Positions 1-64,000 of a stretch of DNA of 64,000 nt are shown here, piece after piece. Every line of letters starts with the position of its first letter. Position 1 is the stretch's first letter. A model generated the notes under the pieces. That model was given only the letters and a program-made list of their open reading frames with translations. It ran no database searches and had not been told where the DNA came from. The stretch spans positions 124,001 to 188,000 of the forward strand of contig NC_015559.1 of the NCBI RefSeq assembly GCF_000214215.1. The letters are read 5' to 3'. The position numbers and the translations under genes were made by a program. The stretch comes from Marinomonas posidonica IVIA-Po-181. GTDB lineage: Bacteria > Pseudomonadota > Gammaproteobacteria > Pseudomonadales > Marinomonadaceae.

Positions 1-147
1 GCGCCAGTTGTAGATTCTCTTCTTCGGGAATTAGGTATGGTAGATACACAAAATGGAAACTTAAGTGACTTAATCAGTGGTAACAGTTCACTTGTACAAA
101 GTTTAAATGTTGCATCGGTCTCTCCTGACTCTAGACTAGAAGAATAG
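1..147 (+). CDS. C-terminal end of an unidentified protein (partial)
   Basis: Reading frame 1 is open from the first base to a TAG at 145-147 and encodes 48 residues beginning APVVDSLLRELG. The gene starts outside the window. The tail is rich in Ser, Asn, Leu and Asp and shows no motif I recognise. It converges on the leftward ABC transporter operon, whose last gene ends at 196. No function can be given from this fragment. Confidence 0.6.
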   Translation, partial: APVVDSLLRELGMVDTQNGNLSDLISGNSSLVQSLNVASVSPDSRLEE

Positions 148-188
148 AAACAATAGTTTAATTTGCTATTCATTGGAGCTATTTGTGA

Positions 189-206
189 GGGAGGCTCAAA
201 CCTCCC
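189..206. terminator. Short inverted repeat between convergent genes
   Basis: GGGAGG and CCTCCC face each other across a small loop at the very end of the ABC ATPase gene. It may act as a terminator for the leftward operon or the partial rightward gene, but no clear U-tract follows on either strand, so this is a weak call. Confidence 0.3.
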
Positions 207-1305
207 CCGCGTTCAGCAACATGCCTTGTGTGCTGGTGTCGAACAGTAAGACTCGGTTTAGATCCACGGACAAGGAAATGTGTTGTTGGCGTTTGACGTG
301 GGAGCGTAAATCCAGTCTGGCTTTCGCATCTTCGCCGCCGAGTTTGAAGAGAATTTCTTTGTCGAAGCCGAGGTTTTCAACAAGGTTTACTTCTATGTTG
401 TTGAATTCAAATAGATTGTCGCTTGGTGATGATAAGGTGCTGTCTTCAAAAAAGTCAGGACGAATGCCGACTAAGACAGTGTCGTGAGCACTGAGAGAGT
501 GCATGTCGACATTGGCGATTTTTGTCGCAGGCAGTCGATAATTGTCGAATACCAGCTCTTCTCCTTCTAGCTTGGCTTCGATCAGATTCATCGCAGGGGA
601 ACCAATAAAGGTCGCCACAAAGGTGTTGGTGGGTTGCAGATAAATGTCCATCGGCGTGCCGACCTGTTCTACGATGCCGTCACGCATTACCACGACGCGA
701 TCACCCAGCGTCATGGCTTCGATCTGGTCATGGGTCACGTAAATGGCCGTCATGTTGTACTGATGTTGTATACGCGCGATCTCAGTACGCATGTGATGGC
801 GCAGTTTGGCGTCTAGGTTGGAAAGCGGTTCGTCAAACAGGTAAACGTCAGCGTCACGAGCCAGTGCTCGTCCCATAGCGACGCGTTGGCGCTGTCCACC
901 GGACAAGTCCGCAGGTTTGCGATCCAAATACTCGTTGAGTTTGAGCATGTCCGACACATCCGCCAGTTTGTTCTTTATGGTTTCAGCATCGGCACCGGAT
1001 TTTTTCAGGCCAAAGATGATGTTTTCCCGAACGGACATATGCGGATACAGAGCATAGTTTTGAAACACCATGGCAATGTTGCGTTTATGAGGCGGCAAAT
1101 CGTTAATGGTTTTATTACCAATCTGAATGTCTCCTTGGGTAATGTCTTCTAACCCGGCGACCATGCGTAAGGTTGTGCTTTTTCCGCAGCCACTTGGACC
1201 AACCAAGACCACAAACTCACCGTCTTTTACGTCTAAATTGAGGTTCTTCACTATCGGTAAATTACCGTAGGATTTGTTGACGTTTCTTAAAATCACGGAA
1301 CTCAT
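196..1305 (-). CDS. Carbohydrate ABC importer ATP-binding protein, MalK/UgpC type
   Basis: A 369-residue cytoplasmic ATPase powering the importer encoded upstream. Walker A is GPSGCGKST near residue 37, the signature LSGGQRQRVAMGRAL near 133 and Walker B VYLFDEPLSNLD near 153, followed by the switch histidine in THDQIEAM. The C-terminal third is the OB-fold (TOBE) extension typical of MalK/UgpC. The ATG at 1305 is preferred over the longer frame from 1371 because AAGGAAT lies just ahead and the family begins at this methionine. It is the last gene of the operon, about 150 bp after the second permease. The sugar is not identifiable. Confidence 0.93.
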   Translation of the reverse strand: MSSVILRNVNKSYGNLPIVKNLNLDVKDGEFVVLVGPSGCGKSTTLRMVAGLEDITQGDIQIGNKTINDLPPHKRNIAMVFQNYALYPHMSVRENIIFGLKKSGADAETIKNKLADVSDMLKLNEYLDRKPADLSGGQRQRVAMGRALARDADVYLFDEPLSNLDAKLRHHMRTEIARIQHQYNMTAIYVTHDQIEAMTLGDRVVVMRDGIVEQVGTPMDIYLQPTNTFVATFIGSPAMNLIEAKLEGEELVFDNYRLPATKIANVDMHSLSAHDTVLVGIRPDFFEDSTLSSPSDNLFEFNNIEVNLVENLGFDKEILFKLGGEDAKARLDLRSHVKRQQHISLSVDLNRVLLFDTSTQGMLLNAGEV

Positions 1306-1340
1306 AATCGTATTCCTTATTTTTAAAATATCTCTATCTA

Positions 1341-1455
1341 GGAAGTGCTGAGCGACGCAAAGACGAGGCAAAAATGGGTGAGAAGGCGGAGTTTATAGTT
1401 ATAAATGAGCACTTCGAGTCCATTTTTAACAAAGTATTTGCAAGCTCAGTCTTCA
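1341..1455. repeat. Possible dispersed intergenic repeat
   Basis: The 150-bp spacer between the second permease and the ATPase does not look like a simple spacer. Read on the minus strand it encodes a peptide containing KMDSKCSFITINSAFSP. I recall this string from many spurious ORFs in intergenic regions of Vibrio, Shewanella and related marine bacteria. Only one copy occurs in this window, so repeat status rests on memory and is not shown by the sequence. Confidence 0.35.
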
Positions 1456-1458
1456 TAG

Positions 1459-2421
1459 TTAGCCTTTCACTCCACCGTCGGTTAGCCCGCCGGACAAATG
1501 TCGATTGGCCAACATAAAGCAAATAATGACGGGCAACAGAGTCAGCATGGAGGCCGCCATAATGCGATCCCAGATGGCATTTTTTGAGGTAAATAAGGTT
1601 TGTAATGCCAAGGGCAAAGTGTGGAAATCTTGATACTGTTTTAGAAACACCGAGGCGAATAAATACTCGTTCCAAGCGATGACAAAACAGTAGATAAACA
1701 CGGTAAACAACATGGGTTTGGATAAGGGCATGATAATTCGCCAAAAGGCTTCCACTCTTGAGCAACCGTCCATCATGGCGGCTTCTTCCAATGAAAAGGG
1801 AATAGTGCGGAAATAATTGCCCAGCATGTACATGGCGACGGGTAAGGTTTGAATCAGATAGATTAAAAACAAACTGAAAATCGTACCGCCTGCGCTGGAC
1901 GCCAATCCCACGTTAACGCTCATTTGGTAGAGCGGCACCATCAGCAAAACCCCACCTACCATGTAGACAAAGAGCACACCGTTAGCCATCAGCGATTGGG
2001 CGGGAAAACGCAAACGGGCAATGGCATAGGCTGCGAGTGAGGCTAAGAAAGTCGAGCAAATGCCGGTAATAAAGGAAATTACGAAGGTATTCAGCATGTA
2101 GCGCCCGAAGGGGAAGACATCCCCTCCTGAGCTGAATTTTGCCAGTAGCATTTGTTTCTTTTCCGCTGATAAGGCTGGATTGTCCAGTAAGCGTTGGATG
2201 CTGGCGGGTACATCAACCTCTTTTGCTGGCATTAAGCCGAGCAATTCTTTATAAGCATCCAAGTGTACTATGCGCGGAATGAGTGACGGATTGCCCCAAT
2301 CAATGGGGTGTTTAAGCGAGGTTGATAGAATCTGCAAAAATGGAAACACGCAGAAGATCACCAACGCGAGCACTAACGCGTATAAGGTCACGGATTGAAG
2401 CGGCGTGCGTTTATTCATCAT
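1459..2421 (-). CDS. Carbohydrate ABC importer permease, MalG type
   Basis: A 320-residue inner-membrane permease with an N-terminal membrane segment, an unusually long first periplasmic region (about residues 40-105) and five more hydrophobic segments. The EAA loop reads EEAAMMDGCSRVEAFWRIIMPLSKP near residue 215 and contacts the ATPase. The C-terminal end (LTDGGVKG) is typical of the MalG/UgpE side. The start at 2421 has TAGGAGA ahead of it. Only 10 bp separate it from the partner permease gene, so the two are translated together. Confidence 0.93.
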   Translation of the reverse strand: MMNKRTPLQSVTLYALVLALVIFCVFPFLQILSTSLKHPIDWGNPSLIPRIVHLDAYKELLGLMPAKEVDVPASIQRLLDNPALSAEKKQMLLAKFSSGGDVFPFGRYMLNTFVISFITGICSTFLASLAAYAIARLRFPAQSLMANGVLFVYMVGGVLLMVPLYQMSVNVGLASSAGGTIFSLFLIYLIQTLPVAMYMLGNYFRTIPFSLEEAAMMDGCSRVEAFWRIIMPLSKPMLFTVFIYCFVIAWNEYLFASVFLKQYQDFHTLPLALQTLFTSKNAIWDRIMAASMLTLLPVIICFMLANRHLSGGLTDGGVKG

Positions 2422-2431
2422 GAGTCATCTC

Positions 2432-3298
2432 CTACCACTTGAGTACTTTGCGAACGTACAGCCAGATTAAGCCAACCAAGACCAGCAATTGAATCACTGA
2501 AATGGCTGCGGCTGCGCCTTGATCGACTATGCCTGCGAAGGCTTGGTAATAGGTAAAAATTGGCAAGGTCTCGACATTTGGGGCGAGTAAATACACGTCT
2601 TCAAAGCGATTTAAGTTCCAGATCACACGCAGTAACACGACGGTCGCGATGACAAATCTTAACTCGGGTAAGGTGACATGCCAAAAACGTCCCCAGGGGT
2701 TTTGTCCATCTATCGCGGCGGCTTCGTATAAGTCTTTTGGTACACTTTGCAGCTTGGCTAAGAAAAGCAAATAGGCAATGGGAAAGTGCTTCCAGATATC
2801 GAATAAGATTACGACGAACAGGGCAGAATCAGGGTTGCCAATGAGGTTTTCCCTTTCGTTGGTAAGGTGCAATACATCCACTACCACATGGTTGTAAATG
2901 CCGTTTACGGGATCAAAGATGAATTGCCAGCCAAACACCACGCTGATCACAGGCGCGAAGTAAGGCAATAGAATTAAACCTCTGGCCAGATTGCGAAATC
3001 GAAAGGTCTGGTTCATCAGAATGGCCGCCGCCAATCCTAATACTGTGGTGCCGATGACGGTGCCGATGAGGTAAATAACAGACACGCCAATCGAATGGTA
3101 ATAGCGTGGATTACCTAGCAACTCCGTATAGTTGTTCAGTCCGACAAAGGTTTTGCTGCCATTGAGCTGCACATCGAAAAAACTTAGGTACAGATTGAAC
3201 AGAATGGGGTAAATCACCAACAGACCAATAATGCCTACGGCTGGGGCAACCAGTTTTAGTCCCAATCTAGATTCATTTTTTATTAATACGGAAGACAT
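2432..3298 (-). CDS. Carbohydrate ABC importer permease, MalF type
   Basis: A 288-residue inner-membrane permease with six predicted membrane helices. The first helix is near residues 15-37 and the EAA loop, with the sequence YEAAAIDGQNPWGRFWHVTLPEL, lies near residue 190. It pairs with the downstream MalG-type protein. GAGGAGAAAG lies just ahead of the ATG. The gene follows the binding-protein gene after a strong hairpin, so the permeases are probably made at a lower level than the binding protein. Confidence 0.93.
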   Translation of the reverse strand: MSSVLIKNESRLGLKLVAPAVGIIGLLVIYPILFNLYLSFFDVQLNGSKTFVGLNNYTELLGNPRYYHSIGVSVIYLIGTVIGTTVLGLAAAILMNQTFRFRNLARGLILLPYFAPVISVVFGWQFIFDPVNGIYNHVVVDVLHLTNERENLIGNPDSALFVVILFDIWKHFPIAYLLFLAKLQSVPKDLYEAAAIDGQNPWGRFWHVTLPELRFVIATVVLLRVIWNLNRFEDVYLLAPNVETLPIFTYYQAFAGIVDQGAAAAISVIQLLVLVGLIWLYVRKVLKW

Positions 3299-3310
3299 AC
3301 TTTCTCCTCG

Positions 3311-3345
3311 AGAACAATCTGCTTTTGAACGCAGCAGATTGTTCT
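3311..3345 (-). promoter_or_regulatory. Intercistronic stem-loop between binding-protein and permease genes
   Basis: AGAACAATCTGCT (3311-3323) and its exact reverse complement (3333-3345) flank a 9-nt loop, giving a perfect 13-bp stem. No U-run follows on the minus strand. In sugar ABC operons such hairpins stabilise the upstream binding-protein message and lower expression of the membrane genes; that role is inferred here from position. Confidence 0.65.
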
Positions 3346-3361
3346 TCCACAGTATGATGAT

Positions 3362-4711
3362 TTACTGTGCCATTATGGTCTTCATTTCAGCTTCCGCCGC
3401 ATCCAGAGTTTGCTGAGGATCTTTGCCTTCAATTGTGACGTCATAGATCATTCGAGGAATGACCGATTTGGCAAAAATGGCGCCTGAGGCCGGGAAGGTT
3501 TTACCGCCGACTACAGAGAAGGAGCGAATGTCATCAAACCCAGACACAATTTGCTTCATTTTGTCTGCACCGTAGAGTTTGAATACACCGTTTGGATCGT
3601 CTAAGTAAGCTGGGTCTTCGGCAATGCCTTTTAACATAGGGTTCATACCACCGGGTGCCATATGTAGGAAGGTAATGTAGCTGGCAGGGTCGTACATAAA
3701 CTCAATGAAGTCTTTGGTTGCCTTGGCGTCTGCCGCGCGGCTGGTTTTCAGCGCCACGAGTCCAGACAAGGTACCGTAAGAGGCCGCGCTTTTATGGGAA
3801 ATGATGGGAGCAAAGGCGGTGTTTTTGACCAGTTCTGGGTCGAAGGTGCCACCGCTTAACTCTTTGAAGTTCTCGGAGGATAAGGAGCCTTTGGCGACTT
3901 CTGCAAGGGCCAAATCATCCATAATATAGGTGGAATAGAAAAACATGCCCATTTTGCCTTGAAGGTAATAATCTCGGGCGCGCCAATTTTGTGGTCCTGG
4001 AGGATTATACAGGGCGAGGTCTTTATAATATTGGATGGTTTCTAGAGTGGCTGGGCTGTTGAATACCAAGTGACCCTCGGCATCAAATTCGGCGGCATTA
4101 TTGGACAGGGCTAATTGTGTGAACACTTGCTCTGTGTAGCTATCTTGTTTGGTGCCCACTAAAATACCATATTGATTATTGGCTTTATCGGTCAGTGCTT
4201 TGGCAGCGGTTGCGATGTTTTCCCAAGTATTAGGTGCAGCCAGCCCTTTTTCATCAAACCAGTCTTTGCGGTACCAAATACCTTGAATCCAACCATGATA
4301 CGGCAAACCGTAATATTGTCCTTGTGGAGACGTCAGTGTGGTCAGAGCACCGGTATGGAAGCGGCGTTTACCTATGTCGTTAATAACGCCTTGGTGGGTT
4401 TGTGTGTCGACAATGCCCTCTTCTCCCAATGCCATGATGATTTCGGAGTTCACTTCGATTAATTGCGGTGTGGTCCCAGCTGCAACGGCCGCTGCCATTT
4501 GTGTGGCCATTTCGTTTTCATCTACGCCCACCACCTTGACGGTGACACCATCGTTTAAGGCTTCAAAGGTGCTGGCCAAGAGTTCAATGGTTTGCAGTCG
4601 ATCAGATTGAGTTTGTGCTGTCCAGAACTCTACCGTAGCAGCGTTGGATATTTGACTTATTAATAAGCCACTGAGCAGAATGGAACGGGTGATTGTCAGC
4701 GATTGATTCAT
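3362..4711 (-). CDS. Periplasmic sugar-binding protein of the ABC importer
   Basis: A 449-residue extracellular solute-binding protein of family 1. The N-terminus (MNQSLTITRSILLSGLLISQISNA, then ATVEFW) is a clear Sec signal peptide cleaved after Ala24. The mature part begins with the usual VEFWTAQTQ strand and has the family pattern LPYHGWIQGIWYRKDWF near residue 136. It delivers substrate to the two permeases downstream. GAGG precedes the ATG by about 9 nt. The gene starts 50 bp after the lacI-type gene, so it may also have its own promoter. The ligand is unknown. Confidence 0.92.
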   Translation of the reverse strand: MNQSLTITRSILLSGLLISQISNAATVEFWTAQTQSDRLQTIELLASTFEALNDGVTVKVVGVDENEMATQMAAAVAAGTTPQLIEVNSEIIMALGEEGIVDTQTHQGVINDIGKRRFHTGALTTLTSPQGQYYGLPYHGWIQGIWYRKDWFDEKGLAAPNTWENIATAAKALTDKANNQYGILVGTKQDSYTEQVFTQLALSNNAAEFDAEGHLVFNSPATLETIQYYKDLALYNPPGPQNWRARDYYLQGKMGMFFYSTYIMDDLALAEVAKGSLSSENFKELSGGTFDPELVKNTAFAPIISHKSAASYGTLSGLVALKTSRAADAKATKDFIEFMYDPASYITFLHMAPGGMNPMLKGIAEDPAYLDDPNGVFKLYGADKMKQIVSGFDDIRSFSVVGGKTFPASGAIFAKSVIPRMIYDVTIEGKDPQQTLDAAEAEMKTIMAQ

Positions 4712-4761
4712 TGTCGTTTCCTCATGTTATTGTTATACGAGTTTTCCGAACGTTTTTGGGG

Positions 4762-5772
4762 TTAAAACCCTGTCTTTACCACTCCTGGTGCTAGCATGAC
4801 CTGTAACTCTTTTACAGGGGTTCCCTTGATGCGCGATACCATCATCTTGGCAAGTTGCTCGCCAATGTGTCCGGGTGTCGCCTGCTGAATGCTGGTGATC
4901 CCCATACTGGCGGTCAGCTCATCGGCAGGGGTATCACAACCAATTACACTCACCGGCTTTTCTTTGTGGTTAAGCTGGGTGTGGTGTAATCGCGTTACCG
5001 CTAATGCGGCACTGCGCGCACTGGTGCTGGTTAAGCAAATCAGCGCACTGATGTCTGGGTGCTGGATGAGGAACTCGGCACAGGCGAGATAACTTTCTTC
5101 CTCGTCAAAGCCAACTTCTAGACAGTGTTCGGAAGCGATCGTTAGCCCAAGTTGTGCGGCGGCGTCTTGAATACCACGGCGTCTTTCATGGGCAAAAAAA
5201 TAGCGTTCGCTGACCGAGATCACACCAATGTGGCGGTGACCTTGTTCGTAAAGTTGATTGAGACTTAGTTGGCCGACTTGGTAATTATCCAAGTCTAACC
5301 AAGCAAACTGCGTCGCCCGTTCGGTGCGTCCATAACACACAAAAGGCACATTAAGCTTGAGTAAACGATGGACTTTAGGGTCGTTGACCCGAGTGCGAAG
5401 GAGCAAGAAACCGTCTTGATCGCCCGCTTTAACAAGGCGCTCAAATTCACTCAGTTCCTGCTTGCCAGTATCGATTGTCACCACTTGCAGTAAATAGCCT
5501 TCTGCTTGTAGAGCGTTTCGGGTTCCAGCAAGAACCTTCGAAAGAATGGTGTCGAGATACTGCATGTCTTGGTTCGGCACAATGGCCGTGATAACCCGCT
5601 TGGATTGCACCCAATGCGCGGCATCCGCCCCTTTTAGTTGGTAACCCTGTCGTGCGGCTTCCTTTAGCACACGTTTTTTGGTTCTAGGGCTAATGTCGGG
5701 ATAATCATTTAGTGCGCGTGACACTGTGGATACCGACAAATCCAATTGGGTGGCTATCTCTTTAATCGACAT
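4762..5772 (-). CDS. LacI family transcriptional regulator of the sugar importer
   Basis: A 336-residue repressor. Residues 1-25 form the LacI helix-turn-helix (MSIKEIATQLDLSVSTVSRAL, then NDYPDISPRTKKRV), followed by the hinge helix and a periplasmic-binding-protein-like effector domain with the family's ISVSERYFFAHERRRGI pattern. It is the first gene of the leftward transport operon and most likely responds to the imported sugar or a derivative. AACGTT-type half-sites ahead of this gene and ahead of the binding-protein gene (around 4747) are possible operators. Confidence 0.92.
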   Translation of the reverse strand: MSIKEIATQLDLSVSTVSRALNDYPDISPRTKKRVLKEAARQGYQLKGADAAHWVQSKRVITAIVPNQDMQYLDTILSKVLAGTRNALQAEGYLLQVVTIDTGKQELSEFERLVKAGDQDGFLLLRTRVNDPKVHRLLKLNVPFVCYGRTERATQFAWLDLDNYQVGQLSLNQLYEQGHRHIGVISVSERYFFAHERRRGIQDAAAQLGLTIASEHCLEVGFDEEESYLACAEFLIQHPDISALICLTSTSARSAALAVTRLHHTQLNHKEKPVSVIGCDTPADELTASMGITSIQQATPGHIGEQLAKMMVSRIKGTPVKELQVMLAPGVVKTGF

Positions 5773-6102
5773 AAATTACACACTGCACCATTCTTGTTTT
5801 TACACTGTCCATCATTCAGAGCATTTTTAAAAGCCCCAATCGTGCATTTTGTGACCAGCAAGAACTGACGTTAAGACCGAAAATGTTTCGATGCAAAGAT
5901 TAATTTTCGCACTAAATTTGGGCGTTTTGTCAGATATAGAGAAAAAGACATCAACAGCGAATTTTTCTTTTTAAAACAAGGATAAAAATGTAACGTTTGT
6001 TTTCATTACGTTGAAAAAACGAACGTCTCAACTTATTATCGGCGGGTTCTAATGAACATCTTTTTCAGTTTCATGTGATGAATTCAATATAAGGTAGCCT
6101 CC
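5773..6102. promoter_or_regulatory. Divergent intergenic region with a candidate operator
   Basis: This 330-bp AT-rich spacer separates the leftward lacI-type operon from the rightward PAS-GGDEF gene. It contains an imperfect inverted repeat, ACGTTTGTTTT (5993-6003) against AAAACGAACGT (6016-6026), with another ACGTT in the spacer. LacI-family operators often centre on CG within A/T flanks, so this is a plausible binding region, but it lies more than 200 bp from the lacI start. I see no ORF or RNA gene here. Confidence 0.4.
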
Positions 6103-7035
6103 ATGACGAGGAAGCAAAAAACGCTTGATGTCTTGTTTAATGATCCGTCGATAACGGCTGCTTTAGCGAGAGTGAATGTTTTCGTAATAAATCATTATTC
6201 CGGTGGACGAGATGTTATTTCCTCTCTTATTCCAGATGCAGATTTTGCGGCTCAGGTATCATATGATCCATTGATGTGGCTGGATTATGTCCACCCCGAT
6301 GATCGCGACGTTACTCGACAAGCTTGGAATGACATTGTGGAGGGGATAAGTGACGTTTTTGAAGGTGAATACCGTTTCTTAGTGGATGGAGAATATCGTT
6401 GGATTGCCAATAAAGGTACGGTGATCACTCGAGCTGAAGATGGCATGCCCGAACTTTATATCGGTGCAGATCGAGACATCACCGCAGAGCGTCAACTATG
6501 TGATTTGTTGGAAGGGGAAAAAGAACGTCTCACGCAATTGGTGATCAGGGATGACTTTCTGAATATTCCCAATCGACGCTATCTTGAAACCAAACAGTCA
6601 CAGTTTTTTATTGCTGATGGCCGTACGCCGATGGCGGTGCTGGTGTTAGACATCGACAACTTTAAACAATTAAACACGGATCTGACTCACCATGGTTGTG
6701 ATAAGGTGCTGCAAACCTTTGTTCGTCATATCTCGACTTGTCTTCAGCCTATGGATATTTTGGCGCGTTATGGTGGTGATGAGTTTGTATTAATCTTGCC
6801 GAATGCCACGCTAGACGATGCTCAAGCAAAAGCTCAGTGCATTCTTGATGTGGTTAGTCATATTGATCTTTCCTCGATGAAGGATGACCTGTTTGTCTCG
6901 GTGAGTATTGGTTTAGTGCATGGCTTGCCTAAAGTGACAGAAGACTTTTGGACGTATTTTGAAGAAGCCGATGCGCAGCTTTTGTTGGCGAAAAAACTTG
7001 GTAAAGCGCAGATTCAGTCTAAAGTATTGGGTTAA
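6103..7035 (+). CDS. Cytoplasmic PAS-GGDEF diguanylate cyclase
   Basis: A 310-residue protein without membrane segments or signal peptide. A PAS-3 type sensor domain spans about residues 30-130 (YVHPDDRDVTRQAW, GEYRWIANKG). A GGDEF domain spans about 145-305, with LDIDNFKQLN near 182 and an intact GGDEF at 224-228, so it should make cyclic di-GMP. The inhibitory I-site position reads QPMD instead of RxxD, so product feedback is probably absent. AAGG lies 8 nt before the ATG. It appears monocistronic. Confidence 0.92.
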   Translation: MTRKQKTLDVLFNDPSITAALARVNVFVINHYSGGRDVISSLIPDADFAAQVSYDPLMWLDYVHPDDRDVTRQAWNDIVEGISDVFEGEYRFLVDGEYRWIANKGTVITRAEDGMPELYIGADRDITAERQLCDLLEGEKERLTQLVIRDDFLNIPNRRYLETKQSQFFIADGRTPMAVLVLDIDNFKQLNTDLTHHGCDKVLQTFVRHISTCLQPMDILARYGGDEFVLILPNATLDDAQAKAQCILDVVSHIDLSSMKDDLFVSVSIGLVHGLPKVTEDFWTYFEEADAQLLLAKKLGKAQIQSKVLG

Positions 7036-7082
7036 CAACATCTTTGATTATCTGTCAGCCACCGTTAAATGACATATGAGTG

Positions 7083-7700
7083 CTATTTTGAGGGATTAGC
7101 TCGGGATGGTCGCTTAAACTCTTGTCTAGCTTGATCAATTTCCTCTCGCATAAAGCAATCTTCAGCATGATCATTGACCATGCCCATGGACTGCATGAAG
7201 GCGTAGATGGTTGTGGGTCCAACGAATTGCCAGCCGCGTTTTTTAAGTTCCTTGGCAAGCGCGATGGATTCAGGGCAAGTGGTTTGTGTCTCTGGGGGCG
7301 GCGGTTGTGTGGCTTCGTCAGGTTCGTAGCCCCATAGAAATGCTGCGAGGGAACCTTCCTGTTCAATTAATGGTAAGGCTTTTTGAGCATTGTTGATGAC
7401 GGCGAGGATTTTGCGTTTGTTACGGACGATGTTTTTATTCTCTAACAGGTCAGCTATGTCTTTTTCTTCGAACTGGGCGACTTTCTGAATGTCAAAGTGT
7501 TGAAAGGCTTCTCGAAAGCTGTCGCGCTTTGCCAATATCGTCCGCCAGCTCAAGCCAGATTGGAATGTTTCTAAACAGAGTTTTTCAAACAAACGTTGAT
7601 CTTCTGCCACAGGAAAACCCCATTCTGTATCGTGGTAATGAGGGAAGTCGGGAGCAGAATCAGCCCAAGTGCAGCGGTTTTTTGTTTCTTTAAGAGTCAT
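7083..7700 (-). CDS. tag: DNA-3-methyladenine glycosylase I
   Basis: A 205-residue base-excision repair enzyme that removes 3-methyladenine from alkylated DNA. It matches E. coli Tag through RCTWADSAPDFPHYHDTEWG, the LCLETFQSGLSWRTIL helix, LKKRGWQFVGPTTIYAFMQ and MGMVNDHAEDC. The zinc ligands of the family (N-terminal Cys and His, C-terminal His and Cys) are all present. The start overlaps the end of the upstream acetyltransferase gene by 11 bp, so the two are co-translated behind dgt in what looks like a three-gene leftward unit. Confidence 0.95.
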   Translation of the reverse strand: MTLKETKNRCTWADSAPDFPHYHDTEWGFPVAEDQRLFEKLCLETFQSGLSWRTILAKRDSFREAFQHFDIQKVAQFEEKDIADLLENKNIVRNKRKILAVINNAQKALPLIEQEGSLAAFLWGYEPDEATQPPPPETQTTCPESIALAKELKKRGWQFVGPTTIYAFMQSMGMVNDHAEDCFMREEIDQARQEFKRPSRANPSK

Positions 7701-8148
7701 GGGTTAACCGTTTTAGTAGACAAACGACTCGCTCTACTTCGTTAAAGCCAAGTTGCCTATGAAGATTGACGCTTTTTTCATTGGTTATTGGCGCATCGCT
7801 GCCTAGTTCATGAAAGCCTTGCTCTCTCGCCCAGTTTTCCGCTGTTTTGATTAACGCTTTGCCAATGCCTTGTCCTTGGTAACTAGGGGAGACAAACCAA
7901 GCTTCAATATAGGGGGTAGTTTGTTGGCGACTGCCGGGAATGTTATCGCGAAGGTTTAGTTCGATAAAACCAATCATGTTTTGGCTGGTATCATCAAGTG
8001 CAATAAAAACTTCTTTTATATTAGGATAGGTGCCTAGAAAAAAGTCATTTACTTCTTGCTGGCTGATATCTTTGATTTCAGGGAGAAATTCTATTCTCAA
8101 CGCTGACCAAGCTAACGCATCGCGAGATTGAATTTTACGTATCTTCAT
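7690..8148 (-). CDS. GNAT acetyltransferase resembling AAC(6')-I
   Basis: A 152-residue single-domain GNAT enzyme. The acetyl-CoA loop is VSPSYQGQGIGKALI near residue 98. It is followed by ELGSDAPITNEKSVNLHRQLGF, then EVERVVCLLKR. This arrangement of the SD(T/A) motif, LH-x-LGF and ERVV is characteristic of chromosomal aminoglycoside 6'-N-acetyltransferases. Activity on aminoglycosides is only inferred; it could equally modify a cellular amine. It sits between dgt and tag, 6 bp after dgt ends. Confidence 0.8.
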   Translation of the reverse strand: MKIRKIQSRDALAWSALRIEFLPEIKDISQQEVNDFFLGTYPNIKEVFIALDDTSQNMIGFIELNLRDNIPGSRQQTTPYIEAWFVSPSYQGQGIGKALIKTAENWAREQGFHELGSDAPITNEKSVNLHRQLGFNEVERVVCLLKRLTHDS

Positions 8149-8154
8149 ATGTCT

Positions 8155-9669
8155 TTAACTCTCAATTACATGCAAAGCACGGTATTCGTCATAAGCAAAT
8201 TGATCGGTCATGCCGCTGATATAGTCTTGGATAAGACGACAGCGAAAGTAGAGCTCCCAAGCATTATCACTGAGATTGCGTAAAATATCTTCCTCAAACT
8301 CTTGTTTAAATTCGGCAAATTGCGACATGGCTTTGTGGTAAGCCGCCAGTTGGCGACCGGCGATCTTATTGCAAAGGCGGGTTTGATAAAGCGGTGTTTG
8401 GCCTTCTTGATTGATTATTTTCTCAAAGCTTATTCGGTCAAGTTGCAATAAAGGCAAGTAGATGTCTAATAGGCCAGCAATAATTCGATAGCCTTGCAGC
8501 TCTTGCTTTTGCACTTCTTCAGAACAAAATACGTGTTTAAAGGCGACGGCCTTTAATGTGTCCAATATGGCATGAACCAGGCTGCCGTCTTCGAGTAAGG
8601 CTTGGTTGTAGGAGCCATGGAAAATCTCTTCGATGTGTTCAATAAATTGTTCGCTGGCATACTGTACCGATTTTGTGTTGATCGCGACTCTGAATTGCAC
8701 GAAAAAATCACTGATGATGTTGGTTCGTTTGTATTGCCATAGACTTTTTTCGATCAAGTTTGACATTTGTGTTGCATCATCTTCATTGATCTTAGGGTAT
8801 TTCCCCTGATTGCCTATGATGATTTGGAACTCTTCTTTTAATCTGAGTAACAGCTCATCAAACTTTAAAATGCCCTTCTCAACCGCATCTTCTATGTCTG
8901 CTATACAGTAAGAAATGTCGTCAGCCGCTTCCATTACGTAGGCGAAGGGAGAGCGGTTTCCGGCTTGAATGTTTAGGGTGTCGTTGATGGTGTTGACTAT
9001 GGGCAGCTCGCTTAGATAAAAGCCCACTTTTTTTTGCAGGTAGGCTTTTGCTTGATCGTCATCCGGTTTGGCTTGATCACCACGACGAGTGTATTTCAAT
9101 ATGCCGGAAAGTTGAGTGTAAGTGAGGTTTAACGTCTGTAAAGAATGGACAATCCTAAGAGCCTGAGCATTTCCTTCAAAGTGGCACAGATCGGTTTTTA
9201 ATCCAGTGAGATTCGCTTCGCTGTCTGTAATGTCATCACGTTGAAATAAGGTGGCGATTCGTTCGTCAAACCATTGGTTAATAGCCGCTTCACCAAAGTG
9301 ACCAAACGATGGGTTGCCGACGTCGTGCATTAAGCATGACATCTCAATAATGGACTCGAACTGTCGCTCTAAATCCGACAGGCCATAAGCTTCTTGTTGC
9401 TCTTTGGAAAGATTTTTAAAGATGGTTTGACTGATAAAACGTCCCACTTGTTGTACTTCCATCGAGTGGGTTAAGCGGCTGCGAACCGCGGCGTTACGTT
9501 CTAATGGAAAGACTTGCGTCTTTTGTTGTAGGCGACGAATGGCAGCTGAGTTAATAACTCTCCCTCGATCACTTTCGAATTCACTTAAAGGAACCACTTT
9601 AGAATCATCAGGGTCGCGACTGTTATATTCTCGATTAGAACGAACTTTCTGTTTGAAGTTGATGTCCAT
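8155..9669 (-). CDS. dgt: Deoxyguanosinetriphosphate triphosphohydrolase
   Basis: A 504-residue HD-domain enzyme that splits dGTP into deoxyguanosine and triphosphate. It aligns closely with E. coli Dgt (505 residues), including ESDRGRVINSAAIRRLQQKT, PLERNAAVRSRLTHSMEVQQ and CLMHDVGNPSFGHFGE, which carries the HD metal ligands. The ATG at 9669 gives the family N-terminus (MDINFKQK) and has GGGGAG about 10 nt ahead; an in-frame ATG at 9699 lacks a ribosome site. It is the first gene of a unit with the GNAT and tag genes. dGTPases can also limit phage, but nothing here points to that. Confidence 0.95.
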   Translation of the reverse strand: MDINFKQKVRSNREYNSRDPDDSKVVPLSEFESDRGRVINSAAIRRLQQKTQVFPLERNAAVRSRLTHSMEVQQVGRFISQTIFKNLSKEQQEAYGLSDLERQFESIIEMSCLMHDVGNPSFGHFGEAAINQWFDERIATLFQRDDITDSEANLTGLKTDLCHFEGNAQALRIVHSLQTLNLTYTQLSGILKYTRRGDQAKPDDDQAKAYLQKKVGFYLSELPIVNTINDTLNIQAGNRSPFAYVMEAADDISYCIADIEDAVEKGILKFDELLLRLKEEFQIIIGNQGKYPKINEDDATQMSNLIEKSLWQYKRTNIISDFFVQFRVAINTKSVQYASEQFIEHIEEIFHGSYNQALLEDGSLVHAILDTLKAVAFKHVFCSEEVQKQELQGYRIIAGLLDIYLPLLQLDRISFEKIINQEGQTPLYQTRLCNKIAGRQLAAYHKAMSQFAEFKQEFEEDILRNLSDNAWELYFRCRLIQDYISGMTDQFAYDEYRALHVIES

Positions 9670-9832
9670 AGTCTTTAAGTCTCCCCAGCCGTGAATCATG
9701 ATAGTAGCGATATTTTTGCCAAAAAGTCATGTGAAAATGTCGACCTTATGGTCTATTTTATTGATTGGATTCTTAAAAAACGCGTTTTTGTATTTGAGGC
9801 TAGACTCAGGTGAGTACACTGTCGACATATTT

Positions 9833-9866
9833 CTGTCACATTAGTGTCATCAAGTTGTTGTCTAGT
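9833..9866 (+). promoter_or_regulatory. PHO-box-like promoter ahead of the GAK-type operon
   Basis: CTGTCAC (9833-9839), a 4-nt spacer and GTGTCAT (9844-9850) form the direct 7-mer repeat of a PhoB box (consensus CTGTCAY-N4-CTGTCAY, one mismatch in the second unit). A -10-like TCTAGT follows 10 nt later at 9861, which is the usual spacing in PhoB-activated promoters. The first gene of the operon starts at 9908. Phosphate-starvation control is an inference from this architecture. Confidence 0.55.
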
Positions 9867-9907
9867 TGGATTAAAGTGAAGAAGACTATTTTAAGGTAAA
9901 AGATGTT

Positions 9908-11551
9908 ATGCCTTCGGTTACGAATTTGTCCGCTATACAAGAACATGTGTATTTTCTTCTCAATGAAGTTGAGACACATTGTCAGCTGGTGACTCAATTT
10001 TATACCTCTTGCTCAACCGATGTTTTGCCGCGTATCCGCAGTCGTCGCGGGTATGTGCAAACACTGCGAGAAAAGATCGATTTAGAAGCCGCAGGCCTAT
10101 TGCAACGACGCAAAGCCAAGGGACGTTTTTATTCTCGTGTGAGTGCGATGCGTTCCCTTGCGGTGGCGTTGGACTCCCTGACCCAGTACTGTTTTGATTG
10201 TGTGCTAGAAGGAACGTTGGATAAACCCTATGAGCACCCTTCTGCAACGGCGTGCATCAAGCTTATGAAGAAGGTAAAGCGAAGCCTCGATTTAGTGAAG
10301 TTTGGTTTAGAGCAAGAGCCACGTCGCACTGGGATTAAGTTGGGCCGCCGCATTCAAAAATTACTGGCGAATTATGCGGCTTTGCAAGCCGATACCCTAA
10401 AAGTGAAGTTGACCCTAGGAGATGATGAGTTAAGAGCGTCGATTCTCAGCAATGTTTGCTTAAAACGTCTGATCGAACAGCTTAGTGTGGTGGCGGACGC
10501 GCTCATTAAATCTGATCTTGGCCAAGTTGCCAGCTTACAAAACTACCCTCATTTATTGGACAGTGCTGCCAACCTCAATTACGACCTTAGCGATTTAAAG
10601 GTGCGTCGTTTGGCTTTAACTCGTTCAGGTAGCGCTATTGCCGCGATTTCTCACAAAGACCAAAGTGGTCAAGAGGTGCTTGCTGTATATAAAGAAGGCG
10701 AACGCAGCAAAATCGAAGAGGAAGTGGCGGGCGTGAATCATTGGCGTGAGATTGATCCTAAGTTGGCCCCCTGTGTGTTAGCACAAGCCAATGAGGTGGG
10801 AGAACAATCTTCTTTGTTAATTGAGCATATTCCGGGAAAAACATTAGAAGCCTTGCTTCTGGGAGAAGACGAATCGGCCTTGTCGGAAGCCTTAAAGAAG
10901 CTTTTTAAAACCCTCAATCAAACCTGGAAAGCCACCTTGACGAGGGAAACCTGCTCAGCTCAATTCATGATGCAGTTGAGTAAGCGAATTGGTGACAGTC
11001 GTAAAGTACACCCAGAGTTTTTTAAACAAGAAACACGCATTTGCCAACATGTTTTGCCGAGTTTTGATGCGCTGGTGGCCGATGTGGCCTTGCTAGAACA
11101 AGACTGGCGAGCGCCTTTTTGTGTTCTCACCCATGGGGACTTTAACGTCGACAACTTGATTTATGACGGCTTGGAAAAACGCATTTATTTCATTGATCTG
11201 CATCGGGCAAGTTATTTCGATTATGTTCAAGATTTGTCCGTGCTGATGGTGTCTATTTACCGTTTGCAGGTGCTCAGTGGTGCCACTCGAAAACGTATGA
11301 TGGAAAGTGCGAAAGAGGTGTATCGATTTGGTCGTCGTTTTGCTAAACAGCAACATGATGACACGTTTGAAGTACGCATGGCGGCGGGATTGGCTCGCTC
11401 TTTTGCTACTTCGACGCGCTTCATCTTTGATAAAAAATTGGCGACACGAATGCACTTAAGGTCGCGCTACTTATTGGAAAAACTGGCCAGACTGACGCCA
11501 GAAGACGCTGAAAAATTCACTTTACCGTTAAAGGATCTTTATTTTGAGTAA
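9908..11551 (+). CDS. APH-fold kinase with long helical N-terminal domain (GAK-type operon)
   Basis: A 547-residue cytoplasmic protein. Residues 1 to about 225 are helical and Arg/Leu-rich without a motif I can name; a PhoU-like bundle is possible but unproven. Residues from about 235 form an aminoglycoside phosphotransferase/choline kinase fold: LAVYKEGERSKIEEEVAG as nucleotide-binding lysine region, SLLIEHIPGKTLEALL as hinge, LTHGDFNVDNLIYD (near 410) as catalytic loop and IYFIDLHRAS as metal-binding segment. The kinase appears catalytically complete; its substrate is unknown. Its end overlaps the ATP-grasp gene by 8 bp, so it belongs to this operon, whose first promoter resembles a PHO promoter. 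Confidence 0.8.
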   Translation: MPSVTNLSAIQEHVYFLLNEVETHCQLVTQFYTSCSTDVLPRIRSRRGYVQTLREKIDLEAAGLLQRRKAKGRFYSRVSAMRSLAVALDSLTQYCFDCVLEGTLDKPYEHPSATACIKLMKKVKRSLDLVKFGLEQEPRRTGIKLGRRIQKLLANYAALQADTLKVKLTLGDDELRASILSNVCLKRLIEQLSVVADALIKSDLGQVASLQNYPHLLDSAANLNYDLSDLKVRRLALTRSGSAIAAISHKDQSGQEVLAVYKEGERSKIEEEVAGVNHWREIDPKLAPCVLAQANEVGEQSSLLIEHIPGKTLEALLLGEDESALSEALKKLFKTLNQTWKATLTRETCSAQFMMQLSKRIGDSRKVHPEFFKQETRICQHVLPSFDALVADVALLEQDWRAPFCVLTHGDFNVDNLIYDGLEKRIYFIDLHRASYFDYVQDLSVLMVSIYRLQVLSGATRKRMMESAKEVYRFGRRFAKQQHDDTFEVRMAAGLARSFATSTRFIFDKKLATRMHLRSRYLLEKLARLTPEDAEKFTLPLKDLYFE

Positions 11552-12437
11552 ACCTAAAATTGGGGTGATTGGTATCCCTGGAAAGTGGTCCACAGAAGTC
11601 TTAGCCGATCGTTTAGAGGCCCAAACAGGGTTTCGCGCTGTGATTGATATGAATCAGGTTGAGTTATGTTTAGACAGCCAAGGTTTGATGTATCAAGGGC
11701 TGGATCTAACCACGCTGGACGGTTTGATCATCAAGAAGATCAGTGAAGTCTATTCTCCTGCGACGGAAGACCGTTTGCGTTTGCTGTCTTACGCTGAGCA
11801 AGCAGGTGTGCGCTTGTTTAGCCCAACCCACAGTGTCGGTAATCTGATTAATCGTCTGGCGGGCACCTTAGCGTTACAGCATGGGCAGATTCCGATGCCA
11901 AAAACTCGCGTCACCGAAAACCTTGAACTCGCTTTTGAGACGGTAAGAGCGTTTGGTTCGGCCATTTTAAAGCCGCTGTATTCTACCAAAGCCCGCGGCA
12001 TGATTATGTTGACTCAAGAAGACAGTGATGAGTTTGTACGCAACGCATTAGAAGAGTATCGCCAGCTGCAATCCATTTATTATATTCAGCAGACGGTAAA
12101 TCTAGATGGACGTGATTTAGGGATGGTGTTCGTCGGGGGAGAGTATGTGTGTACCTATGCTCGTGTCGGCAATGAGGATTCTTGGAACACAACGATTAAC
12201 AGTGGTGGCCGTTATGAAGGTTTTGAACCGGATGCGGAGCTGATTGAATTGGGGCGCAAAGCACAAGCTTGTTATGACTTAAGTTTCACCACAGTAGACA
12301 TCGCTTTGACGGACCAAGGTCCAGTGGTGTTTGAGGTATCGGCTTTTGGCGGCTTCAAAGGTGCGTTGGAAGGGTGCGGTGTGGATGCCGCTGAAGTATA
12401 TGCTGATTACGTGCTAAAAGAGGTCGCTAAGTCATGA
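11544..12437 (+). CDS. RimK-like ATP-grasp enzyme, GAK-type system
   Basis: A 297-residue ATP-grasp ligase related to RimK, which joins an amino acid or peptide carboxylate to an amine. Visible landmarks are the N-terminal PreATP-grasp strand (KIGVIGIPGKWSTEVLADRL), ILKPLYSTKARGMIML near 135 (ATP lysine), DGRDLGMVFVGGEYVCTYAR near 187, SWNTTINSGGRY, and a metal-binding end that reads VVFEVSAFGGFKG instead of the usual E-x-N. It starts with TTG, with AAGGA 8 nt ahead, inside the preceding kinase gene, and overlaps the next gene by 4 bp (ATGA). I recall a family model named GAK system ATP-grasp enzyme that fits. The substrate is unknown. Confidence 0.82.
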   Translation: MSKPKIGVIGIPGKWSTEVLADRLEAQTGFRAVIDMNQVELCLDSQGLMYQGLDLTTLDGLIIKKISEVYSPATEDRLRLLSYAEQAGVRLFSPTHSVGNLINRLAGTLALQHGQIPMPKTRVTENLELAFETVRAFGSAILKPLYSTKARGMIMLTQEDSDEFVRNALEEYRQLQSIYYIQQTVNLDGRDLGMVFVGGEYVCTYARVGNEDSWNTTINSGGRYEGFEPDAELIELGRKAQACYDLSFTTVDIALTDQGPVVFEVSAFGGFKGALEGCGVDAAEVYADYVLKEVAKS

Positions 12438-13525
12438 TACAGAACATTTTAGACCTGACTCATGTGGAAACGCATTTCGCCACCTGTCTTCATCAAACCC
12501 AGTTTCAATTTGCGCAATTGCAAGTCAGGGTTCATGCCACAGAGCTTAGTCTGATTGAAGACTTGATGGAGTATTACAAGAGTTATTTGCCTGTCACTCA
12601 ACCCATCACATCGAGTATGGATTTATATGTGATGGAGCAAGCAGCGGCTGGGGATGAGTTGAACTGGTTAGAAGTTCCTCGTGAGGTAGGAAAGCAAGGT
12701 CGTAAAGAAGGCTACTTGGATGTGTCGGGTGGCCGTTGGATTAAGAAGTTCAAAACCGGTATGTCTTTTTTACAGCGTCCAGATCAGCTGGTGGCACTTG
12801 GTCCGTGTTCGGTTAACTTAGCACAAATCATTAATTTCATTAACAATCAATTTTTGAACCACTTCTTGCGTCAAGACTTTACCCTTGGTCATGCCTCGGC
12901 GTTTAGTGTACAAGGTCAGGTGACGGCAATTGCCGCCGGTGCTGGTGGTGGTAAGTCGACCTTGATGTTGCGCTGCCTTGAAAAGGACACACGTGACTTT
13001 TTAACCAATGACCGCATCCTGTTTAAGAAAGTTGGCAATAGTACAGAAACCATAGGCTTGGCTAAATTGCCTCGGGTTAATCCGGGCACGTTATTGTATT
13101 CGGAACGCTTACGTCATATCTTGCCTGAGTCTCGTCAGCAAGCTTTATCTTCTATGCCGACCAGTGAACTTTGGTCATTAGAAGAGAAATACGATGTGCA
13201 AATTGAAGATGATTACGGTCCTAATCGAGTTCAGTTAACCGGTCAACTGGTGAATTTGATCATGCTGGATTGGTCTTTGGATAGTCCAGAAGAAACCCGA
13301 TTAGAGCGGGTTGACTTGTCTCAGGAGCCAGATGTGATTGAAGGGCTACGCAAACGCCCTGGGCCTTTTTATCAAGACAATCAAGGCGTATTTGCAGATT
13401 TAAATGTCATTGATTCGACAGAGCATTATGTCGATCAGTTAGCGAATGTGACCGTGTATCGTTTGGCTGGGAAAATTGACTTTGATTTGGGTTATCAATT
13501 GATTGCTCAGCTTGCGACAGCATAA
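12434..13525 (+). CDS. HprK-related kinase B, GAK-type system
   Basis: A 363-residue P-loop protein distantly related to HPr kinase/phosphorylase. The P-loop is AAGAGGGKSTLMLRCLE near residue 173, followed by DFLTNDRILFKK as the next acidic strand, as in HprK. The N-terminal 130 residues lack similarity I can recognise. HprK proper phosphorylates a serine in HPr, but no HPr or PTS gene is nearby, so another protein is probably the target. The ATGA overlap with the ATP-grasp gene suggests coupled translation and a physical or pathway link. Confidence 0.82.
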   Translation: MIQNILDLTHVETHFATCLHQTQFQFAQLQVRVHATELSLIEDLMEYYKSYLPVTQPITSSMDLYVMEQAAAGDELNWLEVPREVGKQGRKEGYLDVSGGRWIKKFKTGMSFLQRPDQLVALGPCSVNLAQIINFINNQFLNHFLRQDFTLGHASAFSVQGQVTAIAAGAGGGKSTLMLRCLEKDTRDFLTNDRILFKKVGNSTETIGLAKLPRVNPGTLLYSERLRHILPESRQQALSSMPTSELWSLEEKYDVQIEDDYGPNRVQLTGQLVNLIMLDWSLDSPEETRLERVDLSQEPDVIEGLRKRPGPFYQDNQGVFADLNVIDSTEHYVDQLANVTVYRLAGKIDFDLGYQLIAQLATA

Positions 13526-13599
13526 AGGCCAACTTGGAATGCATTTATCGTGGTGAGTGTTTGTCTTTAATGGAACAAGGATGTTCAAAAAACACTCGA

Positions 13600-13633
13600 A
13601 CGTCACCAAATTGTCATAAATCTTTAGCATAAT
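13600..13633 (+). promoter_or_regulatory. Second PHO-box-like promoter, ahead of the phosphoesterase gene
   Basis: ACGTCAC (13600-13606), 4 nt, then TTGTCAT (13611-13617) resemble a PhoB box, and CATAAT at 13628-13633 sits 10 nt later as a -10 element. It lies in the only real gap of the operon (195 bp), so the last two genes may be transcribed separately. Having the same architecture as the box at 9833 makes a shared regulator more likely. Confidence 0.5.
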
Positions 13634-13720
13634 TCGGCCTTCTGTTTGACGCCCATGTATTGTGTTAGAGTGATTTTGACGTCGCCGTTATACGATTCAT
13701 CTACCAAGGTAAGAGAGACC

Positions 13721-15085
13721 ATGCTTAACCCTATTCCTGCTATTAAGCCCCATTCACATCACACTGAGATTATTGCTCGGTTGCCAACAGAATGGGCGTC
13801 ATGGCCTAGGGACAAAAGCTCGGTGAACAACCATGTGTTAAATGTCGAAGAAACACCTTCTCATTACACTAAACACAAATTACGTTGGCCAAAATACCCT
13901 GTGGTGTTTATATCGGATCCTCATGCGGATGCGATGGCGTTTGAAGCCTCTTTAATTGCCGCTGGTGTCGCGGAACGTAAGAAGAAGTCTGATCTTGGCC
14001 ATTTAACTTTGACGAAAAAAGGCAAGCAGTCTGAGATTATTATTGGTGGCGATTGCTTAGATAAAGGCCCAAGTAATCTGGATTTATTGCGCAGCGTCCA
14101 GCAACTTTATCGTCTGAAAGCGCGGGTGACCTTGTTGGCTGGCAACCATGACTTGCGTCTTCTAATGGGGCTATTGGCATTGGCTCGTAAAAAAGATGTG
14201 GGCAATCAGCACTTGTTCGTTCGTATGGGCAAAAAGGTGGTGCCGTTATTCAGAGAAGTGTTTGACCAGTACTTGGCCGATACCAAATGGGATAAGAAAA
14301 TCCCCGATGAAGACACTTGTCGTAAGCGTTTATTTCCAGGTGAAGCTTGGTTTAAAGAGTTTCCATTTCATGCCGCAGGTTTTTTGACCGCAGAAGGGAT
14401 TGACCGTGAAGTGCGCAAAATGGAGTCGAAGAATCAAAGCTTTGAGAAACATTGCCATGCGTCAGGGTTAAGCCTTCGTCAAGTCTATGCGGCTTCTCTT
14501 AAGTGTCAGCAATTGTTTTTGCATAAGAAGGGTGAGTTTAATTGGTTTTTCCGTAAGATGGAGCTGGTCGCCCAGCGTGGGTCTTTCCTGTTTTTACATG
14601 CGGGCTTGGACGACAATATGGGCCAAATGCTATTAAAAAGCGGCCCAAAATACGCTAACAAAGCGTTTCATCGTAACCTTAAACGCCGTGATCTATTTGG
14701 CTTCTATTACAGCTCTATCGCCAATACTTTTCGTACCAAGTATCGTGATGCCGATCTACCTTTGACCCATCGTGGGGTGAAGGCGATCCATAAGTCGGGG
14801 ATTCATGTGGTGGTGCAGGGGCATGTCAATCGCCAAGAAGGTCAGCGCATCACCATTAAAAAAGGCCTGGTGCATGTAGAGGCTGACATTACTTTGGATT
14901 CGCATTCTCGTAAGGTCGAAGGCTTAACGGATTATGGCATTGGTGCCACGTTAATTGATAAAAGCACAGGCATTGTCGGACTGAGTTGCGATTACCCAAC
15001 GGCCAAAGTGATGACAGCAAAAGAGCTAGAAGGCATTTATCAAGAAGGTCACAATGAAGGGAAAAATCATGAAGTCAAAAACTGA
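13721..15085 (+). CDS. Calcineurin-like metallophosphoesterase in the GAK-type operon
   Basis: A 454-residue phosphoesterase of the PPP-like fold. Metal-binding motifs appear in order: SDPHADAMAFEASL near residue 66 (usual D-x-H), IGGDCLDKGPSNLDLL near 110 (GDxxDxG), LLAGNHDLRLLMG near 140 (GNHD) and VVQGHVNRQEG near 365. A large basic insert separates the last two. The ATG at 13721 is preferred to the longer frame from 13646 because the -10 element at 13628-13633 implies a start site close to 13646, and GAGAG precedes 13721. The substrate is unknown; a Ser/Thr phosphoprotein made by the two operon kinases is one possibility. Confidence 0.83.
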   Translation: MLNPIPAIKPHSHHTEIIARLPTEWASWPRDKSSVNNHVLNVEETPSHYTKHKLRWPKYPVVFISDPHADAMAFEASLIAAGVAERKKKSDLGHLTLTKKGKQSEIIIGGDCLDKGPSNLDLLRSVQQLYRLKARVTLLAGNHDLRLLMGLLALARKKDVGNQHLFVRMGKKVVPLFREVFDQYLADTKWDKKIPDEDTCRKRLFPGEAWFKEFPFHAAGFLTAEGIDREVRKMESKNQSFEKHCHASGLSLRQVYAASLKCQQLFLHKKGEFNWFFRKMELVAQRGSFLFLHAGLDDNMGQMLLKSGPKYANKAFHRNLKRRDLFGFYYSSIANTFRTKYRDADLPLTHRGVKAIHKSGIHVVVQGHVNRQEGQRITIKKGLVHVEADITLDSHSRKVEGLTDYGIGATLIDKSTGIVGLSCDYPTAKVMTAKELEGIYQEGHNEGKNHEVKN

Positions 15086-15335
15086 GTTTAAGTACGAAGC
15101 TCTGCTGGATCCTGATGACATTCAAGATGTGTTGAAAGCGCTTTCAAAAGGCCTGAGTAAGGGGAAGCTGACCTTCAGTGATGAAAAAGAAGGCACGCTA
15201 GCCATTGAACCAAAAGGATTACTACGCTTAAAGGTTACCGCTTCAGACGACGAAGACAGCCAGCAATTTGAAGTCAAAGTGCGTTGGGAAAAACACCCTA
15301 AACGCTTAAATAAAAATGCGCCTAAAATTAGTTAG
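15069..15335 (+). CDS. Amphi-Trp domain protein, GAK-type system
   Basis: An 88-residue acidic and lysine-rich protein. It begins with KTEFKYEALLDPDDIQDVLK, an amphipathic helix, continues with two strands (LTFSDEKEGTLAIEP, LLRLKVTASDDED) and ends with FEVKVRWEKHP, whose single Trp fits the amphi-Trp domain I remember from NCBIfam. GAAGGG lies 8 nt before this ATG; an in-frame ATG at 15054 with AGAAGG is also possible and adds five residues. It overlaps the end of the phosphoesterase gene. As the small, non-enzymatic member it could be the substrate or an adaptor of the enzymes upstream. Confidence 0.78.
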   Translation: MKSKTEFKYEALLDPDDIQDVLKALSKGLSKGKLTFSDEKEGTLAIEPKGLLRLKVTASDDEDSQQFEVKVRWEKHPKRLNKNAPKIS

Positions 15336-15579
15336 GAAGTGAGTATAAAGTATAAAATTACTATAACTAATTGTTCTGTTTAGATTAGTCTGCCCCGTGT
15401 CTTTTTAATTCGTATTTTCTCGTTTTATTTCCTTGTTTTTTTGATTGACTTCAGCCCTATTCCTTATCATATTGAACAAATAGTTTAATTTTATAAACTA
15501 ATATAATGATTAGGGACCATCGACCTTTAGCTGTGGTTGTATGAGTTATTATTCCTATAATAATAAAAAGGAAAATGCT

Positions 15580-16035
15580 ATGAACATCTGTAAGCGAGGG
15601 CTCATTATTATTTGTTTGTTGTTCTTACCTGTGTTCGTGTCAGCTAACGCGTCTGTGAATGCAATTAATTCCTGCTTGGCATTGGTGGAATTCTTAGATG
15701 ATAAAATTTCTAAGGCTGGTGTGGCTTACTCAGAAAAAGAAATAGCAGACATTCAGAAAGGTTTAGGTACCTATTCGCACTACCTTAAGCACGAAGTGAT
15801 TAAGGTTAGGTTGTTGGATATGTATGCGGGCAACAAGACTCAGGCTAAACTGATGTGGAAACTTTTTCATCATCAAAAGAAAACCTTTATCAAACATCTG
15901 AGTCAACATTTTTCGGTTAAGAAAATTCCGAATGAATATGCAGTGGCGTTAAGGAATTGCGTTGTAAAAGCACGTCCCCAAAAAGTGTCTGTTTCTCAAC
16001 CTCTGGCAAGCGCCATCTATCTAATGGAAAAATGA
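15580..16035 (+). CDS. Small secreted protein of unknown function
   Basis: A 151-residue protein with a signal peptide (MNICKRGLIIICLLFLPVFVSANA). The mature part is about 127 residues, basic and mostly helical, with Cys near residues 34 and 129 that could form a disulfide. AAGG precedes the ATG at 15580; an upstream in-frame ATG at 15541 would bury the signal peptide behind 13 polar residues. It is 244 bp after the GAK-type operon and on the same strand, but the gap makes membership uncertain. No family recognised. Confidence 0.65.
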   Translation: MNICKRGLIIICLLFLPVFVSANASVNAINSCLALVEFLDDKISKAGVAYSEKEIADIQKGLGTYSHYLKHEVIKVRLLDMYAGNKTQAKLMWKLFHHQKKTFIKHLSQHFSVKKIPNEYAVALRNCVVKARPQKVSVSQPLASAIYLMEK

Positions 16036-16424
16036 TTCTGCCATGCTATTGGAGAGTCTAGAATACATCAGGTTGAGCGGTTAAATATTGTTATTCTATT
16101 GTCAACTCATATGATGTGCATTCCTATCTCGATAGGAATGCACATTTCTGCACATGAAGAACCTTCGTTAGAGCGAACTAAGTTTGCCGACTAACTCACC
16201 TTACAAAACGTGTTGAATAGTGGAAACGAAGTTCGAAATAACCACCAAATCGGATAGTGAAAAAAATAGTCGATAAGGTTTTTTTGTATGCTGATTTTCA
16301 TCATGCAATCCCTATGACTTGCGTAAATAACATTGGGTTTTCATGAAATACATAGTGTTGAGCGAGCATTCCCGCATCGCTTTCATGTTGATGACACTCT
16401 ACAGGTATTTTTTATATTTTGCTT
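16036..16424. other. 389-bp intergenic region
   Basis: This AT-rich gap lies between convergent genes, the small secreted protein gene and rarD. Apart from the 14-bp stem at 16114-16145 I see no ORF with a ribosome site, no RNA gene and no repeat shared with the rest of the window. Confidence 0.5.
16114..16145. terminator. Strong hairpin between convergent genes
   Basis: ATGTGCATTCCTAT (16114-16127) and its exact reverse complement (16132-16145) form a 14-bp stem with a 4-nt loop. It lies downstream of the small secreted protein gene. The stem is followed by only a few U residues, so it is terminator-like but not a textbook terminator. Confidence 0.5.
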
Positions 16425-17336
16425 TTAGATAGGTTCGACCGGTTGAATAGGCTTACGGCGAGCGTTGCGCAGGCGACGAATGGAATCAAAAATCAACATA
16501 GCCAAAGCCGACCAGATTAAAACAAAGGTGATGAGCTTGTCGGAGCTGAGAGGTTCGTCATACACAAATACCGCTAGGATAAACATGCCTGTGGGACCTA
16601 TGTATTGCATAAAGCCTAATGTCGACATGTTGACACGGTTCGCGGCCGCTGCAAAACACATTAATGGCACCATGGTGACGGGCCCTGAGGCGAACAATAA
16701 CCAATTAATGGTGGCATTATTATCCAGTAAGTTGGCGGTTGGAGATGGGCTTAGAAGCAGATAAATGATGGCAATTGGCAGCATAAAGCTGGTTTCAATG
16801 GCCATCCCAGTGAAGCTGTCGACCGCGGCTTTTTTGCGTATTAGTCCGTAGACGCCGAATGTGACGGCTAAGACAAGCGCAACCCATGGAAGAGAACCAA
16901 ATTGGAATACTTCAAACACCACAGCACAAAAGCACAAGGCAACGGCGAGCTGTCGAATGGGATCAAGTTTTTCTTTAAAAAATACGACACCTAATAAAAT
17001 GCTGATCAAAGGGTTGATGTAATACCCTAAGCTGGCACTGAGCATTTGATTATTTTGTACTGCCCATATAAACGTCCCCCAGTTAAATCCAATTAATAGG
17101 GTAGAGGCGAGCATCGACATGAGAACTTTTTTCGAGGTCAGAGCCGTGATGAGAGCTTTGCTGTATCTCAGTAGGAAGATCAGCACAAAGACCAAAATAC
17201 AGGACCAGATAATACGGTGGGCAAGGATTTCTTGTGCTGGAACAAACGACATCTCTTTAAAATAAATCGGGGCAATGGCCCAAAGAAAGAATGCAGTGAA
17301 AGCAAGCATAAGTCCGCTTTTTGAAGAGGCTGGCAT
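16425..17336 (-). CDS. rarD: RarD family EamA transporter
   Basis: A 303-residue inner-membrane protein with ten hydrophobic segments in two EamA halves. It matches E. coli RarD over FFLWAIAPIYFKEM, PAQEILAHRIIWS, NWGTFIWAVQNNQMLSASLGYYINPL and FQFGSLPWVALVLAVTFGVYGLIRKK. RarD was named for chloramphenicol sensitivity and its physiological substrate is unsettled. It is transcribed away from the FMN-riboswitch-controlled transporter gene. Confidence 0.9.
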   Translation of the reverse strand: MPASSKSGLMLAFTAFFLWAIAPIYFKEMSFVPAQEILAHRIIWSCILVFVLIFLLRYSKALITALTSKKVLMSMLASTLLIGFNWGTFIWAVQNNQMLSASLGYYINPLISILLGVVFFKEKLDPIRQLAVALCFCAVVFEVFQFGSLPWVALVLAVTFGVYGLIRKKAAVDSFTGMAIETSFMLPIAIIYLLLSPSPTANLLDNNATINWLLFASGPVTMVPLMCFAAAANRVNMSTLGFMQYIGPTGMFILAVFVYDEPLSSDKLITFVLIWSALAMLIFDSIRRLRNARRKPIQPVEPI

Positions 17337-17529
17337 ATTGATATTCCAAATCCTTATTAATGGACAGGCGAGTGTAGCGGAATATGAAGGACTTCCCTAG
17401 TCTTGTGAGTCGTATTTCCTGAATTCATAACATAAAGCATGAAATAGTCAGAGCTTTCCATAGTAATAGAGAAGCTATATTGCCTATCTAGAGCGATAAG
17501 GTTAAAGTTGGCAGATAAATTTCATAAAC

Positions 17530-17696
17530 ATCGAACTTCGGGGCGGGGCGAAATTCCCCACCGGCGGTGACTTTGAAAGTGATGAGCTTTCAAACAGCCC
17601 GCGAGCGCTTGAAACCCTATTAATGGGCTTTTAAGGTCAGCAGATCTGGTGTGATTCCAGAGCCGACGGTTACAGTCCGGATGATAGAAGATCGAC
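17530..17696 (+). ncRNA. FMN riboswitch (RFN element)
   Basis: The conserved RFN core is visible in order: GGGGCGGGGCGAAATTCCCC, CACCGGCGGTGA, a variable stem closed by GAGCTTTC, AGCCCGCGAGCG, a stem around TTAATGGGC, GGTCAGCAGATCTGGTG, TTCCAGAGCCGACGG and ACAGTCCGGATGATAGAAG. The outer TCGA arms at 17531 and 17692 close P1. It senses flavin mononucleotide and should turn off the transporter gene beginning at 17817 when FMN is plentiful. Confidence 0.95.
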
Positions 17697-17816
17697 CAAG
17701 GCAAAAGAACCTCCTTAATAGGGTGGGCTTTGTGCTGTTGCGTGCTTGCTGTGCGTGCAACTTGGTGTAGTCAGTTTCATCACCCCTGTGCATCTTATTT
17801 TTTGGAGAAAGCAAAG

Positions 17817-18752
17817 ATGGCAGGAACATTTTTTATCATGATCGCGTGCTTCACGTGGGCATTGGATACGTTAATTCGTTACCCTTTACTGGGCGCGGGT
17901 TATAGCACTCTGCAAATCGTTCTAATCGAACACCTTACGCTGGTTGTCTTTATTGCCCCTATGTTGTGGCGCTACCGTCATGTCTATCGGCATTTGTCGC
18001 TGGTGAGCTTATCTTGTCTGTTTTTTATTGGTGGTGTTGGCTCTGCCATTGGTACGCTGGCATTTACCGAGGCCTTTCAATATTTGAATCCAACGGTCGT
18101 GATTTTGTTGCAAAAATTGCAGCCTATTGTGGCCATTTTACTGGCTTTTTGGTTTCTCAAAGAGCGAATTGAAGGTCAATTTTTACAGTGGGCCGCGGTC
18201 ATATTACTGGGCAGTTTTGTGATGATGTGGCCAGACCTACGTCATCTTGGAGATGCTCAATGGCATTATTCGAATGACAGCATGAGCATTATAAAAGGTT
18301 ATGGATTTACCTTGATTGCCGTTATTGCTTGGGGAGCCGCAACCGTTTGTGGCAAGTATTTGTCTCATCAAAATGTGCCTGCAAATGCCATCATGTCTGG
18401 TCGCTTTGTGGCCGGTTTGTTGGTGCTGGCTCCCTTGGCCTTGGTGCAAGCTGAGACCTTGGTGAGTATGCAAATTTCGGATTTAGGTTTGGCTATCTTG
18501 ATGGCCTTGTTGAGCGGTTTCATTGGTATGTGGTTTTATTATCAAGGTCTAAAAACTGTACCAGCACAATTAGCAACCCTTGCAGAACTGTCTTTTCCTG
18601 TTTTTGCCGCCGCTATTAATTGGCTCTTCCTTGATATGGGCTTAACGGTTTATCAAATTATTGGTGGGCTAATGCTTATTCTTGGCAACATTGGCTTGCG
18701 TATGAAAGAGCTGCGAAAGACAGAGTTAAACGTGGTATCCCAGAGAATCTAA
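17817..18752 (+). CDS. DMT-superfamily transporter under FMN riboswitch, probable riboflavin importer
   Basis: A 311-residue inner-membrane protein with ten hydrophobic segments in two EamA repeats (residues about 5-140 and 160-300). TTGGAGA lies 9 nt ahead of the ATG at 17817, which gives the expected short cytoplasmic start MAGTFFIMIACFTWALD. The FMN riboswitch directly upstream is the main functional evidence: DMT carriers in this position (RibN, ImpX types) import riboflavin. Which of these subfamilies it belongs to cannot be told by eye. The gene ends before a long hairpin and appears monocistronic. Confidence 0.82.
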   Translation: MAGTFFIMIACFTWALDTLIRYPLLGAGYSTLQIVLIEHLTLVVFIAPMLWRYRHVYRHLSLVSLSCLFFIGGVGSAIGTLAFTEAFQYLNPTVVILLQKLQPIVAILLAFWFLKERIEGQFLQWAAVILLGSFVMMWPDLRHLGDAQWHYSNDSMSIIKGYGFTLIAVIAWGAATVCGKYLSHQNVPANAIMSGRFVAGLLVLAPLALVQAETLVSMQISDLGLAILMALLSGFIGMWFYYQGLKTVPAQLATLAELSFPVFAAAINWLFLDMGLTVYQIIGGLMLILGNIGLRMKELRKTELNVVSQRI

Positions 18753-18768
18753 GTGGCGGATTTAGATC

Positions 18769-18813
18769 TGGACGACGACATACTCAGTCGTGTTACGAGT
18801 AAGTCGTCGTCCA
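18769..18813 (+). terminator. Long stem-loop after the riboflavin-transporter gene
   Basis: TGGACGACGACATACTC (18769-18785) pairs with GAGTAAGTCGTCGTCCA (18797-18813) with one mismatch, around an 11-nt loop. It begins 16 bp after the stop codon. There is no long U-tract, so termination strength is uncertain. Confidence 0.55.
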
Positions 18814-18957
18814 CAGTCGCCTTTCCTTATTTATTGCAATAATGGACCGACCAGGCTTGTCTTTTCTTCCTTGTTTTGAACTAGAATAGCGCAGTCAAAT
18901 TTTGTCCAAAGGGTCAATTATTTTAAATTCGCCCAGATCCAGTTTATAGGAAACCGA

Positions 18958-20160
18958 ATGTCAGAGATTCAATCCCCCGTTACCGTATCGAACACTCAGT
19001 GGTTAGAGGTCACTTTGTTGTGGGTGGCTGGGGTGTCGGCAGCGATGCAGTTTGCCAAGTTTTCAGTATCCTTTGAGGCATTGTTGGCACACTATCAACA
19101 AGGTGCGACATTAACGGGGATGTCGCTTTCTGTGGTTGGCATTGCTGGACTCATCTTTGGTGTATCCGCTGGCATGATAGCGAGTCGCTTTGGCTACTTG
19201 AGGGTTTTGGTAGGTGCACTTCTATTGGGAGGGGTCTTGTCGTTTATTCAATCGACTCTGCCACCTTTCAATGTGTTATTGGTAACTCGCATACTCGAAG
19301 GCTTTTCTCAGTTAGGGGTTGTGGTCGCCGCGCCAACCTTGATTGCTAAGTTGAGCGCTCCTCAACATAAATCCTTAACCATGGGAATTTGGGGCACCTT
19401 TTTTGGGGTGGCTTTTGCCGTGTGTGGTGGCTTAGGTAAGAACATTTTAGACACCCATGGACTCGGTGCTGTTTTCTTGAATCATGGATTTTTGATCACC
19501 GGAATGGGCGTCATTTTATTTTTGGTTTTGAAAAACAACCCAGTATTGGTTCTAGCACCCGTGGCGTCGAATCAAGGCAGTGTGTTGGCGCAAATGTTAC
19601 GTATTTATCAGAACCCAAGAGCCTTACTGCCAAGTTTGGTCTTCTTGTTTTATACCTGTACCCTAGTGTCCGTTTTAACCTATGTGCCTAGCCTAATTGA
19701 AGATAAAACCTTGCATAAAAGCATGCTGGTGATTCTACCCTTGCTAAGCACAGGTGGTACGTTTCTAGCAGGGGCCATTGCTCAGTATTTGATGCGCCCA
19801 CAACGGGTGGCTTTCATTGCTTACCTTGGTGTGGCTTTGGCCGGTATAAGTTTATTATGGGTGGCGGACATGCCCTGGTTGTTTGCGATTCTGCTAGGGA
19901 CAATGGTGTTATGCCTTGGGATGATTCCTGGTGCGTCACTGGCGATGATCCCAACACTGGCGCGCAACCCAGCAGAGCAAGCTCAGGGTTATGGACTATT
20001 GGCTCAGTTTGGTAATTTGGGGGCCACCATTGGACCGCCAAGTTATGCAGCTTTAATGACCTTGTTTGGTTTGCCTGGGATTGTCGGTTTGGTGTCCTTA
20101 ATCTGTGTCTTTGGCGTATTATTTAGTCTGTTAGCCAATCGAATCAAAGCAAGCGTCTAA
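18958..20160 (+). CDS. MFS transporter of unknown substrate
   Basis: A 400-residue, twelve-helix major facilitator. The loop between helices 2 and 3 reads GMIASRFGYLRVLVGALL, a shortened form of the MFS motif, and RILEGFSQLGVVVAAPTLIAKL lies in helix 4. The central loop near residue 200 is short. It resembles the CynX/NimT-like and other drug or anion carriers, but nothing identifies a substrate. It has its own upstream spacer and a strong hairpin after its stop, so it is probably monocistronic. Confidence 0.85.
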   Translation: MSEIQSPVTVSNTQWLEVTLLWVAGVSAAMQFAKFSVSFEALLAHYQQGATLTGMSLSVVGIAGLIFGVSAGMIASRFGYLRVLVGALLLGGVLSFIQSTLPPFNVLLVTRILEGFSQLGVVVAAPTLIAKLSAPQHKSLTMGIWGTFFGVAFAVCGGLGKNILDTHGLGAVFLNHGFLITGMGVILFLVLKNNPVLVLAPVASNQGSVLAQMLRIYQNPRALLPSLVFLFYTCTLVSVLTYVPSLIEDKTLHKSMLVILPLLSTGGTFLAGAIAQYLMRPQRVAFIAYLGVALAGISLLWVADMPWLFAILLGTMVLCLGMIPGASLAMIPTLARNPAEQAQGYGLLAQFGNLGATIGPPSYAALMTLFGLPGIVGLVSLICVFGVLFSLLANRIKASV

Positions 20161-20187
20161 TCCTTTCTGGTTGAATGAGTTCTCCAT

Positions 20188-20220
20188 ACTATGACAAAGA
20201 ATGTCTTTCTTTGTCATAGT
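20188..20220 (+). terminator. Perfect 14-bp hairpin after the MFS gene
   Basis: ACTATGACAAAGAA (20188-20201) and its reverse complement (20207-20220) enclose a 5-nt loop, 27 bp after the MFS stop codon. No U-run follows, so the terminator role is inferred from position. Confidence 0.55.
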
Positions 20221-20349
20221 GCACCAAGTGGTCATTTCCTTTTCCCATTGTTTTTCCATTATGCTGTAAGAATGGTCTACCTTAGTCAGTCTAACCTGCT
20301 AAGGATAGAATCAAATTAATGACCCTAACTGGGCGTTGTGAGGTAATGA

Positions 20350-22500
20350 ATGAAGAAAACAGGATTATTGGTACTCATTGCTTTACTGGCAGCTGGCTTT
20401 TTTTATTTTGATTTACACCAGTTGTTGACACTGTCTGGTTTAAAATCTGGTCTAGTGCAATTCGAAGCATGGCGCAGTGCTAGCCCTATTCTAGTGGGCG
20501 GCGTTTTTCTATTGATGTATGTGCTAGTGACAGCACTTTCCTTGCCTGGAGCGGCCATCATGACGTTGGCGGCTGGTGCTTTATTTGGTTTAGGTTGGGG
20601 GCTGTTAATTGTGTCCTTTGCCAGTTCCATTGGCGCTACATTGGCCTTTTTAGTCTCCCGTTATTTGTTGCAAGATATGGTGCAATCCAAGTTTGCTGAT
20701 CGGCTCATGGCCATTAATCAAGGGGTGGAAAAAGAAGGCGCGTTTTACCTTTTCACCTTACGCTTGGTTCCTGTTTTCCCTTTCTTCTTAATTAATTTAT
20801 TGATGGGTTTAACGCGTATCCGGGCGTTGACCTTTTACTGGGTGAGTCAGCTAGGCATGTTGGCGGGGACTCTGGTGTATGTGAACGCAGGAACGCAATT
20901 GGGTCAAATTGACAGTTTATCCGGTATTTTATCGCCTTCATTGTTGTTTTCATTTGTTCTGCTTGGAGTGTTTCCTTTAGTGGCTAAAAAGAGTTTGAAT
21001 TGGCTAAAAGGACGACGAGTGTACGCGGGTTACTCTAACCCCAAGACGTTTGATCGAAATATGATTGTTATTGGTGCGGGTGCTGGTGGATTAGTGAGTG
21101 CTTACATTGCGGCGGCGGTTAAGGCAAAGGTGACCTTGATTGAAGCGCACAAAATGGGGGGCGACTGCTTAAATTATGGCTGTGTCCCGAGCAAGGCACT
21201 GATTAAAAGCGCGAAAGTGGCCAACCAGATTCGCCATGCAGAGCATTATGGTTTGCAGAGTAGTGAGCCAAGCTTTTCGTTCCAGCAAGTGATGGCGCGA
21301 GTTCAAGATGTGGTGCGTCAAGTGGAACCTCATGACAGTGTGGAACGTTACACTGAGTTAGGGGTGGATGTGGTTCAAGGTTATGCCAAGTTAATTGACC
21401 CATGGACAGTGGAAATCCAGCTAAATGAGGGCGGTACGCAACGTATGACCGCTCGCAGTATTGTGTTAGCAACTGGAGCGCGTCCATTTATTCTCAAATT
21501 AGAAGGCCTTGAAGACGTAGGGTATTTGACCAGTGATACCTTGTGGGAGGCTTTCTCTAAGCGCGACACACCTCCTAAGCGTTTGGTGATTCTTGGTGGT
21601 GGCCCAATTGGTTGTGAGTTAGCTCAAAGCTTTGCCAGACTAGGATCTGAGGTGATTCAGGTGGAACGTTCTCAACGCTTAATGGCACGAGAGGACGAAG
21701 AAGTTTCGGAGCTAGTGGAAACCTCTTTACTTCAAGATGGTGTGGCGGTTCTGACGTCTCATACGGCGTTGCGTTGTGAGCGTGATGGCGACGTAAAGCG
21801 CATTGTGGTTGAGCATGAAGGCGAAGAGCGAGTTATTGAATTTGATGAGCTGATTTGTGCGGTGGGTCGTGAAGCCAGATTAGAAGGTTATGGTTTGGAA
21901 AATCTGGGCATCGAAACAAAAGGAACCATTGTTACTAATGACTATTTAGAAACCCTGTACCCAAATATTTATGCCGCAGGTGACGTGGCTGGACCATATC
22001 AATTTACCCATGTGGCGGCGCATCAAGCTTGGTACGCAGCCGTGAATGCATTGTTTGGTTCGTTAAAACGCTTCCGTGTGGATTACCGAGTGATTCCTTG
22101 GACGACTTTCATCGACCCAGAAGTGGCGCGTGTTGGCCTAAGTGAGCAGGATGCGAAAGTCAAAGGCGTGGCCTACGAAGTGGTGCGTTATGGCTTGGAT
22201 GATTTAGATCGTGCCATTGCAGATGGGGCGCGAACGGGTTTCGTGAAGGTTTTGACTGTGCCTGGCAAAGACAAAATTTTGGGGGTCACCATTGTTGGTG
22301 AACACGCTGGTGATTTGTTGGCGGAATTTGTCTTAGCCATGAAGCATGGTCTTGGTTTGAATAAGATTTTAGGCACGATTCACACTTATCCTACTTGGGC
22401 GGAAGCCAATAAATATGCCGCCGGAGAATGGAAGCGTGCACATGCACCTGCCAAAATACTGAACTGGCTTGAGAAGTACCACAGTTGGCGTCGAGGCTAG
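20350..22500 (+). CDS. TVP38/TMEM64 membrane domain fused to a mercuric-reductase-like flavoprotein
   Basis: A 716-residue natural fusion. Residues 1 to about 225 carry a DedA/TVP38-type membrane domain (SLPGAAIMTLAAGALFGLGWG, RLVPVFPFFLINLLMGLTRI). From about 235 a pyridine nucleotide-disulfide oxidoreductase follows: FAD-binding MIVIGAGAGGLVSAYIAAA, redox-active GGDCLNYGCVPSKALIK (CxxxxC), NAD(P)-binding VILGGGPIGCELAQ, AAGDVAGPYQFTHVAAHQA and the C-terminal dimer interface HTYPTWAEA. The vicinal cysteines needed for mercury reduction are absent at the C-terminus, so Hg(II) is an unlikely substrate. The DUF547 gene 4 bp downstream is probably a partner. Confidence 0.92.
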   Translation: MKKTGLLVLIALLAAGFFYFDLHQLLTLSGLKSGLVQFEAWRSASPILVGGVFLLMYVLVTALSLPGAAIMTLAAGALFGLGWGLLIVSFASSIGATLAFLVSRYLLQDMVQSKFADRLMAINQGVEKEGAFYLFTLRLVPVFPFFLINLLMGLTRIRALTFYWVSQLGMLAGTLVYVNAGTQLGQIDSLSGILSPSLLFSFVLLGVFPLVAKKSLNWLKGRRVYAGYSNPKTFDRNMIVIGAGAGGLVSAYIAAAVKAKVTLIEAHKMGGDCLNYGCVPSKALIKSAKVANQIRHAEHYGLQSSEPSFSFQQVMARVQDVVRQVEPHDSVERYTELGVDVVQGYAKLIDPWTVEIQLNEGGTQRMTARSIVLATGARPFILKLEGLEDVGYLTSDTLWEAFSKRDTPPKRLVILGGGPIGCELAQSFARLGSEVIQVERSQRLMAREDEEVSELVETSLLQDGVAVLTSHTALRCERDGDVKRIVVEHEGEERVIEFDELICAVGREARLEGYGLENLGIETKGTIVTNDYLETLYPNIYAAGDVAGPYQFTHVAAHQAWYAAVNALFGSLKRFRVDYRVIPWTTFIDPEVARVGLSEQDAKVKGVAYEVVRYGLDDLDRAIADGARTGFVKVLTVPGKDKILGVTIVGEHAGDLLAEFVLAMKHGLGLNKILGTIHTYPTWAEANKYAAGEWKRAHAPAKILNWLEKYHSWRRG

Positions 22501-22504
22501 GCTG

Positions 22505-23311
22505 ATGAAAACTTGGTTATTGGTGACGTCTATACTGATTGGTTTATTCAGTCAGTCGCTTAGCGCAGCAGAGGATGGTTTTGATCATACGGAATGGGGG
22601 CAATTGCTCAAACAGCACGTGAGAGTGTTACAGGGCGGACAAACGACGCAGGTAGATTATCAGGGCTTTGCTGAGGAGCAGATGAATCTCAATGCTTATT
22701 TAGATCGTTTGTCTGAGGTGTCACGTTCGCATTTTGATACTTGGTCAACAGCGGAGCAGTTGGCGTTCTTGATTAATGCTTATAATGCTTGGACGGTTGC
22801 CTTGATCCTCACGCAATGGCCTGATCTTGAGTCGATCAAAGATCTCGGAAGCCTCTTCCGTTCGCCTTGGTCAAAAGACATGGTGTCACTCTTTGGTGAC
22901 ATGGTCTCTTTGGATGACATCGAGCACAAGATGATACGTGGGTCGGATCGTTACCAAGATCCACGCATACACTTTGTCGTCAATTGTGCCAGCATTGGCT
23001 GCCCAGCGTTACGGGCTGAAGCCTATCAGGGCCAAAAGTTAGAGGTCCAACTCAATGAACAAACGCGCCTATTTTTATCCGATGTTAGTCGTAATCGACT
23101 AGAAGACGGTGAGTTGAAACTCTCGTCAATCTTCAAATGGTATAAACAAGACTTTGAGAAAGGTTGGTCAGGTTATGCTTCCTTAGAGTCGTTCTTGTTG
23201 GATTATGTCGTTGAATTGTCATTGGACGCACGGGCTATTCAGGCGTTGAAAAATGGTGATCTGGATATTGTCTATCTAGATTATGATTGGGCCTTGAATG
23301 TAACACCTTGA
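22505..23311 (+). CDS. Secreted DUF547 protein
   Basis: A 268-residue protein with a signal peptide (MKTWLLVTSILIGLFSQSLSAAE). The DUF547 core is clear: QLAFLINAYNAWTVALIL near residue 88 and DPRIHFVVNCASIGCPALRAEAY near 155, with two conserved cysteines. GAGG precedes the ATG at 22505; the longer frame from 22469 overlaps the fusion gene and has no site. DUF547 proteins have no agreed function, though some resemble transglutaminase-like folds. The tight spacing to the TVP38-oxidoreductase fusion suggests a joint envelope redox role. Confidence 0.88.
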   Translation: MKTWLLVTSILIGLFSQSLSAAEDGFDHTEWGQLLKQHVRVLQGGQTTQVDYQGFAEEQMNLNAYLDRLSEVSRSHFDTWSTAEQLAFLINAYNAWTVALILTQWPDLESIKDLGSLFRSPWSKDMVSLFGDMVSLDDIEHKMIRGSDRYQDPRIHFVVNCASIGCPALRAEAYQGQKLEVQLNEQTRLFLSDVSRNRLEDGELKLSSIFKWYKQDFEKGWSGYASLESFLLDYVVELSLDARAIQALKNGDLDIVYLDYDWALNVTP

Positions 23312-23321
23312 TAATCTGATT

Positions 23322-23356
23322 TTTTACGTCTTGTTTAATATTATCGAGACGTAAAA
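23322..23356. terminator. Bidirectional terminator-like hairpin
   Basis: TTTTACGTCT (23322-23331) and AGACGTAAAA (23347-23356) pair across a 15-nt loop between the convergent DUF547 and LysR genes; one arm lies in the last codons of the LysR gene. T/A-rich flanks make it terminator-like. Confidence 0.4.
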
Positions 23357-24237
23357 GATCGCATCATTTCCCAGAACAAATTAACTTGGTAACTATGAGT
23401 TTGCTGTCGTAGTCGTACCATGTAGATAGGCACGTGATTACGTGACATGAAATTGTCTACTTCTATTGGCACTAACTGCTCGTTTTCCAACTCCGAAAGA
23501 ATCATGTGTTTTGGCATTCTCGCCCACCCCATGCTATTGAGTAACAGGCTCTTTTTAGCCTGAAAATCGTTCACATACCAACGTTTTCCGGTTGTTAATA
23601 CATGCCTGTGTCCATGGCTTGAGCCATCGCTGGCAGTATTGATGACGAGAATTTGTGGAAGCAGTTGTAGAGACGCTTGTTTGACCTTGTGGGCGTTTAG
23701 ATTAAGTTGTTCAAGTAAGTTTGAACTCATGACAGTAATCATTTCCATTTTATAGAGTTCCAGTAACGAATGCCGATCATCTAAGCCATATCTTGGGCCA
23801 ATGGTAACGTCACATTTTCCCTTGGCGAGTTTATCTTGCAAACCATACAAATGATCGGTTGTGATCTCTAAGTCGACTTCAGGGTATTGCTGTTGGAATG
23901 CTTGAATGCGTTTTATACAGTCTGGATCCAGGCTCATTTGGCTTAAACAAAGATGCAGTGGCGGCGTATCGACGCCCTTCGCCAAATCATGCCCCAAGGA
24001 CTCTAGCTGAATGACTTGCGACATGAGTTTTTTCGCCTGCCTGAAAAAGGCATGACCTTCAGGTGTCAAGCCTGGGCGATAACTATTGCGATCAAACAAG
24101 GTAATGTCATATTGGTTTTCCAGCGCTTTGATGGCAGCACTGACACTCGGTTGGGTCTTGTGAATGGCTTCGGCAGCAGAACGAAAACTGCCGGTTTCTA
24201 CCACTGCAATAAAGGCTTTGATCTGATCGATTTTCAT
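23341..24237 (-). CDS. LysR family transcriptional regulator
   Basis: A 298-residue regulator with the LysR winged helix at residues 1-60 (MKIDQIKAFIAVVETGSFRS, AAEAIHKTQPSVSAAIKALE) followed by the substrate-binding domain. GGAG lies 5 nt ahead of the ATG at 24237; a GTG at 24243 is less likely. It is transcribed divergently from a TauE/SafE exporter gene with a 125-bp shared promoter region, the classic arrangement for a LysR regulator controlling its neighbour. The effector is unknown. Confidence 0.9.
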   Translation of the reverse strand: MKIDQIKAFIAVVETGSFRSAAEAIHKTQPSVSAAIKALENQYDITLFDRNSYRPGLTPEGHAFFRQAKKLMSQVIQLESLGHDLAKGVDTPPLHLCLSQMSLDPDCIKRIQAFQQQYPEVDLEITTDHLYGLQDKLAKGKCDVTIGPRYGLDDRHSLLELYKMEMITVMSSNLLEQLNLNAHKVKQASLQLLPQILVINTASDGSSHGHRHVLTTGKRWYVNDFQAKKSLLLNSMGWARMPKHMILSELENEQLVPIEVDNFMSRNHVPIYMVRLRQQTHSYQVNLFWEMMRSFTSR

Positions 24238-24362
24238 AAGCACTCCAAGATGATCGTTTTTTCATATCGTTTTAATAGTAAAACGAGATTATTTATTTTT
24301 CATCAATTGCCTTATCATAAACCCATGAAATACAGATTAGATAAGGTGTGTAGGAGGTTTAT

Positions 24363-25088
24363 ATGGACACATCCATAGTGGTATTATTCCTCGCTGGATT
24401 AATTACTGGTTTTTCAAAATTCTCGGTCGGTGGTATGGGGCTTTTAGTGCTGCCGATTGTGATGATTGCGTTCCCTGGCCCTGAAGCCTTAGGGGTGTTG
24501 CTGCCACTGTATATTATTACGGACCTGATGGCGGTATCGAGTTATAAAAATAAGATTGCCTGGTCAGTACTGGCGCGTTTTTTACCCTTGGCGTTTATTG
24601 GTGTGATCACTGCGAGTCATTTCTTGGCGAACATTAATGCTGATCAGTTTATTGGTTTTCTAGGCTTCACTATCATTGCGATGATTGCATTGGGTTTGTA
24701 TCTGGATGTGCGACCCGCGTCTTTCATGCGTCGCCCATTGGCGGCTTATTCGATGGGCTTCTTTGGTGGGGTAGTGAGTATGATTGCTAACGCAGCAGGA
24801 CCATTGTTTAGTTTATTCTTACTTGAGCAGAAACTCGATAAAAAGACCTATGTTAGTACACGAGCATGGGCTTTCTTGATCATTAATTTATTGAAACTGC
24901 CTTTCTACATTGGTTTGGGGTTGCTTACTGCTAACAGTGCTGAAAGCAGTTTGTATGCCATACCTGGTTTGCTGGTGGGCTCCCTCATTGGTTACCACTT
25001 CTTGAAAAAGGTGCAGCCAACTCAGTTCAAATGGTTAATTCGAATTATGTCTACCATCGCGGCTTTCAAGCTGTTCCTATTTTCCTAG
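24363..25088 (+). CDS. TauE/SafE (DUF81) family membrane exporter
   Basis: A 241-residue inner-membrane protein with seven or eight hydrophobic segments. Family landmarks are GLITGFSKFSVGGMGLLVLPIV at the start and FFGGVVSMIANAAGPLFSLFLL near residue 140, the second half of the internal repeat. TauE/SafE proteins export sulfite, sulfoacetate or other small organosulfur anions. The divergent LysR gene is its probable regulator. AGGAGG lies about 5 nt before the ATG. Confidence 0.88.
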   Translation: MDTSIVVLFLAGLITGFSKFSVGGMGLLVLPIVMIAFPGPEALGVLLPLYIITDLMAVSSYKNKIAWSVLARFLPLAFIGVITASHFLANINADQFIGFLGFTIIAMIALGLYLDVRPASFMRRPLAAYSMGFFGGVVSMIANAAGPLFSLFLLEQKLDKKTYVSTRAWAFLIINLLKLPFYIGLGLLTANSAESSLYAIPGLLVGSLIGYHFLKKVQPTQFKWLIRIMSTIAAFKLFLFS

Positions 25089-25198
25089 CCTTCTTAAGTT
25101 AGTACAAAAATCATACAAAAAAGCCATCCTCGTTGCTTGTATTGGAAAGGGGGTTACGTATTACTTGTAGGCAATCGTGACCATTGGACTTAGGTCAC

Positions 25199-26635
25199 AT
25201 GAGTAGATACGTGGAATTTGTTATGACGCACTCTGAAAATGAGCTATTTCGACTGGAGGCCTTGGTAGACTCTTCACCCATCCCGGCATTTTGGTCCAGT
25301 ACCGATAATGGTTCGATAGAATACATTAATTCAGCTTTTCACAGTTTATTTGGCTTTGTTTTAGCAGACCTTTCTGATGTTCGTTCTTGGTACCGCCTTG
25401 CCTCGCGTCAGCCTGAATTCTACTCACAGGTGATAGAGCCTTGGCTGCATGAAACAGAGTTGCCTCATTCCATGCGAGATATTCAATTAAAGCTGTTTGA
25501 TAAGCAAGGGGCCACATGTTACGTCAATTTATGCTTTTCCATTATTGGTAATAAGCGCTTCTGGTATTTCAATGACGTCACCAATTACTGTGTCGCTGAA
25601 CAACGCCTGTGTGCTCGCAATAACATGTTGGAAAGAGTGGCAAAGAGCTCGGCTTTGGTTGATACCTTACACATGTTGGTTAAGCAAATTCAATATGAGA
25701 CCCCGCAAGCCATTTGCAGTGTTTTACTGTTTGACCCACAGACGCAAAGCTTAAAATTGGGTGCTGCGCCGAACTTACCAGAGGCCTATAACCGAGCGAT
25801 AGATGGGGTCAGGATTGGCTTAAATATGGGGTCTTGTGGTACGGCGGCGTTTCTGCGCCAGCGCGTTATTGTCGAAGACGTGTTTCAGCATCCGTATTGG
25901 GCTGACTTTCACGATCTTGCAAGATTGGCTGGTATTGCCGCTTGTTGGTCAGATCCTATTATCTCTTCAAAAGGCACCTTGTTGGGTACGTTTGCCATTT
26001 ATAAGACTGTACCGTCCGTGCCCTCTATCAAAGAACTGGAACTCATTCATTTCGCCAGTAACTTGGCGAGCATTGCCATTGAAAGTTTTAGAGCGCAAGA
26101 AGAACTAGAGCGACGAGCTTATTATGATCACTTGACTGGGCTAGCCAATCGTGGCCATTTCTTTGAGTTGTGTGAGCAAGCTTTGAATCTTGCGCTCACA
26201 AAATCCTCTCCGGTTGCTTTGATCATGTTGGATGTGGATCACTTTAAACAGGTTAATGATCTATATGGCCATAAAACTGGTGATTTGGTACTGCAAGCTT
26301 TAGCCGATAATGGTCGTAGTATATTAGCTGAAGAGGAAGTGCTTGCACGCATTGGAGGGGAAGAATTTATCGTCTTGTTGCCAGCTTCTACACTAGATCA
26401 GGCGATGCAAAAAGCCGAGCTCTTGAGAATGAAAATGGAACACAGCATGGTGCTCAGTTGTGATAATCAAAAGGTTTATTTCACCGTCTCTATTGGCGTG
26501 GCCTACAAAGCGGCGGGTCAATGTTCGGTTGACGAAATGCTCAGTCGCGCAGACAAAGCCCTCTATCAATCGAAAGCCGCTGGTCGAAATTGTGTGTCAG
26601 TACTGGAATGTCAAAGTCAGGATATGTTGTTTTAG
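25199..26635 (+). CDS. PAS-GAF-GGDEF diguanylate cyclase
   Basis: About 478 residues, soluble. A PAS domain lies near residues 25-130 (SSTDNGSIEYINSAFHSLFGF), a GAF domain near 140-300 (ICSVLLFDPQTQSLKLGAAPNLPEAY, GSCGTAAFLRQRVIVEDV, ACWSDPIISSKGTLLGTFAIY) and a GGDEF domain at the end with ARIGGEEFIVLLP. The active-site GGEEF is intact, so it should make cyclic di-GMP. The I-site position reads AEEE, so feedback inhibition is unlikely. The start is uncertain: ATG at 25199 or 25223, or a TTG at 25184, are all possible and none has a strong ribosome site. Confidence 0.88.
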   Translation: MSRYVEFVMTHSENELFRLEALVDSSPIPAFWSSTDNGSIEYINSAFHSLFGFVLADLSDVRSWYRLASRQPEFYSQVIEPWLHETELPHSMRDIQLKLFDKQGATCYVNLCFSIIGNKRFWYFNDVTNYCVAEQRLCARNNMLERVAKSSALVDTLHMLVKQIQYETPQAICSVLLFDPQTQSLKLGAAPNLPEAYNRAIDGVRIGLNMGSCGTAAFLRQRVIVEDVFQHPYWADFHDLARLAGIAACWSDPIISSKGTLLGTFAIYKTVPSVPSIKELELIHFASNLASIAIESFRAQEELERRAYYDHLTGLANRGHFFELCEQALNLALTKSSPVALIMLDVDHFKQVNDLYGHKTGDLVLQALADNGRSILAEEEVLARIGGEEFIVLLPASTLDQAMQKAELLRMKMEHSMVLSCDNQKVYFTVSIGVAYKAAGQCSVDEMLSRADKALYQSKAAGRNCVSVLECQSQDMLF

Positions 26636-26722
26636 CCGCGTCAATGGATCCGATTTAACCTCCTTTCTTGTTGTTTCACTAATATTCAATTCATTGATCT
26701 AAAAGACCAATTTTCAATAATA

Positions 26723-27460
26723 GTGATCTGCTCTCGGCAAATTTGCATCCATGCGATGTCAGGTTTTGTGTGTGTATCAGCGCATGCAACAAGCATTAAT
26801 ATGAGGCATGAGATTGTGCCAGAGTATGATGATCAGGCGGCCAGTCATTCTGATCGTATAGAAGTCAGTCATCGCTTTTCTAATGGCATTGGCTTTGGTG
26901 TCGAAGCGAAATGGAAGAGTAATAATGAAAGTGCATTCGGAGAGCTATCGGGTAATGGTCAGCAGAGTAATATTAGCTATCGTATTAAGCTATCTGACGA
27001 TTTAACTTTCACCCCTCAATATAAGTGGGAATCTGGCTCGAGCAAATTAAGCCATCAGTTTAATTTTAGCTTTGGTTACAAAGTGAGCAGCGATTGGTCT
27101 GTTGGTTTTAGGCATCGCTATAATTATCAAGCCAAAGTGGACGATGATAATTCCCATTACAACCGTTGGACTTTCTCTGCTGGTTACAAAGGCGTTGAGG
27201 ATTGGTCACTAAGTTCTTCGATAGACTACACATTTAACCCTGAAGCCTCTGGCCCACGTTGGGAAGATAAGCAGTCTTGGTTTTCAGATGTGAACTTTAA
27301 AGGTGAATACACAGGTCTTAATAATAGCTGGAAACCGTTTTTGGAATTTGGTTTGAAGCCCTATAAGTCTGGTGAGACTTATCGCTTTAATGGGGAAGAT
27401 GTTAGCGCAAATGATAAGTGGCGTCCTCGTTATCGTTTAGGTCTTAAGTACAGTTATTAA
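26723..27460 (+). CDS. KdgM-type oligogalacturonate outer-membrane porin
   Basis: About 245 residues of alternating beta-strands ending in RYRLGLKYSY, the C-terminal outer-membrane signature, with internal similarity to KdgM (SINMRHEIVPEYDD, LSDDLTFTPQYKWES, NRWTFSAGYKG). KdgM porins pass acidic oligosaccharides from pectin or alginate-like polymers. The start is odd: no ATG with a ribosome site exists, the frame opens straight after the previous stop at 26635, and the only candidate is GTG at 26723. It gives a short, Cys-containing leader before a plausible AHA cleavage site. A frameshift in the leader, or decay, is possible. Confidence 0.75.
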   Translation: MICSRQICIHAMSGFVCVSAHATSINMRHEIVPEYDDQAASHSDRIEVSHRFSNGIGFGVEAKWKSNNESAFGELSGNGQQSNISYRIKLSDDLTFTPQYKWESGSSKLSHQFNFSFGYKVSSDWSVGFRHRYNYQAKVDDDNSHYNRWTFSAGYKGVEDWSLSSSIDYTFNPEASGPRWEDKQSWFSDVNFKGEYTGLNNSWKPFLEFGLKPYKSGETYRFNGEDVSANDKWRPRYRLGLKYSY

Positions 27461-27502
27461 TCCCCTTGAATAACGACTGAGGGTTCATTCTTCTTTATAT
27501 TC

Positions 27503-27535
27503 AAAGGCCTATTTCTTAGAAATAGGCCTTTCTTT
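27503..27535. terminator. Bidirectional rho-independent terminator
   Basis: AAAGGCCTATTTC (27503-27515) and its exact reverse complement (27519-27531) form a 13-bp stem with a 3-nt loop, followed on the plus strand by CTTTATT. It lies between the convergent porin and yhhQ genes. Confidence 0.8.
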
Positions 27536-27540
27536 ATTCA

Positions 27541-28212
27541 TTATCTTGCAGAGCTTGCCAAGCTAAAGTTTGGCTGGATTTGCGTTAACTTCTTTGCCAG
27601 AAAGTTAAGCAATACACCGTACATAGGGACAAACAACCCTAAGCTAATGATCAGCTTAAAGGTAAAGTCCACCATCGCGATTTCAGGCCAATGTGTGGCC
27701 ATGAAGTCATCTGGACTGCGATAGAAGGCAATGCCAAAAAAGGCCAGTGTATCCAATCCATTTCCGACTAAGGTGGAGGCCATTGGCGCGACCCACCACT
27801 GTTTCAATTGGCGTAGACGATTAAAGACTTGAATGTCTAATGCTTGCCCAAGCAAATAAGCCATCAAGCTGGCAAAGGCAATTCGAGCCACAAAGCTATC
27901 AAAATTCAACAAGGCTGAGAAACCTTGGAATGCGCCTTGAGCGAAGAGAACAGACAGCACATAGGAAATAATCAATGATGGAATCATGACCGCAAAAATA
28001 ATCTGACGGGCAAGCTGAGCACCAAAGATCCTAACGGTTAAGTCGGTCGCTACAAAGATTAAAGGGAAAGTAAAGGCGCCCCAGGTAGTGTGGAAGCCAA
28101 AAAGGGTAAACGGGATCTGAACTAGATAGTTACTCGATGCAATGACCAGTAAATGGAACATTGCGAGGTAGCCTAGGGCTTTGCCCTGTTGCTCGGGGGT
28201 GAAGGTGCTCAT
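27541..28212 (-). CDS. yhhQ: Queuosine-precursor transporter YhhQ
   Basis: A 223-residue inner-membrane protein with six or seven hydrophobic segments, closely matching E. coli YhhQ: LLVIASSNYLVQIPFTLFGF, TTWGAFTFPLIFVATDLTVR, IFGAQLARQIIFAVMIPSL, FNRLRQLKQWW and MYGVLLNFL. It imports 7-cyano-7-deazaguanine and 7-aminomethyl-7-deazaguanine for queuosine in tRNA. The ATG at 28212 has AAGG 6 nt ahead, and that site is the tail of a preQ1-I riboswitch, so translation should fall when preQ1 is abundant. The in-frame extension from 28251 is riboswitch RNA, not protein. Confidence 0.95.
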   Translation of the reverse strand: MSTFTPEQQGKALGYLAMFHLLVIASSNYLVQIPFTLFGFHTTWGAFTFPLIFVATDLTVRIFGAQLARQIIFAVMIPSLIISYVLSVLFAQGAFQGFSALLNFDSFVARIAFASLMAYLLGQALDIQVFNRLRQLKQWWVAPMASTLVGNGLDTLAFFGIAFYRSPDDFMATHWPEIAMVDFTFKLIISLGLFVPMYGVLLNFLAKKLTQIQPNFSLASSAR

Positions 28213-28218
28213 ATTGTA

Positions 28219-28252
28219 CCTTTTTCGTTTTATTGGGGTGAGGGAACCCAAA
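28219..28252 (-). ncRNA. PreQ1-I riboswitch controlling yhhQ
   Basis: On the minus strand the 34 nt ending in the yhhQ ribosome site closely follow the Thermoanaerobacter tengcongensis preQ1-I aptamer: P1 arm TTGGG, loop TTCCCTCA, the extra C that would pair preQ1, arm CCCAA, the A-rich tail TAAAACGAAAAA and GG. Pairing of the tail GG with loop CC would form the P2 pseudoknot and hide the Shine-Dalgarno sequence. The downstream gene is a queuosine-precursor transporter, which supports the call. The match was made by eye. Confidence 0.8.
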
Positions 28253-28469
28253 TCGATTTAAAATGAACTGACCCAGTGGTCAAATACGTGGCGCGATTAT
28301 AGCGAAGTGTCACCAGAGTGCAATTGTTTTGTTTAAAAAACACACAGTTTGATGCGTTTAAATGTGCAAGAAATAAGTTTGTTTATTGTTTGGTGTGACA
28401 ACAATTTTTCGATAACTTATTCTTTTTGATCTAAAAAAATAGTTTGAAAATAATAATATGGAGAATGAC

Positions 28470-29246
28470 ATGTCACGTACGATGATCCCTTTAGTGTCTT
28501 TGGCGACCGCCTTATTAACAGCATTGCCCGCTTATGCTGATTGGTCAAAGCAGCAAGTAGAAGTAGAAGGCTTTAATTTGCCTTATCAATTATTTGAACC
28601 TGAAAATGTTGTTGGGAAGATTCCGCTGGTGATTCATCTCCATGGCTCAGGTGAAGCCGGCGTAGATAATGAAAAACAAATGTATTCAGGTCAAAACATT
28701 GGACCGGATTATTTCGCGTCAGATGACATTCAAGCGATTCAAGCGGCTTATGTCCTTGCGCCTCAAACGCCAGGGCCAATGCGATGGGCGAATACGAGTT
28801 TAGCGCCATATGATTTTTCATCCACGCCTTCGACACCTTCTATGACCACACTGCTGGCCTTGATTGATAACATGGTAAAAGAGAACTCACATATTGATAC
28901 GGGTCGTATTTATATGACGGGATTATCCCGTGGTGGTCAGGGTGTGTGGAATGCGGCGTTCCAACGTCCAGAATTGTTTGCTGCCATTGTCCCAATCGCT
29001 GGCTCGGCCAGCCCCAAAGACGCGGTTACGATTAAAGACATTCCCACTTGGGCATTTCATGGCTCGTGTGATCCAGTGACTAAGCCGAAATACACCAAAG
29101 ACATGGTTGATGCCATGATTCGTGCTGGTGGTAGCACTCAATGGATTCGTTATACTGAGATTGAGTGTGGTGGTCATGACTCGTCTTGGTTGACGGCCTT
29201 CTCGAATGCAAACTTATATCAATGGATGCTGAAGCAACACCAATAG
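28470..29246 (+). CDS. Secreted alpha/beta-hydrolase (esterase/peptidase-like)
   Basis: A 258-residue protein with a signal peptide ending ALPAYA. The hydrolase triad is visible: nucleophile Ser in MTGLSRGGQGVWNAAF (GLSRG, near residue 151), Asp in WAFHGSCDPVTKP and His in CGGHDSSWL, with oxyanion strand PLVIHLHGSGEAG near 50. It resembles the predicted-peptidase/feruloyl-esterase-like group (COG4099). GGAG lies 7 nt ahead of ATG 28470, so the ATG at 28458 is not used. Substrate unknown; nearby porin and glycosidase genes hint at polysaccharide side-group removal, but they are not in one operon. Confidence 0.85.
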   Translation: MSRTMIPLVSLATALLTALPAYADWSKQQVEVEGFNLPYQLFEPENVVGKIPLVIHLHGSGEAGVDNEKQMYSGQNIGPDYFASDDIQAIQAAYVLAPQTPGPMRWANTSLAPYDFSSTPSTPSMTTLLALIDNMVKENSHIDTGRIYMTGLSRGGQGVWNAAFQRPELFAAIVPIAGSASPKDAVTIKDIPTWAFHGSCDPVTKPKYTKDMVDAMIRAGGSTQWIRYTEIECGGHDSSWLTAFSNANLYQWMLKQHQ

Positions 29247-29257
29247 TCTGTGTTATT

Positions 29258-29294
29258 AACAACCTCGTAACGCTGTCCGCGTTGTGAGGTTGTT
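29258..29294 (+). terminator. Terminator-like hairpin after the hydrolase gene
   Basis: AACAACCTCGTAACGC (29258-29273) pairs with GCGTTGTGAGGTTGTT (29279-29294) with two mismatches and a 5-nt loop, 11 bp after the stop. No long U-run follows. Confidence 0.55.
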
Positions 29295-29325
29295 GCTCTG
29301 TAAAGGAAATCGCCGAGAGGCTTAG

Positions 29326-29488
29326 GGAAGGTACGAATAAGTCTACTAAGACTCGTAGGGCAAGGTCTAAAAGCCTGTCTTCTTTGTTGAGCACCTCGAC
29401 AATAGGCCAACTATTCACATTCGGCACTCGCCTCGAATAACAGGCTTTTATCCACATGCTGAGGCAAGAGGGCTTGTTCGCACCTTCC
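29326..29488. mobile_element. IS5-like non-autonomous element, copy 1 (163 bp)
   Basis: The ends are GGAAGGTACGAATAAG and its inverted counterpart CTTGTTCGCACCTTCC, nearly identical to the terminal repeats of IS5. TTAG flanks both sides (29322-29325 and 29489-29492), the YTAR target duplication of the IS5 group. There is no transposase. The interior contains an inverted pair, AAAAGCCTGT against ACAGGCTTTT. The right target duplication supplies the stop codon of the leftward gene next to it. The three copies in this window share ends but differ inside. Confidence 0.85.
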
Positions 29489-30400
29489 TTAGGCAGATGG
29501 GTTACGTCGTTGGTATTCGCTTTGAATCAGCTGCTCAACCATTTCATTGATTTTTAACTCATGTTCTTCCGCTAACGCATTAAGCTTTTGTTTGGTGTTT
29601 TGTGTCATGCTGATACTGTAAGGTTTTTTACCGTTGGATTTTTCGCGGAATTTCTTCTGACTCCAAGCTTTCTTCATCTTATCTATCAGTAAAGCTTTAC
29701 GGTCTTGATTGTTCGACAAGTCAATTGTCGCGATGACAATGTCACGTTTTTCACTGTCTTTATGGCTGGTCCAAGCAAGAGGAAGTGGACGTGTTTTAAC
29801 ATTTTGTAGATAAGAATAGGCCCACTGCCACTGGCTGACATTACTGTCTTCAAGCCAAGATGTGACAGAGGTATCTGCTTCTATATCAAACCACATGACT
29901 TTTAGAGAGTCGAGTAAGTCTTGTTGTTGCTTAGCGTCTAACTCACCATGATAAAAAGCATTTAAAATGTCTGTGTGGCGGTCTGCATTAGTGTCTTTTT
30001 CGATTAAAAAAGGTTGTCCTGTAAGACGCTTAAGTGAGCGATGGATGTCCTGAGTGTCGTGCTCCTGATCTTTATCTAGGGTGTGTTTTTTGAGATAACA
30101 CCAAAGCCAATGGCACAATCGACTATCGAGTTTGTCTATCCAGCGGAAATAGCTATGGGGCAGCTGAGTGGCGGCAAAAGCCGTGGTCATTTGCGTAGCA
30201 AAGTTCTTTGGCGCCTTCTTTTTACGAATCAGCAGATCTAGTTCAGTATTGATGTTCTTAATTCGCTCTTCTACCGTTCTGCCTTGCAGGTTTTTCGCCG
30301 CGGTACTGCGAACTTGCTGGACTAAATAATCAGCGTAGAAGGCACATTCGCGATCTGAGTTGGCTTCTAAGATTTCAACATCAACATTGCTTCTGAACAT
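29489..30400 (-). CDS. Unknown protein with C-terminal ribbon-helix-helix-like segment
   Basis: A 303-residue cytoplasmic protein, rich in Lys, Asp and Gln. The first 240 residues show no family I recognise but contain repeated Trp-rich patches (FRWIDKLDSRLCHWLWCYLKK; WQWAYSYLQN). The last 40 residues (YSISMTQNTKQKLNALAEEH, then KINEMVEQLIQSEYQR) look like a ribbon-helix-helix DNA-binding motif, somewhat like the end of MatP. AAAGGAAAACG precedes ATG 30400. The stop codon lies in the target duplication of the adjacent IS5-like element, so the original C-terminus may have been slightly changed. Confidence 0.75.
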   Translation of the reverse strand: MFRSNVDVEILEANSDRECAFYADYLVQQVRSTAAKNLQGRTVEERIKNINTELDLLIRKKKAPKNFATQMTTAFAATQLPHSYFRWIDKLDSRLCHWLWCYLKKHTLDKDQEHDTQDIHRSLKRLTGQPFLIEKDTNADRHTDILNAFYHGELDAKQQQDLLDSLKVMWFDIEADTSVTSWLEDSNVSQWQWAYSYLQNVKTRPLPLAWTSHKDSEKRDIVIATIDLSNNQDRKALLIDKMKKAWSQKKFREKSNGKKPYSISMTQNTKQKLNALAEEHELKINEMVEQLIQSEYQRRNPSA

Positions 30401-30493
30401 CGTTTTCCTTTCCTTTATTATCGATTTTCCAAGTTTACTACATAGTAGCATCGATCGTAAATTTTATGTAATTAAATGCGTGATGGCAAATGA

Positions 30494-31564
30494 TTAGATA
30501 CTGCAACGCACGCTATCGCGACCAGATTGCTTAGCTTCATACAGATTGCTGTCCGCGATGGTGAACACTTCCTGTCGCGTTTTGGCTAGGTCAGAGAAGC
30601 CAATGCCAATACTGACGGTTATGTCAGACACATCCTCCAGTGATAGCTGGCTGATACCAAACCGTAATTGTTCTGCCAACGCTAATACCTCTTGGGGGGT
30701 GCGGTTCAATGTTAAGACCACAAATTCTTCGCCTCCCCAACGTCCAAGGACGTCTTCTGGGCGGATGGTTCGATTTAATTTCGCTGCTACCTTGGTTAAA
30801 ATTTTATCTCCCATAGCATGGCCAAATTGATCGTTTACCTGCTTAAAATAATCAATGTCTATGATCATTAAAGCATAGCGTTGAGAACCTGTTTTAATCT
30901 GATCAATGCCTAATTCATCGAAGACTTTTTCCATGCCTCTGCGGTTCAAAATGCCAGTTAATAGATCCACGTAAGCATAGTTTTCCAGAAGGTTAATACG
31001 AGTATTGGCTTGAGCCGCTTTTACCCTTAATCGCACGACCGTCCACAGCAAAATAATATAGACAATATGGGCAACGGCAATATTCAACACCACTCCTATA
31101 GTATCTTCTAGGCCATGGTTTTGAATAAGCACCACATAATGGCCAATTAGGGTTGCAGCAAGAATTAATATGGTGGTTGATGCCGCGCGTTTTACTTCCA
31201 GAAACAAGTAAGCAATGACGTAGTTTAGACCTAGCCATTGAGCAGCGTTGGAAAACAATGCATTACTACCGATGTGATGCCAAATACTGGTACTGATTAA
31301 ATAACCTGCCACGATAAGATATGTCAGTAAATGTAGATTGTTTTGCCAGGAAGCAGAAGAATAGCGGCTAGCCACATAAATAGCGGCAAAAGCGCAGATA
31401 CAAATCGGATAGGCCGCAGCATCATACTGAGAAATAATGCCGCTGCTTTCGTCAATTAGCCAAATAAGCATAAAGCTAATACAAGCCAATACCAGCAAGC
31501 GCCGAAAAACCTTCGGCTCCATGATGGGCGGGTGGCGTGCTGGTTGTTTGTTGCGATGGCTCAT
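30494..31564 (-). CDS. Membrane-anchored GGDEF diguanylate cyclase
   Basis: A 356-residue protein with six hydrophobic segments in residues about 25-185 and a GGDEF domain after it (LTGILNRRGMEKVFDELG, MIIDIDYFKQVNDQFGHAMGD, GRWGGEEFVVL). The active-site GGEEF is intact. The sequence RPED sits exactly five residues before it, so the inhibitory I-site is present, unlike the other three GGDEF proteins in this window. The membrane part resembles MASE-type sensors with no known ligand. It appears to be a single gene, with the RHH-tailed protein gene following 93 bp downstream. Confidence 0.9.
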   Translation of the reverse strand: MSHRNKQPARHPPIMEPKVFRRLLVLACISFMLIWLIDESSGIISQYDAAAYPICICAFAAIYVASRYSSASWQNNLHLLTYLIVAGYLISTSIWHHIGSNALFSNAAQWLGLNYVIAYLFLEVKRAASTTILILAATLIGHYVVLIQNHGLEDTIGVVLNIAVAHIVYIILLWTVVRLRVKAAQANTRINLLENYAYVDLLTGILNRRGMEKVFDELGIDQIKTGSQRYALMIIDIDYFKQVNDQFGHAMGDKILTKVAAKLNRTIRPEDVLGRWGGEEFVVLTLNRTPQEVLALAEQLRFGISQLSLEDVSDITVSIGIGFSDLAKTRQEVFTIADSNLYEAKQSGRDSVRCSI

Positions 31565-31638
31565 TTAATCAGCTTACTCATATGGTAATTCATATTTCAT
31601 AACATAATTTTTGATCGGGCTTTTGGGCTTAGACTTCC

Positions 31639-31869
31639 ATGAGAATGATCGTGGAAGACAATAGTATTCGTTGGATTGAGCATTATGCCGAAAAGCCATT
31701 TCGATTTGATAAAGTAAGAACCTTACTGCCTCTTGTTCAAGAGGTAAAGCTCTCTCAAGATTTTGCGTAAGGGGCTTGGCTTAAAGAGGGACAAGAAAAT
31801 TTCATTTCGTTTCGGCCAGAGTATTGTTTTATCTGGAGAAATATTGGAAAAAAGTACTGGGAAGATTAG
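31639..31869 (+). pseudogene. Small ORF interrupted by an in-frame TAA
   Basis: ATG at 31639 opens 43 codons (MRMIVEDNSIRWIEHYAEKP...) that end at TAA 31768-31770. The same frame then continues for 32 more sense codons (GAWLKEGQENFISFRPEYCF...) to TAG at 31867. The coding-like, Trp- and Tyr-rich composition on both sides of the stop suggests one short gene of about 76 residues that has acquired a nonsense mutation. No family is recognised. It lies in the 628-bp gap beside an IS5-like element, whose left end begins at 31925; the rest of the gap holds nothing else I can name. Confidence 0.4.
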
Positions 31870-31924
31870 GCCTGAGAGCAGGCACAGCCATATATGAATA
31901 ATGTCTTCAGATCAAAGTACTTAG

Positions 31925-32148
31925 GGAAGGTACGAACAAGTTCACTGGCTACGGCAACGCGCTCCTCGGCAACCGCTCCTGCGTTGCCCTACTAACACCA
32001 CATCCTTGTGGTTATGCGTTGCTCTAATCCCCTTCCATGTCGGGGGCAGCGTGGGAATAACGCTCTTTTATTCGAGGCAATTAACAAAGAATAAAGAGAG
32101 CTTAGCCCACGCCCTTAGGTCCTTTCAGAAGACTTATTCGCACCTTCC
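31925..32148. mobile_element. IS5-like non-autonomous element, copy 2 (224 bp)
   Basis: Ends GGAAGGTACGAACAAG and CTTATTCGCACCTTCC are inverted and IS5-like, with perfect TTAG target duplications (31921-31924 and 32149-32152). No transposase. The interior is nested palindromes, including GCGTGGG...CCCACGC arms around TCTTTATT and its complement. A block beginning CTCGGCAACCGCTCCTGCGT is shared with copy 3 in opposite orientation. Confidence 0.85.
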
Positions 32149-32192
32149 TTAGCCACCTTAATGGCTAAGTGCTTTGGATGTTGTTACTTAGA

Positions 32193-33569
32193 CTAAGCAG
32201 ACGCAGGGTGATTCAACGAGTCGCTGTGAGTGTTCGATATTTCCTTTAGATCGGACAAGCGCTGATCCGTTAATTGGTAACCCCACAAAAAGATCACCAG
32301 TCCAATTGCTGCGCCAATTGCATGACCTAGGTTTAACACATCCCACATGCCCTGAACAACGTGTGGTGGCTGTTGAACAACATGGCCAGCAGAGGACTGC
32401 ACAAATCCTACCCAGGCTAAATAACCCATGGCGATTGCGCCGCCAGCCGCTGAGACCGCTTTATTAGCAAATGTCTGAGCCGCGAAAGTCACGGCTTCTA
32501 GTCTTTGACCTGATTTCATTTGACCATATTCAATACAGTCGGCAATGAAGATACTGGGCATGACTAAAGTGACCCCAAGCGCAATGGCTTTTAACATGTT
32601 GAGTCCGAGAAACACCGACAGACTGTCATACCCTACTCCCCAAGTGATGATGGAAAGAATGACCAAGGCTGCAGACGCACTCGCGAAAGTGGTGATTTTG
32701 CCAAAATAACGAATGGCAATGGGCACTAACGGTGAGGCGAGCATAGCAGGGGCAATAATGGAAAATAGCAGTAAACTGGTTAGTCCTGAATCTTGAAACA
32801 CATCACGAGCTATAAACGGCATTAGAGTAAAAGCAAAATTGGCGCCGCCGATAAAGATAAAGGCAATGATGAAGATGAGTAAATAGCGGTTTCCAGTGAT
32901 GGCTTGGATGATGTTGTTAAGGGTCGGTACCGCTTGTTCAATCACATGGCGTTCTTGTACATTACGAATGGGCACCATGAATATCATGGCCAATATGCCC
33001 ATTATCATGGCGGCAAACATCCATTGTCCATTCAAACTGTCTAGCAGTAATGGCGCGCCCACCATGGCAATCACCATACCGGCAAAACCACCAAAGCGAA
33101 CATAGGAATAAAGGGTGGTGCGTTCTTCAACGTTTTTGGTGATCACGGTTCCCAGAGCATAAGCGGGCGCATCTGAGATGGTGTAGAGCATGCCCCATAA
33201 AATATAAGTGATGCTGGCATAGGCCACTTTCGTCCACATTGGAAGCTGCGCAATTTGCTCACCAAATGAAAAAATCAAGATGGTCGCAATTGGAACGGCC
33301 CAAGTGATGGCCTTAATCCAAGGCTTAAACTTTCCCCCTGGCAGGCGACTTTTTTCGATCAGGATCGATAGCATTGGATCATTAACAGCATCCCATACTC
33401 GAGCGACCAATAAAATCATTCCTACGGTTGCGGCTGATAAGCCCAAAACCGAGGTATAGTAAATGCTCAAAAAGATGGTCACAAACATGTAGATAATGTT
33501 CTGACCCGTGAAAAAACTGTAATAGCTGAGTCGTTCGGGGCGGCTGGTTTCAAATGTTGTGTTGGGCAT
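32193..33569 (-). CDS. GPH family sugar:cation symporter
   Basis: A 458-residue, twelve-helix carrier of the glycoside-pentoside-hexuronide group (MelB/XylP type). Landmarks are LSYYSFFTGQNIIYMFVTIF, ARVWDAVNDPMLSILIEKSR (the DAVNDP cation site), GGKFKPWI and the helix-10 segment FIADCIEYGQMKSGQRLEA. It imports a glycoside with Na+ or H+. It follows the GH3 glycosidase gene by 82 bp, with a hairpin between, and is the third gene of a TetR-GH3-GPH operon, so its substrate is probably the oligosaccharide cut by that enzyme. Confidence 0.92.
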   Translation of the reverse strand: MPNTTFETSRPERLSYYSFFTGQNIIYMFVTIFLSIYYTSVLGLSAATVGMILLVARVWDAVNDPMLSILIEKSRLPGGKFKPWIKAITWAVPIATILIFSFGEQIAQLPMWTKVAYASITYILWGMLYTISDAPAYALGTVITKNVEERTTLYSYVRFGGFAGMVIAMVGAPLLLDSLNGQWMFAAMIMGILAMIFMVPIRNVQERHVIEQAVPTLNNIIQAITGNRYLLIFIIAFIFIGGANFAFTLMPFIARDVFQDSGLTSLLLFSIIAPAMLASPLVPIAIRYFGKITTFASASAALVILSIITWGVGYDSLSVFLGLNMLKAIALGVTLVMPSIFIADCIEYGQMKSGQRLEAVTFAAQTFANKAVSAAGGAIAMGYLAWVGFVQSSAGHVVQQPPHVVQGMWDVLNLGHAIGAAIGLVIFLWGYQLTDQRLSDLKEISNTHSDSLNHPASA

Positions 33570-33614
33570 AATCCCTTTCCTTATTGTTGTTATTTACGTC
33601 TTTGTCTATTGATA

Positions 33615-33644
33615 GGACGCGCTTGTCTGTCGACAAGAGCGTCC
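33615..33644 (-). promoter_or_regulatory. Intercistronic hairpin between GH3 and symporter genes
   Basis: GGACGCGCTTGTC and GACAAGAGCGTCC (33615-33627 and 33632-33644) pair with one mismatch around a 4-nt loop. No U-tract follows on the minus strand, so it is more likely an mRNA-stability element or partial terminator setting the ratio of glycosidase to transporter. Confidence 0.5.
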
Positions 33645-33650
33645 AGTTAT

Positions 33651-36044
33651 TTATGAATTTAAGTCGGCTAATAAAGCCAATAAAGCCTCCTCGGAATAAC
33701 TTTGGCTGTTGAATACGGGTAAATTTCGTAGTGGCATGTCGGATACCATGGCTTCCGCCATGAGTTTGTCCGCTTCCGCAGCGGAATCGTTGGTATCCCC
33801 TTCCATCATTTTGCTAAACACACTGAGCATGGCATTAAACAGAGGCTTACCCTGTTCGGTTTGAGCAATGTCCCCTAATGTAGAATTAAGGGTATAGGGT
33901 GTGATCGGCGTGGCATCTGGAATGGGTTTGCCTAGCAATGCGCTGAAACTCTGGTCGTTGAATTGACGATCTGCTGGTGTGAAGTAGGCCGATAGGGTGG
34001 CATTTTGTGGTGCCAAAGGTGTATCTGTTTTTAAAGTGATCAGGGTCGTGAGGCGAATGTCTTCTACTGATGCCCCAATCTGAATGTGATAATCGTCGCT
34101 TTCCACTCGCCATTGTGAGTCGGCTTCGCACCAGAAGGCAAAGTCACGGTAGTTGAGTTCCAGTTCAACGCATTTGCTTTGCCCTGCTTCTAAAAAGACT
34201 TTTTGATAAGCTCGTAGTTCTTTGGCCGGTCTTGGTTGCGACGGTTTGTTTTGACCAAGGTAACATTGCACGACTTCAGCACCTGCACGGTCGCCAGTAT
34301 TCGTCACGGTAACTTGTAAGCGAATGCGAGTTTGCTCATCAAAAGAGACGGCTTTAAGGTCCAGTTTGTCATCCATGATGCGTAATTCAGAGAAGCTAAA
34401 TTCGCTATAGGTTAAACCATGTCCGAACGGGAAAAGAACGGGCTGTGCTGTGTGTGCAAAGTAGCGATAGCCAACCCAAATGGCTTCACGATACTGAGTC
34501 TGTTTGGTTGTGCCAGGAAAGTATGGCTGACTTGGTACATCGTCTAGGGATAATGGAAAGGTTTCGGCCAGTTTTCCGCTTGGGTTAACATCCCCAGCTA
34601 ATATCTTGGCGATGGCTGAGGCGCCAGCCTGTCCCCCTAGATAGGCTTCTAGAATGGCGGGCACTTTATCAACAAAAGGCAAGGTGACAGGTGCACCATT
34701 TTGCAAAATGACCGCAGTTTTGCCTAGTTGGTCTCCCAGAGCGTCAATTAAGTCGAGCTGAACTTGTGGTAAGTTGAGGTGCTGTCGGTCAAACCCTTCC
34801 GATTCGTATTTAGGGGTTAAGCCTGCGAATAGAAAGATCACATCGGCTTGTTCGGCTTGCGCCACTGCGTCTTCAATCATGGTTTGATCAGATTCATCGT
34901 TCAGCTGATAGCCTTGGCTATAACGCACATTATTCGTCCCAAATACGGCCTCGATTTGCGCCAAAGGCTGCTCGAGTTTAAAAGGATTTATCTTTGAACT
35001 GCCAGCCCCTTGGTAACGCGTGTTGTTGGCGAGTGCGCCGATGACCAGTACATTCTGGTCTTTCTGAGCGGGCAGTAATTGATCATTTTTTAGCAGTACG
35101 CAGGACTCTTCAGCCACTTTGCTGGCCAACGTATGATGACGTTCCAGATCGACATTTACTGGGGCATTGTTAAGAGCGGCTTGCGATTTAACGATGAGTT
35201 CCAGTACGCGTAATACGGATTTATCCAAGGCTGCTATGCTGAGTCGGCCACTGTCGATGGCGTCTAAAATTTTCTGGGTATTCAATTCTCCTGAACTTGG
35301 CATTTCCAAATGTTGACCATGCTTAATGCCCTCGACACGATCATTATTGGCTCCCCAGTCGGTGACCACTATGCCTTCAAATCCCCATTCTTTTACCAGA
35401 ATGTCATCGAGCAATTGCTGATGCTCTGCGGCATAGGTGCCATTGATTTTGTTGTAAGCACACATCACAGTCCAAGGTTGGGATTGCTTGATGGCTTTTT
35501 CAAAGGCGGGCAAATAGATTTCTCGAAGTGTTCTTTGGTCCACCACAGCATCAACTGTCATGCGGCAATGCTCGTGATTGTTTACTGCATAATGTTTTAA
35601 GCTGGTGCCCACATCTTGGCTTTGTACGCCTTTGATCCAAGCAGTCGACATATCACCTGCGATCAGAGGGTCTTCAGAAAAGTATTCAAAGTTACGGCCG
35701 CCTAACGGATTGCGTTTAATGTTGATGCCAGGGCCAAGTAGGACCGAAACGTTTTCAGCACGACATTCTTTGCCTAATGCGACTCCCATCTTTTCAATCA
35801 GTGCTGGGTTCCAAGACGAAGCCAGTCCGGATGCCGTTGGGAAGCAGGTTGCTTTTACAGACGCGTTTAATCCTACATGATCCCCTTCTCCTGACTGTTT
35901 CCGCAGGCCATGTGGGCCATCTGTCACCATGATAGAAGGTAACTCTAGTCGTTCAATGCCATGTAAATGCCAGAAGTCTTTGCCAGTACAAAGTCTGGCT
36001 TTTTCCTCGACTGTGAGGGCGTTCAAAATGTCTTTAGGGGTCAT
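33651..36044 (-). CDS. Glycoside hydrolase family 3 (beta-glucosidase-like)
   Basis: A 797-residue enzyme without signal peptide, so cytoplasmic. The GH3 N-domain has TDGPHGLRKQ, GRNFEYFSEDPLIAG, KHYAVNNHEHCR (substrate-binding KH) and the nucleophile Asp in GIVVTDWGANND near residue 228. The GH3 C-domain and a fibronectin-III-like domain follow (VTVTNTGDRAGAEVVQCYLG near 580). The start at 36044 has AGGA 8 nt ahead; the ATG at 36053 touches the site. It ends with an extra 90-residue helical tail. It hydrolyses beta-linked oligosaccharides brought in by the GPH symporter; glucose versus xylose specificity cannot be told. Confidence 0.92.
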   Translation of the reverse strand: MTPKDILNALTVEEKARLCTGKDFWHLHGIERLELPSIMVTDGPHGLRKQSGEGDHVGLNASVKATCFPTASGLASSWNPALIEKMGVALGKECRAENVSVLLGPGINIKRNPLGGRNFEYFSEDPLIAGDMSTAWIKGVQSQDVGTSLKHYAVNNHEHCRMTVDAVVDQRTLREIYLPAFEKAIKQSQPWTVMCAYNKINGTYAAEHQQLLDDILVKEWGFEGIVVTDWGANNDRVEGIKHGQHLEMPSSGELNTQKILDAIDSGRLSIAALDKSVLRVLELIVKSQAALNNAPVNVDLERHHTLASKVAEESCVLLKNDQLLPAQKDQNVLVIGALANNTRYQGAGSSKINPFKLEQPLAQIEAVFGTNNVRYSQGYQLNDESDQTMIEDAVAQAEQADVIFLFAGLTPKYESEGFDRQHLNLPQVQLDLIDALGDQLGKTAVILQNGAPVTLPFVDKVPAILEAYLGGQAGASAIAKILAGDVNPSGKLAETFPLSLDDVPSQPYFPGTTKQTQYREAIWVGYRYFAHTAQPVLFPFGHGLTYSEFSFSELRIMDDKLDLKAVSFDEQTRIRLQVTVTNTGDRAGAEVVQCYLGQNKPSQPRPAKELRAYQKVFLEAGQSKCVELELNYRDFAFWCEADSQWRVESDDYHIQIGASVEDIRLTTLITLKTDTPLAPQNATLSAYFTPADRQFNDQSFSALLGKPIPDATPITPYTLNSTLGDIAQTEQGKPLFNAMLSVFSKMMEGDTNDSAAEADKLMAEAMVSDMPLRNLPVFNSQSYSEEALLALLADLNS

Positions 36045-36058
36045 GTATGTCATCCTTC

Positions 36059-36715
36059 TTAGGCTTGTTTTACGGCTTTCATGCCATCGATTAAGAGCTG
36101 TATCAGCATAGGTGTGAGCGGTTGAATGGCACGAGGATCGATTTCCATTAGAGCGTTTTGGCGTAATAGCATTCGACGATAAAAGGTTGGAACCGCATTC
36201 AGTAAGGTCACCGCGAGATGATTTGCGTCAAGATCATGGCGCACACTGCCATCGTTTTGACCGCGCACCACTATGTCTGTCAGGCGTTCGGTGATGTCTT
36301 GTGGTAAGGCTTCGGTCAGCTTAGTGCGAAATTCAGTTGGAATACGAGCACCGGCATAATAACCATCAAATTCCGCAATAAAACGGTCGTCGTCTTCATA
36401 GTGTGGATCGGCATAGGCGTTTAACAAGGCTTCGATACCTTGCAGAGTGTTTGGGTATTGCTGGGCATAAATGCCATGGATGATGTCGTCATAAAAAGAC
36501 ATTTTACGCTGTAGGGCGGCCACTAGGATGGCGAACCCCAAATCGTACTTATTTTGATAATAGCGATACAAGGTATTGCGGCTCATACCAGTTGCGGCTG
36601 CTATGTCTATCATTTGAGTACCAGCAAAGCCATTTTGGATGAACAATGCTTCGGCCTTATTGATAATCTTGTTCCGAGTCGCCTCGGTTTGGTGGACCAT
36701 TCGAGTTTTTATCAT
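36059..36715 (-). CDS. TetR family regulator, first gene of the GH3/GPH operon
   Basis: A 218-residue repressor with the TetR helix-turn-helix in residues about 10-58 (ATRNKIINKAEALFIQNGFA, MIDIAAATGMSRNTLYRYYQ, NKYDLGFAI) and a variable ligand domain. It ends 15 bp before the GH3 gene, so it most likely controls the GH3-GPH operon. The divergent Old Yellow Enzyme gene starts 200 bp away and could also be a target. An ACACGTGT palindrome at 36723-36730, just ahead of the start, is a candidate operator. ATG at 36700 is an alternative start. Confidence 0.88.
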   Translation of the reverse strand: MIKTRMVHQTEATRNKIINKAEALFIQNGFAGTQMIDIAAATGMSRNTLYRYYQNKYDLGFAILVAALQRKMSFYDDIIHGIYAQQYPNTLQGIEALLNAYADPHYEDDDRFIAEFDGYYAGARIPTEFRTKLTEALPQDITERLTDIVVRGQNDGSVRHDLDANHLAVTLLNAVPTFYRRMLLRQNALMEIDPRAIQPLTPMLIQLLIDGMKAVKQA

Positions 36716-36722
36716 AAATGTT

Positions 36723-36730
36723 ACACGTGT
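36723..36730. promoter_or_regulatory. Candidate TetR operator
   Basis: The palindrome ACACGTGT lies 8 bp ahead of the tetR-type start in the divergent promoter region. Self-dyad sites at this position are typical of autoregulated TetR genes. One short palindrome is weak evidence. Confidence 0.3.
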
Positions 36731-36916
36731 TATATTTTTTGTATTCCTAATCTAAAAGGAGTAAGCGCTGGAGTCAATAGCTTGTTGTGCCGCTAAACAG
36801 TTTTAATCGCCAAAAATATCAATTCAGTAAATAGCGTGCAAGCGATTGAAATTCCCTTACCTAGCCACACTAACTAGCTATCTTTGATATCAAGTTTATT
36901 TTTTTGGAGACTCAAC

Positions 36917-37993
36917 ATGAGTACAGAGAATTCACTTTTTACCCCGGTTAAATTGGGTGATTTTGAACTACCGAACCGCTTTGCAATGGCTCCGCTTACC
37001 CGTTGTCGTGCACCAGAACATCAACCGAATGAGTTGATGGCAGAATATTATTCACAACGTGCTTCAACGGGTTTGTTGATTACAGAATGTACTATGGTCA
37101 GCGAAGGTACGTCGGCGTTTGGAAATGACCCAGGTATTTATTCTGTTGAGCAAATCCAAGGCTGGAAACTCACGACAGAAGCGGTTCATAAAGCAGACGG
37201 CCGTATTTTTATGCAGATCTGGCACGCGGGGCGTGCCGCTCACCCTTTGTTAAATGGTGGTCAAGAAGCGGTTGCGCCAAGCGCCATCGCCATTGACGGT
37301 GAGACTCATACACCAGAAGGAAAAAAAGCCTACTCAGTGCCAAAAGCATTAACCAAAGCGGACATTGCCGACATTGTGCAGGATTTCAAACAAGCGGCAA
37401 TCAATGCCAAAGAAGCTGGTTTTGATGGTGTGGAAGTACATGCGGCAAACGGCTATTTGATTGACCAATTCCTAAGAGACAGCGCGAATCAACGAGAAGA
37501 TGAATACGGTGGATCATTTGAAAATCGTGCTCGCTTCTTGATGGAAGTATTGGATGCGGTAACGGCAGTCATGGGCAGTGGCCGTGTGGGTGTGCGTTTG
37601 TCACCTTTGAACAGTTTCCAAAGCATGAAAGACAGTGACCCTGTTGGTTTGGTGAGTTACTTGGCGAAAGCCTTGAGTCCTTATAATTTGGCCTACCTAC
37701 ATTTGATGCGTGCCGACTTCTTTGGTCTACAACAAGCGGATGTGGTGCCTGTTGCTCGAGAAGCTTATCAGGGGCATTTGATGGTCAACATGGGTTACAC
37801 ACCTGCCGAAGCCGCTCAAGTGATTGCTAACAAGCAAGCTGACAGTGTGGCGTTTGGTACCGGTATTTTGGCAAACCCTGATTTTGTGACTCGTGTACAA
37901 CAAGGCGCGGATCTCAATCAACCGAACCCAGATACGTTTTACTCCCCTGGCGCTGAAGGTTATATCGATTACCCGACGTTACAAGCGGGTTAG
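36917..37993 (+). CDS. Old Yellow Enzyme family alkene reductase (NemA-like)
   Basis: A 358-residue FMN-dependent (beta/alpha)8 enzyme that reduces activated C=C bonds of enones, maleimides and some nitro compounds with NAD(P)H. Landmarks are NRFAMAPLTRCRA, IWHAGRAAHP, FDGVEVHAANGYLIDQFLRD (substrate-binding His and Asn), GGSFENRARFLME, and GFGT-like FGTGILANPDFV near the end. GGAG lies 7 nt ahead of ATG 36917, so the in-frame start at 36884 is not needed. It is divergent from a TetR gene, as nemA often is near nemR, but here the TetR gene heads a glycosidase operon. Confidence 0.92.
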   Translation: MSTENSLFTPVKLGDFELPNRFAMAPLTRCRAPEHQPNELMAEYYSQRASTGLLITECTMVSEGTSAFGNDPGIYSVEQIQGWKLTTEAVHKADGRIFMQIWHAGRAAHPLLNGGQEAVAPSAIAIDGETHTPEGKKAYSVPKALTKADIADIVQDFKQAAINAKEAGFDGVEVHAANGYLIDQFLRDSANQREDEYGGSFENRARFLMEVLDAVTAVMGSGRVGVRLSPLNSFQSMKDSDPVGLVSYLAKALSPYNLAYLHLMRADFFGLQQADVVPVAREAYQGHLMVNMGYTPAEAAQVIANKQADSVAFGTGILANPDFVTRVQQGADLNQPNPDTFYSPGAEGYIDYPTLQAG

Positions 37994-38023
37994 TGGTTTT
38001 TAATCAGACAACACCTTAAAACC

Positions 38024-38056
38024 AAAGCCGAGGCATTGCCTTGGCTTTTTTGTTTT
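38024..38056 (+). terminator. Rho-independent terminator after the Old Yellow Enzyme gene
   Basis: AAAGCCGAGGC (38024-38034) pairs with GCCTTGGCTTT (38038-38048) around a 3-nt loop, then TTTGTTTTT. It begins 30 bp after the stop codon. Confidence 0.85.
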
Positions 38057-38072
38057 TGCTGCAAATGGCTAG

Positions 38073-38311
38073 GGAAGGTACGAATAAGTCTACTAAGCAT
38101 CAGTCTTTCAGAGAAATCGTCAAATAAGGCGCGACTCTGAAGGAATGTAGGTACCTTTCAAAGAGTCGCAACGCAGTAGGACGTTTTCTCTGAAAGACCC
38201 GTACGCTTACATGGATGTGGGTAATAAGAGCAATGCATAACCACAGGGATGTGGTGCAGTAGGGCAACGCAGGAGCGGTTGCCGAGGCAAGAGGACTTGT
38301 TCGCACCTTCT
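38073..38311. mobile_element. IS5-like non-autonomous element, copy 3 (about 239 bp)
   Basis: Left end GGAAGGTACGAATAAG matches copy 1; the right end CTTGTTCGCACCTTCT has one terminal change. CTAG on the left and ATAG on the right are a slightly decayed target duplication. The interior carries a large palindrome, GTCTTTCAGAGAAA against TTTCTCTGAAAGAC, enclosing a second one, GCGACTCT against AGAGTCGC. It also carries the block shared with copy 2 in reverse orientation. No transposase. Confidence 0.8.
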
Positions 38312-38386
38312 ATAGAGTAGTTGACCAAAACCTACTAAGTCTTTTAACTTAGTCTTTTTCGATTGACCCTGTAAGGCCACCCTACT

Positions 38387-39532
38387 GTGAACATTGCTTC
38401 AAAATTGCCCAATGTCGGCACGACGATTTTTACCAAAATGTCTGCTTTGGCAGCTGAAAAAGGCGCCATTAATTTATCCCAAGGCTTTCCTGATTTTCCA
38501 GCGGATACTCGATTATTAGAGCGTGCCTCACAGGCGTTGTTACAGGGAAATAATCAATATTCTCCGATGACCGGCTTACCCATTTTACGTGACGCAATAG
38601 GCGATTTAATCGCTCGTCACTATGACCGGAAAGTCGATCCAGTCAATGAAATCACAGTGACCAGTGGCGCTTCAGAGGCCATTTTTGATGCCATTAGTAG
38701 CTTGGTTCATCCTGGTGATGAAGTCCTCTTATTTGACCCTGCTTATGACCTATATGAACCGGCTGTTCAGTTAGCGGGTGGAGTGTGTAAGCGAGTGGTG
38801 CTGAAGGCGCCAGCGTTCCGTCCTGATTGGACTGAAGTAGACACCCTAGTGTCAGACAAGACACGTTTAGTATTAATCAATACGCCGCATAACCCGACGG
38901 GAACTTGTTGGCAGAATGAAGACCTAGAGCAGCTTTGGCAAATTATCTCGACACGAGATATTCATGTGTTGTCGGATGAAGTCTATGAATTTATTCATTT
39001 TCAAACGAAGAGCGTCAGTGTGCATCAACATGAATTACTTCGAGAACGCAGTGTCATTGTTTCTTCATTCGGTAAGAGTTTTCACCTGACTGGCTGGAAA
39101 GTGGGTTATGTGGTCGCCCCATCAGCGTTAACGCGAGAGCTGAGGAAAGTCCATCAGTTTGTTACCTTTTGCACTGCAACGCCTTTCCAGCAGGCCATCG
39201 CCGAACACCTTAATGAGGTACCAGAGGCCAGTGCTGAACTGGCTGGCTTTTATCAACAAAAGCGAGATGTATTGCGTCAAGCCTTAGAGGGGAGTCGCTT
39301 TACATTGCTGCCTTGTGAGGGCACCTATTTTCAACTCTTGGATTACAGCGCCATCAGTGATTTGGATGATGTGGCCTTTTGCGAACATCTGATTGAGCAA
39401 GTGGGTGTGGCGGCGATCCCTGTTAGTGTTTTCTATCAGAATCCACCAACAGGGCAGAAATTAATACGCCTGTGTTTTGCCAAAGACGAGAGTACCTTGA
39501 TCGTCGCAGCGCAACAACTGGCTCAACTCTAA
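38387..39532 (+). CDS. ybdL: YbdL-type methionine aminotransferase
   Basis: A 381-residue PLP enzyme of aminotransferase class I. It follows E. coli YbdL along its length: SKLPNVGTTIFTKMSALA, INLSQGFPDFPAD, NQYSPMTGLPILRDAI, LINTPHNPTGTCW, SDEVYEFIHF, SSFGKSFHLTGWKVGY (PLP lysine) and IRLCFAKDESTL. YbdL prefers methionine, histidine and phenylalanine as amino donors. The start is GTG with AAGG 10 nt ahead, preceded by a small AT-rich hairpin. It converges on the GFA gene. Confidence 0.92.
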   Translation: MNIASKLPNVGTTIFTKMSALAAEKGAINLSQGFPDFPADTRLLERASQALLQGNNQYSPMTGLPILRDAIGDLIARHYDRKVDPVNEITVTSGASEAIFDAISSLVHPGDEVLLFDPAYDLYEPAVQLAGGVCKRVVLKAPAFRPDWTEVDTLVSDKTRLVLINTPHNPTGTCWQNEDLEQLWQIISTRDIHVLSDEVYEFIHFQTKSVSVHQHELLRERSVIVSSFGKSFHLTGWKVGYVVAPSALTRELRKVHQFVTFCTATPFQQAIAEHLNEVPEASAELAGFYQQKRDVLRQALEGSRFTLLPCEGTYFQLLDYSAISDLDDVAFCEHLIEQVGVAAIPVSVFYQNPPTGQKLIRLCFAKDESTLIVAAQQLAQL

Positions 39533-39539
39533 TCTGGTG

Positions 39540-39947
39540 TTAGCTGGGCATAGCATCAAAGCAGGGAGCCTGACTGAGGTCCTCATCCCAATTGCCTTTG
39601 CTGCCCATAAAGATGTTGGCTTGGGCCTTAATGTCGAGATCAGAATCCAAGCTGCCTGCTGGCACCACGACTAAACCACGGGCTTTGGCATCGACCGGGA
39701 CATTGGAGCCACAGGTTTGGCAGAAAGCGCGAGCAAATTGGCTGTCAGGGTGGCGATAAAAGCCGATCTTATCTTCTCCGCTTAACCAAGTTAGTTCAGC
39801 TCCTGGTGCAAACAGGTTGGCACAGTGTGAAGTGCCAGAAGTTTTGCGACAACGACTGCAGTGGCACAAAAAGAACTTTTTAAACTCACCACTCAGCTCG
39901 TAACTGATCTGCCCACATAAACAAGAACCGTTATGATGTTGTGACAT
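39540..39947 (-). CDS. GFA family zinc protein
   Basis: A 135-residue glutathione-dependent formaldehyde-activating-enzyme fold. Zinc cysteines are visible in GSCLCGQISYEL, FLCHCSRCRKTSG and AFCQTCGSNVP. GFA domains bind glutathione adducts or simply zinc; the real activity of most family members, including this one, is unknown. It ends 7 bp from the convergent aminotransferase gene and lies 50 bp downstream of the Bcr/CflA gene on the same strand. Confidence 0.9.
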   Translation of the reverse strand: MSQHHNGSCLCGQISYELSGEFKKFFLCHCSRCRKTSGTSHCANLFAPGAELTWLSGEDKIGFYRHPDSQFARAFCQTCGSNVPVDAKARGLVVVPAGSLDSDLDIKAQANIFMGSKGNWDEDLSQAPCFDAMPS

Positions 39948-39997
39948 TTGTCCCTCCGTTTTTATTATGCTTGTATCAGACTTTCTTTATAGCAAAT

Positions 39998-41212
39998 TTA
40001 TGCCTCAGCGAAAGGTGTTTTTTTCGATAAGGTTAAAGTCACGAAGAGCAAGGCGATAAGCGAACAACAGGTCATACCCAACACCATAGGCAAAGGTTCT
40101 TTGTTCATCAGTGGGCTTAGAATGGCAATAAAAATCGGACCAATAGCAATTTGCATTGTGCCCAATAAAGCCGATGCGGTTCCAGCAATTCGACCATGAT
40201 TTTCCATCGCAAGAATCGAGGTCGTTGGAATCACTAAGCCGACACCAGCACTGGCGATCAAATAACATCCCATAAACAGATACAAAGAATCGAAGCCAAC
40301 AAGATACAAGCTAGTCATACAGCACATGGCAATGGCACCAATCCATTTTCCGGCTTTGATGACATTCTCTATGCCATATAGGGAGCATAAACGGCCATTC
40401 AGTTGAGCGGATAAGAAAAAACACATGGCATTTAAACCAAAGGCGATTCCGTACTGGGTTTCGTTCAGGCCGTAATGTTCGATCAGCACAAAGGGGGAAT
40501 TGGCCAAATAAATAAAGAAATTGGCGAGGGCAAAGCTGCCGGCAAATACTAACCCCATGTAGTGATGGTCTTTTAAAAGCGTTAAATAGGCTTGTAAACT
40601 GCTACCTTGAGAACGCGTATGTTGACGTTGTTCAAGCGAGTGACTTTCGCGTAGGCCGAATTGAATCAGTAATAGCCCCAGTCCTGCACAAATGGCAACG
40701 AGCACAAAAATACCATGCCAATCGGTGAACGTGAGAATCGTGCTACCAACCAAAGGTGCCAGAATAGGTGAAATTCCGAACACCAACATCAAAAGTGACA
40801 TCAATTTCGTGGCTTCAATGCCAGTGTATAGATCGCGCACAATCGCACGAGCAATGACCACGCCTGCTGCGGCGCCAATGCCTTGTAAAAAACGAAACAC
40901 AACCAGCTCATTGAGAGAAGACGCGTAAATGCAGCCCAGAGTGGATAAAAAGAAAATGATCATGCCAATGTATAAAGGTCGCTTTCGGCCAAATTTGTCG
41001 GATAAGGGACCATAGAATAGTTGTGACACACTTTGGGCAATCAAGAATACGGTTAAGCTCAGTTGTATTTCTGCTACGCCAACAGAGAAAAATTGGCTAA
41101 TTTGCGGTAAGGCAGGTAAATACATATCTATGGCAAAAGGGCCAATCGCTGACAGTAAACCCAAAATAATGGCGATTTTATAAAATCCTATTTGACGGCC
41201 TGATGTGTGCAT
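39998..41212 (-). CDS. Bcr/CflA family drug-resistance exporter
   Basis: A 404-residue MFS proton antiporter with twelve helices. It shows the Bcr/CflA signatures GPFAIDMYLPALPQI, FLIAQSVSQLFYGPLSDKFG, RKRPLYIGMIIFFLSTLGC, and RFLQGIGAAAGVVIARAIVRDLY. Family members export bicyclomycin, chloramphenicol or sulfonamides and sometimes cysteine. GGGAACG precedes the ATG. Substrate here unknown. The GFA gene may be co-transcribed. Confidence 0.92.
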   Translation of the reverse strand: MHTSGRQIGFYKIAIILGLLSAIGPFAIDMYLPALPQISQFFSVGVAEIQLSLTVFLIAQSVSQLFYGPLSDKFGRKRPLYIGMIIFFLSTLGCIYASSLNELVVFRFLQGIGAAAGVVIARAIVRDLYTGIEATKLMSLLMLVFGISPILAPLVGSTILTFTDWHGIFVLVAICAGLGLLLIQFGLRESHSLEQRQHTRSQGSSLQAYLTLLKDHHYMGLVFAGSFALANFFIYLANSPFVLIEHYGLNETQYGIAFGLNAMCFFLSAQLNGRLCSLYGIENVIKAGKWIGAIAMCCMTSLYLVGFDSLYLFMGCYLIASAGVGLVIPTTSILAMENHGRIAGTASALLGTMQIAIGPIFIAILSPLMNKEPLPMVLGMTCCSLIALLFVTLTLSKKTPFAEA

Positions 41213-41416
41213 TTTCGTTCCCGTGAAAATTGAAAAGTCGCCATTGTAACCTTGTTTTGCGATTAAAAAAGGACGAGCGCAATAAAAACGTCTTTTATAA
41301 GGGCGAGTCTTGAAGCAAACAATTCAATCCATGTCTGCTTTCTCTTAGCTTGGCGTTCATTTTAGTATCCATGCGACTAAGGTAAAGTGAGAATAATATG
41401 ACCAGTGGAACCCGAT

Positions 41417-41440
41417 AGGCCGCCGATTAGCTGGCGGCCT
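41417..41440 (-). terminator. GC-rich hairpin after the oleate hydratase gene
   Basis: AGGCCGCC (41417-41424) and GGCGGCCT (41433-41440) pair across an 8-nt loop, 20 bp beyond the oleate hydratase stop. On the minus strand no T-run follows, so it is terminator-like only. The remaining 240-bp spacer up to the Bcr/CflA gene shows nothing else. Confidence 0.5.
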
Positions 41441-41460
41441 TTGCCTGTTCTGCTTGTGCT

Positions 41461-43458
41461 TTATTCTCGATTTGAAAAATTCTCTCTTAACGCCTGAATC
41501 CAATTGCCAAACTGATGCATCAGTGTGCTGCCCTTGTCTAAAATTTCATGCAATTCTTCTTCGAATTTAGACTGCTTAACCTGTTCAGGTTCTGGTAACG
41601 GCGGCAAAATGTGAGCGTAATAGGTTTTATCCAACAGTCGATGCAATAACCTTTCCCCTAAAAAGGGTTTGTTGCTGTTTAAAGCGCGAGCGCCTTTAAT
41701 CAAATTGCGAATGTCATATTGAGTCGGGCTAATGTCTGGTACTTGTTTGGGTATGTTCAGTAACTTATAGACCCCAATACGAGCGGTTCGAATGGACGCT
41801 TCCATGGTAAAGATGATGTCGTTACGAGTCTCGACGAACTGTCCTATCAGGCCAAGGTTGGTACAGCCTTCTGGTACAGGATGAGGTCGGTCACCCGTCG
41901 CACGAGGCATAAATTGAGCGGTAATGTACGGCATAAGTGCGACTCGAATTTTGGTCTTGCTGAGGATGTCCTTTAACTGATCCTGTAATCCGAGGTGATA
42001 GCAAAGCTCGGTGATGATTTCTTTTCCAGTACATTCCGGCATGGTTTTCTTTACCGCGTTCCCTTGTTGATCCATTAATAGGCCATAGACCCAAAGTACT
42101 AATGTGTCGTTTGGTTGGTTGGGAAAATGAGGTTGACGATTACAGGTAACGCTGAGTAACCATTTCGAATCGGTAAAGGTAATAATGCCGCCTGTTGCAG
42201 TGCGACCTGTGTATGGATCGTTGACGGCCAGCTCGATGATTTTTTGGGTTAATGGTGAGGGTTTACAGGTGAGCGTCGCGGACTCCCACATGGATTGTTC
42301 GGTATCGCCGTAGAACTTTTCGGGTTTGCCAAACACAGGGGATTTTTTCGCTAGGTTTTTCCATAACATCCAGCCACTTTGTTCCCCTGGGTCATCTTGT
42401 TCACAGGTTAATTGCGGCACCGTCTCCATGCTGGCGTAAGCGGTTTGCTCTGTCATTGAACCGGTTAGAGCAAATACCAAATCCTGATGATTAACGGCGA
42501 TCGTTAGAGGCTGTTCTTGGTCATTTTCTCGAACCATGGCTTGAATGCCCGTCACGATTTTTTGATCCTCTGTTATCTGCATGTCCAAATCGACAACCCG
42601 GGTAGCGAATTGGAACTGCACGCCTTGCTGACGAAGGTAATCAGATAAGGGTTTAATGAAGGTATCGTATTGATTGTATTTTGGAAAAACCAAGGCCGAC
42701 AGGTCAGCAAAACCGTCGATTGAATCGAGAAAACGGTGCAGGTAAAGCTTAGTCTCAAGCAAACTGTGGCTGTCTTTGAAGGCAAACATAGAGCGAAATA
42801 AGAACCAGAAATTACTCTTAAGAAAGCCTTTACTAAAATAATCTTCAATTCGAATGTCGTCTAATGCTTCTTTCCGCTTGAGCATTAAACGGATTAGTTC
42901 CCATTGTTGGGACTTGTTTAGGCCAAACTCTTTAGCATCCAGAATATCGCCATTTTTCGCCATGAGACGCGCTTTCGAATAATTGGCATCGTTGTCATTT
43001 ATTAAACGATATTCATCCAATACTGAATAACCTTCGGGCAGCTCTGCCGCTGGAATGTCTTGGAACATGTCCCAAAGCGTATCGTAATTCCAATTCATCT
43101 CTCGGCCACCGCGGATGATATAACCTTCTTCTGGGTTGCCTGAGCCATCCATTGAGCCGCCTTCTAGGGTCATTTCTTCTAGAATATAAATGTTTTCGGC
43201 CGGCATATGAGCGTCACGAATGAGATAAAAAGCCGCCGCCAAACCACCAACGCCGCCGCCAATGATCCAAGCTTTGCGCTGCTCTATTCCCGGGGTTGGT
43301 AACGTCTTATGACGAGCGTAAGGTGAAATGAAATCGTAAGGTGGTAAGGTGTTCTTTGCTGAATGTTGCCAGTAGTCACGAGTGGCGTCGGGCTCGTGTT
43401 CAAATCCTTCTGCTGCTATGGTTGGAATATCAAATGTTGCAATCTTGTCGTAGCGCAT
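41461..43458 (-). CDS. ohyA: Oleate hydratase
   Basis: A 665-residue FAD-dependent enzyme (formerly myosin-cross-reactive antigen) that adds water to the cis-9 double bond of oleate to give 10-hydroxystearate. The FAD motif is AWIIGGGVGGLAAAFYLIRD near residue 63, followed by EEMTLEGGSMDGSG and GYIIRGGREMNWNYD, where the catalytic glutamate region lies. Later family blocks such as TCNRQPHFPNQP and MPYITAQFMPRATGDRP are present. ATG 43458 has AGGGA 8 nt ahead; a GTG directly before it is also in frame. It detoxifies free unsaturated fatty acids. It follows a phosphatase-diacylglycerol kinase fusion gene, also lipid-related, by 149 bp. Confidence 0.95.
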   Translation of the reverse strand: MRYDKIATFDIPTIAAEGFEHEPDATRDYWQHSAKNTLPPYDFISPYARHKTLPTPGIEQRKAWIIGGGVGGLAAAFYLIRDAHMPAENIYILEEMTLEGGSMDGSGNPEEGYIIRGGREMNWNYDTLWDMFQDIPAAELPEGYSVLDEYRLINDNDANYSKARLMAKNGDILDAKEFGLNKSQQWELIRLMLKRKEALDDIRIEDYFSKGFLKSNFWFLFRSMFAFKDSHSLLETKLYLHRFLDSIDGFADLSALVFPKYNQYDTFIKPLSDYLRQQGVQFQFATRVVDLDMQITEDQKIVTGIQAMVRENDQEQPLTIAVNHQDLVFALTGSMTEQTAYASMETVPQLTCEQDDPGEQSGWMLWKNLAKKSPVFGKPEKFYGDTEQSMWESATLTCKPSPLTQKIIELAVNDPYTGRTATGGIITFTDSKWLLSVTCNRQPHFPNQPNDTLVLWVYGLLMDQQGNAVKKTMPECTGKEIITELCYHLGLQDQLKDILSKTKIRVALMPYITAQFMPRATGDRPHPVPEGCTNLGLIGQFVETRNDIIFTMEASIRTARIGVYKLLNIPKQVPDISPTQYDIRNLIKGARALNSNKPFLGERLLHRLLDKTYYAHILPPLPEPEQVKQSKFEEELHEILDKGSTLMHQFGNWIQALRENFSNRE

Positions 43459-43607
43459 CACAAATCCCTCTCGTTAAATAGCCTAGTGGATAGACTGATT
43501 CATTGAGTGTGGCATGGATCAACCATACCAAAGCTGAGATACATCAAGCGCTGAGCACTTATTACTAGGGATAACCAAGGGAAGGGAGAATAAGAGACTT
43601 TTTTCTC

Positions 43608-45269
43608 TTACTCTGAGTCCGCCTTTAATGCAGATTCCGGTACCACGACACTCAAGGATTTTGGTCTAACAACCACTTCTAAAGTGTCCGCTTCACGTGC
43701 TTCCCCATCCACCACATAATGTCCAATCTGACGGATGTCGACAGCCACTTTCAGGGCCGTTTTATGGAACACGCCAGAAGACGATTGCTGGCTTTTACCT
43801 TGCTTTTGACGGTTATCTCCAAGGCCTAACATAGCGAGCTCGGCAAGGTTGAGGATTTGCATGCGTTCTGGGTCTAACCAGGTTAAATCGAGTTCACCAT
43901 CTTTAATGTCCGGCCCCCCTTTTCCTTGCGCTAACAGAGCGGTGACTGGCGACGCATTGGCAATGGTCAAACTGGGAGTATCAATTTCAAAGGTGTCACT
44001 GTCATTGAGCGTGACCTTGAAGGTATGGACATCATTCTGGCTGATGGCTTCCCATAAATCCTGTAAATACGCGATTTGTCCACTGTTGTTGTTTTTCTCA
44101 CGGTCGGCTTTTTCAATCATTTGTTGTTCAAAGCCGACACCAGCCAACAGCAGCATCAATTCGTCGTTACAGGTCGCCGTATCAATGCGTTGTTCACAGC
44201 CATCAATGATGTTTAAGCAAATGGTTTTGGTTGATGGGATTTTTGACAGGCTTCCACATAAAGCATGACTGAGCGCATTGGTCGTGCCGAATGGAATAAT
44301 GCCAAGTTTCACTTTTGTACCAACTAAGGCGGTTGCAACTTCCGTTACTGTGCCATCGCCACCACAAGCAATGACTAAATCTGGCGAGTTTTTGAGTGCC
44401 TGCTTGGCCAGCTCAGTACCATTGACCTCAAGTGTGGTGGTTTTAACCGTCAGGTTGTAATAGCCTGACAAGAGCTTCAGTATGGTGTCGTGTTCTTCTT
44501 CCCACTGACGTTTGCCAGCGACCGGATTGGCAATAATCCAAGCACTGTTGTGTACCACTAGGCGCTTATTTTCAAACGCTTGATTCAGTTGTTCAAACTG
44601 TTTGTTATTGAGCCGAACGGTGGGGCGAATGTCACGGATTTTGTTCATGATTTCTTTTGGTTTGGCATCTGGATATTGGCTTAATAGATAGGCCGCCACC
44701 ATGAAAACTGAGCGACCGCGACCAAGAGCGCAATGTACGACGACCGACCGACCGTTCTTTTTATGAGTGTGTATCCAGTTTAAAGCCCGTTGAATTTGTG
44801 TGTCTGTTGGTACCGAATGATCCAAAATGGGAATGTTTAAGTAATCGATATTGGCTTGTAAAGACATCCAATTTAACGAACTGAATTCCGCTGTTACATC
44901 CAATACAGCACGGATTTTTTCATTTTTTATGTCGTGAATATCGGAGGGAAAGAGCCGTCTTGCCAGATAAACCCCGTCGTCTATTTTTTGCAGAGCTGGC
45001 ACAGGGTCATTGCTGCGTGCCCAACTGTTATAGAGCTGAGTGCTCCATAGAAACGGCATAAAAACCCAGCGGATATAAAAGGGCATAGTGCCGTCAGAGC
45101 GTTTACGAAAGATGGTCGGTTTGTTCAATAAATAGGCTAAGCTGACGGAAAAAAAAGATAAGGCGAACCAAGCCCAAGCCAGCTTGAAATACAGGTGGCT
45201 AGTGAAAATAGCCAATAAAATAAAAGTGGCAGTGACCCATAAAAAATAATTTGGTTTAAACAAGTCCAC
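43608..45269 (-). CDS. Dual-specificity phosphatase fused to diacylglycerol kinase domain
   Basis: A 553-residue fusion. Two hydrophobic segments lie in residues 8-48. A tyrosine/dual-specificity phosphatase domain spans about 95-240 with the active site VVVHCALGRGRSVFM (Cys180). A lipid kinase catalytic domain follows from about 250 (AWIIANPVAGKRQWEEEHD, LVIACGGDGTVTEVATAL, GIIPFGTTNALSHAL). The kinase would phosphorylate diacylglycerol or a related lipid; the phosphatase might act on phospholipid head groups such as phosphatidylglycerol phosphate. The protein is probably at the inner membrane. Both active sites look intact. Confidence 0.9.
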   Translation of the reverse strand: MDLFKPNYFLWVTATFILLAIFTSHLYFKLAWAWFALSFFSVSLAYLLNKPTIFRKRSDGTMPFYIRWVFMPFLWSTQLYNSWARSNDPVPALQKIDDGVYLARRLFPSDIHDIKNEKIRAVLDVTAEFSSLNWMSLQANIDYLNIPILDHSVPTDTQIQRALNWIHTHKKNGRSVVVHCALGRGRSVFMVAAYLLSQYPDAKPKEIMNKIRDIRPTVRLNNKQFEQLNQAFENKRLVVHNSAWIIANPVAGKRQWEEEHDTILKLLSGYYNLTVKTTTLEVNGTELAKQALKNSPDLVIACGGDGTVTEVATALVGTKVKLGIIPFGTTNALSHALCGSLSKIPSTKTICLNIIDGCEQRIDTATCNDELMLLLAGVGFEQQMIEKADREKNNNSGQIAYLQDLWEAISQNDVHTFKVTLNDSDTFEIDTPSLTIANASPVTALLAQGKGGPDIKDGELDLTWLDPERMQILNLAELAMLGLGDNRQKQGKSQQSSSGVFHKTALKVAVDIRQIGHYVVDGEAREADTLEVVVRPKSLSVVVPESALKADSE

Positions 45270-45437
45270 TCTCCTAGCATACGACTTAGACTTAAAGAGT
45301 AGCTTAAATAATAGTCAGCGGAAAGAAAGCATTATGTATGTTTAATCAATTAGTTATTGGGTAACTGGGTGAGCGAACACTCACCTCAGCATGGTGTTGA
45401 AAATGGGGCAGACGTGTTGGAAATAGGTGATTAAGCG

Positions 45438-46160
45438 TTAGTTTTTCAGAATAGCGGCTAAGTAATGGCTGCCTAATTGGCGCATTTGCAGTTCAACCCA
45501 GACCGAACGTTTGCGTAGGTAGCGAGTAAGGTTAACAGGGTCACGCGTTCGAGGGCTGGGTAATAACACAGCCAAACGGGCCGCTTGATCCTTGGTTAAA
45601 CGTTCGGCGGAACGGCCAAAATAGTGCTGACTGGCGGCTTCCACACCATAAATGCCTTTACCAAACTCGGCCACATTCAAATAGACTTCAAGAATGCGTT
45701 TCTTGCCCCAAAGCGCTTCCAAACCGAGCGCCAATCCAGCTTCCAGACTTTTGCGCAGAAAACTTTGCCCAGGCCAGAGAAAAATATTCTTAGCGGTTTG
45801 TTGGGTAATGGTGCTGGCGCCTCGTAATCCGTTGCCATTAAAATATTGCTTCAGCGCGTTACGAATGGCCGCGAAATCCACACCATAATGCTTGGGGAAT
45901 CGTTGATCTTCAGAAGCCACCATCGCCAACGCCACATGATTAGGCAACTTATCAATACTAATCCATTCCTGCTTTACAGGGTAATCACTTTGCAGCATAA
46001 ATGCCGTTGTCGGCAAAGGAACGAATCGGAATAAAACTGTGACCAAGATAAGCAGTAACAATCCCCGCCAGAAAAGCGCCCAGAATTTGCTCAACAAAGA
46101 ACGACATAAGCGACCCAATACACTGTGCTTAGTTTTAGACTGAGACTTTGTTTTTGGCAT
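45438..46160 (-). CDS. mtgA: Monofunctional biosynthetic peptidoglycan transglycosylase
   Basis: A 240-residue inner-membrane glycosyltransferase of family GT51 that polymerises lipid II into glycan strands. One membrane helix lies near residues 28-50. The GT51 motifs are ALAMVASEDQRFPKHYGVDF (catalytic Glu), GASTITQQTAKNIFL, KRILEVYLNVAEFG and GVEAASQHYFGR. ATG 46160 with GGAAG ahead gives the E. coli MtgA length; the 22-residue extension from 46223 is unlikely. It lies just beyond the polA fragment and is probably the old neighbour of polA. Confidence 0.94.
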   Translation of the reverse strand: MPKTKSQSKTKHSVLGRLCRSLLSKFWALFWRGLLLLILVTVLFRFVPLPTTAFMLQSDYPVKQEWISIDKLPNHVALAMVASEDQRFPKHYGVDFAAIRNALKQYFNGNGLRGASTITQQTAKNIFLWPGQSFLRKSLEAGLALGLEALWGKKRILEVYLNVAEFGKGIYGVEAASQHYFGRSAERLTKDQAARLAVLLPSPRTRDPVNLTRYLRKRSVWVELQMRQLGSHYLAAILKN

Positions 46161-46297
46161 TGATGGTGACTTCCTACTGCTTAAAGCATCCTCTGCTGTA
46201 CACAAAGTAAACCACAAGCGCATGGTGGAGTCATCTCAGATGGAAATTAACCATTATTAGGTAGCTCTGATTTCCTGTTTTGCCTATTGTGAGGCGC

Positions 46298-46503
46298 TTA
46301 ATGCGCCTCGTCCCAGTTATCCCCAACGCCTGCTTCTACCAGCAAAGGCACGTCGATTTTGCTGCTGTTCTGCATGATGTCGACGATTTTGGCTTGGGCG
46401 GCGTCGAGGTCTTTTTCAGCCACTTCAAAGATCAATTCATCGTGCACTTGCATGATCATGCATACATCAAGGTCGGTGCTTTCTAACCAGTTGTGCAAGC
46501 CTA
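46298..46503 (-). pseudogene. Diverged duplicate of the 3' end of polA
   Basis: From its TAA at 46298 this minus-strand fragment encodes the last 55-60 residues of PolA (TDLDVCMIMQVHDELIFEVA... to VGDNWDEAH). The protein is almost identical to the end of the intact polA at 52013, but the DNA differs at many silent positions and one Arg is Cys. Similarity fades near 46503 (LHNWLES against MHHWLAD). It has no start and is not a gene. It marks the left boundary of the inserted island; the silent divergence says the two ends came from different lineages rather than a recent duplication. Confidence 0.88.
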
Positions 46504-46600
46504 TTTTAAATATACAGTTACCGTGTCGTGTGGCCGGAGCAAGGAAAACGGCCTTAAAACCTATCAGCTGGTTTAAATATCCAGAAAAATCCAAGATATT

Positions 46601-46810
46601 GTGAAGATCCTAAGCCTGAAAGGTGTCGAAGGCAGTGTGCTAAAAGCATGGAAATGGCTAGAGCGCCCATTGCATCATGCAGATGGACTGGAAAATATGG
46701 AAGGTATTCCATTTGAACTTATGGATGAAAACGCATTGGATATAATCTATCAGAACGCGAAACCATATTTAAATTACAAAATTGACGTTGAAATGCTCTG
46801 GCGCGATTAA
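46601..46810 (+). CDS. Small remnant or orphan ORF at the island edge
   Basis: A GTG-started frame of 69 codons (KILSLKGVEGSVLKAWKWLE...). It has a normal, less AT-rich codon use than the defence operon, with no visible ribosome site. A coding-like stretch in another frame ends at 46604 (PISWFKYPEKSKIL), so this may be the frameshifted tail of an older gene. No family is recognised. Treat as doubtful. Confidence 0.3.
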   Translation: MKILSLKGVEGSVLKAWKWLERPLHHADGLENMEGIPFELMDENALDIIYQNAKPYLNYKIDVEMLWRD

Positions 46811-46943
46811 TTTTGATCTAATCCTAATTTCTCGAAAAGAGAATCGGACTGTCAAATAGCTAGATAATCTCAAATCTATTTTAAATTTTCTCATAAATAC
46901 ACTGTGTTTCTATTATATCATTTAGTATTTCATAAATAGTTTT

Positions 46944-48131
46944 TTATAGAGGTGATTGTTCATTATCTGATATCCATTGCTCATATAATGGGGTCAATAT
47001 TTTTTTAGAGATGAAAGAAATTACAGGGACGCATACGGCATCCCCCATTGCAAATAATGCTTTGTTTTCAATGTCAGGTAATTTATAACTATCTCTTAAA
47101 CCTTGTAATCTAGCATATTCTCTTGATGTTAAATAACGAACGTCCCAGCTACCATTTCCTGATCTTATTAAAATCTGTTTACTCGAACCTCCTCTTGGTG
47201 TTCTTAAGCAACCAGCAATTCCATCTGTTTTGATTTCAGCAGTTGATTTACCATTTCTCATTCGTCTAAAAACTGTTGAATAAGATAAATTCTTAGCATT
47301 TACCAGTGAATCAAGCCTATCCTTGTGTGTCCTTGTCATTTGGGAATAAAGATATTCTTTTCTAGTCTGATTCCACCATTTTTTTGAAGTCATTGGTAAG
47401 TTTTTTTGTATGTATTTTTCAAGATCATTATGTATTTCATTATTGAAGTTGATTTTAAAAATTCCCCATTTTAGATCAGGGCAATTTAAAATTACTTTTT
47501 TTATTTGTGCTGTTCTTATTTTTTTATTACTATCGAATTCTGTCCACCAATTAGCTTCTTCGTTCTCATTTTTTATTTTCATTTCTTTTTCGGCTAATGA
47601 TTTTTCAACAGCAATTATAAATATCCTTTTTCGACTTTGTGCTGTGAAAAAGTTGGCATCAATTTCTAAAATATCAATGTAATAGTCAAGTTCAGAAAAA
47701 GCTTCGATAGTATGTTTTATGTCCTTTCCATTATGAGAGTTTAAGAAGCCATTCACATTTTCAAGTAAAATTACTTTTGGTTCTTCATTCTTTGATTTTT
47801 TGATTTTTATGATTTCAAAAAATGCCTTTATGGTTCCAGAATGTATTCCTGCTAAGCCGGCTCTATTTCCTGAAATTGACAAATCTGTACAAGGGAAAGA
47901 GGCTGTATATAAAAAAGCACTTCCTTCTAAAGCAGAAATATCTTTGGATATATTCCAAATATCTTCTAATAAAAAATCCTTTTCCCCATAGTTTTTTACA
48001 TATGTATCTTTTTTATCCGTTGAAACATCACTAGAAAGACTACATATCCAATTATCGGAACTTAATCCTTCTCTTATTAATCCTACGCCAGCGAAGAATT
48101 CAAAAAAATTTTTTTTCATATTAAAATTCAT
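46944..48131 (-). CDS. DNA (cytosine-5-)-methyltransferase of the island operon
   Basis: A 395-residue C5-MTase. Motif I FFEFFAGVGLIREGL lies at 9-23, motif IV with catalytic Cys81 in SFPCTDLSISG, motif VI LLENVNGFL near 122, motif VIII QSRKRIF near 165 and motif X GDAVCVPVI near the end. The target-recognition region is about 185-330, including RRMRNGKSTAEIKTDGIAGC. The sequence it methylates is unknown. It is the last gene of the operon and its start overlaps the DUF262 stop by 4 bp (ATGA). Likely role: marking host DNA so the other proteins act only on foreign DNA. Confidence 0.93.
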   Translation of the reverse strand: MNFNMKKNFFEFFAGVGLIREGLSSDNWICSLSSDVSTDKKDTYVKNYGEKDFLLEDIWNISKDISALEGSAFLYTASFPCTDLSISGNRAGLAGIHSGTIKAFFEIIKIKKSKNEEPKVILLENVNGFLNSHNGKDIKHTIEAFSELDYYIDILEIDANFFTAQSRKRIFIIAVEKSLAEKEMKIKNENEEANWWTEFDSNKKIRTAQIKKVILNCPDLKWGIFKINFNNEIHNDLEKYIQKNLPMTSKKWWNQTRKEYLYSQMTRTHKDRLDSLVNAKNLSYSTVFRRMRNGKSTAEIKTDGIAGCLRTPRGGSSKQILIRSGNGSWDVRYLTSREYARLQGLRDSYKLPDIENKALFAMGDAVCVPVISFISKKILTPLYEQWISDNEQSPL

Positions 48132-49720
48132 TTATTTTTCGTGTCATATTTTATATTTAGTAATTCCGAAGCTGGTTTTACTAAATTTTCGATTTCCCAT
48201 TGATAGATTTTTTCTTCTCTAATATCACAAAATAAATCAATTTTTCCATCATTGAAAATATTTATTAATTCATCATCTAGGAAATTACTTTCTAATTCAT
48301 TTTCAGATATGTTATTTATGTCTATGGCTTTGTTGTTTCTAGATATGAAGTATAAACCACTACGGTGGATTTTTTTTGTTTCTATTGTTGGGTGTTTTAT
48401 TTTCCTTAATATTTTTCCTCTGCTTTCTATCAAAGATATTTGGTTTTCAGAATTACCTTTTAATTCATCAAGCCTTATAGAAAGTGAAAGGCTCCAAGCT
48501 TTTACTCGAGCTGTTTTATAATTAATGTTTTTAGTCCATTTTTCAACATTTATTGATGAGTTCAAAGTCCAGTTAAGTGTCCCAGTTTTTAATAAGATCT
48601 GAAAATCATTAATAGCATTTGAGGAGTTCCTTGCTGTAGTTCCAAATGCGCCAGTATAAGTCGTAAATGTAAACCAAGCTTTGAGTGTTTCATCATCTAT
48701 TTTTTTCATGTTTGCTCTGAAAGCTTGGGCTAAAGTTATAAGCTGTAACTTATATGGGAAGTCGTTTGGACTGTTGATGCAAAAATTTTCGTTGGAAAAA
48801 ATAGCTAGTTTTTTTAGCGATTTAAAAATATCAACTATAAGGTCTTCGTTTATTTTTTTCACTAATTCTTCAGTTCTTTTGCTGTATATATCAAATCCCA
48901 CAAAGACCTTTATTAACAATATTAAATAACTGTTATCTATATCATACCAATCATTATTATTTATTAAGTAATTTTCCTTGGCACCTTCAATTACTTTTAA
49001 TAAATCAAAGTCTGTGGAATAGCTTAATGCATTTAACATATGAGTTTCGGACATTTGCGTTCCGCGAGTGTTTATACGTTCGAAGCTTTTTGTTACGATG
49101 TCTTGATCATTAGTTTCAAGAGGGACTACAGGGAGCTTATAACTAATGAATGCTGAAACTATATCATCAGATCTATCAAGCCATTTTGATTTTTCTATGG
49201 GGATTGTTCTCTGGTATTTAAGGAGTTTTTTTGTGTCCATTATAGCGCTTAAAGGCATATATCTTGGGCTTATATATTGATCGCTATGTATTTTTTGGAT
49301 TGTCTTTTTTTGAAAGAATGTATTATTTATATCGCTGGAATTTAAATCACAATAAATATCATAATTGTTAGATTCCACATGGTTTTTTATTTGATCTGTG
49401 GGATGATAAATAGATAAAAATAAGGTGGTTAATCTTTGTAATCCATCCATAAGAAAAATATTATGTTCGGAGTTTGATTTTTTTAATTCAAAAGGGCCTA
49501 TGTTTTCAATATATTTCATATTGCTTTTTCTTGTTTCCCATAGCAATATTGCACCAATAGGTAGGCCTTCCAATATGCTACATAAAAGGTCGTGCTGCTG
49601 CTCCCAATCCCATACAAACTCACGTTGGAATCTAGGTATTTTAATTTCACCTAAGTTTAACTGTTTTAGTAAATGAGTCATAAAGACAACTCTCGGTTCT
49701 GAATTATGTAGAGAGCTCAT
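48128..49720 (-). CDS. DUF262 (GmrS-like) protein of the island operon
   Basis: A 530-residue protein with the DUF262 domain at its N-terminus: IKIPRFQREFVWDWEQQHDL at 26-45, LEGLPIGAILLWE near 51 and the DGxQR nucleotide site as LMDGLQRLTTL at 90-100, then FERINTRGTQMSETHMLNAL near 214. The DUF1524/HNH nuclease half found in full GmrSD is not visible; the C-terminal half is a long region of unknown fold. DUF262 proteins use NTP to sense or cut modified DNA. Both ends overlap neighbours by 4 bp, so it is translated as part of one unit with the ATPase, TOPRIM-like and methylase genes. Confidence 0.88.
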   Translation of the reverse strand: MSSLHNSEPRVVFMTHLLKQLNLGEIKIPRFQREFVWDWEQQHDLLCSILEGLPIGAILLWETRKSNMKYIENIGPFELKKSNSEHNIFLMDGLQRLTTLFLSIYHPTDQIKNHVESNNYDIYCDLNSSDINNTFFQKKTIQKIHSDQYISPRYMPLSAIMDTKKLLKYQRTIPIEKSKWLDRSDDIVSAFISYKLPVVPLETNDQDIVTKSFERINTRGTQMSETHMLNALSYSTDFDLLKVIEGAKENYLINNNDWYDIDNSYLILLIKVFVGFDIYSKRTEELVKKINEDLIVDIFKSLKKLAIFSNENFCINSPNDFPYKLQLITLAQAFRANMKKIDDETLKAWFTFTTYTGAFGTTARNSSNAINDFQILLKTGTLNWTLNSSINVEKWTKNINYKTARVKAWSLSLSIRLDELKGNSENQISLIESRGKILRKIKHPTIETKKIHRSGLYFISRNNKAIDINNISENELESNFLDDELINIFNDGKIDLFCDIREEKIYQWEIENLVKPASELLNIKYDTKNK

Positions 49721-50700
49721 GATGGCAACCTTGTGAAGTTTAATAAATTGTCTATTAAATTTTTTATTTCAAGAGAAGAATCTTTTTTTTCTATCAGTCT
49801 TCTAATTATCTCATCCTCATTTTTATTTTCATTTGTTAGACGAATAAACTTAGAAAATATTCCTTTTCCAAATCCTGAATATAACTCATTTTCACGAATC
49901 ATTTCCTCTATATTATCGTATAGTCCAGAGTTTTTGCATGAAGTATCTTTTAATCCTCTCTTCATATGATAATAATATTTTTGTTCTTGATTCATTGATA
50001 AAAACGCGCTATATTTTTTTTGATCTCTATCATTTTTGTTGAGTTTATTTTTCAAATGTTCAATTGGCAAGTAATTTTCAATTGCTCTTCTATTCCAGCA
50101 ATGGTGTTTTAGACAGTTTTCCGAACAGACTTCAATTACTTCTTTAGCTTGTCTGGATATGTTATCTTTTTTGTTTTTGTCACTATCAAATATAACAAAA
50201 ACTTTATTTTTAATGTGGTTTTTATCTTTGCTAGAGACTATGTGCTTTTTAATTTCACCTAAACCACCTTTACCAACAAAAATTATTTGATTTTTATCGG
50301 ATTTATCTAAGAAGTATTTTTTTATTTCTTCTGCCATCAAAAGTAATAAAAAATCTCTGTCATCAATTCCATTTTCAAGCCAAATTTCATATGGCTTGTC
50401 AATTATTTTTATTGCTTCTTCTATTTTAATTATGGGGTATTGTAAGTTCCAATTATCTTTTTCTTTGTTGTTTACAACTTCGAACTGATGTTCTATTTTG
50501 AAATTTGACTTGCATGTTGTTGTATATTCTTTAATAAGCGTCCAAAGCTCAGGATCATTTTTATCGATCCAATCTTGTACAGTGCTATCTTCATCATTAA
50601 AATCAATAAACGCTCGTCCACGAAGTGAAGCTAGAGCCATATAATTCAAAGAATGTTTGTTTTCATCATTGAATGCATTATTTTTAATGTTGAATATCAT
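49717..50700 (-). CDS. TOPRIM/DUF4435-like protein of the island operon
   Basis: A 327-residue protein with features of the TOPRIM-like DUF4435 group: EIWLENGIDDRDFLLLLMAE (acidic first motif, near 105-124), IIFVGKGGLGEI, VFVIFDSDKNKKD (DxD motif at 172-174) and HCWNRRAIENYLP near 200. In PARIS the DUF4435 protein AriB is a toxin nuclease held by an ATPase. OLD and Gabija nucleases use related TOPRIM folds beside an ABC-type ATPase. Assignment is by motif only. The gene lies 9 bp after the ATPase gene and overlaps the DUF262 gene by 4 bp. Confidence 0.72.
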   Translation of the reverse strand: MIFNIKNNAFNDENKHSLNYMALASLRGRAFIDFNDEDSTVQDWIDKNDPELWTLIKEYTTTCKSNFKIEHQFEVVNNKEKDNWNLQYPIIKIEEAIKIIDKPYEIWLENGIDDRDFLLLLMAEEIKKYFLDKSDKNQIIFVGKGGLGEIKKHIVSSKDKNHIKNKVFVIFDSDKNKKDNISRQAKEVIEVCSENCLKHHCWNRRAIENYLPIEHLKNKLNKNDRDQKKYSAFLSMNQEQKYYYHMKRGLKDTSCKNSGLYDNIEEMIRENELYSGFGKGIFSKFIRLTNENKNEDEIIRRLIEKKDSSLEIKNLIDNLLNFTRLPS

Positions 50701-50709
50701 TATTAACCT

Positions 50710-51957
50710 TTAAATTTCTAAGCGGCTTTGTATGATTTTTTTTGACTGATGTATAGTTTCTTTGAACACGTTATTTGGCCAGTCGTTGGATAAATATCCA
50801 TTATCATCAATGTCTATTTTCTTTAATTCTGATGTATATTGTGTCTTTTTAATCCAGATACATGAAAAATCATCTTTCGAAAATTCCTTTTTTATGATTG
50901 CCAACTGTATCGCTTTTAAAAAACTCTCAGAGTGTGTTTCAAAAATATATGAAGCAGAAGGATTATCTTTAGAGCATTTAACAAGAAAGTTGGCTAATTC
51001 AACCGTTGCTTGCGGATGTAAGTGTAGCTCAGGTTGTTCGATCGTAACTACTGGGAATTCTCCCAATTCTCCTTCAGCAGCCATAGCGCACAACATGACT
51101 ACAGGTAGAGCCTGAGCTATACCTTCTCCTGAATCAAGAATTGCTATTCTAGTAGGAGAAAAATCATTTTCATCTTCTTTAATTATCGTTGGAGCTGTCA
51201 TAATAGTTTCTAATCCGACAGTTCTCAAGCCATTCTTAGAATTATGAATAGCGCTAAAGTCTAATTCTCTTCCACATACGGAATTTAACCACATATTAAT
51301 TCTATTTATTGATTTTGATTTGTTTTCAGCTAAATTCCATAGGATTGGTCCAATACCTTGCCCATCGGGACTTAAATATAAGGGGACACCTAGACCTATA
51401 TTAAAATACCTAGGGGGAAAAGCTCTAACTGAGGATACCCAGTGCAATGAATTTGAAAAATTAGAAATTAACTTGTCTAATCCCAAAAACTCTTCAGGGC
51501 AGCGAAAGTTGTAAAAGTCGATGACTTCATTTGGTTCTGATTTATTTTCTAATTTATTCTCTTCTTCAAGAGAGCGTACATACTGTTTAATTAAAGATTT
51601 AGACTTTAAAGTTAAATCAGTCATTCTTTCAGGTTGGTCGCCTATTTGTTGTAGAGAAAAGTTTATACAACTGCCTTCCTCCCAATCTACACCAAATCCA
51701 AGCCGATTTTCTCCATTAAACAGAATATTTTCGTGTAGTCCTCCTCTTAATGATTTACATGAATAATCTAAATAGCTTGGGGTAAAATAACTACTAGTTT
51801 TCCTGAAACTTGATGATAAAAGTGGAAAAGCTCTTAATAGCGCACTTTTCCCTGTGTTGTTATAGCCAAATATGAGTGTCAGGTTATTAATGGGGATAAT
51901 ATGTTTCCCTCTAAATGCTTTGTAATTTTCTACGGTAATAGATTTTATTTTACTCAC
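50710..51957 (-). CDS. ABC/AAA-type ATPase of the island operon
   Basis: A 415-residue OLD/RecF-like ATPase. Walker A GYNNTGKSALLRAF lies at 31-44, the signature-like LDSGEGIAQALPVV at 274-287, Walker B VVTIEQPELHLHP at 303-315 and the H-loop YIFETHSESFL near 337. The C-terminus, with DNGYLSNDWPNNVF, recalls the DUF3696 group of AAA ATPases in defence loci. The start is GTG with AGGAG about 7 nt ahead. It is the first gene of the four-gene operon; with the TOPRIM-like protein it forms an AriA/AriB- or OLD-like pair. The promoter must lie in the 55 bp between it and polA or inside polA. Confidence 0.88.
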   Translation of the reverse strand: MSKIKSITVENYKAFRGKHIIPINNLTLIFGYNNTGKSALLRAFPLLSSSFRKTSSYFTPSYLDYSCKSLRGGLHENILFNGENRLGFGVDWEEGSCINFSLQQIGDQPERMTDLTLKSKSLIKQYVRSLEEENKLENKSEPNEVIDFYNFRCPEEFLGLDKLISNFSNSLHWVSSVRAFPPRYFNIGLGVPLYLSPDGQGIGPILWNLAENKSKSINRINMWLNSVCGRELDFSAIHNSKNGLRTVGLETIMTAPTIIKEDENDFSPTRIAILDSGEGIAQALPVVMLCAMAAEGELGEFPVVTIEQPELHLHPQATVELANFLVKCSKDNPSASYIFETHSESFLKAIQLAIIKKEFSKDDFSCIWIKKTQYTSELKKIDIDDNGYLSNDWPNNVFKETIHQSKKIIQSRLEI

Positions 51958-52012
51958 ACCATCGCTCCTAATTTTTCAAAAAATTTACTACTATATTTAT
52001 TATCAGAAGAAT

Positions 52013-54781
52013 TTAATGCGCCTCGTCCCAATTATCTCCCACGCCTGCCTCTACCAGCAAAGGCACGTCGATTTTGCTGCTGTTCTGCATGATGTCGACG
52101 ATCTTGGCTTGCGCGGCGTCTAGGTCTTTTTCAGCCACTTCAAAGATTAATTCATCGTGTACTTGCATGATCATGCGCACATCAAGGTCGGTGTCGGCGA
52201 GCCAGTGGTGCATTTTGATCATGGCGCGTTTGATGATGTCGGCGGCGGAGCCTTGCATCGGCGCGTTGATCGCGGTGCGTTCGGCAGCTTGGCGCATCAT
52301 GGCGTTTTTTGCTTTGATGTCAGGCAAGTACAAACGACGGCCGTAAATGGTTTCAACGAAACCTTTCTCTTTGGCATTTTCACGAGTGTTGTCCATGTAG
52401 GTGCGGACGCCTGGGTAGCGTTCAAAATAGCGTTGTACGTATTTTTGCGCTTCAGGACGGGCGATGCCGAGCTGTTTGGCTAAACCAAAGGCTGACATGC
52501 CGTAAATCAAACCAAAGTTGATGGCTTTTGCACGACGACGTTGCTCTGTGGTGACTTCCTCTGGTGTAGTTTCAAACACTTCTGCGGCGGTGGCTCTGTG
52601 TACGTCGGCATTGTTGGCGAAGGCATCCAGCAAGCCTTGGTCTTGTGACAAGTGAGCCATAATGCGCAGTTCGATTTGCGAGTAGTCGGCGGCGACCAGT
52701 TTGTAACCTTCTGGTGCAATAAAGGCTTGGCGAATACGGCGGCCTTCTGCGGTACGAATTGGGATGTTCTGCAAGTTCGGATCCGTCGACGATAAACGAC
52801 CAGTGGCGGTTACCGCTTGATGATACGAGGTATGAATGCGTCCTGTTTTTTGCAACATTTCCGGCAGCTTGTCGGTGTAAGTGGACTTAAGTTTCGACAA
52901 ACTACGGTGTTCCATGATGATGCGAGGCAGTTCGTAGTTTTCGGCCAGTTCTTGCAAAATCGGTTCGGCGGTGGAAGGCTGGCCTTTAGGCGTTTTCTTG
53001 ATGATGGGCAGTTCCAGCTTTTCAAACAGTATGACTTGTAACTGTTTCGGTGAGCTTAGATTAAAGCTTTCCCCTGCTGCTTCATGAGCTTTAATTTCCA
53101 GTTCTTGCAGCTTGGCGGCGATTTCACTACTTTGCGCATGCAATAATTCAGGGTCAATCAGTGCGCCGGTTTGTTCCATTTTTGCCAACACGGGCACCAA
53201 CGGACATTCAATGTCTTTGAATATGCTCACTAACTCAGGTGTCTTTTCTAACTGTGGCCAAATGGCTTGATGCAAGCGCAAGGTAATGTCGGCGTCTTCT
53301 GCGGCATAAAAAGCAGCTTGTTCTAAGTCGATCTGATTGAAGGTTTTTTGCTTCGCGCCTTTACCGGCAATGTCTTCAAAGCTGACGCATTTATGGTCAA
53401 GGAATTTTTCCGCCAAGCTGCCCATGTCATGGCGCGAGCTGACCGAGTTAAAGACATAAGACTCCAACATGGTGTCGTAAACAATACCTCGTAAGGCGAT
53501 GCCGTAATTGTTCAACACATTGGCGTCGTATTTTAGATGCTGACCGACTTTTGCCGCCGTCTCGTCTTCCAACCAAGGTTTGAGTTGTTCTAATACCCAA
53601 TCGCGATCCAGTTGTTCTGGCGCATCTTCATAGTCGTGAGCAAGGGGGACATAAGCTGCTTTGCCTACTTCGGTGGAAAACGACAAGCCCACCAGTTCTG
53701 CTGCCATGTAATTTAAGCTGGTGGTCTCGGTATCAAAGGCTACCAAGTCGGCTTGTTGGATTTGTTCGAACCATTTGGTGAAGCTTGCTTGATCTAAGAG
53801 AGTGTCGTATTGCACTTCAATGTCAGACTTGCTGGCGGTGGCTTGTCCATCCAAATTGCTTGCAGTGTCATTAGGGCCATCGATGCTTGGTGCTTTGTCT
53901 AAGTCCTTCAGCCAAGTTTTGAATTCTAGCTTGGTAAACCACTCACGTAAGGCGTCTTTGTCTATTTGCTTGTTTTGCAGTTCCAATGCATTGAATGGCA
54001 GTTCAACGTCACACTTGATGGTGGCCAAGACGTAAGACAGCTCCGCCATTTCTTGATTGTCGGCCATTTTTTGCTTCATGGTTTTAGAGCCACGGAAGCC
54101 AAGGGCGGCGATCTCGTCTAAGCGATTGTAGATGTCTTTTAAGCTGCCTAGTCCTTGCAATAGTGCGAGTGCCGTTTTTTCACCCACGCCCGGTACGCCA
54201 GGAATGTTGTCGACTTTGTCACCCATCAGCGCCAAGTAATCGATAATTAGCTCAGGCGGAATACCAAACTTATCTTTCACGCCCTGAATATCCATCACGG
54301 TGTCCGTCATGGTATTTACCAAGGTCACTTTGTCGGTCACCAATTGCGCCATGTCTTTATCGCCGGTGGAAACGATCACATCACGACCCGTTTCACCGAC
54401 TTGTTTGGCGATGGTGCCAATGACATCGTCGGCTTCTACCCCTTCAATAATCACTAAAGGTAAGCCCATGGCGTCAATCATGCGATGAATGGGTTCAATT
54501 TGAAGACGCAATTCATCTGGCATAGGGGGACGTTGTGCTTTGTAATCACTGTAGATGTCGTCGCGGAAGGTTTTTCCTTTGGCGTCAAAGATCACTACGA
54601 TGGGGGAATTTGGGTAGGTTTTAATAAGGCTACGAATCATGCTGATCACACCACGAGCCGCATTGGTTGGTTGCCCTTCGCTGGTCGTGAGTGGTGGGAT
54701 GGCATGAAAAGCTCGATATAGGTAGGACGAGCCATCCACTAAAATCATAGGTGTGTTTTGAGTTGTCGAATCCGTAGCCAA
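52013..54781 (-). CDS. polA: DNA polymerase I
   Basis: A 922-residue complete Pol I: 5'-3' exonuclease (ILVDGSSYLYRAFHAIPPL, STGDKDMAQLV, GDKVDNIPGVPGVG), 3'-5' exonuclease near 330-510 (VAFDTETTSLNYM, AAEDADITLRLH) and polymerase domain (TGRLSSTDPNLQNIPIR, VAADYSQIELRIMAHLS, RRRAKAINFGLIYGMSAFGL, MQVHDELIFEV). It fills gaps in repair and removes Okazaki primers. The start is TTG at 54781, with AGAGG 7 nt ahead; no ATG nearby has a site. Its final ~200 bp have a diverged second copy at 46298, so the end may be a recombinant between native and imported sequence. It remains intact. Confidence 0.96.
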   Translation of the reverse strand: MATDSTTQNTPMILVDGSSYLYRAFHAIPPLTTSEGQPTNAARGVISMIRSLIKTYPNSPIVVIFDAKGKTFRDDIYSDYKAQRPPMPDELRLQIEPIHRMIDAMGLPLVIIEGVEADDVIGTIAKQVGETGRDVIVSTGDKDMAQLVTDKVTLVNTMTDTVMDIQGVKDKFGIPPELIIDYLALMGDKVDNIPGVPGVGEKTALALLQGLGSLKDIYNRLDEIAALGFRGSKTMKQKMADNQEMAELSYVLATIKCDVELPFNALELQNKQIDKDALREWFTKLEFKTWLKDLDKAPSIDGPNDTASNLDGQATASKSDIEVQYDTLLDQASFTKWFEQIQQADLVAFDTETTSLNYMAAELVGLSFSTEVGKAAYVPLAHDYEDAPEQLDRDWVLEQLKPWLEDETAAKVGQHLKYDANVLNNYGIALRGIVYDTMLESYVFNSVSSRHDMGSLAEKFLDHKCVSFEDIAGKGAKQKTFNQIDLEQAAFYAAEDADITLRLHQAIWPQLEKTPELVSIFKDIECPLVPVLAKMEQTGALIDPELLHAQSSEIAAKLQELEIKAHEAAGESFNLSSPKQLQVILFEKLELPIIKKTPKGQPSTAEPILQELAENYELPRIIMEHRSLSKLKSTYTDKLPEMLQKTGRIHTSYHQAVTATGRLSSTDPNLQNIPIRTAEGRRIRQAFIAPEGYKLVAADYSQIELRIMAHLSQDQGLLDAFANNADVHRATAAEVFETTPEEVTTEQRRRAKAINFGLIYGMSAFGLAKQLGIARPEAQKYVQRYFERYPGVRTYMDNTRENAKEKGFVETIYGRRLYLPDIKAKNAMMRQAAERTAINAPMQGSAADIIKRAMIKMHHWLADTDLDVRMIMQVHDELIFEVAEKDLDAAQAKIVDIMQNSSKIDVPLLVEAGVGDNWDEAH

Positions 54782-54860
54782 AATGAAACCTCTATAAAAA
54801 ATGGCAAAGTTGGCTCTATTCTATGTGTTTATGGATTAATTTTCAGTGCCAATGAGGAAA

Positions 54861-55967
54861 TTAGTGGTGGCTAGCGTGTGGCTTTATAGTCTTTTCAATA
54901 TCAGAGAATAGAACGGCTTGGTTGCGGCCATTATGTTTGGCGTGATACAAGGCTTTATCGGCTTGATTGATGAGAGCAAGAAAGTGCTCGTGATGAGCAA
55001 TGTGTGACATCCCCACACAAGCGGTGATTTGTCCGACATCCTGATAAGGCAATTGGCTTAATTTGATTTGGAATTGATCGGCAATGTGAGCCATTGAGCC
55101 TGAATCTGGGTTAATAAATACCGCGATGAACTCTTCCCCACCCCATCGACCGATGATATGGGAGCCTCGGTAAATGGTTCGTAAGCGAGACGCGAATTCG
55201 ACCAACACTTGATCGCCCATGTCGTGTCCATAGGTATCGTTCACTCGTTTGAAGTGATCAACGTCGATTAATGCCAGACTGATTAAATCATCGTGTTTAA
55301 GTTGTGCAAGCCAATTCTGAAGGCCTCGTCGGTTATAAGTATCAGTTAAAAAATCTCGGTCTGCTTCAAGCTCTGAGCGCTGTAAATCTGTTGCGACTCG
55401 GAGCATATGATTGCGAATGCTTTTTTGATAGGGCGCCACCATATAGAGCAACAGGCAGCCTGGCCCCCAGAGGCCAAGTAATTCATAGCTGTGCCTCGTG
55501 TGCAGTTCCAGTGGGTGCAAAACGAGATAGTGCACCAAGGGGATGGCGGTACAGGCCCAGCTTAAGACAATGTATTTTTTGAACTCTTTGGGCAAAATGG
55601 TCAAACCGAGAGTCAGTATTGCAATGATGACCCCTGAGATGGGGGGGTAAAAATCGATTAGCCTGTGTTGTTCCCCTTGCCAAGCGAGCCAAACGTGTAT
55701 CCAGGTGGCCGGTATAAACGCAGATAAGGTCAGCACAACATAGATGGTGATGACCTTGCTGATTCGGTTGTGTGGATCTTGATTGAGAAAGGCCAGCAAG
55801 GCTAAGAACAATCCACTGATAAGGGTAGGAATGAGGGAATCTGTAATTAAAGGTGTGGGAAAAAAATGGAAAAACGCCGCATACATTAGACTGCTAAAAA
55901 AAGAAGCCCACAATAGCCTTTGTAAAGCAGAGATGGTGATTTGTTCTTCGTCGTTTTGTAATCGCAT
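54861..55967 (-). CDS. Membrane-anchored GGDEF diguanylate cyclase
   Basis: A 368-residue protein with six or seven hydrophobic segments in residues about 15-185 (MASE-like), then a GGDEF domain: LTDTYNRRGLQNWLAQL, ALIDVDHFKRVNDTYGHDMGD, IIGRWGGEEFIAVF. The GGEEF is intact. The I-site position reads RGSH, not RxxD, so feedback inhibition is probably absent. The ATG at 55967 has no clear ribosome site; a TTG at 55973 is also in frame. It is transcribed towards polA but a 79-bp gap separates them. Confidence 0.88.
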   Translation of the reverse strand: MRLQNDEEQITISALQRLLWASFFSSLMYAAFFHFFPTPLITDSLIPTLISGLFLALLAFLNQDPHNRISKVITIYVVLTLSAFIPATWIHVWLAWQGEQHRLIDFYPPISGVIIAILTLGLTILPKEFKKYIVLSWACTAIPLVHYLVLHPLELHTRHSYELLGLWGPGCLLLYMVAPYQKSIRNHMLRVATDLQRSELEADRDFLTDTYNRRGLQNWLAQLKHDDLISLALIDVDHFKRVNDTYGHDMGDQVLVEFASRLRTIYRGSHIIGRWGGEEFIAVFINPDSGSMAHIADQFQIKLSQLPYQDVGQITACVGMSHIAHHEHFLALINQADKALYHAKHNGRNQAVLFSDIEKTIKPHASHH

Positions 55968-56207
55968 AATCAAGTCTGATTGGTTTTTGTGTGTATTTTA
56001 GAAAATACTAGATGTATGTGCTGTAGTGTTTTCGTGAAGAAGTGTCGACAAACATGTATCCGAGGTAGGTTTTTGCAATCCAATGATGGCTTTTTTGTGG
56101 TGAACTAGGTGAATTAAGTGTGTCTTAGATTGACCTTTTAGTGCTTATTGTGGAGCATAAGCAGTTTCGTATCGCTTCAATTTCTGATTATCAATAGGTA
56201 GCACAAC

Positions 56208-57167
56208 TTGGCAGTTTACACTTCCCTTTCTGACTCTGACATGCGGGCTTTAGTCGCGGATTATTATTTAGGCGAGCTAGTGTCATTTCAAGGTATTTCT
56301 GGTGGCGTGGAGAATACAAATTATTTTTTAACCACCACCACAGGGAAGTACGTATTAACCTTATTCGAAGAGTTTGAGTACGATGAAGTGCCTTACTTTT
56401 TAGACGTAGTCGCGCATTTGAAACATAAAGGGTTTAATGTTCCAGCGGCGTTAATTGATATTCACGGTGAGCGCTTGAGAATGGTCAAAGAACGGCCAGC
56501 GATTATTGTGGATTGTTTTTCTGGTGATGGCTTGGAACAGACCTCGGTCGAGAGTTGTCGGCAAATGGGCTCAGCCTTGGCAAAATTGCACATAGCGGGA
56601 GAGGATTTTCCTGATCATCGGGAAAGTCATCGAGGCATGGCTTGGTGGCATGCGACCAGCGAAGCGATTTTGCCTGAATTAGAGCCAGATCAAGCGAGGC
56701 TACTGGCATCCCAAATTGCCGAGTTTGATGCTTTTATCGCCGAACATGATGATTTGCCGAAAACGACCATTCATGGGGATTTGTTTTTTAACAATACCTT
56801 GTTTGATGGTGAATCGTTATCGGCCATCATCGATTTTTATAATGCTTGTTATTCATGGGTTATGTACGATTTAGCCATTGTTGTGAATGACTGGTGTTCG
56901 GACATTGAGACGGGTGAACTGGATATGGCCAAGTATCGAGCATTGTTAAAAGCGTATCTATATGAAAGAGAACCAAGTGTGGACGAAATCAAAGCTTGGC
57001 CATATATGTTACGAATTGCGGCGGTGCGTTTTTGGCTTTCCCGTTTAGAAGCTTGGCATGGCGCGAAGGACGACCCTGAACGCCTTGCACAGCAACATGA
57101 CCCGCGTGAGTTACAGCGTATTTTAGAAGCTAGGCTGCGTTACACCCCAGCCCTGATGGAGTTCTGA
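56208..57167 (+). CDS. thrB: Homoserine kinase, APH-fold type
   Basis: A 319-residue kinase of the aminoglycoside-phosphotransferase fold found as ThrB in Pseudomonas, unrelated to the GHMP-type ThrB of E. coli. It phosphorylates homoserine on the path to threonine. Landmarks are the N-terminus AVYTSLSDSDMRALV, GGVENTNYFLTT, FEYDEVPYFLDVVAHL, TTIHGDLFFNNTLFD (catalytic loop) and AIIDFYNAC (metal site). It starts with TTG, AGGT lying 8 nt ahead, at the position expected from Pseudomonas ThrB. The downstream gene overlaps its stop (TGATG). Confidence 0.94.
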   Translation: MAVYTSLSDSDMRALVADYYLGELVSFQGISGGVENTNYFLTTTTGKYVLTLFEEFEYDEVPYFLDVVAHLKHKGFNVPAALIDIHGERLRMVKERPAIIVDCFSGDGLEQTSVESCRQMGSALAKLHIAGEDFPDHRESHRGMAWWHATSEAILPELEPDQARLLASQIAEFDAFIAEHDDLPKTTIHGDLFFNNTLFDGESLSAIIDFYNACYSWVMYDLAIVVNDWCSDIETGELDMAKYRALLKAYLYEREPSVDEIKAWPYMLRIAAVRFWLSRLEAWHGAKDDPERLAQQHDPRELQRILEARLRYTPALMEF

Positions 57168-57730
57168 TGTTTCGTTTTATTCTTGCTGCCATTTTAGGCT
57201 TAACGACGTTACAAGCTTTGGCCCATCCACATGTTTGGGTGGACACTCAGTATCGTGTCAAGGTAGATGCGACCAGTATTGATCAATTAGAAGCGACGTG
57301 GAGCTTGGACTTATTTACCTCCACAAGTTTGATTGCTGAATATGATATTGATGCCAATGGTGAGCTGGAAGGGCAAGAAAAGCTCGACATGCTTGAGGTA
57401 CTCAAAAGCTTTGAGACTTATGGTTATTTCATCAAACTGAAGCGTGATGGTACGGATTTTGTTCCTGATGAAGTGCATGTCATGGATGTGCGTATTCGCG
57501 ATCAAATGTTATGGATTCGAATGGCCATTCATTTGCCTGAGCTAGTGAATTTGGAAACCTCGACCTTAAGTCTCGCGTTTGGTGATGATGAGTTGTATTT
57601 TGCCATGGAACCTGTGGAAGAAGGTTTGGTTCGTTTGACGGGGGCTTTCGCTGAAATCTGTACCCCTGCGGAACGTGAAGCCGAAGAAACATCGGTCGCC
57701 TTTTGGGTCGATTTAACCTGCAAACCATAA
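57167..57730 (+). CDS. DUF1007 periplasmic protein, ZevA-like
   Basis: A 187-residue protein with signal peptide MFRFILAAILGLTTLQALA, then HPHVWVDTQYRV, the DUF1007 start whose His residues could bind metal. In Haemophilus the DUF1007 protein ZevA works with the NicO-type membrane protein ZevB in zinc uptake. Here a NicO-type gene lies 1.4 kb downstream beside zur and znuCB, but LysE and MarC genes separate the two. The overlap with the thrB stop places it in the thrB transcript. Zinc function is inferred. Confidence 0.82.
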   Translation: MFRFILAAILGLTTLQALAHPHVWVDTQYRVKVDATSIDQLEATWSLDLFTSTSLIAEYDIDANGELEGQEKLDMLEVLKSFETYGYFIKLKRDGTDFVPDEVHVMDVRIRDQMLWIRMAIHLPELVNLETSTLSLAFGDDELYFAMEPVEEGLVRLTGAFAEICTPAEREAEETSVAFWVDLTCKP

Positions 57731-57761
57731 TTGACTTGTCTATTTTCTGGAACGAATCTGT

Positions 57762-58397
57762 ATGCTAGAGCATTTTCAGTGGTTGCCCTTTTTATTGGCC
57801 ATTAGTGTCTTGACCATGAGTCCCGGCGTTGACACTATTTTGGTGATGCGCAATACCGCTTTGGGTGGCTGGCGTTTGGGCTTTCTGAGCAGTTTAGGAA
57901 TTTGTTTGGGACTGTTCGCTCATGCCACTGTGTCGGCATTAGGTTTGTCGGTTATTTTACTTGGCTCGGCGGGCTTGTTTACCGCATTCAAATTATTGGG
58001 CGCGGCCTATTTAGTGTATCTCGGTGTGCAAGCATTACGCAGCGCTGCGAAGCCTGTAGGCTTGAGCTTTAACACCGCAAGTGATGTTCATCGAGTGACG
58101 GCGTGGAGTAGCTTTCGACAAGGTATTTTGTCTAATGTCTTGAACCCCAAACCGATTGTTTTCTACATGGCGTTCTTGCCACAGTTTATTGACCCAAGCC
58201 ACTCGGCATTGGTGCAATCTCTGTTTATGGCCTCCCTTCACTTTATGATTGCGATGGTGTGGCAAATGTTTCTGGCGCTGATGATTCATCGAGCGCGAGT
58301 TTGGCTGGCGCGACCAAAAGTCGCACAGGTCATGGATAGTCTGACTGGTGTATTACTGGTGGGCTTTGGTGTAAAACTCGCATTAAGCCAGCGCTGA
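57762..58397 (+). CDS. LysE/RhtB family amino-acid exporter
   Basis: A 211-residue inner-membrane protein with six hydrophobic segments. Family hallmarks are LTMSPGVDTILVMRNTALGG near residue 18, LLGAAYLVYLGVQALRS near 72 and FRQGILSNVLNPKPIVFYMAFLPQFI near 118. These proteins export homoserine, threonine, lysine or similar. Its position 600 bp after homoserine kinase is suggestive of homoserine/threonine efflux but not proof. It starts 31 bp after the ZevA-like gene, on the same strand. Confidence 0.9.
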   Translation: MLEHFQWLPFLLAISVLTMSPGVDTILVMRNTALGGWRLGFLSSLGICLGLFAHATVSALGLSVILLGSAGLFTAFKLLGAAYLVYLGVQALRSAAKPVGLSFNTASDVHRVTAWSSFRQGILSNVLNPKPIVFYMAFLPQFIDPSHSALVQSLFMASLHFMIAMVWQMFLALMIHRARVWLARPKVAQVMDSLTGVLLVGFGVKLALSQR

Positions 58398-58431
58398 TCG
58401 TGTGGTGTAATGCTTTTTGGTAAAGCGATCA

Positions 58432-59046
58432 ATGAGTCTACTTATTTCTACCTGGATTAAATTCTTTTTTCTATTTGCGCCCTTTTTTGTGTTATCGATG
58501 TTTCTTGCGTTAACCCGTGGTGAAACGGCGACATCGCGTAAACAGGTGGCCAATAAAGCCATCATTGCAGCAGCGGTGATTGCACTGGTGTTGTTGTTTT
58601 TTGGCGGCAGTTTGTTTGCAGTATTAGGCATTACCTTGGACTCGTTCCGCATTGGCTCTGGTATTTTGCTCTTTATGTCGGCGTTGAGTTTAGTGCGTGA
58701 CGGTACTCGAAATCATGCGGTGGGGATGCCCAGTGAAGAACGGGATGATGTGTCGGTTGTACCGCTTGCGGTGCCGACCATTATTGGTCCAGCAACCATA
58801 GGTACGATATTGGTGTACGGTGCTGAGCTGCAAGGTTGGGACTTGGTCATTGGCCTTTGTGGTTTGTTATTAGCGCTCGGTACCTTGGCTGTGATTCTGT
58901 ATTCTGGTTCCTTGATTGAAAAAATGCTTGGCCGAACTGGATTGAATGTATTGTCCAAGATCACAGGCTTGATTTTGGCGGCCATGGCGGCGCAAATTTT
59001 TATGAGTGGCGTGATGGGATTTTTAAATCCTGCCTTAGTTCAATAA
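58432..59046 (+). CDS. MarC family membrane protein
   Basis: A 204-residue inner-membrane protein with six hydrophobic segments and the MarC/UPF0056 motif VVPLAVPTIIGPATIGTIL near residue 105. Despite the name, these proteins are not proven drug exporters; some move small neutral amino acids. ATG 58432 is preferred over a TTG at 58417, though its ribosome site is weak. It follows the LysE gene by 34 bp and ends before a Zur-box-controlled operon. Confidence 0.88.
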   Translation: MSLLISTWIKFFFLFAPFFVLSMFLALTRGETATSRKQVANKAIIAAAVIALVLLFFGGSLFAVLGITLDSFRIGSGILLFMSALSLVRDGTRNHAVGMPSEERDDVSVVPLAVPTIIGPATIGTILVYGAELQGWDLVIGLCGLLLALGTLAVILYSGSLIEKMLGRTGLNVLSKITGLILAAMAAQIFMSGVMGFLNPALVQ

Positions 59047-59105
59047 GTCAGTGCAGCTCTCGGTTTTCCCTTGTTTTTACCTGACGACTTCTCCTAAGGT
59101 TAGAC

Positions 59106-59122
59106 TTGTTATACCATAACAA
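59106..59122 (+). promoter_or_regulatory. Candidate Zur box
   Basis: TTGTTAT (59106-59112) and ATAACAA (59116-59122) are perfect inverted arms with a 3-nt centre. Aligned to the gammaproteobacterial Zur consensus TGTTATA-N-TATAACA, the site TGTTATACCATAACA differs at one base. It lies 27 bp ahead of the ZevB-like start, in the only promoter gap before zevB-like - zur - znuC - znuB, so the whole operon including zur should be zinc-repressed. Confidence 0.75.
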
Positions 59123-59148
59123 AATCAGTCTAACCTTAAGTGAGTGCC

Positions 59149-60156
59149 ATGATGGCGAAGAATGTTGTTCTAATCTTTTTGTCTTTCTTCTGTTTTACCT
59201 CACCACTTTATGCAGCGGTGGATTTCTCTTTCTATCAGGACTTTATTCAGTGGGTAATTGGACAGCAAGCGAATTTTCATCGTGAGCTAGTGTCCTTAGT
59301 GCGAGCCATAAGCAAAGGCGGCAGTGTCGCTTTGTTGTGGAGTTTGGTTTCGGTGAGCTTTTTGTACGGTGTGTTTCATGCCGCCGGACCAGGCCATGGT
59401 AAAGCGGTGATTTCGTCTTATATGTTGGCCAGCCAAGCTTCTATGCGCAAAGGCATTTTGATTGCTTTTCTGTGTGCTGCAGTACAAGGCCTCATGGCAG
59501 TGGCGTTAATTTTAGTCCTAGGTCAGGTCTTTTCTCTAGCGGGTCGCGCTATGCAGATTTCTCGCTTTTTTGAGATCGCCAGCTTCGCGGCAGTGGGCTT
59601 GATCGGTGTGTGGATTTTATCGCGCTTATTGCGAGGTAAGTCTGGCTGTGGTCATGACCACTCGAAAGACCATCTTCATCACGATCACGATCACGATCAC
59701 GATCACGATCACGATCACGATCACGATCACGGTCACGGTCACGGTCACGGTCACGGTCACGGTCACGGTCACGGTCATCATGCATGTTGTGATCAACATC
59801 ATGACGTAGAGGACAGTGTCGTGGCGAAACGCAGTGTGTGGGCGATGATTGTAGCGGTAGGCATTCGCCCTTGTACTGGGGCTGTATTGGTATTGCTGTT
59901 TTCCATGAGTGCCGGGATTTTTCAATGGGGCTTAGCCGCCACCTTTGCCATGTCTTTGGGGACGGCGATTACAGTGGCTGGGCTAGCGGCTGTCAGTGTA
60001 TTAGTCCGAGATACGGGTTTTCTTTTGAGCCGTGGGCAAAGTGTGTGGCGTCAACGAGTGTCAAGGGGCTTTGGATTTGTGGCGGCCTTGGCGTTGATTC
60101 TAATTAGTAGCTCGATGATTTGGAGCTATTTAAGCAATGCGGGCAGGGCATTTTAA
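59149..60156 (+). CDS. NicO/RcnA-family metal transporter, ZevB-like, with long His-rich loop
   Basis: About 335 residues: signal-like first helix (MMAKNVVLIFLSFFCFTSPL), then six hydrophobic segments with FLYGVFHAAGPGHGKAVISSY (HxxGPGHGK) near residue 73 and IVAVGIRPCTGAVLVLLFSM near 235, both NicO landmarks. Between them is a cytoplasmic or periplasmic loop of alternating His with Asp and then with Gly, coded by a perfect hexamer tandem array. NicO proteins move Ni, Co or Zn; the Zur box, the zur/znuCB partners and the ZevA-like gene nearby argue for zinc. ATG 59149 is chosen; ATG 59152 and GTG 59140 are alternatives. Confidence 0.85.
   Translation: MMAKNVVLIFLSFFCFTSPLYAAVDFSFYQDFIQWVIGQQANFHRELVSLVRAISKGGSVALLWSLVSVSFLYGVFHAAGPGHGKAVISSYMLASQASMRKGILIAFLCAAVQGLMAVALILVLGQVFSLAGRAMQISRFFEIASFAAVGLIGVWILSRLLRGKSGCGHDHSKDHLHHDHDHDHDHDHDHDHDHGHGHGHGHGHGHGHGHHACCDQHHDVEDSVVAKRSVWAMIVAVGIRPCTGAVLVLLFSMSAGIFQWGLAATFAMSLGTAITVAGLAAVSVLVRDTGFLLSRGQSVWRQRVSRGFGFVAALALILISSSMIWSYLSNAGRAF
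59683..59772 (+). repeat. Hexanucleotide tandem array coding (Asp-His)n(Gly-His)n
   Basis: Eight perfect GATCAC units (59683-59730) are followed by seven perfect GGTCAC units (59731-59772) and one GGTCAT. The array sits in frame in the ZevB-like gene. The lack of silent changes suggests recent expansion by slippage, and copy number is likely to vary between strains without breaking the frame. Confidence 0.95.
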
Positions 60157-60641
60157 TGAGCGAAGATAACGCACATAACCATAATGATTGTATTGATACA
60201 GCCTTGGCAACGGCTGAGACCTTATGTTTGGAGCAGGGGCAGCGACTAACAAAGGTGCGTCGTCGAGCATTAGAGTTGATTTGGGAGAGTCATCGTCCAT
60301 TAGGTGCGTATCAGTTATTGGCAAAATTGGCGGAAGAAGGCTTCAACTCCGCGCCACCTACAGTGTACCGTGCTTTGGACTTTCTATTGAATGCCGGTTT
60401 GATTCACAAAGTGGAATCCATGAACGCGTATTTGGGTTGTGCGCACGCGGATAAAGAGCACAAGGGCTATTTTTTGATATGTGATGAATGTCATAACGTC
60501 ATGGAGTTTGATTATCAGGACATTCATGCTTCGTTGGTCGCGAAGGCTGCTCAGCATGGTTTCGAATTAAGATCGGAAACCATTGAGTTAACTGGCTTAT
60601 GTGCTGACTGTCGGAACGCCGAAGCTGAGGTAAGAGCATGA
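60156..60641 (+). CDS. zur: Zinc uptake regulator, Fur family
   Basis: A 161-residue repressor with the Fur-family winged helix ([40 protein letters not shown]) and dimer/zinc domain. Two CxxC pairs, CDECHNV and CADCRN, hold the structural zinc, and [17 protein letters not shown] supplies sensor ligands. The N-terminus ([12 protein letters not shown]) is His-rich. ATG 60156 overlaps the stop of the ZevB-like gene (TAATG) and AGGG lies 8 nt ahead. It should repress this same operon through the box at 59106. Confidence 0.93.
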
Positions 60642-61408
60642 GCAAGCGTTTAGTCGAGTTTACCGATATTGGTATTGAATTTGATGGTCGCATCTTATTA
60701 AACAAGATCAATATGACCATCAGCGAAGGGGAAATCGTCACTCTGATTGGCCCCAATGGCAGTGGTAAAAGTACGCTGATCCGTACTTTATTAGGTTTAC
60801 AGAGCGCGACATCTGGTCGTGTCCTTCGTCATGAAGGTTTGCGTATTGGCTATATGCCGCAAAAGTTGCATGTTGACCCAACCTTGCCATTAACGGTGAA
60901 GCACTTTTTAGCTTTAGTACGTGGTGTCGATAAAAAAGCCATTGAACCTACCTTAGACAAACTTGGTATTGCTCACTTGTTGAATTCACAGGTTCATGTG
61001 TTGTCCGGTGGTGAGACACAACGAGTATTGTTAGCGCGTGCTTTGTTGAATAAACCCAATCTATTGGTGTTGGATGAACCGGTACAAGGAGTGGATGTGA
61101 ATGGTCAGGTTGAGTTGTATAACTTGATCGAAAGCATCCGTGATGAGTTGGGATGTGGTGTGCTGATGGTGTCTCACGATCTGCATTTGGTGATGGCCAA
61201 AACGGATACGGTTGTTTGTATCAATCAACATGTCTGTTGTTCCGGTACGCCACAGCATGTTACTGGTCATCCAGCCTATCAGGCGCTGTTTGGTGTTCCT
61301 GGCGCAGATGAATCCATCGCGATTTATGCCCATCAGCACGATCATGTTCACGATGACCATGGTGGTATTTTATCTGACCAAGATGCCCATGCGCATTGTC
61401 ATCATTAA
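60638..61408 (+). CDS. znuC: Zinc ABC importer ATP-binding protein
   Basis: A 256-residue ATPase: Walker [16 protein letters not shown] near residue 39, [13 protein letters not shown] at the Q-loop, signature [16 protein letters not shown] near 125, Walker [13 protein letters not shown] and H-loop VSHDLHLVM. The C-terminus is a His/Asp-rich tail ([12 protein letters not shown], then HAHCHH) that may bind zinc. The start overlaps the zur stop by 4 bp with GAGG 8 nt ahead. It powers zinc import with ZnuB; a periplasmic ZnuA is not encoded here. Confidence 0.94.
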
Positions 61409-61452
61409 GTCGTTTCACAACAAGCAGCGTAGTCATTGGAGTAAGTAATAAC

Positions 61453-62244
61453 ATGTTAGATCTTTTGCTCAGAGCCTTGATTGGTGGTTTGGGTGTGGCG
61501 TCCGTGGCTGGACCCTTGGGCGCATTTGTCGTGTGGCGTCGAATGGCTTATTTCGGAGACACCTTAGCGCACTCGGCGTTGTTAGGTGTAGCATTGGGGT
61601 TGTTGTTTAACATCAATTTGAATTTGGCCATCATTGTCTTGTGTGTCGGTCTTGCCGCAGTCTTGGTGACTTTGCAGAAAAAGCACATCATTGCGACGGA
61701 TACTTTATTGGGGATTTTGGCGCACTCGTCCCTGTCTCTTGGTCTGGTCGCAGTGAGTTTCTTAGACGATGTGCGCATTGATTTAATGGCGTATTTATTT
61801 GGTGATTTGTTGGCCATCAGTCCGTTGGACGTGTATTGGATTTATGGTGGTGGTTTGGCCGTTATTGCGTTGTTGGTGACCTTTTGGAAGCCTTTGCTGG
61901 CGGTGACGGTGAATGAAGAGCTGGCCAAAGTGGAAGGTTATCCGGTTGAGGCCATTCGATTACTCTTGATGTTGCTGGTGGCCTTGGTCATTGCCGTCGC
62001 CATGAAGATTGTAGGGGTCTTGTTGATTACCTCCTTAATGATTATCCCTGCAGCAACGGCACGTAAACTGTCAAATACGCCTGTGCAGATGGCTTTCATT
62101 GCCAGTGTGATTGGTTGTTTAGCGGTTTGTGGTGGTTTGTGGAGTTCCTATCGTTGGGATACTCCAACTGGGCCTAGCGTGGTGGTGTGCGCGGCGGTGT
62201 TATTTTTGATTGCTTATACCTTGCCCTTTAAACGATTGCGTTAA
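61453..62244 (+). CDS. znuB: Zinc ABC importer permease
   Basis: A 263-residue permease of the ABC-3 family with eight or nine hydrophobic segments: RALIGGLGVASVAGPLGAFV, VWRRMAYFGDTLAHSALLGV, and VEGYPVEAIRLLLMLLVALV. It is the membrane channel of the ZnuABC importer. ATG 61453 is chosen because it gives the family start MLDLLLRALIG and has GGAG upstream; the frame from 61396 overlaps znuC. It is the last gene of the operon, closed by a strong terminator. Confidence 0.93.
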   Translation: MLDLLLRALIGGLGVASVAGPLGAFVVWRRMAYFGDTLAHSALLGVALGLLFNINLNLAIIVLCVGLAAVLVTLQKKHIIATDTLLGILAHSSLSLGLVAVSFLDDVRIDLMAYLFGDLLAISPLDVYWIYGGGLAVIALLVTFWKPLLAVTVNEELAKVEGYPVEAIRLLLMLLVALVIAVAMKIVGVLLITSLMIIPAATARKLSNTPVQMAFIASVIGCLAVCGGLWSSYRWDTPTGPSVVVCAAVLFLIAYTLPFKRLR

Positions 62245-62265
62245 GAGTTTTCAAAGAAATGTATT

Positions 62266-62303
62266 ACAAAAAAGCCAACATACAAATATGTTGGCTTTTT
62301 TGT
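62266..62303 (+). terminator. Rho-independent terminator of the zinc operon
   Basis: ACAAAAAAGCCAACATA (62266-62282) and its exact reverse complement (62287-62303) form a 17-bp stem with a 4-nt loop; the 3' arm contains TTTTTT. It begins 21 bp after znuB. Confidence 0.9.
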
Positions 62304-62380
62304 AAGAAAAATTCGACATTCACGTCTAATCTTAACACTGACCAGTCGTAGTCTTTTTAAACAAAATAGGGGACAGTTTT

Positions 62381-64000
62381 ATGCTTGGATTTGCAACTAT
62401 TAAAGGGCGATTAAGAGCCAGTTATTTATTGTTATTGGTGCTGTTGTTATTTGTTGTGCTCTTGTCTGTGATGCGTTTCCAAGCTTTGTCCGGCAACATT
62501 CGCAGCATAGTGGATGAAAATGCGGCTTTAGTGGAGCTAAGCGGTGAATTGAATTTGGATGCAGAGAGTCTCGCAAGTCGTTTGCTATTACTGTTTGTGT
62601 TGGAGGAGCGTGACGCTAGAGTGGCGATTTACAAAGAAATCGATGCTCGTAACAAGAGTCTAGATGATAACTTAGAAACAATGGCTACGTTGGTTCGAAG
62701 CGATCAGGATACAGCGTCAGTTGAGTCTTTAAAACGGCAAAAAGTGGTGTATCAAAATGCCCTACAAGCCACGGTTGAAGTACTTGAGTTTGGAGAATTA
62801 GAGGAAGCAAAAGCTTTAATGGCTGGTAATACTCGCGCCCAGTTACAGACCTTTTTAGCCCAAGCGGATCAGCTTTCAGAGCGGCAACGTAATGCCATGC
62901 AGTCTCGACAGCATAGTGTTTTAGCCGATTCCGAACTGGCGATTTTGCTCATTGTTGGACTGGGGATCGCGGCCTTGTTGGTGGGGGTGATTATGTCGAT
63001 ATTGATTACCCGTAGTATTGTGAATCCGCTTAATCAAATCATTTTGTTCTTAGATCAAGTGGCCAGTGGCGATTTGTCGGACGAGTTTAAAGAATCTTAT
63101 ACGGGAGAGCTTGGTCACCTTGTTGAGAGTCTAAATCACATGAGAACAAGCTTGGTGAGTCTGGTGACGAAAATGGACGCCAGTGCGAAAACAGTGGTGG
63201 ATGCTGTAAAAGACATTCGTGTTAGCGTAACGGATGTTCAGCAAGGCTCTTCTTCTCAAATGGACATGGCGGGTGACATTCAGACCACCGTTGGCGTGTT
63301 GTCAGACGACGCGACCATTATGGTGGAGCATGCCACGGCGTCACGTCATCAAGCGGAAGCTGCACATGACTTGGCTAAGCATGGGAAACAGGTAATTACT
63401 CAAGCATCGCAAGACATTACTGACGTGGCGTCTTATATAGAAGAAACGGCTCGTTCTGTTGCGAAATTGAATGAAAGCACGGCTCAAGTGACAGGCTTTG
63501 TGAACAGTATCCGAGACATTGCTGAGCAGACGAACTTGTTGGCGCTAAATGCCTCAATCGAAGCGGCGAGAGCCGGCGAAAGTGGGCGTGGTTTTGCTGT
63601 TGTGGCCGATGAAGTACGTAACCTGGCCACCAATACAGCAGACGTGACCGCCTCAATAGATACCATCATTACTAAGATTAGCCAATTATCGACTCAAATC
63701 TCCTCTGAAATGTCTCATGGGCAGGAAAAAATGCGTCAAGGTGTGACTCAGATTGAAAATGTGGTGACCCCTCTTAGTCAGTTAGAAACCGATGCGCAAA
63801 TGGCGAAGCAGAGATTAGAAGGCTTAGCTGAATTGGTTGATAAACAAGCGCAAGAAGCGACCGAGATTGCAGAACATATTGCTCAAATTGTTAGTGTGTC
63901 AACCAACAATGACACGACTTCGACTAAGTTGGGGCGTTTAACTGGCGATTTATCCGGTGCCGCTGAGCAAGCCTATGAAGTGGCTTCTAGTTTTGTTTTG
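62381..64000 (+). CDS. Methyl-accepting chemotaxis protein (partial, runs off window)
   Basis: The frame from ATG 62381, with GGGGA 8 nt ahead, stays open for 540 codons to the window end. An N-terminal membrane helix ([20 protein letters not shown]) is followed by a mostly helical periplasmic domain of about 160 residues, a second helix ([20 protein letters not shown]), a HAMP domain ([20 protein letters not shown]) and the signalling hairpin with [20 protein letters not shown] and [12 protein letters not shown]. It should signal through CheW/CheA to the flagellar motor. The ligand is unknown. Confidence 0.93.

Follow-up and report, generated by a model that had tools for sequence, protein, structure and literature searches.

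Five genes lie on the forward strand at 9908-15335 of the window (the whole 64-kb stretch of DNA analysed here), and all five are real. Their positions, together with those of the domains and sites discussed below, are as follows.

9834..9849, + strand: core of a Pho box, TGTCA-N6-TGTCA, with the first gene starting 58 bp downstream
9908-11551, + strand: PhoU-kinase gene (APH-fold, 547 aa), first gene of the operon
9908..10525, + strand: predicted PhoU-fold head, residues 1-206 (AlphaFold model, VIA, PF01895 in the family)
10535..11551, + strand: APH/methylthioribose-kinase-like kinase domain, about residues 210-547 (PF01636, VIA, invariant residues)
11544..12437, + strand: GAK ATP-grasp ligase, RimK/LysX/MptN-like (TIGR04356; PDB RimK 4iwx)
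12434..13525, + strand: HprK-related kinase B, HprK-B (TIGR04355; invariant GGGKST and NDR)
13526..13720, no strand: spacer, the place of a histidine phosphatase gene in relatives, with none recognisable in the window
13601..13616, + strand: second Pho box with one mismatch, within the spacer that precedes the phosphoesterase gene (17.4 bits)
13721..15085, + strand: metallophosphoesterase of PPP/ApaH-like type, 454 aa when counted from the conserved start (PF00149)
15069..15335, + strand: amphi-Trp protein, 88 aa, basic (TIGR04354)

An earlier note described the region as a rightward unit of overlapping genes, which holds for the direction and for three overlapping joints but not for the junction of HprK-B and the phosphoesterase, where a spacer of about 195 bp intervenes. 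The phosphoesterase ORF spans 13646-15085, and comparison with a relative locus (L102) places the start conserved with relatives at about 13721.

The assignment of these genes to the GAK system was borne out, because curated NCBIfam models were matched and the gene order is conserved. The ATP-grasp protein scored 463 bits on TIGR04356 (cut-off 300), HprK-B 268.6 bits on TIGR04355 (cut-off 200), and the amphi-Trp protein 61.1 bits on TIGR04354 (cut-off 31) and 23.8 on Pfam PF20068, slightly under the cut-off of 27. A CofD-like protein encoded outside the window (G000:C1:3359820-3360911) reached 500.9 bits on TIGR04357 (cut-off 340), and thus all four GAK models are matched in this genome, although its CofD-like gene is unlinked. 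The order APH, ATP-grasp, HprK-B, histidine phosphatase, phosphoesterase, amphi-Trp was present in 58 of 80 loci from a collection of named genomes, and nine more deviated solely by the absence of a called histidine phosphatase; these 80 are the best of 438 hits and, by their names, presumably belong to alpha- and gammaproteobacteria. In NCBIfam, three of the GAK families carry the type 'hypoth_equivalog', and the names of the four models mention neither a PhoU-kinase, a histidine phosphatase, a metallophosphoesterase nor phosphate control. A literature search with the terms amphi-Trp, 'GAK system ATP-grasp' and 'HprK-related kinase B' found no paper using them, and among the matches listed we recognised no publication treating this operon (GAK, a PhoU-kinase fusion, or the Pho regulon with ATP-grasp); a term search of two ATP-grasp papers found none of HprK, PhoU, CofD and Nudix. 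The APH-type protein, previously regarded as an extra component, is not one, because it was found in the same 27 of 293 genomes of the order as the GAK ATP-grasp (27/27) and is absent from the remaining 266. It is a constant partner of that ligase.

The helical head of the APH-type protein is, by its predicted fold, a PhoU domain. Its AlphaFold model (pLDDT 89.9) contains six long helices, as does PhoU of the Pst/PhoBR system, and residues 1-206 were superimposed by VIA on Pseudomonas aeruginosa PhoU 4q25 with Z 23.7 and an rmsd of 2.3 over 206 aligned positions. The first Foldseek list consisted of kinase-domain rows only, and the PhoU match came from a second look with VIA, in which six entries titled PhoU or PhoU-like gave Z 20.0-23.7 across residues 1-211. 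Profile comparison agreed: hhalign of the head to 29 PhoU proteins of the genus gave 94% (E 9.7e-8 for one comparison), against 0.1-0.2% for controls comprising the kinase half, a dGTPase, a chemoreceptor pair, the phosphoesterase and the ATP-grasp protein. With an E threshold of 1, PF01895 (PhoU) was detected in 30 of 48 family members (best 6e-20), and it exceeded the gathering score in all three strong members scanned singly; a scan of the window's own PhoU-kinase gave no match to it. PhoU carries metal-binding acidic motifs; in the head, E20 is conserved in 46/46 sequences and position 197 is acidic in 48/48, while other acidic columns vary. A shared fold is no proof of a shared function, and unlike PhoU of the Pst/PhoBR system this head is fused to a kinase and lies outside the pst operon, in a genome that has a separate pst-linked PhoU. 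Two weak matches to the PhoU model in a whole-genome search (ORFs of 547 and 561 aa) were rejected as GAK kinase heads; both are membrane proteins, which we take to resemble sodium/phosphate co-transporters with a PhoU domain.

The kinase half matched PF01636 at 42.7 bits, and its HGDxNxDN motif, D430 and K262 are invariant in the 48 family members. The ATP-grasp ligase resembles RimK, LysX and MptN in fold family and over its whole length (E 6.8e-20 to RimK 4iwx), with further matches to solved lysine-biosynthesis ATP-grasp chains in the PDB, yet it stays below the cut-offs of the corresponding models: 94.1 bits on the RimK model TIGR00768 (cut-off 143.4), 91.7 on LysX_arch (cut-off 275.6) and 133 on MptN, as well as 34.7 on CofF, also under cut-off. 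It further differs from RimK 4iwx in an invariant EVSxxGG where the latter has EVNxxPG. GGGKST and NDR of HprK-B are invariant in 23 sequences; its search against PDB sequences returned mostly P-loop matches to ABC transporters and nothing useful. Chemistry of phosphorylation and ligation, as the earlier note proposed, is to be expected from these families, whose likely active-site residues are conserved, but the small protein as its substrate has been weakened, as considered below.

The metallophosphoesterase matched PF00149 at 30.7 bits, with weak matches to ApaH. The usual GAK operon includes a histidine phosphatase that appears to have been lost from the window: a search of the spacer found no remnant; the best matches, with E values of 0.01 and 0.03, lay in the sister loci L110 and L109. 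In a relative locus (L105) this protein matched His_Phos_1 (61.9 bits) and scored 23.6 bits on SixA TIGR00249, under the cut-off of 74.5. Reduced operons occur in 4 of the 27 GAK genomes; PhoU-kinase, ATP-grasp and phosphoesterase are the three genes left in all four, amphi-Trp is kept in three, HprK-B and CofD are absent from these genomes, and the histidine phosphatase is absent from the stretches fetched. The amphi-Trp protein, called acidic in the earlier note, has a pI of 8.8 (18 K+R vs 16 D+E). Its structure model (pLDDT 84.8) had no Foldseek match with E <= 0.001 and a best VIA Z of 2.6, and PDB profile matches to a designed protein (E 0.02) and a cullin (E 0.04) were rejected as too weak.

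The upstream region of the operon strongly suggests Pho control. A Pho box is defined in an excerpt of PMC4415409 as two 11-nt direct repeats; the passages of a Halomonas PhoBR paper returned by a term search gave no box sequence. TGTCA-N6-TGTCA at 9834 is the sole exact match in the window, and the longer CTGTCAN6TGTCA occurs four times in the genome, once at this box. All 17 genus loci with PstS over cut-off carried a Pho box within 300 bp behind pstS, whereas four more loci with PstS below cut-off had none behind the gene and two of these had a one-mismatch site upstream. A matrix built from the 17 pst sites gave the 9834 box 17.5 bits. At the threshold of 10 bits or more it recovered 13 of 26 GAK promoters of the Marinomonas group versus 1 of 274 controls, and 9 of 53 in the remaining loci versus 6 of 568, the GAK loci being related rather than independent; no alphaproteobacterial locus reached 10 bits, and low-scoring Marinomonas loci included L116 (-3.2), L111 (1.3) and L126 (2.7 bits). 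Across 22 aligned loci, conservation at the 9834 box was 1.65 bits in the core, 1.04 in the spacer and 0.42 upstream. Pho-box-like sites in the window as a whole stood at chance level (4 observed vs 4.7 expected). The second box was present in 5/5 loci where a long spacer has replaced the histidine phosphatase, versus 0/18 Marinomonas-group loci that retain the phosphatase; four phosphatase-less loci have short spacers and no second box. A site with at most one mismatch preceded the CofD gene in only 1 of 14 genomes, at a distance of 261 bp; for ugpB, which in E. coli is a classical Pho gene, the count was 1 of 10. The genome encodes a PhoB orthologue (344.9 bits, cut-off 296.2). The earlier note had missed these boxes, the assignment of the head to PhoU, the loss of the histidine phosphatase and the unlinked CofD-like gene.

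The GAK set probably acts in the response to phosphate shortage, because a PhoU domain is joined to a kinase and a phosphate-starvation promoter element lies upstream. For Gammaproteobacteria, we read the GAK operon as a module of phosphate starvation and, on balance, think it probable that the Marinomonas operon as a whole is a Pho regulon member with a PhoU-linked kinase; the chemistry, the substrate, the gating and the order of reactions given here are what we infer. When phosphate is scarce, PhoB would bind the boxes at 9834 and 13601, as their sequences suggest, and turn the operon on. Its first product, by predicted fold and family models, is a PhoU domain joined to a small-molecule-type kinase, and through the PhoU part the kinase could be coupled to cellular phosphate status, either via docking on Pst/PhoR or via the sensing of phosphate or a metal. 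The substrate of the kinase would be a small metabolite, which the ATP-grasp enzyme would, once it is phosphorylated, couple to an amino acid (glutamate, for example), and removal or recycling of phosphate would fall to the phosphoesterase. HprK-B, the histidine phosphatase and the CofD-like protein may form a second, dispensable phosphate-transfer module, with the amphi-Trp protein as a putative non-catalytic partner.

Phosphate might instead set only the amount of a cofactor or natural product, with the CofD-like transferase, the kinase and the CofF/MptN-like ligase building a small molecule decorated with phosphodiester and amino acid, as in coenzyme F420. This is possible, if rather doubtful. 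The sub-threshold MptN and CofF matches of the ligase fit it, as do the 131 bits of the Pfam CofD domain in the GAK CofD-like protein of a relative, the presence of CofD-like genes in 19 of 27 GAK genomes versus 5 of 266 others, and their divergent upstream position in 31 of the 80 named genome loci. However, in some complete GAK genomes, G057 and G272 among them, the search found no CofD-like gene, four genus members have one without the GAK ATP-grasp, and cofactor synthesis needs no PhoU domain. We consider it still less probable, and quite unlikely, that the kinases add phosphate to the amphi-Trp protein and the phosphatases remove it again while the ATP-grasp enzyme extends the C-terminus of this protein, which was the version of the earlier note. 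RimK-type ligases do work on a protein C-terminus, amphi-Trp is called at the end of the set in 77 of the 80 loci, and among its reactive residues H9 (His in 45/50 homologues) and K4 (Lys in 42/50) are the best conserved. Yet P48, L51 and W73 are the only invariant residues in the 50 homologues, and a fixed modification site is doubtful because no Ser, Thr, Tyr, His or Lys is invariant; the alignment has no conserved C-terminal acid, and the window's protein has Tyr at H9 and Ala at S11. The gene also occurs over cut-off in 16 of the 266 genomes of the order in which no GAK ATP-grasp passes its cut-off (a cut GAK operon is present in one of the 16) and is missing in the GAK genome G220.

The lack of a conserved C-terminal Glu, or of any other invariant attachment residue, bears equally on a LysW/LysX-like pathway in which the small protein carries a metabolite while the ligase and kinases act; the LysX_arch score and the lysine-biosynthesis chains point that way, but we hold it to be very unlikely. 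The APH-type kinase could also suggest an operon for antibiotic resistance or anti-phage defence, and the top Foldseek match of the kinase half was APH(3')-Ia. The APH(3') model NF033068, however, gave 46.1 bits on the PhoU-kinase against a cut-off of 205, the best VIA match of the kinase half was methylthioribose kinase (Z 21.4 to 2pyw), PADLOC matched none of the five proteins, and a phage collection held no relative of HprK-B. Such a role is therefore extremely improbable.

The reading as a phosphate-starvation module could be carried further: GAK may be a bacterial phosphate-signalling pathway in which PhoU is wired to a kinase, so that phosphate state governs how a dedicated signal molecule, phosphorylated and conjugated to an amino acid, is made and destroyed, with its turnover carried out by the phosphoesterase, by histidine phosphatases and, in some lineages, by Nudix enzymes of the same operon. 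We regard this extension as unlikely. Its logic would be like that of eukaryotic inositol pyrophosphates, with unrelated chemistry. The kinase of PPIP5K is ATP-grasp-type, and the likeness is one of working only, a kinase with a histidine phosphatase; the GAK ATP-grasp is RimK-like and not of the inositol-phosphate kinase type of PPIP5K. A role for the histidine phosphatase of PPIP5K in phosphate homeostasis is described in an excerpt of PMC11836120, and the signal of PhoU is described as still unknown in the excerpt of PMC4415409. The PhoU-kinase suggests that PhoU may be able to exert its effect when fused directly to a kinase, and this constant partner, together with the Pho boxes, points to phosphate limitation as a concrete condition under which to seek the function of GAK.

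The earlier note described a rightward operon of five genes, all of which are present in the window; the genome is a single contig of 3.9 Mb. The features concerned, in window coordinates, are as follows.
9908-15335, rightward: the operon, encoding an APH-type kinase, an ATP-grasp protein, HprK-related kinase B (HprK-B), a metallophosphoesterase and the small amphi-Trp protein
9908-11551, rightward: its first gene, for the APH-type protein (547 residues), hereafter PhoU-kinase
9834-9849: Pho box core, TGTCA-N6-TGTCA
13601-13616: second Pho box, in a spacer replacing a His phosphatase gene
15541-16035, 3' of the operon: a small protein, probably exported, that matches no family model above cut-off; its relatives hold the equivalent position in three other genus loci

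The proposed membership of the GAK system was borne out by matches above the curated cut-offs for ATP-grasp (TIGR04356, 463 bits), HprK-B (TIGR04355, 268.6 bits) and amphi-Trp (TIGR04354, 61.1 bits). The fourth named GAK family, CofD-like (TIGR04357, 500.9 bits), is encoded elsewhere in the genome, unlinked to the operon, and its gene adjoins a ugp-type operon (these neighbours, like the other flanking genes below, were named by reading their sequences). The closest named relatives of the window ATP-grasp are from Marinomonas species (98% and 97% identity).

PhoU-kinase carries a PhoU fold at its N terminus. A confident structure model (pLDDT 89.9), built from a 48-sequence alignment, predicts six long helices over residues 7-204, and the best VIA-align match of this head (residues 1-206) is Pseudomonas aeruginosa PhoU (Z 23.7, rmsd 2.3, 206 aligned), followed by five further entries with PhoU or PhoU-like titles at Z 20.0 to 23.0, as against about Z 13 to which common arrangement alone can bring helical bundles. 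The plain Foldseek list for the protein held kinase rows only and no PhoU. At E up to 1, Pfam PhoU matched 30 of the 48 family members (best 6e-20), with no match for the window member; three strong members scanned singly exceeded the gathering score. In profile comparisons, the head matched 29 PhoU proteins of the genus with 94% probability (E 9.7e-8, valid for a single comparison), versus 0.1-0.2% for the controls, namely the kinase half and four families, two of which we take to be mostly helical. The kinase half (about residues 210-547) is similar to methylthioribose kinase (VIA Z 21.4, 299 residues aligned at rmsd 4.0) and to aminoglycoside kinases, and its expected, putatively catalytic residues are invariant in the alignment of 48. 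Pfam TCAD9 matches 37 of the 48 members (best 3.9e-11); one member listed singly was below cut-off. PhoU is described as contacting PstB and PhoR (in passages of PMC4423584).

The APH-type protein had been regarded as an extra component; the survey of 293 genomes of the order contradicts this. ATP-grasp exceeded its cut-off in 27 genomes, and PhoU-kinase, searched with 48 homologues as queries at E up to 1e-20, occurred in 27/27 of these (one cut by a contig end) and in 0/266 others. The corresponding counts were 23/27 and 0/266 for HprK-B, 19/27 and 5/266 for CofD-like, and 26/27 and 16/266 for amphi-Trp; the 16 include G228, a genome whose operon is truncated by a contig end, where an additional HprK-B fragment lies below cut-off. 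Among named genomes (the best 80 of 438 matches, alpha- and gammaproteobacteria by name), PhoU-kinase and HprK-B were called in 80/80 loci, the phosphoesterase and amphi-Trp in 77/80 each, His phosphatase in 68/80, and a divergent upstream CofD-like gene in 31/80; ATP-grasp, through which all 80 were retrieved, was masked by ORF calling in six. PhoU-kinase was found in 12 of 398 genomes sampled from the phylum, and the eight loci outside the order have adjacent ATP-grasp, HprK-B and phosphoesterase in 8/8, a called His phosphatase in 7/8 and amphi-Trp in 5/8, with a contig end interrupting one of the remaining three. In some lineages, a SixA-Nudix fusion protein and a second Nudix gene are additional members of the set. 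Genes for the GAK ATP-grasp are also plasmid-borne, in five records from Tritonibacter, Qingshengfaniella and Pseudooceanicola (NZ_CP042262.1, NZ_LR027555.1, NZ_CP060438.1, NZ_CP015232.1 and NZ_CP110386.1). PhoU-kinase in locus L148, and HprK-B and CofD in L134, are each broken into two ORFs, perhaps by sequencing error or decay. In four genus members (L089, L094, L097 and L101), two of which have no GAK operon, the CofD-like gene has a RimK-like gene (462-464 aa) nearby.

The E. coli Pho box is described as two 11-nt repeats with CTGTCAT best conserved (in passages of PMC4415409). The sole exact TGTCA-N6-TGTCA of the window ends 58 bp upstream of the first gene of the operon, and near matches within the window are at chance level. 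Genome-wide, TGTCAYN5TGTCA occurs 12 times versus three for the reversed pattern, one site lying between pstS and pstC. Across the genomes compared, the CofD-like gene and ugpB are mostly without a box. As a positive control, a box was present ≤300 bp behind pstS in 17/17 loci with PstS over cut-off (14 exact, three with one mismatch) and in none of four further loci with PstS below it. A matrix built from the 17 sites scored ≥10 bits upstream of 13/26 GAK operons of the Marinomonas set (25 Marinomonas and one Maribrevibacterium) versus 1/274 control genes, and in 9/53 remaining loci versus 6/568 controls, the loci being related and the trials not independent. All nine are gammaproteobacterial, one from an uncultured Marinomonas. 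A looser count (≤1 mismatch) gave 29/105 loci, some genomes counted twice, versus 45/1046 controls. In a footprint alignment of 22/27 upstream regions (L116, L117, L124, L126 and L127, all <7 bits by the matrix, were missed by the anchor pattern), conservation amounted to 1.65 bits per column in the repeat core, 1.04 in its spacer, 0.42 in the 80 bases upstream and 0.83 in the stretch downstream. Pho control of the operon is strongly suggested, in gammaproteobacteria only. Elsewhere in the window's genome, a Pho-box match precedes a PAP2-type phosphatase gene (L202:3822-4423; G000:C1 about 1031123), which is followed by a glycosyltransferase gene, and another, 743 bp upstream, precedes a lipoprotein gene.

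Phosphate metabolism is indicated by the first gene, by its promoter and by how many of the enzymes handle phosphate. Gene content, the PhoU fold and the co-occurrence are established here. We infer that the pathway is Pho-regulated and that its PhoU-gated kinase, ligase and phosphatase would process a small metabolite; what the substrate is, how the steps follow one another and how the kinase is gated are parts of this proposal.

In relatives, a His phosphatase gene lies between those for HprK-B and the phosphoesterase. It is missing from the window, G097 and eight named Marinomonas loci (those examined among the 12 named loci without a called gene), and the existence of at least three types of leftover spacer makes repeated loss probable. 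Spacers of ~150 bp or longer (the window, L102, L103, L109 and L110) contain a second box, scoring 12.8 to 20.5 bits; this box is missing from four phosphatase-less loci whose spacers measure about 50 bp, and at the equivalent place it occurs in 0/18 Marinomonas-set loci retaining the phosphatase (best score about 0). Four genomes (G156, G074, G218 and G220) lack HprK-B and CofD-like, and the stretches fetched from them contain no His phosphatase; they retain PhoU-kinase, ATP-grasp and phosphoesterase, and three of them amphi-Trp. Because of these reduced operons, we take the operon to be composed of two modules.

The amphi-Trp protein, previously called acidic, is in fact basic in the window (pI 8.8), and the median pI of 50 homologues is 8.1, with nine <6. 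Only P48, L51 and W73 are invariant; H9 (45/50 homologues) is Tyr and S11 (36/50) is Ala in the window. No fold relative was found by Foldseek at E ≤0.001 or by VIA (best Z 2.6). In G221, the gene for a divergent amphi-Trp protein (L287:6015-6233) is not part of a GAK operon and directly follows one for a putative trypsin-like protease.
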